Shown here one piece after another: positions 1-46,170 of a stretch of 46,170 nucleotides of DNA (position 1 is the first letter of the stretch; each line of letters begins with the position of its first letter). The position numbers and the translations under genes are program-made. This DNA is from Clostridia bacterium (GTDB taxonomy: Bacteria > Bacillota > Clostridia > Oscillospirales > RGIG8002). The notes beneath the pieces are model-generated. The model was not told where the DNA came from. It ran no database searches and saw nothing but the letters and a program-made list of their open reading frames with translations. The DNA lies in the NCBI GenBank assembly GCA_017438525.1, contig JAFRVI010000031.1:1-46170 (forward strand). The letters run 5' to 3'.

Positions 1-217
1 CAGATTTTGCCCCGTTCCGCGTTAAAATGCTCGGCAATACAGCAAGTATTGCCTTGCGCTTTTGCCTTGAACGGAAACAAAATCGGTCCGTTCAAAACTG
101 CTCCGCACCTGAAAGCGTGGCAAATCCGAGGGATTTGCGGCGCGGAGGACGACGGCGGGCTGGCGCCCGGCGAGGACAACAAGCCGGAAAGTTCCGGATT
201 TGACCGCTTCTCAGGCG
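1..217 (+). repeat. Structured repeat, copy 1 (5' end may be cut by window start)
   Basis: This roughly 215-bp non-coding element is homologous to the inverted copy at 642-867 and partly to 46093-46170. Landmarks in order: TTTTGCC (5-11); hairpin GGCAATAC/GTATTGCC (33-40/46-53, loop AGCAA); TTTTGCC (60-66); hairpin TTGAACGG/CCGTTCAA (67-74/88-95); hairpin GCAAATCC/GGATTTGC (120-127/131-138); a GC-rich hairpin near 153-171 bounded by GAGGAC direct repeats; and a terminal hairpin CCGGAA/TTCCGG (184-189/192-197) followed by TTTGA. GAACGG (69-74) could instead pair with CCGTTC (12-17). Several stems differ in sequence from the other copies but keep their pairing. The coding potential across it looks spurious. 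No function is known to me. Confidence 0.75.
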
Positions 218-253
218 TATTGTCCTTATCGTCGATCAGTCAAGTACAACAAA

Positions 254-281
254 CCAAGCGGCGCACGAATGTGCGCCGCTT
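254..281 (-). terminator. Probable rnpB terminator
   Basis: An 11-bp perfect stem (256-266 with 271-281, loop GAAT), read on the minus strand, lies about 30 nt beyond the predicted rnpB 3' end. It is followed by the T-rich GGTTTGTTGT, which is not a pure T-run. Confidence 0.6.
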
Positions 282-310
282 TCTCATGCCCTCGCGGGCG
301 TGTCTTATAA

Positions 311-924
311 AGGTGAGCAAGTCTGTAAGCCGGGTTCTGTCCTTTAAGACTGCCATCTATCTGGGACGCGCGTCGCCGCGCGCCTCGCGCCACCCTTCAA
401 GGCACGGCGAGCAGCCGTATGGCCTTATTCGGTGTTGCATCGGATAGGGTTTACAGCGCCCCCGCGTTACCGAGGGGGCGGGTGAGCTCTTACCTCGCCT
501 TTCCACCCTTACCGGCAAAAGCCGGCGGTATATCTCTGTTGCACTTTCCCTGGAGTCGCCTCCGGCGGGCGTTACCCGCTATCCCGCTCTGCGATGCCCG
601 GACTTTCCTCATATACCGGGCGAGCGGCAGGGATCCGAATCCGCCTCAAACGGCGATATTTCGCCGCTTTTCAGCTTGTCGTCCTCGGCGGGCGCCGGCC
701 CGCCGTCGTCCTCTGCACCAAAAATCGGCTGAAATCTCATCCGTTTGAGGTCCGGAGGAGTTTTGCCGTAGCTGATTTGCGTCAGACTGCGGCAAAAGCG
801 CAAGGCAATACTGCTGTATTGCCGAGCATTTTAACAATAGTCTGGCGGAAAACAGCACGGCAAAACCGTGTTTCGGATTCCTGCCGCTCGCCCAGCGCAT
901 ACGCGGCAGCCCGACTTGCTCGGG
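311..924 (-). ncRNA. rnpB: RNase P RNA, type A, with an inserted element in the P3-region stem
   Basis: This is the catalytic RNA that matures tRNA 5' ends. On the minus strand it shows the conserved GAGGAAAGTCCGGGC block (P4 5' strand), GGAAAGTGCAACAGAGA, GGTAAGGGTGGAAAGG, GGTAAGAGCTCACC, and the 3' ACAGAACCCGGCTTA block, all in type A order. The ends pair as P1: GAGCAAGTC (minus, 921-913) with GACTTGCTC (minus, 323-315). The total of about 614 nt is well above the usual 350-400. The excess is about 230 nt lying between two arms of a 22-bp stem (618-639 with 872-893, one G-U wobble) at the expected position of P3. Removing it leaves about 380 nt. A 17-nt-spaced promoter ends just upstream of P1, which supports the 5' end. 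Ends are good to about 5 nt. Confidence 0.93.
642..867 (-). repeat. Structured repeat, copy 2, inside rnpB
   Basis: This is an inverted homologue of the element at 1-217, located between the two arms of the rnpB P3-region stem. On the minus strand it keeps the segment GTTAAAATGCTCGGCAATAC, a hairpin at 804-811/816-823, TTTTGCC, AAAACT, and the GAGGACGAC-bounded GC hairpin. Stems that differ in sequence but still pair: 783-788/839-844 (AGTCTG with CAGACT), 761-768/790-797 with inner 772-775/782-785, and 651-656/661-666 (CGGCGA with TCGCCG). The element is not flanked by recognisable target-site direct repeats. Confidence 0.8.
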
Positions 925-927
925 AGT

Positions 928-956
928 ATGATACCACGTTTTTGCCGAAAAGTAAA
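928..956 (-). promoter_or_regulatory. rnpB promoter
   Basis: Minus strand: -35 TTTACT (951-956), 17-nt spacer, -10 TATCAT (928-933). The predicted start is about 922-924, at the first base of P1. Confidence 0.75.
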
Positions 957-972
957 GATGTTTTTACTCTTC

Positions 973-1001
973 TTGACATTTGCGGAGAATTATAGTAAAA
1001 T
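973..1001 (+). promoter_or_regulatory. tepA promoter
   Basis: TTGACA (973-978), 17-nt spacer, TAAAAT (996-1001). It is divergent from the rnpB promoter and about 75 nt ahead of the tepA start. Confidence 0.75.
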
Positions 1002-1077
1002 ATAAAAGACTATAAGGCGGCATATCGTTTTCGCGCCTGCGCATAATAATCCCGAATAATATAAAGGCGGTATTGTT

Positions 1078-1743
1078 ATGACGGAAGACAACGAAAACGA
1101 AAGACCGCGCGATCCGTCCGGCGAGGACGGAGCCGTGACCGTGAAGGCGGGGACGCACTCGATCTGCTGCTTGACGGTGATCGGGCAGATAGAAGGGCAT
1201 TACGCCCTTCCGCCTACGGAGAAAGCGACGCGCTACGAGCATATGATCCCGCGGCTCGTCGCGGCGGAGCAGTCGCCGGAGGTCGAGGGCGTGCTGCTTC
1301 TGCTGAACACGGTAGGCGGCGATATCGAGGCGGGGCTCGCGATAGCGGAGCTCGTCGCGAGCATGAAGACGCCCTCCGTTTCGCTCGTGCTCGGCGGCAG
1401 CCATTCGATTGGCGTGCCGCTCGCGGTCTGTGCGCGCAGGTCATTCATCGTGCCTACGGCGACGATGACGGTGCATCCCGTGCGGCTTACCGGACTTGTG
1501 CTCGGCGTGCCGCAGACATTCGATTATTTCCAGAAGATGCAGGAGCGCGTTGTGCGCTTCGTCGCCGGCAACAGCCGGGTTTCGCCGGAGCGTATGCGCG
1601 AGCTGATGCTGAACACCGGCGAGCTCGCCACGGATATGGGCAGCGTGCTCGACGGCGAAGCCGCCGTCCGCGAGGGCTTCATCGACGCGGTGGGCGGTCT
1701 CGCCGACGCGGTGGAGGCGCTTTACCGGCTGATAGAGGAATAA
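1078..1743 (+). CDS. tepA: ClpP-family serine protease, TepA type
   Basis: This is a 221-residue ClpP/crotonase-fold protein resembling TepA (YmfB), a cytoplasmic ClpP-like peptidase that in Bacillus has been linked to protein export and spore protein turnover. The catalytic pattern is visible: Ser110 in GGSHSIG, His133 in MTVHPV, and a likely Asp at 186 or 192. The oxyanion-side segment NTVGGDIEAG (77-86) matches the ClpP GG(D/G) turn. There is no signal peptide. AAGGCGG lies about 10 nt before the ATG. The gene stands just upstream of uppP and ftsK; tepA next to a SpoIIIE/FtsK gene is a known Firmicutes arrangement. The substrate cannot be told from sequence. Confidence 0.85.
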   Translation: MTEDNENERPRDPSGEDGAVTVKAGTHSICCLTVIGQIEGHYALPPTEKATRYEHMIPRLVAAEQSPEVEGVLLLLNTVGGDIEAGLAIAELVASMKTPSVSLVLGGSHSIGVPLAVCARRSFIVPTATMTVHPVRLTGLVLGVPQTFDYFQKMQERVVRFVAGNSRVSPERMRELMLNTGELATDMGSVLDGEAAVREGFIDAVGGLADAVEALYRLIEE

Positions 1744-1810
1744 TCCGCGGCGGTCATATCATAGATATTACGGCGGCGGTCCGCCGCAGTACATATTCGG
1801 AGCAATCAAG

Positions 1811-2647
1811 ATGACGGTTTTTCAGGCGTTCTTTCAAGGAGTGATACAGGGGCTGACGGAGTTCCTTCCCGTCAGCAGCTCGTGGCATCTCTCGGTCGCC
1901 GCGCACTTTTTCGGCATCGAGGGGGCGGGAACAGCGTTTTCCGTTTTCCTGCATCTCGGCACGCTGGCGGCGGTCGTCTTCGCGTTTTTTCCGAGGGTCA
2001 AGGAGCTGTTCTTCGAGTTCTTCCGCATGATTGCGGATATTTTCCGCGGCAGGTTCAGCTTTAAGAACTGCGGTCAAACGCGAAGGATGCTGCTGATGAT
2101 GATCCTTTCGCTCGCGCCGCTGCTCTGCGTCTATCCGATAAAGGATACGATCTCCGCGCTCGGCGAGGACGAGGACGTCGTCGTCGAAGGGATATGCTTC
2201 ATCTACACCGCGATCCTGCTGCTTCTGGCAAGCTACACCGCGAAGCGCACCGCGGAGCCGCTCGCCGAAGTTACGCCGGGGCGCGCGGTCTACATAGGAT
2301 TCATGCAGGCGATAGCGCTGCTTCCGGGCGTTTCGCGCAGCGGCTCGACCGTCGGCGCGGGGCTGATCTCCGGAGTCGACCGCGGTTATATGGTCGACTA
2401 TTCCTTCATTTTGAGCATACCGGTCATATTCGCCGCCGGCGTAAGCGAAACGAAGGACGCCTTCGCGGAAGGCCTCGGCGTGGGAGTTTTCCCGCTCATC
2501 GTCGGAGTCGTAACCGCCGCGGCCGTCGGCTTTTTCGCGATAAAGGCGCTCTCGTGGATGGTGAAGAACGATAAGCTCTGGATATTCTCGATATACCTCT
2601 TCCTGCTCGGCGGCTTCACAGTCGTCGCGGGAATGAGCGGACTCTGA
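1811..2647 (+). CDS. uppP: Undecaprenyl-diphosphate phosphatase
   Basis: This 278-residue multi-pass membrane protein of the UppP/BacA family dephosphorylates undecaprenyl diphosphate to recycle the lipid carrier for peptidoglycan and other wall polymers. Two family signatures are clear: GLTEFLPVSSSWHL (residues 14-27), carrying the conserved Glu and Ser run, and PGVSRSGSTVGAGL in the second half, carrying the phosphate-binding SRSG. About seven hydrophobic segments can be counted, and the length is typical. It starts 67 nt after tepA with GGAG about 8 nt before the ATG, and ftsK follows closely, so the three may share a transcript. Confidence 0.93.
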   Translation: MTVFQAFFQGVIQGLTEFLPVSSSWHLSVAAHFFGIEGAGTAFSVFLHLGTLAAVVFAFFPRVKELFFEFFRMIADIFRGRFSFKNCGQTRRMLLMMILSLAPLLCVYPIKDTISALGEDEDVVVEGICFIYTAILLLLASYTAKRTAEPLAEVTPGRAVYIGFMQAIALLPGVSRSGSTVGAGLISGVDRGYMVDYSFILSIPVIFAAGVSETKDAFAEGLGVGVFPLIVGVVTAAAVGFFAIKALSWMVKNDKLWIFSIYLFLLGGFTVVAGMSGL

Positions 2648-2671
2648 TTATAAAGAACAGGATGTGTGAAA

Positions 2672-5032
2672 ATGGCGCAGAGAGGAAGGCCGAAGGGCTC
2701 GAAAAATAAAAACACCGCCGCAGCGGCGCGCTCGGCTGCCGCTGAAAAGCAGCGCAGCAAAAACGTAATATGGAGCACCGTGCTGATACTTGCCGGGCTG
2801 CTCCTGTTCGTGCTGCTCGTCGTTTCCGACAAGGGATTTCTCGGCGACGCGATCCAGAAGGGGATGAACACCCTTTTCTCGTGGGTAATGTACTTCCTGC
2901 CGGTGCTGCTGATCTATATCGGAGTGCTGCTCGCGGTGCAGAAGACGAAGAAATACATAGCCCTCCGTTTCTGGTTCAGTCTGCTTGCGATAATCATATT
3001 CGCGGCGGTCGTCTTCATTCTCAAGGCGGGGAGCAGGGATATAGTCGAGGTGTTCAAAGAAGACGGCGTCAACGCGGTCGGCTTCGGCATCGGCTTCGTT
3101 TTCACGAAGGCGCTTGGCAAGGTCGGCGGCCTTATAGCGCTGTTCCTCGTGCTCGCCGGCGCGCTTATGATGTCCGCGGGCATAACGATAATCAACGTTT
3201 TCAACTGGCTTAAAAACCTCTTCACGATGGGAGTTGACGAGGAGGACGGAGAAGAGCCGGAGACCGATCCCGTCAAGGCGATCGACAAGATCGGCAGGGA
3301 GCCGCAGCCGAAGCCGGAGAAGAAAAAGCGCTCCGCTATCGACATTCCGATACCGGACGGCCCGATAACCGTGCCGGATCTCACAGTCGCGGACCCCGCT
3401 CCGAAGCCGGAGATCCGCATCGACGACATAATCAACAAGGCGGCGGCGCCCGCCGCTTCGACCGAAGCGAAGCCAGCGCCCGTTACCGAAAGTCCGAAGC
3501 CCGCCGACAAGTACGCGGACAAGCCGGCGGAAAAACCCGCCGAAAAGCCCGCCGAGCCGAAGGAGGACGGCTACGTCTTCCCGCCGCTATCGCTGCTGAA
3601 AAAGGGCGTCGGCGGCGTATCCGAGGACGTCTCCAACGAGATGAAGGAAAACGCGGACAAGCTCGTGCGCACGCTGCGCTCCTTCGGCGTTTCCACGTCG
3701 ATAAGCGAAGTATGCCGCGGCCCGTCCGTCACGCGCTACGAGCTTCAGCCGGAGGCCGGCGTCAAGCTCAGCCGCATAACCGGACTTTCCGACGACCTCG
3801 CGCTTTCTCTCGCGGCGAGCAGCATACGCATCGAGGCGCCGATCCCGAACAAAGCGGCGGTCGGCATCGAGGTGCCGAACAAGACGCGCAGCAACGTGTT
3901 GCTTCGCGATCTGCTCGAAACCAAGGGGTTTGCGGACAGCCACAGCCGCCTGACGATAGCGATAGGCAAGGGCGTTTCGGGCGATCCGATAGTCGCCGAC
4001 CTCGCCTCCATGCCGCATATGCTTATCGCCGGCGCGACCGGCTCCGGTAAGTCCATCTGCGAAAACTGCATAATTATGAGCATAATATACAAGGCGAGCC
4101 CGGACGAGGTCAAGTTCATAATGATCGACCCGAAGGCCGTCGAGCTGACGATGTATAACGGTCTGCCGCATCTGGCGATCCCGGTCGTCACCGACCCGAA
4201 ACGCGCCGCCGGCGCGCTCGACTGGGCGGTGCGCGAAATGATGCGCCGCTACAAGCTGCTTTCGGAATCCGGCTGCCGCGACATCAAGAGCTACAACCTG
4301 CGCGTGAAGGACGACGAAAACGCCGAGCCGCTACCGCAGTACGTCATAGTCATCGACGAACTCGCGAACCTGATGATGACCTCCCCGAAGGAGGTCGAGG
4401 ACAGCATCTGCAAGCTCGCCCAGCTTGCCCGCGCCGCCGGAATGCACCTCGTTATCGCTACGCAGCGTCCGTCCGTCGACGTCATCACCGGACTTATCAA
4501 AGCGAACATCCCGACCCGCGTCGCGCTTTCGGTCACTTCGCAGGTCGACTCGCGCACGATAATCGACCACGCCGGCGCCGAGAAGCTGCTCGGCCGCGGC
4601 GATATGCTCTACGCGCCGATCGACGCGTCGAAGGCGCAGCGCGTTCAGGGCTGCTACGTTTCCGAAGACGAGGTGCGCAGCGTCGTCGAATTCACCAAGA
4701 AGAAGGCCGCCGCGCACTACGACGAGAGCATCAGCGAAGCCATTGACGCCTACTCCGCGAACCAGAAGGACAAGGGCGGAGCTTCCGGCGGAGTCGGCGA
4801 CGACGACGGCGAAGCGGACGAAATGCTCGAAGCCGCCATCGAGATCGCGGTCGAAACGCAGACGATCTCGACTTCGCTGCTCCAGCGCCGCCTCAAGCTC
4901 GGCTACGCGCGCGCCGCGCGTATCGTCGACGAGATGGAGGCGCGCGGCATCGTCGGGCCGTTCGAGGGCTCCAAGCCGCGCCAGGTGCTTCTGACGCGCG
5001 ATCAGTGGATGGAAATGAAAAACCGTCAGTAA
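2672..5032 (+). CDS. ftsK: DNA translocase FtsK/SpoIIIE
   Basis: This septal DNA pump clears chromosome from the division or sporulation septum. About four membrane segments lie in residues 30-180, followed by a long Pro/Lys/Ala-rich linker with KPAEKPAE repeats, the RecA-like motor, and a C-terminal gamma winged helix (about 715-786: TSLLQRRLKLGYARAARIVD). Walker A is GATGSGKS (about 454-461) and Walker B is YVIVIDELAN (about 555-564). A GTG at 2666 is an alternative start, but AGGA at 2658-2661 sits at a better distance from the ATG at 2672. Length is typical. Sequence alone does not separate a vegetative FtsK from SpoIIIE; the neighbouring M23 gene and tepA are compatible with either. A strong terminator follows at 5067. 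Confidence 0.95.
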   Translation: MAQRGRPKGSKNKNTAAAARSAAAEKQRSKNVIWSTVLILAGLLLFVLLVVSDKGFLGDAIQKGMNTLFSWVMYFLPVLLIYIGVLLAVQKTKKYIALRFWFSLLAIIIFAAVVFILKAGSRDIVEVFKEDGVNAVGFGIGFVFTKALGKVGGLIALFLVLAGALMMSAGITIINVFNWLKNLFTMGVDEEDGEEPETDPVKAIDKIGREPQPKPEKKKRSAIDIPIPDGPITVPDLTVADPAPKPEIRIDDIINKAAAPAASTEAKPAPVTESPKPADKYADKPAEKPAEKPAEPKEDGYVFPPLSLLKKGVGGVSEDVSNEMKENADKLVRTLRSFGVSTSISEVCRGPSVTRYELQPEAGVKLSRITGLSDDLALSLAASSIRIEAPIPNKAAVGIEVPNKTRSNVLLRDLLETKGFADSHSRLTIAIGKGVSGDPIVADLASMPHMLIAGATGSGKSICENCIIMSIIYKASPDEVKFIMIDPKAVELTMYNGLPHLAIPVVTDPKRAAGALDWAVREMMRRYKLLSESGCRDIKSYNLRVKDDENAEPLPQYVIVIDELANLMMTSPKEVEDSICKLAQLARAAGMHLVIATQRPSVDVITGLIKANIPTRVALSVTSQVDSRTIIDHAGAEKLLGRGDMLYAPIDASKAQRVQGCYVSEDEVRSVVEFTKKKAAAHYDESISEAIDAYSANQKDKGGASGGVGDDDGEADEMLEAAIEIAVETQTISTSLLQRRLKLGYARAARIVDEMEARGIVGPFEGSKPRQVLLTRDQWMEMKNRQ

Positions 5033-5066
5033 GATTTTTGCGTAATTATTCTTTCATAAAAACGGG

Positions 5067-5102
5067 TGCCTTTGAGCAAAATAAGCTCAAAGGCATCTTT
5101 TT
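5067..5102 (+). terminator. ftsK terminator
   Basis: An 11-bp perfect stem TGCCTTTGAGC/GCTCAAAGGCA (5067-5077 with 5085-5095) is followed by TCTTTTTT. It ends about 20 nt before the next gene's start. Confidence 0.88.
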
Positions 5103-5120
5103 TACGAAAGGATAGATATT

Positions 5121-5831
5121 ATGAAGGAATTGAAGCTTCCGAGCGAGAAGAAGAGCAAACTGCCGGGAGGCAAAAAGTTTTTCGCTGTGCTCGCGGCGTG
5201 CCTTATCGCCGTCTTCGTAGCCGGATATATCGCGATTGACAGAAGTTTGACCTACACGCGTCCGGTCGAGGAGCCGCCGGTCGAGAGTCAGACCGAGAAG
5301 GTCGACAAGCCGCAGAAGGGCGTGACCGAGAAGCCCGCGTCCGAGAGCGAGCCGGAGCCGTCAAGCTCCGAAAAGGAGGACGACGAGCCCGCGAACACCG
5401 TTCCGGAACCGACGCTGCTGATATGGCCGGTCAGCGGCGGAACGCTCATGCGCGAATACAGCGCGGACGCGCTCGTTTTTTCGCCCACGATGCAGGACTG
5501 GCGCACGCATAACGGAGTCGACATCGCCGCGCCGGTCGGCACGGCCGTCCGCGCCATGGCGGCGGGTGAGGTGACTGGCGTCCGCGAGGACGGGATGCTC
5601 GGCTGGGTGATCGAGATAAAGCACGGCAGCTACGCCGCCTCCTACTGCAACGTGCAGGAGGGCGTCGCCGTCAAGGTCGGCGACACGGTAGGCATCGGCG
5701 ACCAGATCGGCGGAGTAGGGCAGCAGGCGCGCCTTGAGATCGGCGATGAGCCGCACCTCCACCTCGAGGTACGCAAAAACGGCGAGCTGATAGACCCGCT
5801 CAGCGTGATGAACAACACGGATATTGAGTAA
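5121..5831 (+). CDS. Membrane-anchored M23 metallopeptidase (SpoIIQ-like)
   Basis: The 236 residues comprise a short basic N-terminus, one membrane anchor (about 20-38), a Glu/Pro/Ser-rich linker (about 45-95), and a LytM/M23 domain (about 97-230). The zinc-binding set looks intact: His130 and Asp134 in HNGVD, and His212 and His214 in HLHLE, so peptidoglycan endopeptidase activity is plausible. One anchor, an acidic linker and a LytM domain resemble SpoIIQ, the forespore partner of the sporulation channel, but no other sporulation gene is adjacent, so a vegetative wall role is equally possible. AAAGGA precedes the ATG. It is probably transcribed partly through the ftsK terminator or from an unseen promoter. 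Confidence 0.85.
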   Translation: MKELKLPSEKKSKLPGGKKFFAVLAACLIAVFVAGYIAIDRSLTYTRPVEEPPVESQTEKVDKPQKGVTEKPASESEPEPSSSEKEDDEPANTVPEPTLLIWPVSGGTLMREYSADALVFSPTMQDWRTHNGVDIAAPVGTAVRAMAAGEVTGVREDGMLGWVIEIKHGSYAASYCNVQEGVAVKVGDTVGIGDQIGGVGQQARLEIGDEPHLHLEVRKNGELIDPLSVMNNTDIE

Positions 5832-5942
5832 AAAACGCCTGTCTGTTTTCAGCGGAAACGGCAGAAAGCCATCCTGTATCTTTTGTTCAACGGAAAGATT
5901 ATAACGGGTATTTCGTCGAATCGGCAAAATAATACGCTGTCC

Positions 5943-5974
5943 CACCGCCGAATGCGCTTCGGCGGTGATATTTT
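5943..5974 (+). terminator. Terminator after the M23 gene
   Basis: CACCGCCGAA (5943-5952) pairs with TTCGGCGGTG (5958-5967), followed by ATATTTTA. The 5832-5942 stretch before it holds nothing recognisable. The opp promoter begins three bases later. Confidence 0.65.
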
Positions 5975-5976
5975 AC

Positions 5977-6005
5977 TTGACAAAAGCGTTAAAGTGTTAT
6001 AGAAT
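5977..6005 (+). promoter_or_regulatory. opp operon promoter
   Basis: TTGACA (5977-5982), 17-nt spacer, TAGAAT (6000-6005). The leader to the oppB start is about 90 nt, with no recognised riboswitch. Confidence 0.82.
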
Positions 6006-6104
6006 AAAACAACTAAAGTATGCAGAATAAGGTTATTGTCGAAATTTACCCGCGGGACGTTGCCCGCGCATACGTATAACGATTTCGTCACGGAGGCGCT
6101 TTTA

Positions 6105-7022
6105 ATGTTAAAATACGCAGTCAAGCGTATAGCGATGGGAATACTCAGCATCTTTATCGTTGCGACGCTGACGTTCTTCCTTATGAATATGGTACCGGGC
6201 GGCCCCTTCGTCGCGGAGAAGTCGATCAGCGCGGAGGCGCAGGCGGCTCTCGCCGCGAAGTACGGGCTGGACAAGCCGATCCTGCAAAGATACGCGACCT
6301 ATATGACCGACTTCCTGAAGGGCGATATGGGCGTGAGCTTGCGCCAGCGCGGGCGAACGGTTTCCGAGATAATCTTCTCGAAATTTCCGGTCTCCGCGAG
6401 ACTTGCCGGCATCGCGGTGCTTCTCGCGCTTCTGCTCGGCATACCGCTTGGCTGTCTTTCCGCGTATAACCGCGGCAAGGCGCCGGATAATATCATAATC
6501 GTGCTCGCAACCTGCGGAATAGCGATACCGAGCTTTATAAGCAGCGTTTTGCTGTTGTATTTCCTGGGGAGCAAGCTCGGTATCTTCCCGACCGTCGGCC
6601 TGAGCACCGCCGCGCATTACGTAATGCCTGTAACGGCGCTCGCGATATACCCGACGGCGTACATAACGCGGCTTATGCGGTCGAGTCTGCTCGACGTTAT
6701 GGGGCAGGACTATATCCGCACCGCGAAGGCGAAGGGACTGTCGAACTTCAAGACCATATTCAAGCACGCGCTGCGCAACGCGGTGCTTCCGGTCGTTACT
6801 TACGTCGGGCCGATGCTGGCCGGACTGATGACCGGTTCCTTCGTCGTGGAAAAAATCTTCACCGTCCCCGGCCTCGGCGGACAGTTCGTTTCATCTATCG
6901 TAACCCGTGACTACACCATGGTCATGGGCACTACGATAATCCTCGCGACGCTGGTCATCGCCGCTAACGTGATAGTCGATATACTTTACAAAGTCATCGA
7001 CCCGCGTATCAATCTTAAATAA
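6105..7022 (+). CDS. oppB: Oligopeptide ABC transporter permease OppB
   Basis: This 305-residue inner permease of a peptide importer shows about six hydrophobic segments and the EAA-type loop ending in AKAKGLSNFKTIFKHALRNA, which docks on the ATPases. It begins MLKYAVKRIAMGI with a first membrane helix, and has the typical extracytoplasmic segment from PGGPF to ARLAG. ATG 6105 was chosen because GGAGG lies 8 nt upstream; an in-frame TTG at 6036 would add a non-family 23-residue tail. It is the first gene of oppBCDFA. Opp versus Dpp specificity (long peptides or dipeptides) cannot be decided here. Confidence 0.93.
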   Translation: MLKYAVKRIAMGILSIFIVATLTFFLMNMVPGGPFVAEKSISAEAQAALAAKYGLDKPILQRYATYMTDFLKGDMGVSLRQRGRTVSEIIFSKFPVSARLAGIAVLLALLLGIPLGCLSAYNRGKAPDNIIIVLATCGIAIPSFISSVLLLYFLGSKLGIFPTVGLSTAAHYVMPVTALAIYPTAYITRLMRSSLLDVMGQDYIRTAKAKGLSNFKTIFKHALRNAVLPVVTYVGPMLAGLMTGSFVVEKIFTVPGLGGQFVSSIVTRDYTMVMGTTIILATLVIAANVIVDILYKVIDPRINLK

Positions 7023-7036
7023 GGGGGCGGACCGGA

Positions 7037-8284
7037 ATGATGCACAACAAACCGTTCAGTTTACATATCGATCCGGCGGACTTCGCTCCCGCGACGAACG
7101 AGGAGAAGGAAAGTCTCGTCGTAATGCGCGACAGCGTAAGCTTCTGGAGGGACGGCTTCCGCCGCCTCCGCAAAAACAAGATCGCGATGGTCAGCTTCGC
7201 GCTGATCGTGCTGATAATGCTCTTCGCGTACGTCCTGCCGTCGTTCTGGCCTTACGCCTACGAACAGCAGACGAAGGGCGCGGAAAATCTTTCGCCCGGC
7301 ACCAAAATGCTGGTCTGGTCGGTGGAGTACGAAAAAGACGGCGTCCTGTGTTCCTATGAGATCTCCGCCGCGAACGGCACTCTGCTCTCCGTCAACAAAA
7401 CGCATACGGATTACGGCGTGCCTTACGAAGGCGAGCCCGCCGGATGCTTCAAGCACGACGAAGAAGCGGCGATAAAGACGGCGCTCAACTCCGGCAACGC
7501 GGAGCGGCACGCGGTAAATAATCTGAAAGCCGAGCTGCAGCGGAAGGAACAGTTCCCGTTCATTTTCGGAACGGATAAGCTCGGGCGCGACTTCGCGGTG
7601 CGTCTTATGATGGGCACGCGCATCAGCTTGACCGTCGGACTCATCTGCGCGGCGCTGGTGCTCCTCGTCGGTTCGACCTTCGGAGCCGTTGCGGGCTTCG
7701 CGGGCGGCTGGATCGACAACATAATGATGCGCTTCACCGATATCCTTTACACGATACCGGATATTCTGCTTATAATCATTCTCGCGATGGTGCTGCGCGA
7801 ACCGCTGAAAAGTCTTTCTACCATCGGCGGCTTCCGCTGGATGCAGCGCGTAGGCCCGAACCTCATTGCGATATTCATCGTCTTCGTCCTTCTGTACTGG
7901 GTAGGAATGGCGAGGATCACGCGTTCGCAGGTGCTGGTGCTCAAGGAGTCCGAATACGTCACCGCCGCGCGCGCTCTCGGCGCGGGCAACGGCAGGATCA
8001 TACGCAAGCATCTGCTTACCAACTGCATCGGAACGCTGATAGTCACCACGACGCTTCAGATTCCCTCTGCGATCTTTACCGAGAGTTACCTGAGCTTCCT
8101 CGGGCTCGGCGTCGCGGCGCCCATGCCTTCGCTCGGCTCGCTCGCGACGGACGCGGTCAAGGGAATGAACACGTTCCCGCACCTGCTGCTGTTCCCGGCG
8201 ATACTGATAAGCATAACCATACTCGTTTTCAATCTGTTCGGCGACGGTCTTCGCGACGCCTTCGACCCCAAGCTTAAGAATTGA
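7037..8284 (+). CDS. oppC: Oligopeptide ABC transporter permease OppC, long form
   Basis: This is the second permease of the peptide importer. At 415 residues it is about 100 longer than a usual OppC. The first membrane helix is at about 48-72. The conserved GTDKLGRDFAVRLMMGTR motif follows only at about 187-204, and the remaining helices and the EAA loop ARALGAGNGRIIRKHLL come after that. The extra 75-185 segment should lie outside the membrane and is polar, with no motif I recognise. GGGGGCGG precedes the ATG, and the gene starts 14 nt after oppB. The insertion could shape contact with the binding protein; I infer that only from its position. Confidence 0.92.
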   Translation: MMHNKPFSLHIDPADFAPATNEEKESLVVMRDSVSFWRDGFRRLRKNKIAMVSFALIVLIMLFAYVLPSFWPYAYEQQTKGAENLSPGTKMLVWSVEYEKDGVLCSYEISAANGTLLSVNKTHTDYGVPYEGEPAGCFKHDEEAAIKTALNSGNAERHAVNNLKAELQRKEQFPFIFGTDKLGRDFAVRLMMGTRISLTVGLICAALVLLVGSTFGAVAGFAGGWIDNIMMRFTDILYTIPDILLIIILAMVLREPLKSLSTIGGFRWMQRVGPNLIAIFIVFVLLYWVGMARITRSQVLVLKESEYVTAARALGAGNGRIIRKHLLTNCIGTLIVTTTLQIPSAIFTESYLSFLGLGVAAPMPSLGSLATDAVKGMNTFPHLLLFPAILISITILVFNLFGDGLRDAFDPKLKN

Positions 8285-8297
8285 GGAGGCGTGAGAA

Positions 8298-9302
8298 GTG
8301 AGTAAAAAGCTTTTGGAAATAAAAGACGAACGCCTGTCCTTCTTCACACCGGCGGGCGAAGTCAAAGCGCTGAACGGCGTTTCCTTCTCGATGGACGAGG
8401 GGGAGGTGCTCGGAATAGTCGGCGAGTCCGGCTCCGGCAAATCCGTTACGGCGTATTCGATAATGGGGCTGACCGCCTTCCCCGGCAAGCTCATAGGCGG
8501 CACGATAGAATTCAACGGACATCAGGTCGATCAGATGACCGAGAAGGAGTTCCGCAAGATGCGCGGCAACGAGGTCTCCATCATCTTCCAGGACCCGATG
8601 ACGAGTCTTAACCCCGTATATACGATCGGCAACCAGATCGTCGAGGTCATACTCCTTCACACCGACAAAACGAAGGAGGAGGCGAAGGCGCGCGCCCGCG
8701 AGCTGCTTGAGCTCGTCGGCATAAACGAACCCGACAAGCGCCTGAAGCAGTATCCGCACGAGCTTTCCGGCGGAATGCGCCAGCGCGTTATGATCGCGAT
8801 CGCGCTCGCCTGCGAGCCGAAGCTGCTGATCGCGGACGAACCCACGACCGCGCTCGACGTCACGATCCAGGCGCAGATCCTCGAGCTGATGCAGGAGCTG
8901 CGCGAGAAGCTCGGCATGAGCATCATAATGATAACCCACGACCTCGGCGTCGTCGCGAGTATGTGCGAAAAGATAGCGGTCATGTACGCGGGCTACATCG
9001 TCGAATACGGCACCGCGGATGAGATCTTCTATCAGCCGAGCCATGAATACACGAAGGGGCTCATCAATTCGATCCCGAAGCTGACCGCCGAGGACGTCGA
9101 ACGCCTCGTCCCGATCGAGGGACAGCCGGTCGATCTTATGAATCCCCCCGCGGGATGCCCGTTCGCGCCCCGCTGCGCGAGCTGCATGAAGATCTGCCTG
9201 CGCGAGATGCCTCCGCGGACGGACTTGAGCGAAACGCATTACAGCCACTGCTGGCTTCGCCAGAAGGAAGCCCTCGAGAAGGGAGGCGCCGACGATGAAT
9301 GA
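8298..9302 (+). CDS. oppD: Oligopeptide ABC transporter ATPase OppD
   Basis: This is a 334-residue ATP-binding subunit. Walker A is VGESGSGKS, the Q-loop lies in [10 protein letters not shown], the signature is LSGGMRQR, Walker B is [12 protein letters not shown], and the switch His is in MITHDLGVV. The C-terminal oligo/dipeptide domain contains a Cys-rich stretch ([10 protein letters not shown]) that in this family often binds an iron-sulfur cluster. It starts at GTG with GAGGAGG 7-8 nt upstream, and overlaps oppF by 8 nt (ATGAATGA), suggesting translational coupling. Confidence 0.95.
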
Positions 9303-10290
9303 GCAGAGAAAGCTCGTTGAGATCGAGCACCTCAAGCAGTATTTCCCCGCCGGCGGCTTCGGCAGGAAAAAGCGCTTCGTGCAGGCGGTGGACGACGTTT
9401 CCTTCTTCATCTACAAGGGCGAAACGCTCGGCCTTGTCGGCGAGTCCGGCTGCGGCAAGACGACGGTCGGCCGCACGATGCTCCGCCTTTACGAGCCGAC
9501 GGACGGCAGGATAATCTACGACGGCAACGTCCTCTTTGACAGACAGAACAGGATAGCGGTCGATATGCTGCCTTACCGCCGCAGGATGCAGATCGTTTTC
9601 CAGGACCCCTACGCGAGTCTCGACCCGCGTATGACGATAGGGGACATTGTCGGCGAATCGATAGACATCCACAAGCTCGCCGCCTCCAAGCAGGAACGCC
9701 GCGACAGGATAATCTACCTGCTCGAGCGCGTCGGACTCAACAGCGAGCACGCCAACCGCTATCCGCACGAGTTCTCCGGCGGACAGCGCCAGCGCGTCGG
9801 TATCGCCAGAGCCCTTGCCGTCAACCCCGAATTCATCGTCTGCGACGAGCCGGTCTCCGCGCTCGACGTGTCGATACAGGCGCAGGTCGTCAATATGTTT
9901 GAAGACCTGCAGAGAGAAATGGGGCTTACCTATCTTTTCATAGCCCACGATCTGAGCGTCGTGCGCCATATATCCAACCGCATCGGCGTTATGTACCTCG
10001 GCAAGCTCGTGGAGCTTGCGGAAAGCTACGAGCTCATCACCCGCAGCGCCCACCCGTACACCCGCAGTCTTATCTCCGCGATCCCGGTCGCCGATCCGAT
10101 CACGGCGCGCGCCAACAAGCGCATCGTGCTTCAGGGCGACGTTCCGAGTCCGGTCAATCCGCCCAGCGGATGCCGCTTCCGCACGCGCTGTCCCTACGCG
10201 GACGAGCGCTGCGCCGCGGAAACGCCGGAGCTGAAAGAGATCTCCGCCGGGCACTGGGCGGCGTGCCACCACCTCGACAAGGTGAACTGA
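9295..10290 (+). CDS. oppF: Oligopeptide ABC transporter ATPase OppF
   Basis: This second ATPase subunit, 331 residues, pairs with OppD. It has Walker A VGESGCGKT, Q-loop FQDPYASLDP, signature FSGGQRQR, Walker B FIVCDEPVSALD, and switch His in IAHDLSVV. The C-terminal peptide-transporter domain has a second Cys cluster (GCRFRTRCPYADERC). It is the last of the four membrane and ATPase genes. An inverted repeat and then oppA follow. Confidence 0.95.
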   Translation: MNEQRKLVEIEHLKQYFPAGGFGRKKRFVQAVDDVSFFIYKGETLGLVGESGCGKTTVGRTMLRLYEPTDGRIIYDGNVLFDRQNRIAVDMLPYRRRMQIVFQDPYASLDPRMTIGDIVGESIDIHKLAASKQERRDRIIYLLERVGLNSEHANRYPHEFSGGQRQRVGIARALAVNPEFIVCDEPVSALDVSIQAQVVNMFEDLQREMGLTYLFIAHDLSVVRHISNRIGVMYLGKLVELAESYELITRSAHPYTRSLISAIPVADPITARANKRIVLQGDVPSPVNPPSGCRFRTRCPYADERCAAETPELKEISAGHWAACHHLDKVN

Positions 10291-10293
10291 ACG

Positions 10294-10321
10294 TATTCAA
10301 TACGCGCGAGCGTAATGAATA
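10294..10321 (+). repeat. Inverted repeat between oppF and oppA
   Basis: TATTCA-A-TACGC (10294-10305) pairs with GCGTA-A-TGAATA (10310-10321), 11 pairs with one A/A mismatch and loop GCGA. No T-run follows, so it is not a simple terminator. At a junction before a binding-protein gene, such hairpins often protect a processed 3' or 5' end; that role is inferred. Confidence 0.5.
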
Positions 10322-10370
10322 AATCAAAAACGCGGAAAACCGCGCAAATTTAAGAAAAGGAGAAATCAAA

Positions 10371-12011
10371 ATGAAGGTAAAGAAAATCCTTGCTCTGCTT
10401 CTTGCGCTTTGCATGACCCTCGCGCTCGTCGCCTGCGGCGGCGAAAGCGGCGGAAGCGAAGCCAACGACGACGAGCCCACGGCGATCACCGTCCAGATCG
10501 GACCCAACCCCGAGACTCTGGATCCGGCTCTGAACAGCGCCGTTGACGGCGGCAACATGCTGATCACGCTGTTTGAGACCCTGCTCATCATCGATGAGAA
10601 CAACGCCGTTCAGCCCGGCCAGGCGGAGGGCTATACCGTCAGCGAAGACGGCCTCACCTGGACCTTCACGATGCGTGACGGTCTGAAGTGGAGCGACGGC
10701 ACCGACCTGACCGCGAAGGACTTCGAGTACACCATGAAGCGCATCTGCGATCCCAAAACCGCGGCGCCCTACGGCGAAACGGTCGTCGGAATGATCGACG
10801 GTTATCCCGATGCCGACAAGCTGAACGTCAAGGCCAGCGAAGACGGCAAGACCCTGACCATCGTTCTGTCCTATCCCTGCGCTTACTTTGACAAGATCGT
10901 TGCGTTCGGCACGATGAGCCCTGTCCAGCAGGCCACCATCGAAGCCAACGGCGACGCCTGGGCGACCAAGCCCGAGACCTACGTCTGCAACGGCCCGTAC
11001 ATGATCAAGTCCTGGACTCCCGGTGAGCGCATCGTATGCGTCAAGAACCCCAACTACAAGGGCGGCTGGGACACCTCCAAGATCGTGACCGACACCATCA
11101 ACTTCCTGCTCATCGAGGATTCCGCTGCTGCTTACGCCGCTTACACCAGCGGTGAGTCGCTGCTCATCAAGGACGTCCCGACCGAAGAGATCCCCAGTCT
11201 GAAGAAGGCGGAAGACGGCGGCGACTTCTACGTTGACACCATCCTCGGCACCTACTACCTGAACCTCAACTGCGAAAAGGAAGTCTTCAAAGACGTCAAC
11301 GTCCGCAAGGCGCTGAACCTCGCTATCGACCGTGATTACATCGCCAACACGATCATGCAGGGAACCTATTCTCCCGCTTACAACTTCGTAGGCCCCGGCG
11401 TTTCCGACGCGAGCGGCTCCTTCTTTGATAACGCTGTTGCGGCCAACGGCGGCAGCACCTACATCAGCAAGGACTACGAGGCCAACAAGGCGGCCGCGAA
11501 GGAAGCTATTGCCGCCGCCGGTTATCCCGAAGGCAAGGGCTTCCCGACCATCACCTATTCCACCAACGATTCCGGCTATCACGTAGCGGTTGCGGAATAC
11601 CTGCAGCAGTGCTATAAGGACGTCCTCGGCATCACGATGGAGATCGAGAAGGTCGAATGGGCCTCCTTCACTCCCCAGCGCCGCGCCGGCGACTACGAGA
11701 TGGCCCGTAACGGCTGGGTCATGGATTACAACGACGCCTCGAACATGATCGAGCTGCTTTACTCCACGAACGGCAACAACGACGGCAAGTACAACAACCC
11801 CGCGTTCGATAAGGCCATCGACGATTCCAAGGTTGCCGACCAGGCCGCTCACTTCAAGGCCCTCCACGAAGCCGAGAAGATCATGATGGAAGACTATGCG
11901 AACATTCCGGTCGCGTACTACACCGACTTCTGGCTCCAGAGCTCCACTCTGAAGGGCGTATGGCACAGCCCCTACGGCTACTGGTACTTCCAGTACGCCT
12001 ACGTCGGATAA
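10371..12011 (+). CDS. oppA: Oligopeptide-binding lipoprotein OppA
   Basis: This solute-binding protein of the SBP_bac_5 family is 546 residues long. The N-terminus is a lipoprotein signal peptide with lipobox LVAC (Cys22), so the mature protein is lipid-anchored outside the membrane and delivers peptides to OppBC. The typical start of the binding domain (IGPNPETLDPALNSAVDGG) and the GLTWTFTMRDGLKWSDG segment identify the family. Codon choice is visibly more restricted than in oppBCDF (AAC, GAC, ACC, ATC dominate), as expected for a highly expressed gene. AAAAGGAG precedes the ATG. A strong terminator follows. Confidence 0.95.
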   Translation: MKVKKILALLLALCMTLALVACGGESGGSEANDDEPTAITVQIGPNPETLDPALNSAVDGGNMLITLFETLLIIDENNAVQPGQAEGYTVSEDGLTWTFTMRDGLKWSDGTDLTAKDFEYTMKRICDPKTAAPYGETVVGMIDGYPDADKLNVKASEDGKTLTIVLSYPCAYFDKIVAFGTMSPVQQATIEANGDAWATKPETYVCNGPYMIKSWTPGERIVCVKNPNYKGGWDTSKIVTDTINFLLIEDSAAAYAAYTSGESLLIKDVPTEEIPSLKKAEDGGDFYVDTILGTYYLNLNCEKEVFKDVNVRKALNLAIDRDYIANTIMQGTYSPAYNFVGPGVSDASGSFFDNAVAANGGSTYISKDYEANKAAAKEAIAAAGYPEGKGFPTITYSTNDSGYHVAVAEYLQQCYKDVLGITMEIEKVEWASFTPQRRAGDYEMARNGWVMDYNDASNMIELLYSTNGNNDGKYNNPAFDKAIDDSKVADQAAHFKALHEAEKIMMEDYANIPVAYYTDFWLQSSTLKGVWHSPYGYWYFQYAYVG

Positions 12012-12045
12012 TCTCCGGCAGGGCTTACGCCGCGTAACAGAAACG

Positions 12046-12075
12046 AAGCCGCACACCCTCGGGTGTGCGGCTTTT
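12046..12075 (+). terminator. opp operon terminator
   Basis: AAGCCGCACACCC (12046-12058) pairs with GGGTGTGCGGCTT (12061-12073), followed by TT. The T-run is short but the stem is very strong. Confidence 0.75.
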
Positions 12076-12076
12076 G

Positions 12077-12100
12077 CGTGCGCTTTTCGTGTTTGTGCGC
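12077..12100 (+). repeat. Left copy of a 24-bp direct repeat flanking the sigma module
   Basis: This segment matches 16052-16075 at 23 of 24 positions. Both copies follow immediately after a terminator hairpin, and similarity extends a few bases into the CTTTT tail. Confidence 0.8.
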
Positions 12101-12121
12101 CGGCGGGAAATATGCTATAAT
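12093..12121 (+). promoter_or_regulatory. Putative sigma-module promoter
   Basis: TTGTGC (12093-12098), 17-nt spacer, TATAAT (12116-12121). The -35 lies inside the flanking direct repeat. Confidence 0.6.
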
Positions 12122-12207
12122 AATAGTTTTTATAACCGTAACTTTCCGCGCCCGATTTTTCGGGTATATAAGTGAAAGGACCTTTCAACACAGAAGGGAG
12201 GAGCAGC

Positions 12208-12768
12208 GTGAACGATTCCGAAATAGTCGGCTTGTTTCTCGAAAGAAACGAATCGGCGCCCGCCGAGGCGGAGACGAAATACGGGAACTACTGCCTGTAT
12301 ATCGCCCGCAACCTGCTCGGCGACGAAGGCGACGCCGAGGAGTGCCTCAACGACGCGCTGCTCGCGGCGTGGAACTCGATCCCGCCGCAGCGGCCGGAAA
12401 ATCTGAAGGCGTACCTCGGCAAGCTCGCGCGCGAAGCGGCGATAGACCGCCTGCGCTTCAATAACGCGCAAAAGCGCCGTCCGGAGTCGCTCGCCTCGCT
12501 GGAGGAGTTCGCGGGCGCGATCCCCGACCGCGATCCCGAGAGCGTCGCCGACAAGGTCGAGCTCGCGGCGCAGATATCGGAGTTCCTGCGCTCAGAGGGC
12601 GAGCTTGAGCGTAACGTCTTCATCCGCCGATACTGGTATTACGATACCATAGACGCGATATGCGCCGGATACGGCGTCGGCAGACGTCGGGTAAAAACGA
12701 TGCTCAAACGTTCGCGCGAGCGCCTCGCCGCGCATTTGAGAAAGGAAGGTTACAATGAGTATATATAA
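12208..12768 (+). CDS. ECF-type RNA polymerase sigma factor
   Basis: This is a 186-residue sigma-70-family protein with only regions 2 and 4. Region 2 is about residues 18-75 (YGNYCLYIARNLLGDEGDAEE, DALLAAWNSIP) and region 4 is about 125-180 (VFIRRYWYYDTIDAICAGYG, then VKTMLKRSRERLAAHL as recognition helix). The GTG at 12208 was chosen because AAGGGAGGAG ends 4 nt upstream; an in-frame ATG at 12172 lacks a site. The gene overlaps the following membrane protein by 14 nt, the usual sigma/anti-sigma coupling. Its target promoters are unknown. Confidence 0.85.
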   Translation: MNDSEIVGLFLERNESAPAEAETKYGNYCLYIARNLLGDEGDAEECLNDALLAAWNSIPPQRPENLKAYLGKLAREAAIDRLRFNNAQKRRPESLASLEEFAGAIPDRDPESVADKVELAAQISEFLRSEGELERNVFIRRYWYYDTIDAICAGYGVGRRRVKTMLKRSRERLAAHLRKEGYNEYI

Positions 12769-13705
12769 CGTAAACAAAGCGATGGGCATGATAGACGCCG
12801 ATCTTATAGAAGCAGCCGTCTATCCGCCGGAATCGGAACGGGAAAAAGCGAAAACGGCGGTCTTCGCGCCGAAGCCGTGGATGAAATGGGCGGCGGCAGC
12901 CGCGGCGTTCGTCGTGGTAGTCGCGGGCGCGCTCGTCGCGCTGAACGTGACCGGCGCGTGGCGCAGCGGCGGCGTCGCTGACCCGGGCGGCAGCGGAGGC
13001 AAACACTCCGGCGTCATCGCTTCCTCCGGAAGCGGAAGCGTCGGGAGCGAAGACGGCAGCATCTCCACCGACTACGGAACAAATTACCCGCCTGTGCCCG
13101 CCTCGGACAGTCCCCGGACCGATTCCGAGCCGCCCGACCCGTCGGAAGCTCACGGCGGGGACAACGTAAGATGGTCGGATTACAAATACTTGGCGTATGA
13201 CAATTCGTTGGATAAACTGACATCATTTAGTAAAAATTGGATGGATTATATTCTTGAACAGACCGGCGCCGAGAGTCTCGACGCTCTGTGGAAGAGCGTG
13301 TGGGGAGGCGTCGAGTGTGGGCACGTAGCGCCGTACAGCAAAATAGAGATTGTCGAAGAGCTGAATATCCCGAGGGAGAAGTTTGTTGAATTGAACAACA
13401 TGGAGAGCTCCAGATACGACCATTTTACCGAAGAAGAGATCGACATCATCTATTCCGGCGATAAGAAGCGTATAGCCGAGGCGTTCGCGAGCCCATGGGC
13501 TGTCGTCGCGGAGGATTGGGAGATATACCCTATTCGCTGGCTGCTCAATAATTCCGCTTCGACCTATAAGGAAAAGCGTATTCCGGTCGACTCGCTCGAA
13601 ACGGTGGTCAACAGATACATTAACGATGAGGGGCTTTGCTGCCTTAACGACGACGAAATAAGCACGCTCCTCGACAATGTTGAAGAATACAAGAATATGC
13701 AGTAG
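12755..13705 (+). CDS. Membrane-anchored probable anti-sigma factor with C-terminal paralogous domain
   Basis: This 316-residue protein has a short cytoplasmic N-terminus (1-42), one membrane helix (about 43-65), a Gly/Ser/Pro-rich linker (about 70-130), and an extracellular domain (about 131-316). The overlap with the ECF sigma gene and the topology suggest an anti-sigma factor, but no zinc-binding HxxxCxxC is seen, so the sigma-binding role is inferred from context. The C-terminal domain is clearly related to the lipoprotein at 15219-15971: both hold HGGD, the segment EEIDIIYSGDKKRIAEAFA, and DWEIYP followed by RW. I do not recognise this domain. It might be a sensor. Confidence 0.7.
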   Translation: MSIYNVNKAMGMIDADLIEAAVYPPESEREKAKTAVFAPKPWMKWAAAAAAFVVVVAGALVALNVTGAWRSGGVADPGGSGGKHSGVIASSGSGSVGSEDGSISTDYGTNYPPVPASDSPRTDSEPPDPSEAHGGDNVRWSDYKYLAYDNSLDKLTSFSKNWMDYILEQTGAESLDALWKSVWGGVECGHVAPYSKIEIVEELNIPREKFVELNNMESSRYDHFTEEEIDIIYSGDKKRIAEAFASPWAVVAEDWEIYPIRWLLNNSASTYKEKRIPVDSLETVVNRYINDEGLCCLNDDEISTLLDNVEEYKNMQ

Positions 13706-13801
13706 TTATTAAGCTCAACAAAAAAGAGTAAGGGTGATTCCAATGGGCTTTTCAGATGATCTCCGCGAGGTTTATTAGAATCTAAAAAACAGGAGGTTAG
13801 T

Positions 13802-15184
13802 ATGAAAAAGGCACTATCTTTATTCTCGGTCTTTGTTATGCTTTTCGTTGTTTTCGCATCCGGCGTTACCGCCTTCGCGCTGCCGACTCCCGCGAGCGCG
13901 TCTTCTGTCGCGTCCAGTACCGTGTATTGTATGCCGGATAACACGTCTTCAATGACTATCGGGTCTATCGGGATTGAAACTGTAAGCGTTTATTGGGCGG
14001 AGGGGAACAGCTATTATATCCAATATACCGTAAGCAGCGGAGCTTATTCCGGATACAAGCGCGGTTACGTTCCGAAAAGCAAGATCTCTGTTTCCGGAGT
14101 AGGCGGCATCAACTACGCGTCATTCCCTGCGCACACTTCCTCTAACCAAACTGTATATAACCGTAATACGACGTCATCTATGACGATAGGCACCGTCTAC
14201 TCGACCGACAACATAACTGTATTGCAGGAGGATGGGACGTGGTATTATATACAGTACCCGATAACCGGAGGGTATAAGCGCGGCTACGTTCCCAAAAGCA
14301 CGGTGGTCGCTGCCGCTGCGCAGCCTTCCGGACATCTTGATGTGGTAAACGCTTCTCTGATAGGAGGATGGGCTTGGATAAGCACATCTCCAAATACGCC
14401 TATAAATGTTCGCATCACTATAACGAATGTTGTTACCGGGGCGAAGTTTGAACATACTGTTGCTGCAAATCAGTATCGGTCGGATCTGGTTACTGCCGGC
14501 ATAGGAAACGGGTATCACGGCTTTTCGTACGGAGTTAACTGGAACAACTTCCCGAATGGTACATACTCAGTAAGTGCTTGCGGGATAGGCGGCTCGAATC
14601 CTGCTCTATCTAACAGCCCGAGAAGCTATAATCTCACTTCATCAACTTGCTTTAGCAACGGAACGTATCGCATCAAAAACGTCAACAGCTCAAAGTATCT
14701 GGACGTTGCCGGCGGCGGTACGACAAGCGGAACAAACGTGATCCAGTTTTCTCTTAATAACGGTACCAATCAGCAGTGGCAGGTGACCGGTTTAGGAGAT
14801 GGCTGTCATGTGATAGTCCCGAGGCACACGAACAATGAGGCGCTCTCTGTGTATGATAACTATAAGGACTATGATAATAGTGCTGGTAACTATATTGTGA
14901 TAGAGACTAATGATTATGACCCAATAACTGGTAATAAGATCCGGGTTGGATTTCAGCATTTAGATTCACCGTCTTCTCTTGGAAATAATGATGTCGTATC
15001 AAAAGGTCAAATAATAGGTTATGTTGGAAACAAAGGCTCATCTGCTACCGGATATCATCTGCATCTGTATATGATGCGCGAACCGAATATTTGGACAAAT
15101 ATAGGCAAAACCGTCAACCCGCAGAACTTCTATCCCAATATCAGTTTTACCGGTTCCACAGGAGGACCGTATACAATTGGTTAG
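13802..15184 (+). CDS. Secreted SH3/ricin-type protein ending in half an M23 domain
   Basis: A signal peptide (1-27, ending AFA) is followed by two SH3-like repeats (about 40-90 and 108-158, each with SSMTIG, YYIQYP/T and YKRGYVPKS), a beta-sandwich-like segment (about 178-280), and the start of a ricin-type lectin repeat (about 284-350: GTYRIKNVNSSKYLDVAGGG and NQQWQV). From about residue 362 it becomes the C-terminal half of an M23 peptidase (GNYIVIE, VVSKGQIIGYVGNKGSS, GYHLHLYM). The M23 first half with the HxxxD zinc ligands is absent, so activity is doubtful. Base composition turns AT-rich near the junction (about 14860-15180). The SH3 repeats suggest binding to the cell wall. AGGAGG precedes the ATG. 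Confidence 0.75.
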   Translation: MKKALSLFSVFVMLFVVFASGVTAFALPTPASASSVASSTVYCMPDNTSSMTIGSIGIETVSVYWAEGNSYYIQYTVSSGAYSGYKRGYVPKSKISVSGVGGINYASFPAHTSSNQTVYNRNTTSSMTIGTVYSTDNITVLQEDGTWYYIQYPITGGYKRGYVPKSTVVAAAAQPSGHLDVVNASLIGGWAWISTSPNTPINVRITITNVVTGAKFEHTVAANQYRSDLVTAGIGNGYHGFSYGVNWNNFPNGTYSVSACGIGGSNPALSNSPRSYNLTSSTCFSNGTYRIKNVNSSKYLDVAGGGTTSGTNVIQFSLNNGTNQQWQVTGLGDGCHVIVPRHTNNEALSVYDNYKDYDNSAGNYIVIETNDYDPITGNKIRVGFQHLDSPSSLGNNDVVSKGQIIGYVGNKGSSATGYHLHLYMMREPNIWTNIGKTVNPQNFYPNISFTGSTGGPYTIG

Positions 15185-15218
15185 TGTAGAGCTTATTCAA
15201 TTGAAAGGAGTAATAAAT

Positions 15219-15971
15219 ATGAAAAGATTTATACTGATACTGCTCGTAGCCGTTATCGGCTTGACGATGTTCGCCTGCGGGAAGGGCTCGACAGGCACGG
15301 AATCGCTCCCGGCGTCCGACGACTCTCAGACGGAACAGAATACGCCCGATGTGCAGGATGCCCATGGCGGGGATGATAGAATAAGATTGACTAATTATAA
15401 GTATTTAGACGACCGATTCACCTCGATAAGAACGCTGTTGGGTGACTATATTATCGAAAAGACCGGGAAGGACATACAAGAGCTTCACGAGTCAAAGGAG
15501 TGGTATACTGATGAGGGTATAGCTTTCAGTTTGATGGAAGTAATTGACGAATTGGATATTACTAAAGAAAGATTCATTGAGCTGAATAATGCGAAAATTG
15601 AAGCGCTCCGCGCAAAAATACGTGAGAATAGTATGAAGTATCCGGATTATCCGGCGGAAGAAAGGGAAAAAGATATTTTCCGACATCCTTGTTTCACAGA
15701 TGAGGAAATCGACATCATCTATTCCGGGGATAAAAAGCGTATCGCAGAGGCGTTTGCTAATCCTTACGCGGTCATCGCGGACGATTGGGAGATATATCCT
15801 CTCCGCTGGATAATCGACAATCCCGCGACGCTTTACAAGGAGAAGCAAATATCGCTGAAAGCGCTTGAGACCGCAGCCCACAAGCTGATCGATCAGGGTG
15901 AATCGCAGATCTCCGACGAGGACAGCGCCGCGCTGCTTGCGCGGATAGCGGAGTATAAAAAGCTGCAGTAG
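15219..15971 (+). CDS. Lipoprotein paralogous to the anti-sigma extracellular domain
   Basis: This is a 250-residue protein with a lipoprotein signal (KRFILILLVAVIGLTMFAC, Cys20), a short linker, and a domain of about 190 residues matching the C-terminal part of the 12755-13705 protein. Shared features are HGGD, NYKYL or DYKYL, LNN, EEIDIIYSGDKKRIAEAFA, DWEIYP, RW, and a closing EYKKLQ/EYKNMQ. DNA identity is also high in the middle of the domain, which suggests a recent duplication. ATG 15219 was chosen because AAAGGAG lies 8 nt upstream. It may bind the same ligand as the membrane protein or regulate it. The domain's function is not known to me. Confidence 0.75.
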   Translation: MKRFILILLVAVIGLTMFACGKGSTGTESLPASDDSQTEQNTPDVQDAHGGDDRIRLTNYKYLDDRFTSIRTLLGDYIIEKTGKDIQELHESKEWYTDEGIAFSLMEVIDELDITKERFIELNNAKIEALRAKIRENSMKYPDYPAEEREKDIFRHPCFTDEEIDIIYSGDKKRIAEAFANPYAVIADDWEIYPLRWIIDNPATLYKEKQISLKALETAAHKLIDQGESQISDEDSAALLARIAEYKKLQ

Positions 15972-16012
15972 CTTTTCATTTCCTCCGGTGCCGCTTTTGC
16001 GCGGCGCGAAAA

Positions 16013-16049
16013 AAAGCCCCTCCCGACCGAAGTGGTCGGGAGGGGCTTT
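16013..16049 (+). terminator. Terminator of the sigma module
   Basis: AAAGCCCCTCCCGACC (16013-16028) pairs with GGTCGGGAGGGGCTTT (16034-16049), a 16-bp perfect stem. The trailing T-run is short. Upstream A residues would let it work on both strands. Confidence 0.8.
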
Positions 16050-16051
16050 GC

Positions 16052-16075
16052 CGTGCGCTTTTCGTATTTGTGCGC
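16052..16075 (+). repeat. Right copy of the 24-bp direct repeat flanking the sigma module
   Basis: It differs from 12077-12100 at one position (A for G at 16066). As on the left, it directly follows a terminator hairpin. Confidence 0.8.
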
Positions 16076-16107
16076 AAAGGATGAGTACCGATCAAGTTTT
16101 CAGTTTA

Positions 16108-16136
16108 TTGACTGCCGCTCGATAATGTGATATAAT
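16108..16136 (+). promoter_or_regulatory. Promoter of the 16172 lipoprotein
   Basis: TTGACT (16108-16113), 17-nt spacer, TATAAT (16131-16136), about 36 nt ahead of the start codon. Confidence 0.8.
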
Positions 16137-16171
16137 CAAAGCAGAAAACTAAATAAGGGAGGTCGGGAATT

Positions 16172-16687
16172 ATGATGAAGAAAACGGTCAGATCCGTTAT
16201 CGCATCCGTGTTGCTCGTCTGCATTGTGCTGTGCGTCTGCGGCTGCGAAAAGACCGCGTCAAGCGCGGAGAAGCGCTTTGCGGAGGTGTTTGCGGATGCC
16301 GCTTCGCTGCCCGCAGGATACTTTGACCGCCGCATCGACGGCGAGCCGGAGAAGCTCGTGATCGTTGTCACTGACGACAGAGCGAGCGTAAAACAGCGCT
16401 ACGTTGAGTTGCTCGGCGAGGAATACGCCGACCTCATCGTTCTTGAGAAGCACGAGCTTTCCGATGCGGAGCTCGGGAGCCTTATTGACGAGATAGGTTC
16501 GTACCTGAACGCAAGGGGGTTCAAGTATAACGCTTTCTCTAAGTCTGAAGGCAACATCATTCAATTCGGCGTCAACGAGGCTAACAGAGAAGCGTGCAAT
16601 CTTGCGGATGAGATTTCCGAGAGTTTCGGTGTTCACGTGATTATCGAGATCAGGGGCGATATCGAACTTCTTTCCGACGGAGATTAA
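16172..16687 (+). CDS. Small lipoprotein of unknown function
   Basis: This 171-residue protein has a basic N-terminus, a hydrophobic core (about 8-23), and a Cys-rich signal end (LCVCGCEK) consistent with a lipobox at about Cys25. The mature part is a mixed alpha/beta sequence without a motif I recognise: LVIVVTDDRASVKQRYVELL, then NIIQFGVNEANREACNLAD and a closing VIIEIRGDIELL. The alternation suggests a small ferredoxin-like fold, which is speculative. AGGGAGG precedes two adjacent ATG codons (16172 and 16175). It has its own promoter and a bidirectional terminator, so it is probably a single-gene unit convergent with upp. Confidence 0.7.
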   Translation: MMKKTVRSVIASVLLVCIVLCVCGCEKTASSAEKRFAEVFADAASLPAGYFDRRIDGEPEKLVIVVTDDRASVKQRYVELLGEEYADLIVLEKHELSDAELGSLIDEIGSYLNARGFKYNAFSKSEGNIIQFGVNEANREACNLADEISESFGVHVIIEIRGDIELLSDGD

Positions 16688-16711
16688 AAACGGTCGCGAT
16701 TGCAAAAGAAC

Positions 16712-16737
16712 AACGCCGCTCCTTATGGAGCGGCGTT
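16712..16737. terminator. Bidirectional terminator between convergent genes
   Basis: AACGCCGCTCC (16712-16722) pairs with GGAGCGGCGTT (16727-16737), loop TTAT. It lies between the 16172 gene and upp. A T-rich tract follows on the plus strand and A-rich sequence precedes it. Confidence 0.8.
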
Positions 16738-16754
16738 CGCGTATTTGTTTTGTT

Positions 16755-17390
16755 TTACATCGTGCCGAAGATACGGTCGCCGGCGTCGCCGAGACCGGGG
16801 ACGATGTAGCCGTTCTCGTTGAGCTTCTCATCGAGGCAGCCGCAGTAGAGCTGAACGTCGGGATGCGCGTCCATCAGGCGCTTGATGCCGACGGGGGCGG
16901 CGATGATGGACATGAACTTGATGTGCTTGCAGCCGCGCTGCTTGATGAAGTCGACCGCGGCGCAGGCGCTTCCGCCCGTCGCGAGCATCGGATCGAGCAG
17001 GATGACGAGGCGCTTGTCGATGTCCTCGGGCAGCTTGCAGTAATATTCATGGGGCTCAAGAGTCTCGTGATCGCGATAAAGGCCGATATGTCCGACCTTC
17101 GCGGTGGGCACGAGCGCGTGGATGCCGTTGACCATTCCCAGACCGGCGCGGAGGATGGGGACGATGGCGAGCTTCTTGCCGGCGATGACGGGGGAGACGG
17201 TCTTGGTAATGGGCGTCTCGATCTCGATCTTTTCGGTGGGCAGGTCGCGGAGCGCCTCATAGCCCATCAGGATCGCGATCTCCTCGACGAGCTCGCGGAA
17301 CTGCTTGTTTCCGGTCCTGACGTCGCGCAGGAGGGTTATCTTGTGCGAGATCAGCGGATGGTTGAAGATAGTCGGATTTTCGTGATGCAT
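16755..17390 (-). CDS. upp: Uracil phosphoribosyltransferase
   Basis: This 211-residue cytoplasmic enzyme salvages uracil by joining it to PRPP to give UMP. The PRPP-binding loop is in [20 protein letters not shown], and the uracil-binding C-terminal [17 protein letters not shown] is intact. Length and N-terminus ([20 protein letters not shown]) are typical of the family. It is transcribed alone on the minus strand from a good promoter at 17420-17448, with GGAAGGGG about 9 nt before the ATG. Confidence 0.97.
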
Positions 17391-17419
17391 TTTCTTTTGC
17401 CCCTTCCTTGATTTTTTAC

Positions 17420-17448
17420 ATTATAGCACAAGCTCCGGCTCAATGCAA
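17420..17448 (-). promoter_or_regulatory. upp promoter
   Basis: Minus strand: -35 TTGCAT (17443-17448), 17-nt spacer, -10 TATAAT (17420-17425). Confidence 0.82.
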
Positions 17449-17467
17449 CAGAATATTGACATAATAT

Positions 17468-17496
17468 TTGCTTTTATCGACAGGGTGTGATAGAAT
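17468..17496 (+). promoter_or_regulatory. Promoter of the CapA-like gene
   Basis: TTGCTT (17468-17473), 17-nt spacer, TAGAAT (17491-17496). It is divergent from the upp promoter. Confidence 0.65.
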
Positions 17497-17517
17497 TATA
17501 CACGGGAAGGTGGTACT

Positions 17518-18723
17518 ATGTATAAAAGACGCGTCGCCGCGGCGCTTCTGCTGCTGTGCGTGCTTTTCGCCTCCGCCGCCTGCGGAACGAAGGCGCCGCA
17601 GCCCGCGTTCTCGTCGGCTTCGTCGGCTCCGGGGCCTGCGCCTGCCGAGCCGCAATACGCCGTCGTGCGTCTTATGGCGGTGGGGGATAACCTCATCCAC
17701 AACGTCATTTACAATCAGGCGAAGGAGCGCGGCACCGCGGAGCTGGAATACGATTTCTCCTACGTCTACGAACACGTCAAGCCGATAATTCAGAAGGCGG
17801 ACGTCGCCTTCATCAATCAGGAGACCGTCCTCGCGGGCAAATACTTCGAGCCGTCGAACTATCCGCGCTTCTGCACTCCGACGGAGATGGGCGACTGCCT
17901 GCTCGACGTCGGCTTCAACGTCTTCAACCACGCGAACAACCATATGCTCGACAAGGGGCGGAAGGGCATCGCCGCCACGCTCGAGTACTGGGATACGCAG
18001 GCGGATAAGGATATCTGCGTCTGCGGTATGTATAAGGACGAGGCGGACCTTTACACCTGCCATTATATCGAAAAAAACGGAGTGAAGATCGGCTTTTTCG
18101 GCTTCACCGAGCACACGAACGGACTCGTCGCGCCCGACTCTATGACCGAGCGCATCGTCTACGCCGAGGACGAGGCGGTCATCAAGAAGGCGATAGACGT
18201 TATGAAGGCGGAATGCGACGTCGTCGCCGTTTCCGCGCACTGGGGCGATGAGAACTACTCCGAGCGCACCAAGACCGCGCTGACGAAGCTCGAGAAGACG
18301 CTTTCACAGAAGCTCGCCGACTGGGGCGTCGACCTGATAATCGGCACGCATCCGCACGTCATCCAGCCGATGAAGTGGCTCGACCGCGCCGACGGCGGGA
18401 AGACCTTCTGCGTCTATTCGCTCGGCAACTTCGTCTCCGCGATGAACGGCCCCTGCAATATGCTCGGCGGGCTCGTCGACCTCGATATACGCAAAAACAA
18501 CAACACCGGCGAGATCTCGATAGAGAATATCTGCTACGTTCCGCTCGTCACGCACTATAACCGCGGAATGAAAAACGTCCGCATATATCCGCTTTCCGAA
18601 TACACCGAGGAGCTCGCCTCCGCCCACGGATGCAAGGCAAAGACCTATTCCGGCTTCTCGCTGAAATATCTGAACAAGGTCGTCACCGACAATATCGAAG
18701 AGGAGTACCTTTTTGAAAAATGA
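17518..18723 (+). CDS. CapA/PgsA-family lipoprotein
   Basis: This 401-residue member of the PGA_cap family has a metallophosphatase-like fold related to CapA of poly-gamma-glutamate capsule systems. A lipoprotein signal ends at SAAC (about Cys21), followed by a Ser/Ala/Pro linker. The metal-binding pattern is visible: MAVGDNLIHN (about 57-66), INQETVLAG, FNVFNHANNHMLDKG (NHANNH), then SAHWGDEN, GTHPHVIQP and YSLGNFV. No capB or capC is nearby, so a capsule role is not supported. Orphan CapA-like proteins are common in Clostridia and their substrate is unclear. GGAAGGTGG precedes the ATG. The 3' end overlaps uvrC by 11 nt. Confidence 0.85.
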   Translation: MYKRRVAAALLLLCVLFASAACGTKAPQPAFSSASSAPGPAPAEPQYAVVRLMAVGDNLIHNVIYNQAKERGTAELEYDFSYVYEHVKPIIQKADVAFINQETVLAGKYFEPSNYPRFCTPTEMGDCLLDVGFNVFNHANNHMLDKGRKGIAATLEYWDTQADKDICVCGMYKDEADLYTCHYIEKNGVKIGFFGFTEHTNGLVAPDSMTERIVYAEDEAVIKKAIDVMKAECDVVAVSAHWGDENYSERTKTALTKLEKTLSQKLADWGVDLIIGTHPHVIQPMKWLDRADGGKTFCVYSLGNFVSAMNGPCNMLGGLVDLDIRKNNNTGEISIENICYVPLVTHYNRGMKNVRIYPLSEYTEELASAHGCKAKTYSGFSLKYLNKVVTDNIEEEYLFEK

Positions 18724-20545
18724 TCGCATTGAAGCGTGTCTGAAAAAGGCGAATTCGCTTCCGCTGACTCCCGGCGTCTACATCATGAAAAACCGCGAGG
18801 GAGAAATCATTTACATAGGCAAGGCGAAGAAGCTCCGCAACCGCGTGAGCCAGTATTTCGCGCGCTTCGAAAGCCACACCGGCAAGACGCGCCGCATGGT
18901 CGAGAACGTCTACGATTTCGACTACATACTGACCACCTCCGAGCTGGAGGCGCTGACGCTCGAATGCTCGCAGATCAAGCAGCACCGCCCGAAGTACAAC
19001 ATCCTGCTTAAAGACGACAAGGGCTTCTGCTTCATCCGGCAGAGCCGGGAGCAGTACCCGCGCTTCACCGTCGTCTATCACAAAAAGGACGACGGCGCGG
19101 AGTATTTCGGCCCGTTCATGTCCGCCGGCTCGGCGCGGCAGACGCTGGAGCTCGCGTCAAAGCTGTTCCTGCTGCCGACCTGCACGCGCAAGCTCGAGTA
19201 CGGGAAGCGCTCGGAGCGCCCCTGCCTCAACTATTTCATTAAGCAGTGCTGCGCGCCCTGCACCGGCAGGGTCCCGCCGGAGCGCTACGCCGAGAACGTC
19301 AAAGACGCGCTCGCGTTTATAAACGGCGGCATGAAGCAGGCGGTGGAGGATATGACCGCGCGCATGAAGGCGTATTCCGACGCGATGGAATACGAGAAGG
19401 CCGCGCAGCTGCGCGACCGTATCGCCGCCGTTGACCGCATCTGGCAGCGGCAGGGAGTCGTTTCCGACGACTGCCGCGAGCACGACGCCTTCGCCATCAC
19501 CTCCGACGGCGTCACGCAGTGCGTCTGCGTGCTGAACGTTCGCGAGGGCAGGGTGAAGCTGAAGGAAAGCAGCTTCTTCGACTGCGACGAGACCGAGAGC
19601 GGCCCCGAGCTGCTGACGAGCTTCATATGCGAGTATTATTCCGAAGACAGGGAGGTGCCTCCCGTCGTCGCGCTCGCGTCCGAGCCGGAGGACTTCGCGC
19701 TGCTGCGCGAGTGGCTTTCCGCGAAGCGCGGCAGGCGCGTTTCCCTGCGCTGCAAGGGCAGGGGCGACCTGCCGAAGACCGCGCGCATCTGCCTCGACAA
19801 CGCCGAGGAGGCGCTTGTGCAGTACAGCGTCCGCCGCGGCGGTAAGAAAACGAAGGCCGCCGAGGAGCTGAAGGCGTACCTCGGGCTGACCGGCGAGCTG
19901 ACGCGCATCGAGGCGTACGATATATCCCACACCGGCGGCAAAACGACCGTCGGCGGCATGGTGGTCTTCGAGAACGGCGCGCCTAAAAAGAGCGACTACC
20001 GCCGCTTCCGCGTCTCCGTCACCGGCGGCGACGACTACGCCGCTACCGCGGAGGTGCTTTCGCGCCGCCTCGCCCATCTGGGCGAGAAGGGCTTCGAGCG
20101 TCCGGACGTGATCCTGCTCGACGGCGGCGCCCAGCACGTCGCCGTCGTCGGCGAGCTTTTCAGAGAGAAGGGCGTGGATATCCCGTTCTTCGGCATGGTG
20201 AAGGATAACAAGCACTCGCTCCGCGGTCTCGTTTCGCCGGAGGGCGAGCTCGATATAGGCAAAACGACGCGGGCGTTCCGCCTGCTTTACGCCGTTTCCG
20301 AGGAGGTGCACCGCTTCGCGATAAGCTACCACCGCGCCGCGCGCTCGGCGGAGCTGAAAACGTCGCAGCTCCGCGTGATAGACGGCGTGGGCGAAAGCCG
20401 CGCCGCCGCGCTGCTGAAAGCGTTCGGAAGCGTAGACGGAGTCCGCGCCGCCACGGTCGACGAGCTCGCCGCCGTCAAGGGCATGAGCCGCGCCGCCGCG
20501 GAGAACGTCCGCAAGTTCTTCGACGCCATCCCCGCAGACGCGTGA
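18713..20545 (+). CDS. uvrC: Excinuclease ABC subunit C
   Basis: This is the 610-residue nuclease subunit of nucleotide excision repair, which makes both incisions around a lesion marked by UvrAB. Domains in order: GIY-YIG endonuclease (about 13-92: PGVYIMKNREGEIIYIGKAK), a Cys-rich segment (CLNYFIKQCCAPC), the UvrB-binding UVR motif (about 203-238: YEKAAQLRDRIAAVD), the RNase H-like endonuclease (about 380-540: RIEAYDISHTGG), and C-terminal tandem HhH (about 555-605). The TTG start at 18713 is supported by GAGGAG 7 nt upstream; it overlaps the preceding gene. Confidence 0.96.
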   Translation: MKNDRIEACLKKANSLPLTPGVYIMKNREGEIIYIGKAKKLRNRVSQYFARFESHTGKTRRMVENVYDFDYILTTSELEALTLECSQIKQHRPKYNILLKDDKGFCFIRQSREQYPRFTVVYHKKDDGAEYFGPFMSAGSARQTLELASKLFLLPTCTRKLEYGKRSERPCLNYFIKQCCAPCTGRVPPERYAENVKDALAFINGGMKQAVEDMTARMKAYSDAMEYEKAAQLRDRIAAVDRIWQRQGVVSDDCREHDAFAITSDGVTQCVCVLNVREGRVKLKESSFFDCDETESGPELLTSFICEYYSEDREVPPVVALASEPEDFALLREWLSAKRGRRVSLRCKGRGDLPKTARICLDNAEEALVQYSVRRGGKKTKAAEELKAYLGLTGELTRIEAYDISHTGGKTTVGGMVVFENGAPKKSDYRRFRVSVTGGDDYAATAEVLSRRLAHLGEKGFERPDVILLDGGAQHVAVVGELFREKGVDIPFFGMVKDNKHSLRGLVSPEGELDIGKTTRAFRLLYAVSEEVHRFAISYHRAARSAELKTSQLRVIDGVGESRAAALLKAFGSVDGVRAATVDELAAVKGMSRAAAENVRKFFDAIPADA

Positions 20546-20581
20546 TCCGCGAAAAAATCGGGCGAAAATCCAAAAAACCGC

Positions 20582-20610
20582 TTGCCATAAAGCGCCAAAT
20601 ATGATAACAT
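20582..20610 (+). promoter_or_regulatory. Putative promoter of the rsmD-coaD-cmk-plsC-ispH run
   Basis: TTGCCA (20582-20587), 17-nt spacer, TAACAT (20605-20610). An 8-bp hairpin GGTGGAAA/TTTCCACC (20621-20628 with 20647-20654) would sit at the very start of the transcript. Confidence 0.5.
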
Positions 20611-20683
20611 ATATTACTAAGGTGGAAAAGTGGGACTTCGGTGCTGTTTCCACCCGTTCACGCTGTAAAAACGGAGTGAGACG

Positions 20684-21265
20684 ATGAGAGTTGTCAGCGG
20701 AAGCGCTAAGGGCACGCCGCTCGAAGCGCCGAAGGGAATGACCACGCGCCCGACGAGCGATAAGGCGAAGGAAGGCGTTTTCAGCGCGATACAGTGCGAG
20801 ATCGAAGGCGCGAGGGCGCTCGATATTTTCGCCGGCAGCGGCGGGATGGGCATCGAGGCGCTCAGCCGCGGAGCCGCGTCCTGCGTCTTCGTGGATATCG
20901 ACCTTAACGCCCTGCGCTGCATAAAAAACAACCTCGCGAAAGCGAAGCTCGAGGGCAGGGTGGTCCGCAGGGATGCGATCGCGTTCCTGAACTCCTGCTC
21001 CGACCGCTTCGATATCATCTTCAGCGACCCGCCTTACAACAAGGGCTGGACGGCGAAGCTGCTGCCGCTTGCGGCGAAGCTGCTGGACGACGGCGGCGTA
21101 CTGCTTTGCGAGACAGACGGCGCGGAGCCGCGTCCGGAGGCGGCCGAAGGGCTGCGCCTCCGCAAGACCTACGTTTACGGCAGGGCGGTCGTCACCCTGT
21201 TTGAAAAGATTTCCGAGAAAGGAGCCGACGCCGATGAGGACAGCGGTTTACCCGGGCAGTTTTGA
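20684..21265 (+). CDS. rsmD: 16S rRNA (guanine966-N2)-methyltransferase RsmD
   Basis: This 193-residue SAM-dependent methyltransferase modifies G966 of 16S rRNA in the assembled 30S subunit. Family markers: N-terminal RVVSGSAKGTPLEAP and TRPTSDKAKEGVFSAI, the SAM-binding LDIFAGSGGMGIEALSRGA (about 46-64), and the catalytic DPPY in IIFSDPPYNKG. GGAG precedes the ATG. It overlaps coaD by 32 nt, and rsmD next to coaD is a very common arrangement. Confidence 0.95.
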   Translation: MRVVSGSAKGTPLEAPKGMTTRPTSDKAKEGVFSAIQCEIEGARALDIFAGSGGMGIEALSRGAASCVFVDIDLNALRCIKNNLAKAKLEGRVVRRDAIAFLNSCSDRFDIIFSDPPYNKGWTAKLLPLAAKLLDDGGVLLCETDGAEPRPEAAEGLRLRKTYVYGRAVVTLFEKISEKGADADEDSGLPGQF

Positions 21266-21713
21266 CCCGATCACGATGGGGCATATAGACATCATCAAGC
21301 GCGCCTCGGTGATGTTCGACAAGCTGATAATCTGCGTTATGTCCAACGCGAAGAAGACTCCCGTCTTCACGCCCGATGAGCGCGTCGAGCTTATCAAGCG
21401 CGCGACCGCGGGGATCGAAAACATCGAGGTGACCTCCTACGGCGGACTGCTCGCGGATTTCGCCCGTCAGCAGGGAGCCGGCTTCATAGTCAGAGGCCTG
21501 CGCGCGCTCTCGGATTTTGAATACGAGTTCCAGATGGCGCTTACCAACCGCAAGCTTTATCCCGACGCCGACACCGTCTTCCTGACGACCAGCGCGGAGT
21601 ATATGTACCTCAGCTCAAGCATAGTCAAAGAAGTTATTCGCAACGGCGGCTTCGTTCGGGACGCGCTTCCCGAGCAGATTGCCGATGACGTTGTTAAAAA
21701 AATAAGAGCGTAA
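21234..21713 (+). CDS. coaD: Phosphopantetheine adenylyltransferase
   Basis: This 159-residue nucleotidyltransferase carries out the fourth step of coenzyme A synthesis (4'-phosphopantetheine plus ATP to dephospho-CoA). It shows GSFDPITMGHIDII with the TxGH ATP motif, RGLRALSDFEYEFQMALTNR, and YMYLSSSIVKEVIRNGG, the variant of ISSTxxR. The start at 21234 gives MRTAVYPGSFDP, the usual N-terminus, with AAAGGAG about 10 nt upstream. The reading frame is open further upstream within rsmD, but that part has no family similarity. Confidence 0.96.
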   Translation: MRTAVYPGSFDPITMGHIDIIKRASVMFDKLIICVMSNAKKTPVFTPDERVELIKRATAGIENIEVTSYGGLLADFARQQGAGFIVRGLRALSDFEYEFQMALTNRKLYPDADTVFLTTSAEYMYLSSSIVKEVIRNGGFVRDALPEQIADDVVKKIRA

Positions 21714-21726
21714 GGAGAAGAAGACC

Positions 21727-22206
21727 ATGGATATGAACATTGACGACCTGCTCGACATAATGGACGAGCTTATTGACAAAGCGTGGAAAGTGCCGCTTTC
21801 CTCCAAGAGCATGGTGGACGTTGAGCAGATAAAGGACGTCGTCCAGGATATCCGCCTCAACATGCCCGCCGAGATCCGCCAGGCGAAGACCATCGTCGCG
21901 GACCGCAACAAGATCATCGCCGACGCCAGACGTGAAGCGGATACCGTTATCCGCGTAGCCGAGGAAAAGGCGGCGTTCATGGTCACGCAGGAAGAGGTCT
22001 ACAAGGCCGCGCAGCAGAAGGCGAACGAGACCGTCGCCCAGGCGAACAAGATGTCCGCCGAGCTGAAGCGCTCCACCAACGAGTATATCGAGAATATGCT
22101 CAAGCACACCGACGAGGTGCTCACCCAGGAGCTCACCGAGATCCGCAAGGCGCGTCAGAACATGAAGAACATCGGCCGCGGCGAAGCGCCGGCAGAGGCA
22201 GAATAA
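21727..22206 (+). CDS. Coiled-coil protein of unknown function
   Basis: This acidic, soluble 159-residue protein is almost entirely helical. After an N-terminal DIDDLLD-like segment (residues 3-45) comes a long Ala/Lys/Glu-rich heptad region (about 50-148: ADRNKIIADARREADTVIRV and AQQKANETVAQANKMSAELK) resembling the stalk of ATP synthase b/E subunits or DivIVA-type proteins. It lacks a membrane segment, so it is not a b subunit. Related proteins are often annotated only as ATPase-like next to coaD. It lies 13 nt after coaD and shares the TAATG stop/start with cmk, so it is co-translated with this housekeeping run. Confidence 0.7.
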   Translation: MDMNIDDLLDIMDELIDKAWKVPLSSKSMVDVEQIKDVVQDIRLNMPAEIRQAKTIVADRNKIIADARREADTVIRVAEEKAAFMVTQEEVYKAAQQKANETVAQANKMSAELKRSTNEYIENMLKHTDEVLTQELTEIRKARQNMKNIGRGEAPAEAE

Positions 22207-22868
22207 TGCTCAATATAGCGATTGACGGACCCTCCGGCGCGGGCAAAAGCACCGTCGCGAAAGAAGTCGCGGCGCGGCGCGGGATGCTCTATCTCGACAC
22301 CGGCGCGCTTTACCGCGCTGTCGCCCTGCGCGTGCTCGAAAGCGGCGTCGATACGCATGACGAAGCCGTGGTGGAGGCGCTCCTTCCCGGAACGGAGATA
22401 TCCCTGCGCTTCACCGACGGCGAGCAGCGCGTGCTGCTCGGAGGGCGCGACGTCAGCGACGAGATACGCACCCAGCCGGTCGCCATGGCGGCGTCGGATA
22501 TATCCGCGATGCCGGCGGTCAGGGCGTTCCTGCTCGAGCTTCAGCGCGGCATCGCCGCGAAGAACGACTGCATCATGGACGGCCGCGACATCGGCACGGT
22601 GATCCTGCCGAACGCGGATATCAAGATATTCCTCACCGCCTCCGCCGAGGAACGCGCCGCGCGGCGCGTCAAGCAGCTCGCGGAGAAGGGGATCGAAGCG
22701 GACTACGCCACGGTCGTCGAGGAGATCAAGCAGCGCGACGAGCAGGACAGCACCCGAGAAATATCTCCGCTTAAACCCGCTCCCGACGCCTGCATTATCG
22801 ACTCCACGAACATGAGCTTCGAGCAGGTGGTCGCCTTTATTTCCCGAATGATAGGAGAGCTTGTCTGA
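22206..22868 (+). CDS. cmk: Cytidylate kinase
   Basis: This 220-residue kinase converts (d)CMP to (d)CDP. The P-loop is IDGPSGAGKST (residues 5-15), followed by LDTGALYRAVAL (CMP-binding Tyr/Arg), MDGRDIGTVILPNADIKIFL, and the lid Arg cluster EERAARR. The insert between about 50 and 100 is of CMP-kinase type. The start overlaps the previous stop (TAATG) and the end overlaps plsC (TGATG). cmk-plsC-ispH is a conserved clostridial order. Confidence 0.96.
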   Translation: MLNIAIDGPSGAGKSTVAKEVAARRGMLYLDTGALYRAVALRVLESGVDTHDEAVVEALLPGTEISLRFTDGEQRVLLGGRDVSDEIRTQPVAMAASDISAMPAVRAFLLELQRGIAAKNDCIMDGRDIGTVILPNADIKIFLTASAEERAARRVKQLAEKGIEADYATVVEEIKQRDEQDSTREISPLKPAPDACIIDSTNMSFEQVVAFISRMIGELV

Positions 22869-23482
22869 TGAGTTTTTACGCGGTAGCCAAGGTTATCGTT
22901 TACCCGTTTTTCAAGCTGTTTTACGGGCAGCGCGTTATCAACAAAAAGGGCTTCCCGACGGACGAACAGGTGATAGTCGCCTCGAACCACACGTCCTTCA
23001 TCGACCCGATCCTTATCGGCATGGCGTGCAAAAAGCGGCTGTATTACATGGGCAAGGCGGAGCTCTTCCGCTTCAAGCCGTTCGGAGCGCTGATAAAGGC
23101 GCTCGGCGCGTTCCCGGTGCACCGCGGGATGCGCGATTCGGACGCCACCAACCGCGTCTATGAAATTATTAACGAAGGCAAGACCTTCGCGCTCTTCCCG
23201 CAGGGAACGCGGCTTCCGCACAGGGAGGATCCGGACGACGGCAAGCCCGGCGTCGCGATGTTCTCCGACAAGACGGGAGTCGGCGTCCTGCCTGTTTACG
23301 TCTTCAATAAAAAGGGCAAGGTGCGCGCTTTCTCGCGCAACGTCGTCGTTATCGGCGACGTGATACCCGCGTCCGAATTCTCGGTCGATGGCGGCTCGAT
23401 GCTGGATTACCGCCGCAAGTCGAAGGAGCTTATGGAAACGCTCTTCGCGCTGAAGGAAAGGGTACCGGAAAAATGGAGGTAA
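22868..23482 (+). CDS. plsC: 1-acyl-sn-glycerol-3-phosphate acyltransferase
   Basis: This 204-residue membrane-associated acyltransferase makes phosphatidic acid. The HX4D catalytic motif is NHTSFIDP (His41, Asp46). Block II is around AFPVHRG (81-87). The third block reads FPQGTR (110-115) where many family members have FPEGTR. There is one N-terminal hydrophobic segment. It overlaps cmk by one base and ispH by 10 nt, consistent with translational coupling. Confidence 0.92.
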   Translation: MSFYAVAKVIVYPFFKLFYGQRVINKKGFPTDEQVIVASNHTSFIDPILIGMACKKRLYYMGKAELFRFKPFGALIKALGAFPVHRGMRDSDATNRVYEIINEGKTFALFPQGTRLPHREDPDDGKPGVAMFSDKTGVGVLPVYVFNKKGKVRAFSRNVVVIGDVIPASEFSVDGGSMLDYRRKSKELMETLFALKERVPEKWR

Positions 23483-25743
23483 TTCTCGCCCGTACTGCCG
23501 GCTTCTGCTTCGGCGTAGCGCGCGCGGTGAAGCTCGCCCGCGAGCTTGCCGATTCCGGCGCGCCCGCTGCGACGCTGGGCGAGCTGATACATAACCCAGT
23601 CGTTACCCGCGAGCTTGCGGAAGCGGGAGTGCGCCGCATCGACTCGCCGCAGGAGGCGCGGGAAGGCGAAACGGTCGTCATCCGCTCGCACGGCGAAGGT
23701 CCCGGCGTTTACGAGACGCTCGCCGCACGCGGAGCGAAGGTAGCGGACGCGACCTGTCCGTTCGTCAAGCGCATCCACGAGCTTGCGGAATCGCTCGGCG
23801 AGAACGATTTGCTGCTTCTGGCGGGAGACGAAACGCATCCCGAGGTCAAAGGCGTAGGAAAATATGCAAAATGTTCCGTCTTTGTCTTCAAAAATGAAAA
23901 AAATTTCAAAAAAACTCTTTACGAATCAAAAAAAGTAGAGTATAATAGCATAATTATAGCGGCTCAAACTACGTTTTCCGTTTCCGAGTGGGGGAAATGC
24001 GCCGAGCTTGCCGCCCGGCTGCTTCCGGAAGCGAGGATAGTGAACACGATCTGCAGTGCCACCGAGGCGCGCCAGACCGAAGCCGCGGAGCTTGCCGCGA
24101 AGTGCGACGCGATGATAGTCGTCGGCGGCAGGAACAGCTCCAACACGGCGAAGCTTTACGAGCTTTGCCGCAGTCATTGCGACAATACCGTCCTTGTCGA
24201 GACCGCGGACGAAATCGACATGGGCAGGTATGCATATACCGATATTGTCGGGATTACCGCCGGTGCGTCCACACCGTCGGGAATAATTGAGGAGGTTGTT
24301 CACAAGATGAACGAAGAAACAAGAGATGCGATCATAGAATCGCAGGAGCCCGAGGCAGCAGCCGAGGAGACCAAAGCGGCCGAGGCCGTTGAAACTGAAG
24401 TCAAGGAGGAAGAACCTGTTAAGGAAGTAAACCTTGACGAGATGAGCTTTGCTGAAGCAGTCGATTACACGTTCAAGACTTTATATAACGGGGAAAGGGT
24501 CACCGGCAGAGTTATCGGCATAACTCCGACGGAGGTTCAGATCGAGCTGAATACCAAGCACTACGCTTTTGTTCCGCTTTCCGAACTCAGCAGCGACACC
24601 ACCAAGTCGCCCGAAGAACTCGTTTCCATCGGAGACGAGCTGGATCTCATCGTCACCAGAGTCAACGACGTTGACGGTATGGTCACGCTTTCCAAGAAGC
24701 GCGTCGACGCCATGAGAGGTTATGAAGAGATCGAGAAGGCCGTAGGCACTCAGGAGCCCCTTGAAGGCACGATTACCGACGCTGTCAACGGCGGCGTTAT
24801 CGCCATCGTCAACGGCGTGCGCGTATTCATCCCCGCGTCCCGCACCGGCATTCCGCGCGACGGCGACCTGTCCGTACTGGTCGGCACCACGCAGAAGATA
24901 GTCATCCTCGAGATCAACCCGCGCCGCCGCAGAGTCATCGGCTCCATCAAGGCGGGCGAACGCCGCACGCGCAAGGAGCTTGCCGCGCAGCTGTGGTCCG
25001 AGATCGAGGTCGGCAAGAAGTACACCGGCAAGGTCAAGTCCCTGACCAGCTACGGCGCCTTCATCGACATCGGCGGAGTGGACGGCATGGTCCACGTCTC
25101 CGAGATGTCCTGGGAGCGCGGCAAGAAGCCGGAAGACATCTTCAAGATCGGCGACAGAGTCGAAGTCTACGTCAAGGATTTCGACGCCGAGAAGAAGCGT
25201 ATTTCCCTCGGCTACCGCAAGGAAGAGGATAACCCGTGGAACACCTTCACCGATAACTTCGCCGTCGGCGACGTCATCGACGTGACGGTCAACCGTCTGA
25301 TGAGCTTCGGCGCGTTCGTCGCGATCGTTCCGGGCATCGACGGACTGATCCACATTTCGCAGATCGCGGACCGCCGCATAGAGAAGGCGTCCGACGAGCT
25401 GAAGGTCGGCCAGGAAGTCAAGGCGAAGATCACCTCGATCGACGTCGAGAATCACAAGGTCGGGCTCTCCATCAGAGCGCTGCTCCCCAAGAAGACCGAA
25501 GAAGCTCCCGCCGAAGAGGTCGAGACCGTTTCCGAAGCTTCCGAGGATCCCGCCGCGATAGAAGTCCCCGCGGAGACCGAGGCGCCCGCCGCTCCCGTTG
25601 AGGAAGCCGTCGCCGCCGCCGAAGAGACCGCCGAGAAGGTCGAAGAGGCCGCCTCCGCCGTCGAAGAGGCCGTCGAAGAGGCCGCCGCTCCCGTCGAGGA
25701 AGCCGCCGCTGTCGAGGAAAAGGCCGAAGAAGCCGCCGAGTGA
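23473..25743 (+). CDS. ispH: Bifunctional IspH reductase / ribosomal protein S1
   Basis: This 756-residue fusion combines two proteins. Residues 1-280 are 4-hydroxy-3-methylbut-2-enyl diphosphate reductase, the last step of the MEP isoprenoid pathway, with the three iron-sulfur cysteines Cys12, Cys95 and Cys194 and the THPEVKG and ATEARQ motifs. An acidic linker (about 285-320) leads to four S1 RNA-binding domains (about 338-410, 426-495, 511-583, 597-669; the third and fourth hold SYGAFIDIGG and SFGAFVAIVP). A low-complexity Glu/Ala/Pro tail covers 675-756. The fusion is known in Clostridia. Codon use becomes more restricted in the S1 half, and an internal start is possible (see 24289-24309). 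A strong terminator follows. Confidence 0.95.
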   Translation: MEVILARTAGFCFGVARAVKLARELADSGAPAATLGELIHNPVVTRELAEAGVRRIDSPQEAREGETVVIRSHGEGPGVYETLAARGAKVADATCPFVKRIHELAESLGENDLLLLAGDETHPEVKGVGKYAKCSVFVFKNEKNFKKTLYESKKVEYNSIIIAAQTTFSVSEWGKCAELAARLLPEARIVNTICSATEARQTEAAELAAKCDAMIVVGGRNSSNTAKLYELCRSHCDNTVLVETADEIDMGRYAYTDIVGITAGASTPSGIIEEVVHKMNEETRDAIIESQEPEAAAEETKAAEAVETEVKEEEPVKEVNLDEMSFAEAVDYTFKTLYNGERVTGRVIGITPTEVQIELNTKHYAFVPLSELSSDTTKSPEELVSIGDELDLIVTRVNDVDGMVTLSKKRVDAMRGYEEIEKAVGTQEPLEGTITDAVNGGVIAIVNGVRVFIPASRTGIPRDGDLSVLVGTTQKIVILEINPRRRRVIGSIKAGERRTRKELAAQLWSEIEVGKKYTGKVKSLTSYGAFIDIGGVDGMVHVSEMSWERGKKPEDIFKIGDRVEVYVKDFDAEKKRISLGYRKEEDNPWNTFTDNFAVGDVIDVTVNRLMSFGAFVAIVPGIDGLIHISQIADRRIEKASDELKVGQEVKAKITSIDVENHKVGLSIRALLPKKTEEAPAEEVETVSEASEDPAAIEVPAETEAPAAPVEEAVAAAEETAEKVEEAASAVEEAVEEAAAPVEEAAAVEEKAEEAAE
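23918..23946 (+). promoter_or_regulatory. Possible internal promoter within ispH
   Basis: TTTACG (23918-23923), 17-nt spacer, TATAAT (23941-23946), inside an AT-rich, poly(A)-containing island (about 23870-23960) of an otherwise GC-rich gene. It could drive separate expression of the S1 half. Confidence 0.4.
24289..24309 (+). promoter_or_regulatory. Possible internal ribosome-binding site and start for S1
   Basis: GAGGAGG (24289-24295) lies 11 nt before an in-frame ATG (24307, Met279), exactly at the end of the IspH domain. Translation from here would give a 478-residue free S1 protein beginning MNEETRDAI. Confidence 0.45.
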
Positions 25744-25766
25744 TCCGGCAGATAATAAAAAGGTAC

Positions 25767-25808
25767 AAACGAGCTCCGAAGGGCGTGCCCTTTCGGAGCT
25801 TGTTTTTT
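25767..25808 (+). terminator. ispH/S1 terminator
   Basis: A stem of about 14 bp around GAGCTCCGAAGGGC (25771-25784), closed by GCCCTTTCGGAGCTTG, is followed by TTTTTT (25803-25808). Confidence 0.88.
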
Positions 25809-25809
25809 C

Positions 25810-25838
25810 TTGACTTTCCGCCGGTTGCGTTGTAATAT
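25810..25838 (+). promoter_or_regulatory. Promoter of the large dockerin protein
   Basis: TTGACT (25810-25815), 17-nt spacer, TAATAT (25833-25838). It starts directly after the terminator T-run. Confidence 0.7.
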
Positions 25839-25904
25839 AGTAATATGTATACTTATATACTCACGCATAATTACCGGGCGTCCTAAAACAAGGAGGCAAT
25901 AACA

Positions 25905-28900
25905 ATGAAAAAACACACGCTTCGCAAGCTCCTGTCAACGATCATCGCGGCGGCGATGCTGCTCGCGCTGCTCCCGAACGCGTTCATTCCCGCGTCGGCG
26001 GCGGAATACGATCTTCTCGTCGCCGGAGTCAAGGTGACCGACGCCAACAAGAGCGATATTCTCGGCGACGGCGCCTTTTCCTACTCCGATGAGCTTAACA
26101 GACTCACCGTCAGGGGCGACTGCACGTCGTCAGAAGATATAGTCGAAAGCGATATGCCGGGTCTGGAAGTGTATATCGCCGAGGACGTGACGCTGCGCTC
26201 CGACGAGGCGGTATTTGACTTTAACTATAGCGCCGTGATTACGGGCCCCGGCAAGCTCACGGCGATTGCCGGCGAAATATACGTCGCCATCAGCGTGTAT
26301 AATACCACTACTGACGCGACTCTGATAATTAAGGACGCATGGATTGACGTCACGGGCAGATGGGGCATCAATGGTGGCTACAATTCATCGAACAACGAAA
26401 GACTGATTATTCAGAACAGCTATGTGCATGCCTGTAATGCCGACGGATTTGCTTGCCCTATCGGTGATTTTCGCAACGGTATATATCTCTCATATTGCAC
26501 CATCACTCTGCCGGAAGACGGAAACGTTGCTTTTGGTTATAACGGACTCTATCGAATATTGGACAGTAATGGGTATAACATTACGGAAGTCACAATCGAG
26601 CCGAGCGACGATCCCGGTACGCTCCCGTCCGATATGCTGCCCGAGCCCACGGCGTTCTACGATCTCATCGTCGCGGGCGTGGGAGTCAACGACGCGAACG
26701 AAAGCGACATCCTCGGCAACGGCGTCTTCAGCTACGACCCCGGCGCAAACGAGCTGACCATACACAAGGATTTCTCTTATGACAAGGATAACCTCATCGA
26801 TAACGAGATAAAGAATTTGAGGATAAACGCCTTCAGGAACGTAACTCTCACCACTCCCGGCGTCGTCATCCACACCACGAAGGACCTCACCATAAAGGGC
26901 GAGGGAATGCTGACGATGAAAAGCGCCGTTTCGAGCTGCGTCTACGCGGAGAGGGGCGCGACCGTCACGCTCGATACCGCGCGAGTCAACGTTGGCGGCA
27001 GCAAATACGGACTACGCGGCACCGACACCTCGACCAACGAAAAGGTCGTCATCAAGGACAGCTTCCTTGACGGCCTTACGAATAACGGCTCCGTTACCGG
27101 CTTCCGCGGCGGCGTAAACTACAGCGGCTGCGAGATACTCTCGCCGAGCAACCCCCATATCGAAAACGGCGCGATCACCACCGGACAGAACAAGCCGGCG
27201 AACTGGGTCACCATCGCGTTCGAATACGACCTCTGGATCGCGGGTTTCCGCGTGAATAACGGCAACGCCCCCGACGTTATGGGCGACGGCGTCTTCGAGT
27301 ATTACGACAGGACAAAGACGCTCTTTATCAAAGGCGACTTCGATTACACCTACGTAAACGAAGGCGATGATGAAAAAGGCGCCCTGATTTTAGACAAGCT
27401 TAAGGATCTGACCGTCTACGTTGCGGAGGAATCCGAGCTCAGGTCCAACAGCGACGTTATCAGAGTAGTTACTTACGGGGAAAACGTTTCGTATCAGGGC
27501 GCGGCGACGCTGACTATCGAGGGCCCCGGTAAGCTGCGGATGCGAAGCCACTATAACTGTATCAACCTCAGATATGACGCTCTCCTGACGCTGGACCACG
27601 CTGACGTCGATATGTATTCCTCTGCGGATTCCTGCATATGGGATTATTACTCGCATGAGGGCAAGCTCGTGATTGACGAAAGCACGCTTCACGCCAGAGG
27701 CTACCACGGCGCGATTGCTTGCATAAACGAAGTCGAACTCATCGACTGCGAGGTCGTCGATCCGCCTCTCGCGAAGTTTAAGGACGGCGCGTTCAGATAC
27801 CGTGACGAGATCGTGGAAGAGCTCACCATCAGACCGATGATCCGCTACGGCGTCACCGTCGCGGGCGTGGAGGTCACGAGCCTCAACGCGAACAACGTCC
27901 TCGGCGACTATTCGGTCTCCTATACGCCCGTGCTGAATGAGCTTATGTTACACAAGGATATTACCTATTCCGACGGCAGCGTTATAGACAACGAAAACCA
28001 AGGGCTGACGATCTACGTCGGCGCGGACGTGACTCTGCGCGGCGGCAGCTCGTATCCGACGATACAAACCTCCGCGGACCTCACCGTAACGGGCTCCGGC
28101 AAGCTCACGCTCGCGCGCGGACTGGCGGGCGTTCTCGTGACGGGCGGCGCCGCTCTGACGCTGTCCGCCGTGGACCTTACCGTCAAGGACGGCCGCTACG
28201 GAATCTGGGGCGGCTCCGGAGACGGCGATAACGTCGATTTCAGATACAGCCGCGTCGTCATCACGTCGTCCTACTCCGCGGTCAGCGGCTTCGGCTCCGT
28301 AACGCTGAACGGCTGTCAGATAGACGCGCCCTCCGGCGGCAGAGTTCAGGGCGGCAGCATCGTGGATCGGGACGGCGGCCTTGCCGCAAACGTTACGATA
28401 TTTGCGAGATTCAAGCTCTGGATCGGCGGTATACAGATAACGAGCGATAACTTCAACCGTGTCTTCGAAATGACAAATAAGGTGATGTCGTACGATCCTT
28501 CGTCAAACACCCTGGCGATTTATGGCGGAAGCCTTGACTACGCCTCAAACGTGGATGCGATACGCACCGAGCAGCCGGGGCTCACAATCTACGTTGAGAA
28601 ATACACGACTATCAACGGCGGCGACGCCGGGCTCGGCATCGGGGCTGATACCACCATTACCGGCCGCGGCACTCTGGAGCTAAACCCGGGCGGCAGCACG
28701 GTCGCCGTTGCCGTCCGCAACGGCGCGACGCTGACGCTGGATAAGGCGTCGCTCACCGTCTCCGCCGCCAACGCCTCCGTAGGCATCGACGCCGTGCACG
28801 ATGAAACGCTCGTCGTCCGCGACAGCCGCCTATACGTTAAGGCGAAGAGCTACGGTATCCTCAACTTTGACAGCATCGTTCTCGACCGCAGCGAGCTCGT

Positions 28901-30356
28901 CACCCCGTCCGACGGCTGCATAGAGAACGGCAGCGTCTTCACGAACTCTGACTGCACCGCCTACGCAACTTACGTTTACTTCGAGCCGCAGGGCTATAAC
29001 GTCTGGGTGAGCGGAACGCGCATCAACACCTTCAACGCCTCGGACGTCTTCCTTGACGGCACCGTCCGCTTCTACGATAAGGGCGAATACGTCCCCACCG
29101 AGCTCGACCTGGAATACGGCTATGATGAAATTTCATTCCGCTATACCCGCGTGCTGGTGCTTGATAACTACAAGGCGAAGGATATGTATTACCGCGAGGA
29201 TGATACCCGCTCCGCGCAGCTCTATATCGACGATGACATCTTCGTTGTTCTGAAGGGCGAGAACACCTTCACTAACGGGACCTACGGTAACTATCTCTAT
29301 GACGGCGACGCCTGCCACGGCGTCTATATCGGCCAAGATTACGTTCATTTCATCGGCGACGGCTCGCTCGAGACGTACGCGGGCTGGTGCGACCGGGACG
29401 GGCTTTACGGCGAAGGCGCCTCCGTCTACTTCTGCGAAGAGGTCAAGGTCACGCTGAAAGGCAAATACGGTCTGCATCAGATTTTCAATTACGACACCCC
29501 TTACGTCACGGTGGAGGATAACGCGAAGCTGACCTGCGTCGGACTCGGAACGGATAACGCCGATTATCCCGCGCTCGATTGCGCCGGAGTGGAGATTTAC
29601 AATCACGGCGAGCTGATTTGCAAGACGGACGGCTGGGGAGACGCTATGGATACGTGGGGCAGTGGCTACGCGGAGTTCCCCAATGATTATTACGACATAT
29701 TGATCCTGAAAAAAGGCGAGTTCGCGTCCGGCTCCAACTGGAACGGCGAATATACCGAGCCCTATAAGCCGGAAAAAGGTATCAACGTCAAAGACGGCGT
29801 ATGGGGAACCGACTGCCATTATATCCGCATAAAAGGCAAGACCGTCCTCGCGACGAGCGCGTGGTTCAATAATTCGACCTACACCGTGACGCCGGAAAAG
29901 AACGATATAACGATTATCTTCGGGCTCGGTCCCGTCGGCGCAGCAGATATCGACTACAGCGACATCGAGTGGGAATGCTCGGACAACAGCGTTATTATGG
30001 TGATGCCCACGGGCAAGAACAGAGCCGTCGTCACCGGGTTTTTGAACGGCACCGCGACGGTAACGATAACCGCGAAGGGCGGCGCGACCGCCTCCTGCAC
30101 GGTCGTCGCGAGCGGTTTCGGGTTCTACTCGCCTATGAAGGGCGACTTTGACGGCGACGGCGAGATCACCGTAGCGGACGCGCTCGCCGCGCTCCGCATC
30201 GCCGCGAAGCTTGCTGAAGAAACGTATGAAAGCATCATAATCGGCGACATCGACTATGACGAAACGATCACCGTCTCGGATGCTCTGGCGATCCTACGCG
30301 TCGCCGCGAAGCTCGCGTCTCCGGATTCGCTCAATCCGGTGCCGAATATAAGATGA
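25905..30356 (+). CDS. Large secreted repeat protein with Ig-like and dockerin domains
   Basis: This 1483-residue secreted protein has a signal peptide (1-31, ending ASA-AE). Six diverged repeats of about 190-215 residues start near 32, 250, 438, 646, 834 and 1028. Each opens with a Y/F-D-L-x-V-A-G-V-like strand and a N-x-x-D-V/I-L-G-D-G turn, then short alternating beta segments (DLTIKGEGMLTMKS, GATVTLD) suggesting a beta-helix related to carbohydrate-binding proteins. A BIG2-like Ig domain (about 1330-1400) and a dockerin-like domain (about 1408-1480) follow, with two calcium loops, DFDGDGEITVAD and DIDYDETITVSD; the second has Glu for Gly at position 6. AGGAGG precedes the ATG. No catalytic motif was seen, so binding or scaffolding is more likely than hydrolysis. 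Confidence 0.8.
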   Translation: MKKHTLRKLLSTIIAAAMLLALLPNAFIPASAAEYDLLVAGVKVTDANKSDILGDGAFSYSDELNRLTVRGDCTSSEDIVESDMPGLEVYIAEDVTLRSDEAVFDFNYSAVITGPGKLTAIAGEIYVAISVYNTTTDATLIIKDAWIDVTGRWGINGGYNSSNNERLIIQNSYVHACNADGFACPIGDFRNGIYLSYCTITLPEDGNVAFGYNGLYRILDSNGYNITEVTIEPSDDPGTLPSDMLPEPTAFYDLIVAGVGVNDANESDILGNGVFSYDPGANELTIHKDFSYDKDNLIDNEIKNLRINAFRNVTLTTPGVVIHTTKDLTIKGEGMLTMKSAVSSCVYAERGATVTLDTARVNVGGSKYGLRGTDTSTNEKVVIKDSFLDGLTNNGSVTGFRGGVNYSGCEILSPSNPHIENGAITTGQNKPANWVTIAFEYDLWIAGFRVNNGNAPDVMGDGVFEYYDRTKTLFIKGDFDYTYVNEGDDEKGALILDKLKDLTVYVAEESELRSNSDVIRVVTYGENVSYQGAATLTIEGPGKLRMRSHYNCINLRYDALLTLDHADVDMYSSADSCIWDYYSHEGKLVIDESTLHARGYHGAIACINEVELIDCEVVDPPLAKFKDGAFRYRDEIVEELTIRPMIRYGVTVAGVEVTSLNANNVLGDYSVSYTPVLNELMLHKDITYSDGSVIDNENQGLTIYVGADVTLRGGSSYPTIQTSADLTVTGSGKLTLARGLAGVLVTGGAALTLSAVDLTVKDGRYGIWGGSGDGDNVDFRYSRVVITSSYSAVSGFGSVTLNGCQIDAPSGGRVQGGSIVDRDGGLAANVTIFARFKLWIGGIQITSDNFNRVFEMTNKVMSYDPSSNTLAIYGGSLDYASNVDAIRTEQPGLTIYVEKYTTINGGDAGLGIGADTTITGRGTLELNPGGSTVAVAVRNGATLTLDKASLTVSAANASVGIDAVHDETLVVRDSRLYVKAKSYGILNFDSIVLDRSELVTPSDGCIENGSVFTNSDCTAYATYVYFEPQGYNVWVSGTRINTFNASDVFLDGTVRFYDKGEYVPTELDLEYGYDEISFRYTRVLVLDNYKAKDMYYREDDTRSAQLYIDDDIFVVLKGENTFTNGTYGNYLYDGDACHGVYIGQDYVHFIGDGSLETYAGWCDRDGLYGEGASVYFCEEVKVTLKGKYGLHQIFNYDTPYVTVEDNAKLTCVGLGTDNADYPALDCAGVEIYNHGELICKTDGWGDAMDTWGSGYAEFPNDYYDILILKKGEFASGSNWNGEYTEPYKPEKGINVKDGVWGTDCHYIRIKGKTVLATSAWFNNSTYTVTPEKNDITIIFGLGPVGAADIDYSDIEWECSDNSVIMVMPTGKNRAVVTGFLNGTATVTITAKGGATASCTVVASGFGFYSPMKGDFDGDGEITVADALAALRIAAKLAEETYESIIIGDIDYDETITVSDALAILRVAAKLASPDSLNPVPNIR

Positions 30357-30365
30357 CCGCAAACA

Positions 30366-30466
30366 AGCATTCACCTTGAGGGGAAGGCGGCAAGACGGAT
30401 GAGGTGCAGCCGCGCAGCGGCGTCCCGTAGGGGCGATTATCAATCGCCCGCGCCGCCTCACAATGC
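30366..30466. repeat. Intergenic palindromic repeat remnant
   Basis: This contains an 8-bp hairpin GGGCGATT/AATCGCCC (30431-30438 with 30442-30449) preceded by CCTTGAGGGGAAGG and a GC-rich imperfect palindrome. The two phrases resemble intergenic repeats I recall from many clostridial genomes; that resemblance is from memory. No coding potential. Confidence 0.45.
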
Positions 30467-30481
30467 AAAACCGCATAACAA

Positions 30482-30514
30482 AAAGCGGGGCAGACGAAAA
30501 GTCTGCCCCGCTTT
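30482..30514 (-). terminator. Terminator of rplU-prp-rpmA
   Basis: AAAGCGGGGCAGAC (30482-30495) pairs with GTCTGCCCCGCTTT (30501-30514), loop GAAAA. On the minus strand it is followed by TTTTGTTATG. It may also serve the plus-strand gene ending at 30356. Confidence 0.85.
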
Positions 30515-30532
30515 GGTTTCAACTCAAAGCAA

Positions 30533-30811
30533 TTACGCCTCGTAGACGCTGACCTGCTTCTTGTCCTTACCGACGCGCTCAAACTTGACCTTGCCGCTGA
30601 TCATGGCGAAAAGGGTATCGTCGGAACCTCTGCCGACGTTCACGCCGGGATGGATCTTGGTGCCTCTCTGGCGGACGAGGATGTTGCCGGCGAGGACGTA
30701 CTGACCGTCGCCGCGCTTCGCGCCGAGACGCTTGGAGTGGGAATCTCTGCCGTTCTTGGTGGAGCCCATTCCCTTTTTATGAGCGAAAAACTGTATTCCT
30801 AATCTGATCAT
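30533..30811 (-). CDS. rpmA: 50S ribosomal protein L27 with cleavable N-terminus
   Basis: This 92-residue large-subunit protein sits near the peptidyl-transferase centre. The N-terminus [14 protein letters not shown] carries the Firmicutes extension. Cleavage after Phe9 by Prp would expose AHKKG, the functional end. The rest ([30 protein letters not shown], given here as landmarks [10 protein letters not shown] and [11 protein letters not shown]) is standard. The ATG at 30811 has AGGAG 8 nt upstream; an upstream GTG at 30820 would sit on that site. The start overlaps the prp stop (ATGA). Confidence 0.97.
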
Positions 30812-31116
30812 AACACACACTCCTGTTCTGTGATTCTGATGTTCTTCGGATATTCTTCCGAATAGCCCTTGAGCTGATCGCGCAGCGCGCGTATCACGCG
30901 CTCGCTGTTTTCGTCGGGGGAGGGGATACGGACCGTGACCTTCGCGGTTTTTTCGTCGACCTTCGCCTCGCCTCCGGCGAGGTTGGCGGCGAGCTCAGTT
31001 GCTGCCGAAACCGCTGCGCAGAGCACGTCGCTGCCGGCGTCGGCAAGCCCCGAATGTCCGCTGATCTCAAACCCGACGTATTTCCCGCCGGATCTGCTGA
31101 AAACCGCGGCGATCAT
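30808..31116 (-). CDS. prp: Ribosomal-processing cysteine protease Prp
   Basis: This 102-residue enzyme cleaves the N-terminal extension of L27, a step essential in staphylococci. The catalytic pair is visible: His21 in [11 protein letters not shown] and Cys33 in DVLCAAVSA. Small size and position between rplU and rpmA are diagnostic. It is coupled on both sides: it starts within the rplU stop (TAATG) and ends within the rpmA start (ATGA). Its presence matches the LGIQFF extension on the adjacent L27. Confidence 0.95.
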
Positions 31117-31466
31117 TACTCGGCGGCTTCTTCCGTCTTCTCCGCTTTCTTGGCGGCGGCGGAAACGGCGGTTATCTCGACCTTCGTATAGGGCTGTCTG
31201 TGACCCTGCTTTTTGCGGGAATCCTTCTTGGGCTTATACTTCAGGATGGTGACCTTCTTGCCCTTGCCGTTCTTCAGAACGGAAGCGGTGACGGTCGCGC
31301 CCGCGACGGTGGGGGTGCCGACCTTGCTCTTCTTGCCGTCTCCGACGTAAAGAACCTGATCGAAGGTTACCTCTTCGCCTTCGGCTGCGTCGAGCTTCTC
31401 GATGTAGATCTGATCTCCCTTTTCAACCTTGTACTGTTTTCCGCCCGTAACGATAATAGCGTACAT
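31116..31466 (-). CDS. rplU: 50S ribosomal protein L21
   Basis: This 116-residue large-subunit protein begins [20 protein letters not shown] and has the typical [20 protein letters not shown] segment that binds 23S rRNA. A short Ala/Lys/Glu-rich tail (about 98-116) extends beyond the usual 100-105 residues. It is first in the rplU-prp-rpmA operon, with AGAGAGG about 8 nt before the ATG and a strong promoter at 31561-31589. Confidence 0.97.
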
Positions 31467-31554
31467 TACAAAGCCTCTCTTTCATTAGGACTCGCTGTTC
31501 GGGGGCAGGCGAAACGCCTTTGTGCGTGACAAAACACGCCCTCAACACGCGGCA
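31467..31554 (-). ncRNA. Candidate L21 leader RNA
   Basis: The 5' leader from the predicted start (about 31554) to rplU holds two hairpins on the minus strand: GCGTG/CACGC, then AGGCG/CGCCT. They are followed by ACAGCGAGTCCTAATGAAAG before the start site. Firmicutes L21 genes often have an autoregulatory leader; assignment to that family is by position and partial recall. Confidence 0.45.
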
Positions 31555-31560
31555 AGTGCT

Positions 31561-31589
31561 ATTTTACACTGCCGCCGCGCGTTTGTCAA
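31561..31589 (-). promoter_or_regulatory. rplU operon promoter
   Basis: Minus strand: -35 TTGACA (31584-31589), 17-nt spacer, -10 TAAAAT (31561-31566). Confidence 0.85.
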
Positions 31590-31654
31590 GAGTTTTTTTG
31601 CCGTTTTTGACATTTTTATTCATATATATTATGCAAAAGCGCGCTCCGTCCGTA

Positions 31655-31683
31655 TTGACGGAACGCCGGAAGCGTGTTAAAAT
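31655..31683 (+). promoter_or_regulatory. Promoter of the GH78-like gene
   Basis: TTGACG (31655-31660), 17-nt spacer, TAAAAT (31678-31683). A weaker alternative is TTGACA (31607-31612) with TATGCA (31630-31635). Confidence 0.7.
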
Positions 31684-31715
31684 ATATCCGCAAGCAATTT
31701 CCGGAGGGTACGGCC

Positions 31716-34700
31716 ATGAAACACGCCGCGATAACAAAACGCATATGCGCCTTCGCGCTCGCGCTGACGTTGCTGGCGGGAACGCTTCCGTCCGCTTCCT
31801 TCGCGCTCGCGGACGGGCCGGATTTTTCCGCGAACAACGCGCGGGCGATAGTCGCGCGCGGCGAAGACGCTTTCGGCAGGAGCGACTATGCCTTCTCGGC
31901 GAAGTGGATATGGTCGCCCTCCGACGACGGCGCGGCGAATCGCTGGATGGCGTTCCGCAAAGACATGACGCTGACCGCCTCCGACCTTGAGGGCGAAATA
32001 ACCGCGAAGATCGCCGCAGATACGAAGTACTGGCTCTGGATAAACGGCGAGCTCGCCGTCTACGAAGGGCAGCTCAAGCGCGGCGCCGCGCTTTTGAAAA
32101 AAGACATCTACCCGCAGGGGAGCGACGAACAGCCCGACCTTGACGAAATGGTGACTGAGGTCGCGACCTACTGCGACGAGGTCGTGCTCACGCCCTACCT
32201 GCGCGAAGGCGAAAACGTCATCGCCGCGCTCGTGTGGTATTACGGCAACGAGGGGCACTCCCACGTCGGCAGCGGCAAGGGCGCGTTCCTGTTCGAGTCG
32301 CGGATGGGCGGCGAGCTCGTCGTCTCCGATTCGAGCTGGAAGGTCAGCAGGCATATGGGTTATCAGCCGTCGAGCCGCGTAAACGTCCACGCGCAGGAGT
32401 TCCATATCGTCTACGACGCGCGGCAGGGCTTCGACGGTTTTTACAAGCCGGAGTTCGACGCGTCCGGCTGGGAGAACGCCGCCGAGGTCGGCGCGGCGGG
32501 CGATAAGCCGTGGAACGAGCTGTGGCCGCGTCCGATACCCGAGTGGAAGGTGTGGGACCGCGAAAGCTATCCCGTCACCGATACTGAGCACATTCAGCAG
32601 ATAAGCGGCGGATACCGCGTGCTTTTCCCGACGAACATACACTTCGGCGCGTATCTTAAAGTGATCGCGCCGGCGGGCAAAACGATAAAGGTCTCCTGCC
32701 CGAACGCCGGCAGATACTCCGTTACCTACGTGACGAAGGGCGGCGAAAACGGCGAAGCCGTCGAGCAGGAATACGAGTCGCCCGCGTGGATAAACTGGTG
32801 GTACGCGGATTTCGCGGTACCCTCCGGCGTGGAGGTCGTTGAGCTCGGCTACCGCCGCTCCGGCTACAACGCCGAGGAAGTCGGTTACTTCGACTGCAAC
32901 GACGACTTCTACGACACGCTCTGGCGCAAGGCGGCGGATACCGTCTACGTCAACGTTCGCGACACGTTCATGGACTGCCCGGACTCCGAGCGCGCGCCGT
33001 GGCTCGGCGACATGGTCAACGAGGCGCAGATCGCGTACTACACGCTCGACGAGCGCGTTTTCGATGCGCTCCGCAAGGATATCTCCGTCCGCATAAACTG
33101 GCAGAACGAGGAGGGGGTAATTTCCTCCACCGCGCCGGCGTCGCTCCGCTACAACGAATGGGCGGAGCTGCCGGGACAGTCGCTCGCGGGCGTGATGTCG
33201 TGGTTTCAGTACTATCTCTATTCGGGCGACCGCCTCACGCTTGAGAAGGCGTACCCCGCGCTGCTGAAGTATATCTCGCTTTTCAGACTTGACAGGACCT
33301 CGTTCACCGTTCCCTTCGAGCGCCGCAACGGCACTAATACGCAGCATTTGAGCTGGGTGGACTGGGGTAACAACGTAGACACGGACCTATGCCTGAATAT
33401 CTGGGCGTATATCGGCGTGAAGACCGTCGTCGATTTTGCGACCGCCCTCGGCGACGCGGAGACCGCGGAGTATTACTCCGGCGTCCGCGGCGTCATGGCG
33501 TCGAAGTTCGACCGCCTCTTCTGGAACGGGAGCGAATACCGCTCCTCGACCTACGCCGGTCCCGCCGACGACAGAGCGCAGGCGCTCGCGGTCTTCGCGG
33601 GTCTCGTTTCGCCCGATAAGTTCCCGGCGCTGCGCGACATACTGCTGAATAATAAGTTCGCCAGTCCGTATATGGTCAAGTACTGCATCGAGGCGCTTTA
33701 TATCATGGGCTATCCGGACGCCGCGGAACAGCGGATGAAGGAGAGCTATTACGACGCCGTTACGTCGCCGAATCCGACTCTGCCGGAGCGGTGGACCGAC
33801 GGCAGCGCGAACCACGGCTGGGCGGGCGGCGGACTCGTTTCGCTTTCCGGCTACGCCGCGGGCGTGCGTCCGCTTGAGGCGGGTTACGAAAAGTTCATCG
33901 TCAAGCCGCAGCTCGGCGGGCGGATAACGAAGGTCAATGCCGGGATCCCGTCCGTCAAGGGTCTGATCGAGGTGGAGGCCGAGAAGAATGACGGCGGCTT
34001 CACTATGACCGTCAACGTGCCGGAGGGCAGCGCCGCGCTACTCGCCGTTCCGCGCGCCGAGGGCGCGACCGCGGTCGTTTCCGGCGGCGTGACGATATGG
34101 AACAACGGCGTTGCGAATACCGGCGCCGTGGGTATAACCTACGCTTACGATGATTACAGCCACGTCTATTTTGAGGCGGGCCCGGGCGAATGGAGCGTCG
34201 GCTCATACGCCGCGCCGAAGCCGTCCGGCGACAGCTTCACGCTGAAGATAAACGAAACGGAAAACGGCGGGGCGGAGGTCAACGGAACGCCGGTCGCGCT
34301 GCCGTATGAAGAAAGCTTCGCCGCCGGAACGCAGGTGACGGTAGAGGCGATACCCGCGCGCGCTTACTGCTTCGCCGGCTTCGACGGCACGCTCGGCTCG
34401 CGCGAAAGCGCTCTTACGCTGACGATGGACGCCGACGCGGAGCTGAACGTCCGCTTCGCGCCGACCTCGCTGCCGTTCAGCGAGAACTACGCACTCGGCT
34501 GCCGCACCGTCGTCTCCACGGCTTATGTCAACGACGCCGCGTTGCGCCAGCGCTTCGTCAACGACGGCGTTCGCGACACGCGCCCGGGTGAAAACGAGGG
34601 CTGGTCGTCGAAAAACGTCAGCGGCGGCAGGAGCGAGTGGGTATACGTCAACCTCGGCGAGCCGAAGGCGATAAACCAGCTCGTGATCTATCCGCGCGTC

Positions 34701-35159
34701 ATCGGCGACGACGCGGGCTTCGGCATACCCGAGGACTTCACCGTCAGCGTCAGCGACGACGGCGAAAGCTGGTACGTCGTTCGCGAAGAAACCGGCTTTG
34801 ATCGCCCGACCGACTTCTTCACCGTCGACTTCGACGGCATCGAGGCGCAATACGTGAAGTTCGAGGGCGCGAAGTTCCGCGGCAACCCCTACAATCAGAA
34901 CAGAAGGCGTATGCAGATCGCGGAGCTCGAGGTCTGCTGGTACGGCGAAGCTCCGGTCAAGCTCGGTGAGCTTGACGGCGACGGAAAAGTCACCGTCAGC
35001 GACGCGCTGCTCGCGCTTCGCATCGCGGCCGGACTGCTCGCGCCTTCGGAGGAGCAGGCATCCGCCGGCGACTTCGACGGCGACGGCAGGATCACCGTCG
35101 CGGACGCGCTTTCCGCGCTCCGCTGCGCCGTCGGACTCGCGCGGGAACGGCTCGTTTAG
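31716..35159 (+). CDS. Secreted GH78-like alpha-L-rhamnosidase with F5/8 and dockerin domains
   Basis: This 1147-residue secreted enzyme starts with a signal peptide (about 1-30). The N-terminal beta domains typical of family 78 (about 45-370) lead to an (alpha/alpha)6 barrel (about 390-750) holding DCPDSERAPWLGDM (about 421-434), the general-acid region, and LPERW (Glu691), likely the base, followed by NHGWAGG. Then come an InlB-type repeat (about 840-920), an F5/8 type C discoidin carbohydrate-binding domain (about 922-1075), and a dockerin-like domain (about 1083-1143) with loops ELDGDGKVTVSD and DFDGDGRITVAD. ATG 31716 was chosen because GGAGGG lies 9 nt upstream. It probably releases terminal rhamnose or a similar sugar from plant or microbial glycans; substrate is inferred. 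Confidence 0.82.
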   Translation: MKHAAITKRICAFALALTLLAGTLPSASFALADGPDFSANNARAIVARGEDAFGRSDYAFSAKWIWSPSDDGAANRWMAFRKDMTLTASDLEGEITAKIAADTKYWLWINGELAVYEGQLKRGAALLKKDIYPQGSDEQPDLDEMVTEVATYCDEVVLTPYLREGENVIAALVWYYGNEGHSHVGSGKGAFLFESRMGGELVVSDSSWKVSRHMGYQPSSRVNVHAQEFHIVYDARQGFDGFYKPEFDASGWENAAEVGAAGDKPWNELWPRPIPEWKVWDRESYPVTDTEHIQQISGGYRVLFPTNIHFGAYLKVIAPAGKTIKVSCPNAGRYSVTYVTKGGENGEAVEQEYESPAWINWWYADFAVPSGVEVVELGYRRSGYNAEEVGYFDCNDDFYDTLWRKAADTVYVNVRDTFMDCPDSERAPWLGDMVNEAQIAYYTLDERVFDALRKDISVRINWQNEEGVISSTAPASLRYNEWAELPGQSLAGVMSWFQYYLYSGDRLTLEKAYPALLKYISLFRLDRTSFTVPFERRNGTNTQHLSWVDWGNNVDTDLCLNIWAYIGVKTVVDFATALGDAETAEYYSGVRGVMASKFDRLFWNGSEYRSSTYAGPADDRAQALAVFAGLVSPDKFPALRDILLNNKFASPYMVKYCIEALYIMGYPDAAEQRMKESYYDAVTSPNPTLPERWTDGSANHGWAGGGLVSLSGYAAGVRPLEAGYEKFIVKPQLGGRITKVNAGIPSVKGLIEVEAEKNDGGFTMTVNVPEGSAALLAVPRAEGATAVVSGGVTIWNNGVANTGAVGITYAYDDYSHVYFEAGPGEWSVGSYAAPKPSGDSFTLKINETENGGAEVNGTPVALPYEESFAAGTQVTVEAIPARAYCFAGFDGTLGSRESALTLTMDADAELNVRFAPTSLPFSENYALGCRTVVSTAYVNDAALRQRFVNDGVRDTRPGENEGWSSKNVSGGRSEWVYVNLGEPKAINQLVIYPRVIGDDAGFGIPEDFTVSVSDDGESWYVVREETGFDRPTDFFTVDFDGIEAQYVKFEGAKFRGNPYNQNRRRMQIAELEVCWYGEAPVKLGELDGDGKVTVSDALLALRIAAGLLAPSEEQASAGDFDGDGRITVADALSALRCAVGLARERLV

Positions 35160-35174
35160 CGGCTTTCGGGACGC

Positions 35175-35201
35175 TTTCAAAAAAAACGCGTTTTTTTGAA
35201 A
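35175..35201 (+). terminator. AT-rich palindrome, possible terminator
   Basis: A nearly perfect palindrome, TTTCAAAAAAA and TTTTTTTGAAA around ACGCG, lies just after the GH78-like gene. The stem is mostly A-T, so termination strength is uncertain. Confidence 0.45.
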
Positions 35202-35208
35202 AAAACAC

Positions 35209-35237
35209 TTGCATTTATGAGAACCATATAGTATAAT
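35209..35237 (+). promoter_or_regulatory. rpmE promoter
   Basis: TTGCAT (35209-35214), 17-nt spacer, TATAAT (35232-35237). Confidence 0.85.
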
Positions 35238-35256
35238 GACTCTTGCTGATTAAGAA

Positions 35257-35280
35257 CTGATCGTACTTTACGCCGATCAG
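35257..35280 (+). promoter_or_regulatory. Hairpin in the rpmE leader
   Basis: CTGATCG (35257-35263) pairs with CGATCAG (35274-35280) in the short 5' leader. L31 genes often have an autoregulatory leader hairpin; assignment here is by position only. Confidence 0.4.
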
Positions 35281-35303
35281 CCAAGGAAAAGAGGTTTTGT
35301 GCA

Positions 35304-35513
35304 ATGAAGGAAGGAATCCATCCTAACTATCAGCCGACGACCATCAAGTGCGCCTGCGGAGAAGTCATCGAGACTTCCTCCACCAAGAAGGACCTGCGCG
35401 TTGACATCTGCTCAAAGTGCCATCCCTTCTACTCCGGCAAGCAGAAGCTGGTCGACACCGGCGGACGTGTTGATAAGTTCAACAAGAAGTTCGGCCTTAA
35501 TAACAACAAATAA
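35304..35513 (+). CDS. rpmE: 50S ribosomal protein L31
   Basis: This 69-residue zinc-type L31 is an intersubunit-bridge protein. Cysteines at about 16 and 18 (KCACGE) and 36 and 39 (CSKC) can form the zinc site. The motifs MKEGIHPNY and [20 protein letters not shown] are diagnostic. AAGAGG precedes the ATG. It is transcribed alone, ending at the 35606-35635 hairpin. The 90 nt after the stop hold no gene. Confidence 0.97.
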
Positions 35514-35605
35514 GACTGTTCAGCATCGCTCCGACGTAAATTATTACGGGAGGATATGCCGATAGTTTATCAAGCCGACCTATTGAAGAATACAACGAGT
35601 TCTCG

Positions 35606-35635
35606 AAGCACAAGCTCAATACGGCTTGTGCTTTT
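35606..35635 (+). terminator. rpmE terminator
   Basis: AAGCACAAGC (35606-35615) pairs with GCTTGTGCTT (35624-35633), followed by TT and CG. Stem good, T-run short. Confidence 0.7.
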
Positions 35636-35679
35636 CGGGCATAGTAAAAATAATTGCGTTTTCGCATAGGGGTGCCGGT

Positions 35680-36297
35680 ATGGAGTATATGACCGTTTTT
35701 GAAGAAGCGGAAGCCCGCCACACCGAGAAGCGCTCCGAATTCATAGGCAGAATAGCTCACGCCGCGGACGAAAGGGAAGCCGCAGCGTTCGTTTCGCGTG
35801 TCCGCGCGCTTGAACGCGACGCGCGCCACAACGTCTTCGCGTATATCGCCTCCGGCGGAAGCGCCGTCCGCTATTCCGACGACGGCGAGCCGCAGGGGAC
35901 GGGCGGGATGCCCTGTCTCGAGGTGCTGAAAAACGCCGGACTTACCGACGTCGTCGTCACCGTCACCCGCTACTTCGGCGGCATACTGCTCGGCGCGCCC
36001 GGGCTCGTCCGCGCCTACACGAAGGCGGCGGCGGAAGCGGTAGCGGCGGCGAAGAAGGTCACGATGACCGAGTGCCGCAGAGTCCGCTCCCGCTATGAAT
36101 ACTCCTACCACGGCAGAGTTTCTCTGCTCGCGGAAGCCGCCGGCAAGCTCGACGGCGTCGATTACAGCGACAAAGTCGCCCTCGCCTGCCTGGTCAGGAG
36201 CGAGGACGTTGAGAAATACGTCGCCTCCGTCACGGAAGCGACAAACGGCACGGCGGAAACCGAGGTTTCCGACTCCGCCGAATTCGTCGCGCTTTAG
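35680..36297 (+). CDS. YigZ/IMPACT family protein
   Basis: This 205-residue soluble protein has an N-terminal UPF0029/IMPACT domain (about 1-115) with the hallmark YSDDGEPQGTGGMPCLEVL and VTRYFGGILLGAPGLVRAY, and a C-terminal DUF1949-like segment. The family may act on translation or nucleic acids, but its biochemical role is not settled. ATG 35680 has GGGG 9 nt upstream; a second ATG at 35689 is too close to a Shine-Dalgarno-like GGAG. It is followed 14 nt later by dgt and may open the dgt-dnaG-rpoD transcript. Confidence 0.88.
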   Translation: MEYMTVFEEAEARHTEKRSEFIGRIAHAADEREAAAFVSRVRALERDARHNVFAYIASGGSAVRYSDDGEPQGTGGMPCLEVLKNAGLTDVVVTVTRYFGGILLGAPGLVRAYTKAAAEAVAAAKKVTMTECRRVRSRYEYSYHGRVSLLAEAAGKLDGVDYSDKVALACLVRSEDVEKYVASVTEATNGTAETEVSDSAEFVAL

Positions 36298-36311
36298 CGC
36301 GGAGGAATGAT

Positions 36312-37310
36312 ATGGACCCGAGAGTTGCATACGAAGACTTTGAATACGAGTTCCTTTCGCCCCGCGCCGTCAAGAGCCGCGACACGAAGGGGAGGCGGAA
36401 GCCGATAGATCCCTGCCCGCTGCGCACCGATTTTCAGCGCGATCGCGACAGGATCATCCACTGCAAGTCATTCCGCCGCCTCAAGCACAAGACGCAGGTC
36501 TTTCTCGCGCCGGAGGGCGACCATTTCCGCACCCGCCTGACGCATACGCTTGAGGTAGCGCAGATCGCGCGCACCATCGCGCGCGCGCTCCGCCTCAACG
36601 AAGACCTTACGGAAGCGATATCCCTCGGCCACGACCTCGGCCACACTCCCTTCGGCCACTCCGGCGAAGCGGCGCTGAACGAGGTATCACCGACCGGCTT
36701 TAAGCATTACGAGCATTCGCTGCGCGTCGTGGACGTGCTCGAGCGCAACAGGCAGGGACTGAACCTGACTTACGAAGTGCGCGACGGCATCCTCCGCCAC
36801 ACCTGCGACCCGCTCGCCGCGACGCTTGAAGGGCAGGTCGTCCGCTACGCCGACCACATCGCGTATATGAACCACGACATCGACGACGCGGAGACCGCAG
36901 GGATCCTCAAACCCGGCGACATCCCCGCCGATATTCTCGAAGGGCTCGGCAGGTCGCATTCCGGCAGGATCACCACGATGATCTGCTCGCTCGTCCGAGC
37001 AAGCGAGAACAGCGAAATAATCACTATGGAGCCGGAAATAAAGAAGCTTTACGACGAGCTCCACACGCTTCTTTACGAAAAGGTCTATTACAACCCGCTC
37101 GCAAAGGGCGAGGAAAAGAAGGCGAAAGCCGCGATAATCCGTCTTTACGAGTATTTCTGCAAGAATCCGGATAAGCTCCCGGGCGGTTACAAAAACTACA
37201 TCGAGTCCGACGGCGTCGAACGCGTCGTATGCGACTACATAGCGGGCATGACGGATACCTATCTTATCAGCGTATTTGAGGATATTTACATCCCGAAGAG
37301 CTATAAGTGA
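36312..37310 (+). CDS. dgt: Deoxyguanosinetriphosphate triphosphohydrolase-like protein
   Basis: This 332-residue HD-domain dNTP triphosphohydrolase has the family N-terminus DFQRDRDRIIHCKSFRRLKH and metal motif RLTHTLEVAQIA ... GHDLGHTPFGHSGE (His and HD residues in about 70-120), and later YADHIAYMNHDIDDA with the fourth ligand Asp. It probably controls dNTP pools; the preferred nucleotide is unknown. It lies directly before dnaG, whose possible GTG start overlaps the dgt stop, a standard clostridial order. Confidence 0.92.
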   Translation: MDPRVAYEDFEYEFLSPRAVKSRDTKGRRKPIDPCPLRTDFQRDRDRIIHCKSFRRLKHKTQVFLAPEGDHFRTRLTHTLEVAQIARTIARALRLNEDLTEAISLGHDLGHTPFGHSGEAALNEVSPTGFKHYEHSLRVVDVLERNRQGLNLTYEVRDGILRHTCDPLAATLEGQVVRYADHIAYMNHDIDDAETAGILKPGDIPADILEGLGRSHSGRITTMICSLVRASENSEIITMEPEIKKLYDELHTLLYEKVYYNPLAKGEEKKAKAAIIRLYEYFCKNPDKLPGGYKNYIESDGVERVVCDYIAGMTDTYLISVFEDIYIPKSYK

Positions 37311-37324
37311 TTAAGGAAAGGGCT

Positions 37325-39100
37325 ATGAGGATAACGGACGACGTCCTGCGGAGCATCAAGGAACGATGCCCGATAGAGGAGACAATTTCACGCTATGTCA
37401 CCCTGAAGCCGAACGGCAGCAGGTTCGTCGGTCTGTGCCCGTTTCACAGCGAAAAGACGCCGTCGTTTACCGTTTTCAGCGATACGCAGTCGTTTTACTG
37501 TTTCGGCTGCGGCGCGGGCGGCGACGTGATAACCTTCGTCATGCGCGAGGAATCGCTCGAATATCCCGAGGCTGTCAAGCTGCTCGCCGACCGCGCGGGA
37601 GTACGCCTCGAGCAGAACGAGGAAGAGGAGAAGGCGGCGCGCCTTCGCGCCCGCGTGCTCGCGATGAACAAGGACGCCGCGAGGTTCTTCCATGAGACGC
37701 TCGTTTCCGAAGCCGGAGCGCGCGGAATGGAATACCTCCGCAGGCGAGGACTTAAAAAGAAGACGATAACGCATTTCGGCATCGGCTACGCGCCGGACAG
37801 TTGGGACGCGCTGACGAACCACCTTAAATCAAAGGGCTACAGGGAAGATGAAATGATCTCCGCGTTCCTTGCTTCGAAGGGCAAGAAGGGCGGCTGCTAC
37901 GACGTTTTCCGCGACCGCGTGATCTTCCCGATAATCGACATAACCGGCAGAGTCGTCGCCTTCGGCGGCAGGCGCGTCGGAGACGATGACCCGCGCAAGT
38001 ATATCAACTCGTCGAATACGCCGGTCTACCGCAAGGGGCAGACGGTGTTCGCGCTGAACTTCGCCAAAGGCGCGGACAAGCTTATACTTACCGAGGGCTA
38101 TCTCGATACCGTGTCGCTGCACGAAGCGGGATTCACCGGCGCCGTAGCGACCTGCGGCACCGCGATAACCGCGGATCAGGCGCGGCTTCTTGCGCGCTAT
38201 TTCGACGAAGTCACCATCGCCTACGACTCCGACGGAGCCGGCAGGACCGCCACGTCAAAGGCGATAGAGCTTTTCAAGCCGACGGGCATTTCCATAAACG
38301 TCCTCGACTACAAGGGGGCGAAGGACCCGGACGAATTCATACGCCGTTACGGCGCAGACGCCTTCGGCGAGCTGCTTTACGGCTCGGGGAGCTACGTTGA
38401 TTACCGGCTCGATCTTTTAAAAAGAGACAACGACATAACGAAAGCGGACGGCAAGGTGCGTTACATCAACGCCGCCGTTGACGTCATCGCGGCGGAGGAT
38501 AACCAGCTGAAGCGCGAGATATACGCGTCGCGCGTCGCGGAGCAGACCTCCGTCGATAAGCGGACGGTATTAAGCGAGATCGAGAGCCGCCGCAAGCAAA
38601 CGGGCAAGCGCGAACTCGTCAAGGAACAGAAGCAGCGCATACGCGCTTCATTCGGTTCCGACGATAAAGCGAATCCCGAAAAACGCGCTAATCTGAGGGC
38701 CGCACGAGCGGAAGAAGAAATACTGCGCTGTCTGTATGCGAACCCCTCGGCTTACGATATCGTTAAAACCGAAATGACGGATTCCGATTTCGTCACGGAG
38801 TTTGACCGCAGGATATTTGATTGTATTGTCAGCGTCGTTTCAGACGGAAGAACGCCTGGTCTGTCGGACTTCAACGCGGATTTCGATCCCGTCACGGAGA
38901 TGAGCGCGGTGACGCGCATAATGCTCGACGCCGATAAGGAGCCGTATGACACGGCGGCGCTTAAAAAAGCGATATCGGTGTTGAAAGAAGAAAAAGGCAA
39001 GCTGACGCGAGACACTATCAAGGAAATGTCGCCCGAGGAGCTGAAAGACTACATAGCGGGGCTCGGCAAGGGCGGTCAGCGCAAGCCGGAAGCAGAATGA
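37325..39100 (+). CDS. dnaG: DNA primase
   Basis: This 591-residue primase makes RNA primers for replication. It has a CHC2 zinc finger (Cys38, His41, Cys59, Cys62 in LCPFH and YCFGCGAG), the RNA polymerase core with TOPRIM motifs [16 protein letters not shown] and [12 protein letters not shown] (about 255-320), and a C-terminal helicase-interaction region after about 440. ATG 37325 was preferred because AAGGA lies about 7 nt upstream; a GTG at 37307 overlapping the dgt stop would add six residues. rpoD follows after 16 nt. Confidence 0.96.
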
Positions 39101-39116
39101 AAGGGATGGAAGAATC

Positions 39117-40229
39117 ATGAGCGAGAAAAAGAATATTGTAAAAGAGCTTATCGAATACGGAAAGGCAAAGGGTTCCCTGACCAGCAAAGAGATAATGGAC
39201 GTGCTCGACGACTCCGATCTCGACGTCGATCAGATCGAGAGGATGTATGAGGCGTTTGAAGAGGCGGGCATAGAAGTCATCGAAGACATACAGCTCGACG
39301 ACTCCATCGACGACCTCGATCCCGATAAGGACCTCGACAAAGACATCCTCGACGACTACGACGAGGATAAGAAGGAAGAGGCGCTTGCCGAAGCCGCCAC
39401 CAACGACGACCCCGTCAAGATGTATCTGAAAGAAATCGGCCGCGTCCCGCTGCTCAGCGCGGACGAAGAGGTCGAGCTCGCGATAAAGATGCAGAACGGC
39501 GATATCGAAGCGCGCAAAAAGCTTTCCGAAGCCAACCTCCGCCTCGTCGTCAGCATCGCGAAGCGCTACGTCGGCCGCGGAATGCTATTCCTCGATCTTA
39601 TCCAGGAGGGCAACCTCGGTCTTATCCGCGCCGTCGAAAAGTTCGACTACACCAAGGGCTATAAGTTCTCCACCTACGCGACGTGGTGGATCCGCCAGGC
39701 GATAACCAGAGCCATCGCCGACCAGGCGAGGATCATCCGCATCCCCGTCCACATGGTCGAAACGATAAACAAGATCGTCCGCATCGAGCGCCAGCTCGTT
39801 CAGGAGCTCGGCAGAACGCCGACCGCCAACGAGATCGCCGAGGAAGCGGGCATGTCGGTCGAAAAGATACACGAAATAATGAAGATCGCGCAGGAGCCGG
39901 TCTCCCTCGAAACGCCTATCGGCAAGGAGGAGGACAGCCACCTCGGCGACTTCATCCCGGACGAGGACGCCCCCGCGCCCGCCGACGCCGCCTCCCGCGA
40001 GCTTCTCAAGGAGACCATCTCCGAGGTGCTCTTCACGCTGACTCCCAGAGAGGAGAAGGTGCTGCGCCTGCGCTTCGGCCTCGTTGACGGCAGACCGCGC
40101 ACGCTTGAAGAGGTCGGCGACGAGTTCGGCGTCACCCGCGAACGCATCAGACAGATCGAGGCGAAAGCCCTCCGCAAGCTCCGCCACCCGATGCGCTCCA
40201 AGAAGCTTAAGGACTTCCTCGATAACTGA
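39117..40229 (+). CDS. rpoD: Primary sigma factor (sigma A)
   Basis: This 370-residue housekeeping sigma factor shows region 1.1 (about 1-90, acidic, short), region 1.2 ([21 protein letters not shown]), region 2 with the -10-binding [20 protein letters not shown], region 3, and region 4 with [20 protein letters not shown] for the -35. The TTGACA/TATAAT-like promoters across the window fit it. Its last 40 nt recur almost exactly at 41532-41572 beyond the next gene. Confidence 0.98.
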
Positions 40230-40230
40230 T
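40191..40230 (+). repeat. rpoD 3' tail, original copy of a direct repeat
   Basis: The last 13 codons of rpoD with its stop are repeated at 41532-41572 with one substitution (T to C at a synonymous Leu position) and one inserted G. Confidence 0.9.
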
Positions 40231-40272
40231 CCCGCTTTTCCACGGATGGCGATAGATTATTACAGAATAAAC

Positions 40273-40305
40273 GCAAAACACACCGGAAAAGCCGGTGTGT
40301 TTTGC
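40273..40305 (+). terminator. rpoD terminator
   Basis: GCAAAACACACCGG (40273-40286) pairs with CCGGTGTGTTTTGC (40292-40305), followed by TTTAC. Confidence 0.85.
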
Positions 40306-40340
40306 TTTACAATCAATTCAGCTTTGCCCGATTTGTTGAC

Positions 40341-40369
40341 TTGTTTTCCCGTGCGATATGTGATATAAT
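40341..40369 (+). promoter_or_regulatory. Promoter 1 of the leucine-rich-repeat dockerin gene
   Basis: TTGTTT (40341-40346), 17-nt spacer, TATAAT (40364-40369). Confidence 0.55.
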
Positions 40370-40412
40370 AATCTTGGCATTAAGGATAGCGTTAAGAATC
40401 CTGAGATACCTC

Positions 40413-40441
40413 TTGACAAATTATATATATACTTGTATATA
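40413..40441 (+). promoter_or_regulatory. Promoter 2 of the leucine-rich-repeat dockerin gene
   Basis: TTGACA (40413-40418), 17-nt spacer, TATATA (40436-40441), in an AT-rich leader. It lies closest to the start codon. Confidence 0.65.
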
Positions 40442-40473
40442 GAGCGCTTTGATTAAAAAGGAGGTATGCTTTT

Positions 40474-41532
40474 ATGAAAAGGTTTGCAAAAACGATCTCT
40501 TTGATTACAGCGGCGGTAATGCTGCTCGGTATCGCCGCCTTGCCTGCCGCCGCCGCGGAAAGCGGCTCATGCGGCGACGGTCTGACGTGGACTTTTGATA
40601 ACGGCGTGCTCACCGTCGGCGGCGAGGGCGCGATGACGGATTATTACGCGAATTCGCCGGATGATATGCCGCCGTGGGTCGAGCTTCCCGTGACGAGCAT
40701 AGTCGTCGAAGAGGGCGTTACCTCTCTCGGCGTCAACGCGTTCGCGTATTTCACCGCCGGCTCCGTCGAGTCGATCTCGCTCCCCGCGAGTCTGACGGAA
40801 ATAGGGTATGGCGCGCTCGGCAGACATCTCGAAGCCGTCTCTTTAGCGGAGGACAACGAGATCTTCAAGCTGGAAGGCGATTGCCTTATCAAAGAGGGCA
40901 AGCAGATCGTCCTCGGCTGCGACGCGAGCGTTATCCCTTCCGACGGCAGCGTCAAGTCGATAGGTCCCGGCGCGTTCATGGGCTGCGAAGGGCTGACGGA
41001 GATCACCCTCCCGGACGGGGTCGTGACCATCGCCGACAAAGCGTTTGCAAATTGCAAAAACCTTGTCAGCGTCACCCTGCCGGATAGCTTGAAGCGTATA
41101 GGGCGGGAGGCGTTCGCCGATTGCGTCAACCTGAAGAGCGTTGACCTGCCGGATAGACTGGAAGCGATCATGTATTACGCTTTTGCCGGCTGCAATTCGC
41201 TCGAGAGCGTTACAGTACCCGCGAGCGTCAAGGCGGATTCCGCGTATCCGTTCGGATATTCCACCCGCGCCACGCTGAAGGTGTGCGCGCACTCATTCGC
41301 GCACCGGATAGCTGAATACTTCGGCTATAACTTCGAGCTGATCGGCACGATCGGAGATTTCGACGGCGACGGGACTGTAACCGTTTCCGACGCGCTCTCC
41401 GCGCTGCGTATCGCGGCGAAGCTTGCCGAGGCGGACGAAGCCGCGCTCATTGAAGGCGACCTCGATTTCGACGGCAGGATAACAGTTTCCGACGCGCTCG
41501 CCATACTCCGCATCGCCGCAGGTCTCGCATAA
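40474..41532 (+). CDS. Secreted leucine-rich-repeat protein with dockerin domain
   Basis: This 352-residue protein has a signal peptide (1-28, ending AAA) and a short beta N-terminus. BspA-like LRR_5 repeats cover about 60-285 (units such as IGPGAFMGCEGLTEITLPDG, ADKAFANCKNLVSVTLPDSL and REAFADCVNLKSVDLPDRL, period about 23). A dockerin-like domain (about 290-352) has loops DFDGDGTVTVSD and DLDFDGRITVSD, each followed by ALxxLRIAAxLA. LRR_5 proteins bind host or partner surfaces; with the dockerin, this is probably an adhesin or assembly component. AAAGGAGG precedes the ATG. The gene is bracketed by rpoD and a copy of the rpoD tail; its stop overlaps that copy by one base. Confidence 0.85.
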   Translation: MKRFAKTISLITAAVMLLGIAALPAAAAESGSCGDGLTWTFDNGVLTVGGEGAMTDYYANSPDDMPPWVELPVTSIVVEEGVTSLGVNAFAYFTAGSVESISLPASLTEIGYGALGRHLEAVSLAEDNEIFKLEGDCLIKEGKQIVLGCDASVIPSDGSVKSIGPGAFMGCEGLTEITLPDGVVTIADKAFANCKNLVSVTLPDSLKRIGREAFADCVNLKSVDLPDRLEAIMYYAFAGCNSLESVTVPASVKADSAYPFGYSTRATLKVCAHSFAHRIAEYFGYNFELIGTIGDFDGDGTVTVSDALSALRIAAKLAEADEAALIEGDLDFDGRITVSDALAILRIAAGLA

Positions 41533-41572
41533 TGCGGCTCCAAGAAGCTCAAGGACTTCCTCGATAACTGAT
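41532..41572 (+). repeat. Duplicated rpoD 3' tail
   Basis: This 41-bp near-copy of 40191-40230 includes the terminal coding sense and stop but has no reading context here. Sequence similarity stops immediately after the stop codon. Confidence 0.9.
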
Positions 41573-41587
41573 AATTGCACATAACGC

Positions 41588-41624
41588 GCAGCGCCCGAAG
41601 GCAATTGCCTTCGGGCGCTGCTTT
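41588..41624. terminator. Terminator between convergent genes
   Basis: A 17-bp perfect palindrome GCAGCGCCCGAAGGCAA (41588-41604 with 41605-41621) is followed by TTTTGC on the plus strand. It can serve the dockerin gene and the convergent minus-strand gene. Confidence 0.8.
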
Positions 41625-41668
41625 TGCTTCGGCTGATACCGCGCCGAAGCCGGGAGGGAAAACTATCG

Positions 41669-43390
41669 TCAAGCGTGTGTTCCTTCATCGGGAAAGTCCG
41701 GCAGGGCTTCGCCGTCGGGAGGGCTGGGGGGCGTTTCGCCGTTGGGGAGCTCGGGAGGCGTTTCGCCGTCGGGAAGCTCGGGAGGCGTCTCGCCGTTGCC
41801 GCGGAATTCCGTTCCGCTTCCGTCGGGGCGCTGTCCGCCGTCCGGATGCTCGCGTTTTTCACCGTCGGAGGTTTGTCCGCCGTCGGGGCGTTCGCCTTTG
41901 TTTCCGTCGGGGCGCTGTCCGCCGCCGAAGCCGCCGCGACCTCCGCCGTTGGAGGAGGAGTATCCCGCCGCCGCGGTCGCGCCGCCGTTGAGCGTATACG
42001 TCTCGCCGGAGGTCAGATCCGGACTTGTGAAGAGGACGCTGCTTGCGTCGCGCACCGCTTTCGCGGTATAGAGGACGCTGCCGTCCGCGGCGGTTATCCT
42101 GATCTCGCCGCCGGCGGCGACGAGTCCGCTGCCGCTGAATTCGGCGTAGGGAGTCGAGGCGTTGTATCTCTGCGCCATTCCGGTATGGCCTACCGCGAGA
42201 ACGGTCGCGCCGCCGAAATAGGTGACGCTGTCGGAATCGAGCGGGTCGCCGTCGCCCTGCGAGGGTGCGTATACCTCGAGCGTGCCGCCCAGCAGGTAGG
42301 TCGTGCCGTTGGAATCGATGCCGTCGCCGCCCGTAACGTCGACGACGACGCTGCCGCCGAACTGGTTGTAACTGTAGGCGTAGTTTTCAAGATCGGAATT
42401 AGCGGCGTTGATGCCGTCTTCGGACGCGCTGACGTTTACGCTGCCGGACCAGACGTTGATCGTTGCCGCCTCGACGCCTTCCTCCGCCTTCGTAACGGTT
42501 ATCGTCGGGCCGTCGACGCCCTTCGTGCCGATGTTCATGACGTAGTCGGATTTGACTCCGTCAGAGGCCGCGGCGACTGTGATATTGCCGGAGAGGACGT
42601 TCAGCAGCTTGTCGGATTTCAGTCCGTCGCCCGCCATCGCGGTGATGTTGAGCGTTACCTCTTTAACGGTCAGCGAAGCTTCCGAAATCAGCTTGTCGGT
42701 AGCGTTGCCCTCTTCGTCTTCTTCGTAGAGGTCATAGCCGCCCTTGACGCCGTTTTTGCCGTTCGCGGTGACGTTTATCGTTCCGGAGCCGCATATGGTG
42801 ACGTTCGAGCCGTCCTTGCATTTGATGACGGCGTTCTCTATGTCGGGATAGAGCGTTTCGTCGGTGTAGACGTCGTCGTTGTTGAATTCGTCGTCCGCCA
42901 GGTTGTTGACCGTGCCTTCCGCGGCGATGATGCGCGCCTCGCTGCCCTTGTTGCAGGTGACTGGCGCGGTCGCGGAGGCGGAGAGGTCGAGCCCGCTCAG
43001 CACGAGCGTGACTCCGGTGACGTTCTTCTTGACTACGATCGTGCCGTTGGAGCAGGAGCCGGAAACGACGTAGGTGCCGGCGGCGGTTATCGACAGCGAC
43101 GTGCCTTCGACCTTGTATCCGTCGTAGGCGCCATCAGTCACCGTTATCTCCGAATCGGAGAATACGAAGCCCGTCGCGTCGGAAACGTCGTATACCGTCG
43201 CCTCGGCGAGCGACGCGGCGGGCGCTTCAACGTCCGGAAGCGTGAATTCCGCCGCCGCGTTTCCGTCGGCCGCCGTTTCGGATTCCGAGCCGCAGCCCGA
43301 AACGAGCGCGAAAACGGCCGTCATGGCGAGGATGAGCAGCAATGCCGCGATCCTCTTGAAACGATTACCCGTGCGTTTGTTGTTTTTCAT
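41669..43390 (-). CDS. Carbohydrate-binding-type lipoprotein (Cthe_2159-like)
   Basis: This 573-residue protein has a lipoprotein signal (lipobox VSGC, about Cys33). A long repetitive beta region (about 60-440) resembles the Cthe_2159/DUF4353 family, calcium-dependent beta-helix proteins that bind polygalacturonate (markers: GNAVIKCKDGSNV-like, GDGLKSDKLLNVLSG, SDGVKSDYVMNI, EDGINAANSD, GGDGIDSNGTTYLLGG). The tail (about 470-573) is low complexity: PDGG/PDGN units, then tandem GETPPELP units encoded by a 27-bp DNA repeat around 41735-41800. AAGGAGG precedes the ATG, and a TATAAT lies on the minus strand at 43509-43514 with a poor -35. It is a surface-anchored binding protein rather than an obvious enzyme. 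Confidence 0.78.
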   Translation of the reverse strand: MKNNKRTGNRFKRIAALLLILAMTAVFALVSGCGSESETAADGNAAAEFTLPDVEAPAASLAEATVYDVSDATGFVFSDSEITVTDGAYDGYKVEGTSLSITAAGTYVVSGSCSNGTIVVKKNVTGVTLVLSGLDLSASATAPVTCNKGSEARIIAAEGTVNNLADDEFNNDDVYTDETLYPDIENAVIKCKDGSNVTICGSGTINVTANGKNGVKGGYDLYEEDEEGNATDKLISEASLTVKEVTLNITAMAGDGLKSDKLLNVLSGNITVAAASDGVKSDYVMNIGTKGVDGPTITVTKAEEGVEAATINVWSGSVNVSASEDGINAANSDLENYAYSYNQFGGSVVVDVTGGDGIDSNGTTYLLGGTLEVYAPSQGDGDPLDSDSVTYFGGATVLAVGHTGMAQRYNASTPYAEFSGSGLVAAGGEIRITAADGSVLYTAKAVRDASSVLFTSPDLTSGETYTLNGGATAAAGYSSSNGGGRGGFGGGQRPDGNKGERPDGGQTSDGEKREHPDGGQRPDGSGTEFRGNGETPPELPDGETPPELPNGETPPSPPDGEALPDFPDEGTHA

Positions 43391-43595
43391 ATTTATTACC
43401 TCCTTGTGATAAGACGGCGCGGATCGTGCCGCCGCAAGCGTTTTTGAACCGTCCGCCTGTCTTCTATAAACGGGAAGCGGCGTACCGCTCTCCTGTTTTC
43501 TGATTATGATTATACCGGCAAAGATTGAATGAACCTTGAAGCTTCTTTTAAATTAAAAAAAGTTTTTGCGAGTGGAACGGATTTGAAAAAAACGC

Positions 43596-43624
43596 TTGAC
43601 AAATCAAGGATACGGTTGTATCAT
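43596..43624 (+). promoter_or_regulatory. Promoter of the GntR/ABC operon
   Basis: TTGACA (43596-43601), 17-nt spacer, TATCAT (43619-43624). The rest of the 303-bp gap from 43391 holds only the upstream region of the divergent lipoprotein and an AT-rich stretch. Confidence 0.82.
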
Positions 43625-43644
43625 TGTGTTAGTTAAGTAATACA
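43625..43644 (+). promoter_or_regulatory. Probable GntR operator
   Basis: The dyad TGTGTTA - 6 nt - TAATACA (43625-43631 and 43638-43644) covers the predicted transcription start. It fits the inverted-repeat boxes of YtrA-type regulators, so autorepression is likely. Confidence 0.6.
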
Positions 43645-43693
43645 GTGAAGCGCGGGCAGGCCGCCCGAGCGAAGACGGAAGGGAAGTGAGCGC

Positions 43694-44050
43694 GTGGAGT
43701 TTGAATTCGACAACGAACGGCCGATATATATGCAGCTTGTGCAGCGGATTCGCATCGGGATAGTTTCGGGCGAGCTGCCGCCGGGCAGCCGTCTGCCGTC
43801 GGTGCGCGAGCTCGCGGTGCGGGCGAAGGTCAATCCGAACACCGTTCAGCGCGCGCTCGGCGAGCTGGAGGAAGACGGCCTGCTTTTCACGGAGCGCACG
43901 AACGGCAAATTCGTCACCCTCGACGAGACGCATATCCGCTGCGAAAAGGAAAAGCTTGCGCGTGAAAGTCTCGAACGTCTGCGGCGCGAGTTAAAAGGCA
44001 TCGGAATGACCGACGAAGAAATACGACAGTTCTGGGAGGAGAACAGATAA
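43694..44050 (+). CDS. GntR-family regulator, YtrA subfamily
   Basis: This 118-residue repressor has an N-terminal winged helix (about 8-72: YMQLVQRIRIGIVSGELPPG, SRLPSVRELAVRAKVNPNTVQRAL) and only a short helical C-terminus (about 75-118) for dimerisation, which marks the YtrA subfamily. It has no effector domain of FadR or HutC type. It starts at GTG with GGGAAGTGAG upstream. An ABC ATPase follows after one base and a permease overlaps that, matching the ytr layout. The signal is unknown; relatives respond to cell-envelope stress. Confidence 0.9.
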   Translation: MEFEFDNERPIYMQLVQRIRIGIVSGELPPGSRLPSVRELAVRAKVNPNTVQRALGELEEDGLLFTERTNGKFVTLDETHIRCEKEKLARESLERLRRELKGIGMTDEEIRQFWEENR

Positions 44051-44051
44051 A

Positions 44052-44744
44052 ATGGATTGGATAACCTGCGAAGGCGTAAAGAAACGCTACGGAACGAACG
44101 AGGTGCTGAAGGGAGTGGATCTCTCCATCCGTCCCGACCGCATCGTCGGGCTGCTCGGGAAGAACGGCGCCGGCAAATCGACGCTTTTCAAGCTGATGAA
44201 CGATCTGCTCACGCCGGACGAGGGCAGGATACTCTTCTGCGGCGAGCCGATCGGGGAGAAGAGCAAGGCGCGCATATCGTATCTGCCCGAGCGCACCTAC
44301 CTCGACCGCGATATGAAGATATCCGGCGCGCTGCGCTTTTTCGGCGAGTTCTACGCCGACTTCAACGCGGACCGCGCGCGTCAGCTTCTGCGAGAGCTCG
44401 ATCTGAAAGAGGAAATGCGCATACGCAAAATGAGCAAGGGTATGCAGGAAAAGCTGCAGCTTATCCTGGTGATGAGCAGGGAAGCCGACCTCTATATTCT
44501 TGACGAGCCGCTCGGCGGCGTCGATCCCGCGACGCGCGAAACGATACTCGACACGATCCTGTCGAATTTCCGCGACGGCGCGAGCTTGATAATTTCCACT
44601 CACATGATCGCTGAGGTCGAGCGTATCCTCGACGAGGTCGTGATTATCCGGGACGGCGTCGTCGCGCTCTCCGGCGCCGCCGACGAGCTGCGCGAGAGGG
44701 AGAACGCCTCGATAGACGAGATTTTCAGGAGGACGGTAAAATGA
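44052..44744 (+). CDS. ABC transporter ATP-binding protein
   Basis: This 230-residue ATPase has Walker A LLGKNGAGKST (about 35-45), Q-loop region SYLPER, signature MSKGMQEKL (degenerate LSGGQ), Walker B LYILDEPLGGVDPATRE, and switch His in ISTHMI. It lacks the peptide-transporter C-terminal domain. Together with the overlapping permease it forms an exporter-type ABC-2-like system under the GntR regulator. Substrate unknown. Confidence 0.93.
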   Translation: MDWITCEGVKKRYGTNEVLKGVDLSIRPDRIVGLLGKNGAGKSTLFKLMNDLLTPDEGRILFCGEPIGEKSKARISYLPERTYLDRDMKISGALRFFGEFYADFNADRARQLLRELDLKEEMRIRKMSKGMQEKLQLILVMSREADLYILDEPLGGVDPATRETILDTILSNFRDGASLIISTHMIAEVERILDEVVIIRDGVVALSGAADELRERENASIDEIFRRTVK

Positions 44745-45514
44745 TGAAAAACCTGATCAAGCGCCATCTTCTCTGGGACGTGAAGCTCCCCGCGTACTAC
44801 GCGGCGTTCGCGGCGGTATCCGTTATCATATGCCGCCTGACCGATCCGGTCACGGATTCGGCGGTAGGACTTTTTATCAACCGGCTCTTTTTCGGAATCG
44901 CGATCTCGATGGCGGTGTCGACCGTGATAAATATGCTTATCCGCTGCTGGGTCCGCTTCACTCATACGTCGTATAAGGACGAATCGTATCTGTATCACAC
45001 CCTGCCTCTGCCGCGCGCGAAGCTTTACCGTTCGCATCTGATTTCATCCGCTGTCGCTGTGACCGTCAGCGTAATATTTGCCGCGCTGTGCGCGTTGCTG
45101 CTATTTATCAACGCCGATTTTATTGACGGCGTTAAAGCGGCTTTCTCGACGGCGGCGGGCGCGGCGACCGCGGTGCTTATCGCGACGACGCTGCTTATGG
45201 AAATGATATTCCTTCTGTTTTGCGGCATCGTCGGCACGATTATCGGTTATTCTTTCGACGGATCGCGCACGCTGAAGTCGGTGCTTTTCGCCGCGGCGAT
45301 ATACGTATGCGCAGGTCTTGCGGCGTTGCCGCTGGTATATCTGCTGGGAATAGCCGATCCCGCGATAAAAGCCATATTCACCGAAGGAGGTTCTCCGTTT
45401 TCGACGTCTTTCTGGAAAATCGGCTCAACGCTGACCGCATACTACGTCGCGCTCAGCGCGCTGCTCGCGTGGATAGGCGGGAAGCTCTATCTCAAAAAGA
45501 TCAACGTCGACTGA
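44741..45514 (+). CDS. ABC transporter permease
   Basis: This 257-residue protein shows about six hydrophobic segments (near 20-40, 50-70, 105-125, 135-170, 180-205, 225-245) and no known domain beyond its membrane character. It starts within the ATPase stop (ATGA), so the two are co-translated. In its position it is the membrane partner of the 44052 ATPase. The extracytoplasmic loops are short, which fits a drug, lipid or peptide efflux system better than an importer. Confidence 0.82.
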   Translation: MMKNLIKRHLLWDVKLPAYYAAFAAVSVIICRLTDPVTDSAVGLFINRLFFGIAISMAVSTVINMLIRCWVRFTHTSYKDESYLYHTLPLPRAKLYRSHLISSAVAVTVSVIFAALCALLLFINADFIDGVKAAFSTAAGAATAVLIATTLLMEMIFLLFCGIVGTIIGYSFDGSRTLKSVLFAAAIYVCAGLAALPLVYLLGIADPAIKAIFTEGGSPFSTSFWKIGSTLTAYYVALSALLAWIGGKLYLKKINVD

Positions 45515-45556
45515 CAGCGGCGCGCGAACCGAACTGTTACAGAGAAGGGGACCCGC

Positions 45557-46006
45557 ATGAGTTTTTCTTTTGTAAAAACCGACGCCGATTCGCCTGACGC
45601 CCGTATGCTTTTGAACGAGTTGAACGACACGCTGATGAGCATACTCGGGCATAACGGTACGGCGCATATCCGCCTCGACGATTTCGGACGCGAAAAAGCG
45701 TTTTTCCTCGTCGGCTACGACGGCGAAACGCCCGTCTGCTGCGCGGGCGTCCGCAGGTTCGACGGCGATACCGGCGAAGTCCAGCGCGTTTACGCGCGGA
45801 ACAATCACGTCGGCGCCGGCGCGGCGCTTATGCGCGCGGTGGAGGAACGCGCGCGCGGACTCGGTTACGCCCGGCTTATTCTGGAATGCCGCGAGGGAAA
45901 CGCCCACGCCATCGGCTTCTACCTGAGGAACGGATACGCTCTGCGGGAAAAATACCCGCCTTACGACAGCGAAGCCGACGCAGTCTGCTTTGAAAAGAAA
46001 CTGTAA
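45557..46006 (+). CDS. GNAT-family N-acetyltransferase
   Basis: This 149-residue acetyltransferase has motif A VYARNNHVGAGAALMRAVEE (about 75-94; the acetyl-CoA loop GAGAAL is a variant of Q/RxxGxG/A) and motif B LILECREGNAHAIGFYLRNGY (noted in part: LILECREGN, AIGFYLRNGY). The acceptor is unknown. AGAAGGGG precedes the ATG. It lies 42 nt after the ABC operon and may share its transcript. No strong terminator with a T-run was found before the repeat at 46093. Confidence 0.88.
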   Translation: MSFSFVKTDADSPDARMLLNELNDTLMSILGHNGTAHIRLDDFGREKAFFLVGYDGETPVCCAGVRRFDGDTGEVQRVYARNNHVGAGAALMRAVEERARGLGYARLILECREGNAHAIGFYLRNGYALREKYPPYDSEADAVCFEKKL

Positions 46007-46092
46007 TCGAATTGCATAAAAGAAGCCGCCCTAAAGGGCGCGCAAATTAGGGATAAGTCGGGTTTTGAACGGCTGTTTCCCGCCCATGCTTC

Positions 46093-46170
46093 ACAAAAAA
46101 CAGCGGCCATACATCAAGTATGACCGCTGTTTTGTTGTTTTGCCTGAACGATAAACATCTCGTTCAAAAC
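46093..46170 (+). repeat. Structured repeat, copy 3 (cut by window end)
   Basis: This is a partial homologue of the element at 1-217. It has a hairpin with core CATAC-ATCAA-GTATG (46108-46122) inside an extended stem AACAGCGG/CCGCTGTT (46099-46106 with 46124-46131), then TTTTGCC, then hairpin TGAACG/CGTTCA (46145-46150 with 46161-46166) and AAAAC at the window edge. Order and spacing match copy 1 (GGCAATAC-AGCAA-GTATTGCC, TTTTGCC, TTGAACGG/CCGTTCAA, AAAAC), with paired changes in both stems. Confidence 0.6.

Follow-up and report, generated by a model that had tools for sequence, protein, structure and literature searches.

In 1997, Vioque is said to have described STRR repeats in cyanobacterial rnpB (cited in PMC2858038), where members of a genomic repeat family would likewise be located inside RNase P RNA; those are short tandem repeats, whereas the repeat considered here is a 277-nt palindromic element. 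Moreover, Rickettsia palindromic elements (RPE) have been reported within both tmRNA and M1 RNA, the product of rnpB (Ogata et al. 2002, cited in PMC2229807), and thus, as far as the account of them in that source extends, the kind of insertion described here was already known. According to the same account, RPE are also dispersed, hairpin-forming palindromic repeats inside an RNase P RNA gene, but they belong to another phylum and measure 105-146 bp compared with 277 for our element, which is Y-shaped; also, the tmRNA of our host genome has no insert, being 350 nt long as in its relatives. This likeness to RPE is drawn from their description. The original prediction regarded a repeat in the loop of an essential RNA as unusual, which is a fair view, although RPE in M1 RNA and tmRNA, as outlined in PMC2229807, provide a precedent.

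The intervening sequence (IVS) of Coxiella 23S rRNA has a closing stem of 28 bp and is excised by RNase III, leaving a fragmented but working rRNA (PMC4990558). As in this case, the rnpB insert lies at the tip of a hairpin of an essential RNA and is closed by its own long terminal stem, formed by complementary ends. However, it resides in RNase P RNA, copies of the element are scattered over the genome, an S23p-type ORF was not noticed, and its excision is putative. Correia/NEMIS MITEs, in turn, have terminal inverted repeats (TIRs) of 24 bp, and their transcripts are proposed to be substrates of RNase III (PMC2229807). Our element resembles them in being small and non-autonomous, in its inverted ends, and in the stem-loops of its transcripts, several dispersed copies with TIRs being found in the host genome (G000) and in three genomes of the same genus (G001, G002, and G003). 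Nonetheless, it is longer and branched, full copies show no clear target-site duplication, their two flanks having no more than A or AA in common, and no partner transposase was found among the sites with its TIRs. Relative to the literature searched, the element family, the phylum, the comparison with a recent empty site, and the branched architecture are new.

A recent insertion in the P3 loop of rnpB

The window, that is, the whole stretch of 46,170 nucleotides that was analysed, is contig 31 of a 97% complete host genome of 1.85 Mb in 90 contigs, where rnpB (924-311, minus strand) is the sole copy found. Alignment with the three congeners supports the original prediction that rnpB is split on the minus strand by an inserted repeat and places this repeat in the P3 loop (Table 1). 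P1 pairing closes the molecule across the whole gene (921-913 with 323-315), the proposed promoter and terminator are both in place, and the gene is otherwise intact, its core showing no decay and being unchanged relative to the relatives. The Rfam type A model (RF00010), with which it had been proposed to fold the RNA, gives a match of 244.8 bits against a gathering score of 100; however, the hit covers 648-310 on the minus strand and places the 5' strands of P1-P3 on the insert. The true 5' part of rnpB, including the P1 strand, is 924-894, as set by the congener alignment. This represents an annotation pitfall, where the Rfam coordinates miss the true 5' end of the gene. Adjoining rnpB (window 1078-5831) are genes for a ClpP-like protease, an undecaprenyl-diphosphatase (UppP), an FtsK-type translocase, and an M23/SpoIIQ-like peptidase, with all the scores of these assignments below the curated cut-offs.

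Table 1. Features of the interrupted rnpB locus and of the repeat element in the window.
Feature	Position	Strand	Basis or remark
rnpB promoter (TTTACT - 17 nt - TATCAT)	928..956	-	aligned region conserved in three relatives
RNase P RNA 5' end: P1 5' strand 921-913, P2 5' strand, P3 5' strand 903-897	894..924	-	alignment to G001-G003 and fold
Inserted palindromic element, 276 nt, P3 loop	618..893	-	absent from G001, G002, G003
Terminal stem of the element (22 bp), left arm, at the TIR position	872..893	-	
Arm 1 of the Y-shaped element	760..867	-	consensus fold, where compensatory pairs occur
Arm 2 of the Y, bearing the conserved GAGGACGACGGCGGGC/GCCCGCCGAGGAC module	646..750	-	consensus fold; module common to other repeats of the genus
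Terminal stem of the element (22 bp), right arm	618..639	-	
Remaining RNase P RNA: P3 3' strand 616-610, P4, catalytic core, specificity domain, P1 3' strand 323-315	311..617	-	RF00010; near-identical to relatives
rnpB intrinsic terminator	256..281	-	hairpin present in relatives too
Second family copy, 95% to consensus copies	1..241	+	left end cut by contig end; right TIR 220-241

In G001, G002, and G003, the close relatives whose alignment had been proposed as a check, rnpB is uninterrupted, with 333-334 nt, and P3 is a short hairpin of 7-8 bp. Therefore, the 22-bp stem, which had been taken as the P3 of rnpB, is the TIR of the element, and the inserted unit comprises not 226 but 276 nt, stem included. 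Removal of the insert in silico leaves 338 nt, seven of which are extra ends counted in, and restores a P3 of 7 bp with a 4-nt loop. This insert-free rnpB is 96-97% identical to those of G002 and G003, the differences with G002 being mostly in P3 and the P12 loop. Moreover, G002 is 97.6% identical to the window upstream of the insert (894-2422) and 98% within the gene (314-612), only the insert being missing. Since G002 is about 98% identical on either side and yet lacks the insert, the insertion must be recent, and it is most simply dated after the split from G002, on the window's own lineage. Two rnpB loci of the same genus recovered by a pattern search come from rumen Clostridia MAGs, from goat and water buffalo.

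The copy, its boundaries, its absence from the relatives, and the intact gene around it are all read directly from the sequences. With a probability of about 85%, we consider that an element of ~277 nt was inserted whole into the P3 loop of the single rnpB, recently and in this lineage only, with RNase P staying active.

Family relations of the insert

The insert is a full-length member of a dispersed family of palindromic elements of ~277 nt with the TIR GACTGATYGGCGRTAAGGACAA, present in all four genomes of the genus, and from TIR to TIR it covers 276 nt in rnpB against 277 nt in the family. Its inverted repeat (618-639/872-893) has 22 bp and is 95% complementary. A second copy, originally placed at 1-217, is real, matching the insert with 77% identity over 171 nt (21-191, plus strand), but extends further (Table 1); it sits just past the rnpB terminator, and the corresponding stretch of G002 has no match to it. 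Other family copies match the insert at E ~1e-31, and its folding energy corresponds to z = -12 against dinucleotide shuffles, which together exclude chance. The 22-bp TIRs occur at 12 sites in the host genome, where they were seen only as element ends or short remnants; besides such TIR remnants, this genome holds three complete copies and three that a contig end cuts short, among them window 1-241, and G001, G002, and G003 also hold complete or nearly complete copies. On the other hand, 16 other genomes sampled from the order gave only two weak short matches (24-39 nt), and the element matches no Rfam family. We thus regard it as a non-autonomous, MITE-like element dispersed in a rumen-type Clostridia genus.

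The copy in rnpB is not identical to the others. Its interior is 75-78% identical to family copies, and its terminal stem has the position and length of the family but a different sequence (GGGCGAGCGGCAGGAATCCGAA). Because its 3' part and terminal sequence recur in two partial elements (G001:C94 and G000:C23:49280), it belongs to a sister subfamily. No close donor was found, the best matches to the rnpB copy being ~78% identical and its TIR sequence type appearing only in partial copies. These differences bear on whether the assembler could have joined a dispersed repeat into rnpB, as might be feared in a 90-contig draft where three contigs, the window included, break off within family copies (window 1, G000:C23:75408, and G000:C18:10680), the element thus fragmenting the assembly. 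However, the terminal sequence of the insert recurs, with up to three mismatches, only in the short element C23:49297, and the longest exact match of the insert to any compared copy is 33 nt. Also, the assembly broke at copies that are 95% alike but passed through this 78% copy, and the two flanks are complementary and meet precisely in the P3 loop, so that an artefact appears highly improbable.

The consensus fold of the family is a Y, composed of a basal stem, arm 1, and arm 2, where 30 of 105 consensus pairs show compensatory change. For the terminal stem, a comparison of 10 copies reveals 13 pairs with changes on both sides, a number as high being reached in 0 of 500 shuffles and slid registers failing. 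Compared with one family copy, the basal stem is Watson-Crick at 21 of 22 positions, and both partners differ in 11 pairs. The hairpin module GAGGACGACGGCGGGC...GCCCGCCGAGGAC, sometimes in a variant form, is also enclosed by several distinct outer stems across the genus (L097, L008, L102, and others), whose repeats look as if built from exchangeable nested hairpins. In addition, the orthologous copies L088 (G000:C26:21404) and L072 (G002:C20:69011) carry different internal deletions between their inverted ends.

This strong structure with compensatory changes could suggest that the insert is a selected functional domain, such as an RNase P arm that binds a protein or has a regulatory role. Nonetheless, the insertion being recent, the changes reflect the history of the family and not evolution within rnpB. 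Selection inside rnpB was rejected as their source, given that the insertion is younger than the ~2% divergence of its flanks from insert-free G002 and the changes predate it. Moreover, three relatives manage without the insert, and we therefore give this possibility very little weight. Compensatory changes could also arise if one arm of an inverted repeat served as template for the correction of the other.

Consequences for the RNase P RNA

The tip of P3 lies away from the RNase P active site. In the C-domain, P2 and P3 stack coaxially (PMC4919922). The fold predicted for the 614-nt RNA keeps 102 of the 104 pairs of the insert-free fold and has no pairs between insert and body, and the pair probabilities of the basal stem are near 1 except at its single mismatch. 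Since its ends pair over 22 bp, the element would be stacked on P3 in the transcript as a self-contained, Y-shaped arm directed away from the catalytic core, while the RNase P body would fold as before and the enzyme would stay active. We infer that RNase P function would be retained because rnpB is single, intact, and promoter-bearing.

A further event may follow, similar to that of rRNA intervening sequences, in which RNase III would cut the 22-bp stem, the element would be discarded, and the mature enzyme would work with a two-piece RNA joined by P1 and P2. The near-perfect 22-bp helix runs on from P3 and is a plausible RNase III substrate, and the functional fragmented 23S rRNA of Coxiella arises by RNase III excision at a 28-bp TIR stem (PMC4990558). 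We regard this processing as a serious possibility, at somewhat less than even odds; it adds to the explanation based on a whole, recent insertion instead of excluding it.

It had also been suggested that the element favors hairpin tips. However, most of the other full-length copies are intergenic and have no hairpin beside them, and the sequences bordering the insertion sites lack complementarity, so hairpin-tip targeting was rejected. In this case, the location at the P3 tip is best explained by survival, given that insertions anywhere else in rnpB would probably be lethal.

Other rnpB expansions in the order

A search across the order gave an rnpB match in 364 of 394 genomes, a survey that could miss some P3 inserts, since these may mislead the model as in the present case. 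In G368 (family f20; L134), rnpB has 640 nt, with ~269 nt in P12 (about 1728-1996) bounded by imperfect inverted ends. This P12 insert is unrelated to the P3 element. Portions of it are repeated, with 70-92% identity, at four further sites of the same genome, whereas a search of seven other genomes, including five from family f20, did not find it. This repeat supports, as a second case, that insertions are tolerated at helix tips.

Large P12 expansions of rnpB are also observed in families f6 (L045, L046, and L047) and f3 (L048). The rnpB of f6 carries a 125-nt unit in one or two tandem copies that is found nowhere else in the genome. These long genes were considered and rejected as parallel cases, their P12 inserts not being dispersed, with one further match of ~35 nt in each of two f3 genomes. 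Likewise, the long P12 regions of G008, G031, G049, and G047 are not dispersed. Such expansions (G008, G031, and G047) could suggest that the insert in P3 arose in the same way, as an ordinary growth of a variable helix by local duplication known from other type A RNAs. Nonetheless, unlike them, the insert belongs to a dispersed repeat family, and the chance of a local origin is close to negligible.

Finally, the locus provides a precisely bounded, recent insertion of a mobile element in an essential ribozyme encoded by one gene copy, and a sister species offers the almost identical empty site for comparison; it is a well-resolved new case and not a new kind of thing. It also represents a natural experiment on how far the P3 arm can grow and be tolerated and on whether RNase P RNA can work if cut there. 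If RNase III cleavage followed the insertion, this organism may have a naturally split, two-piece bacterial RNase P, and, together with the P12 repeat of G368, the peripheral helix tips of rnpB could repeatedly receive structured mobile elements in the order, although this wider proposal is a tentative one.
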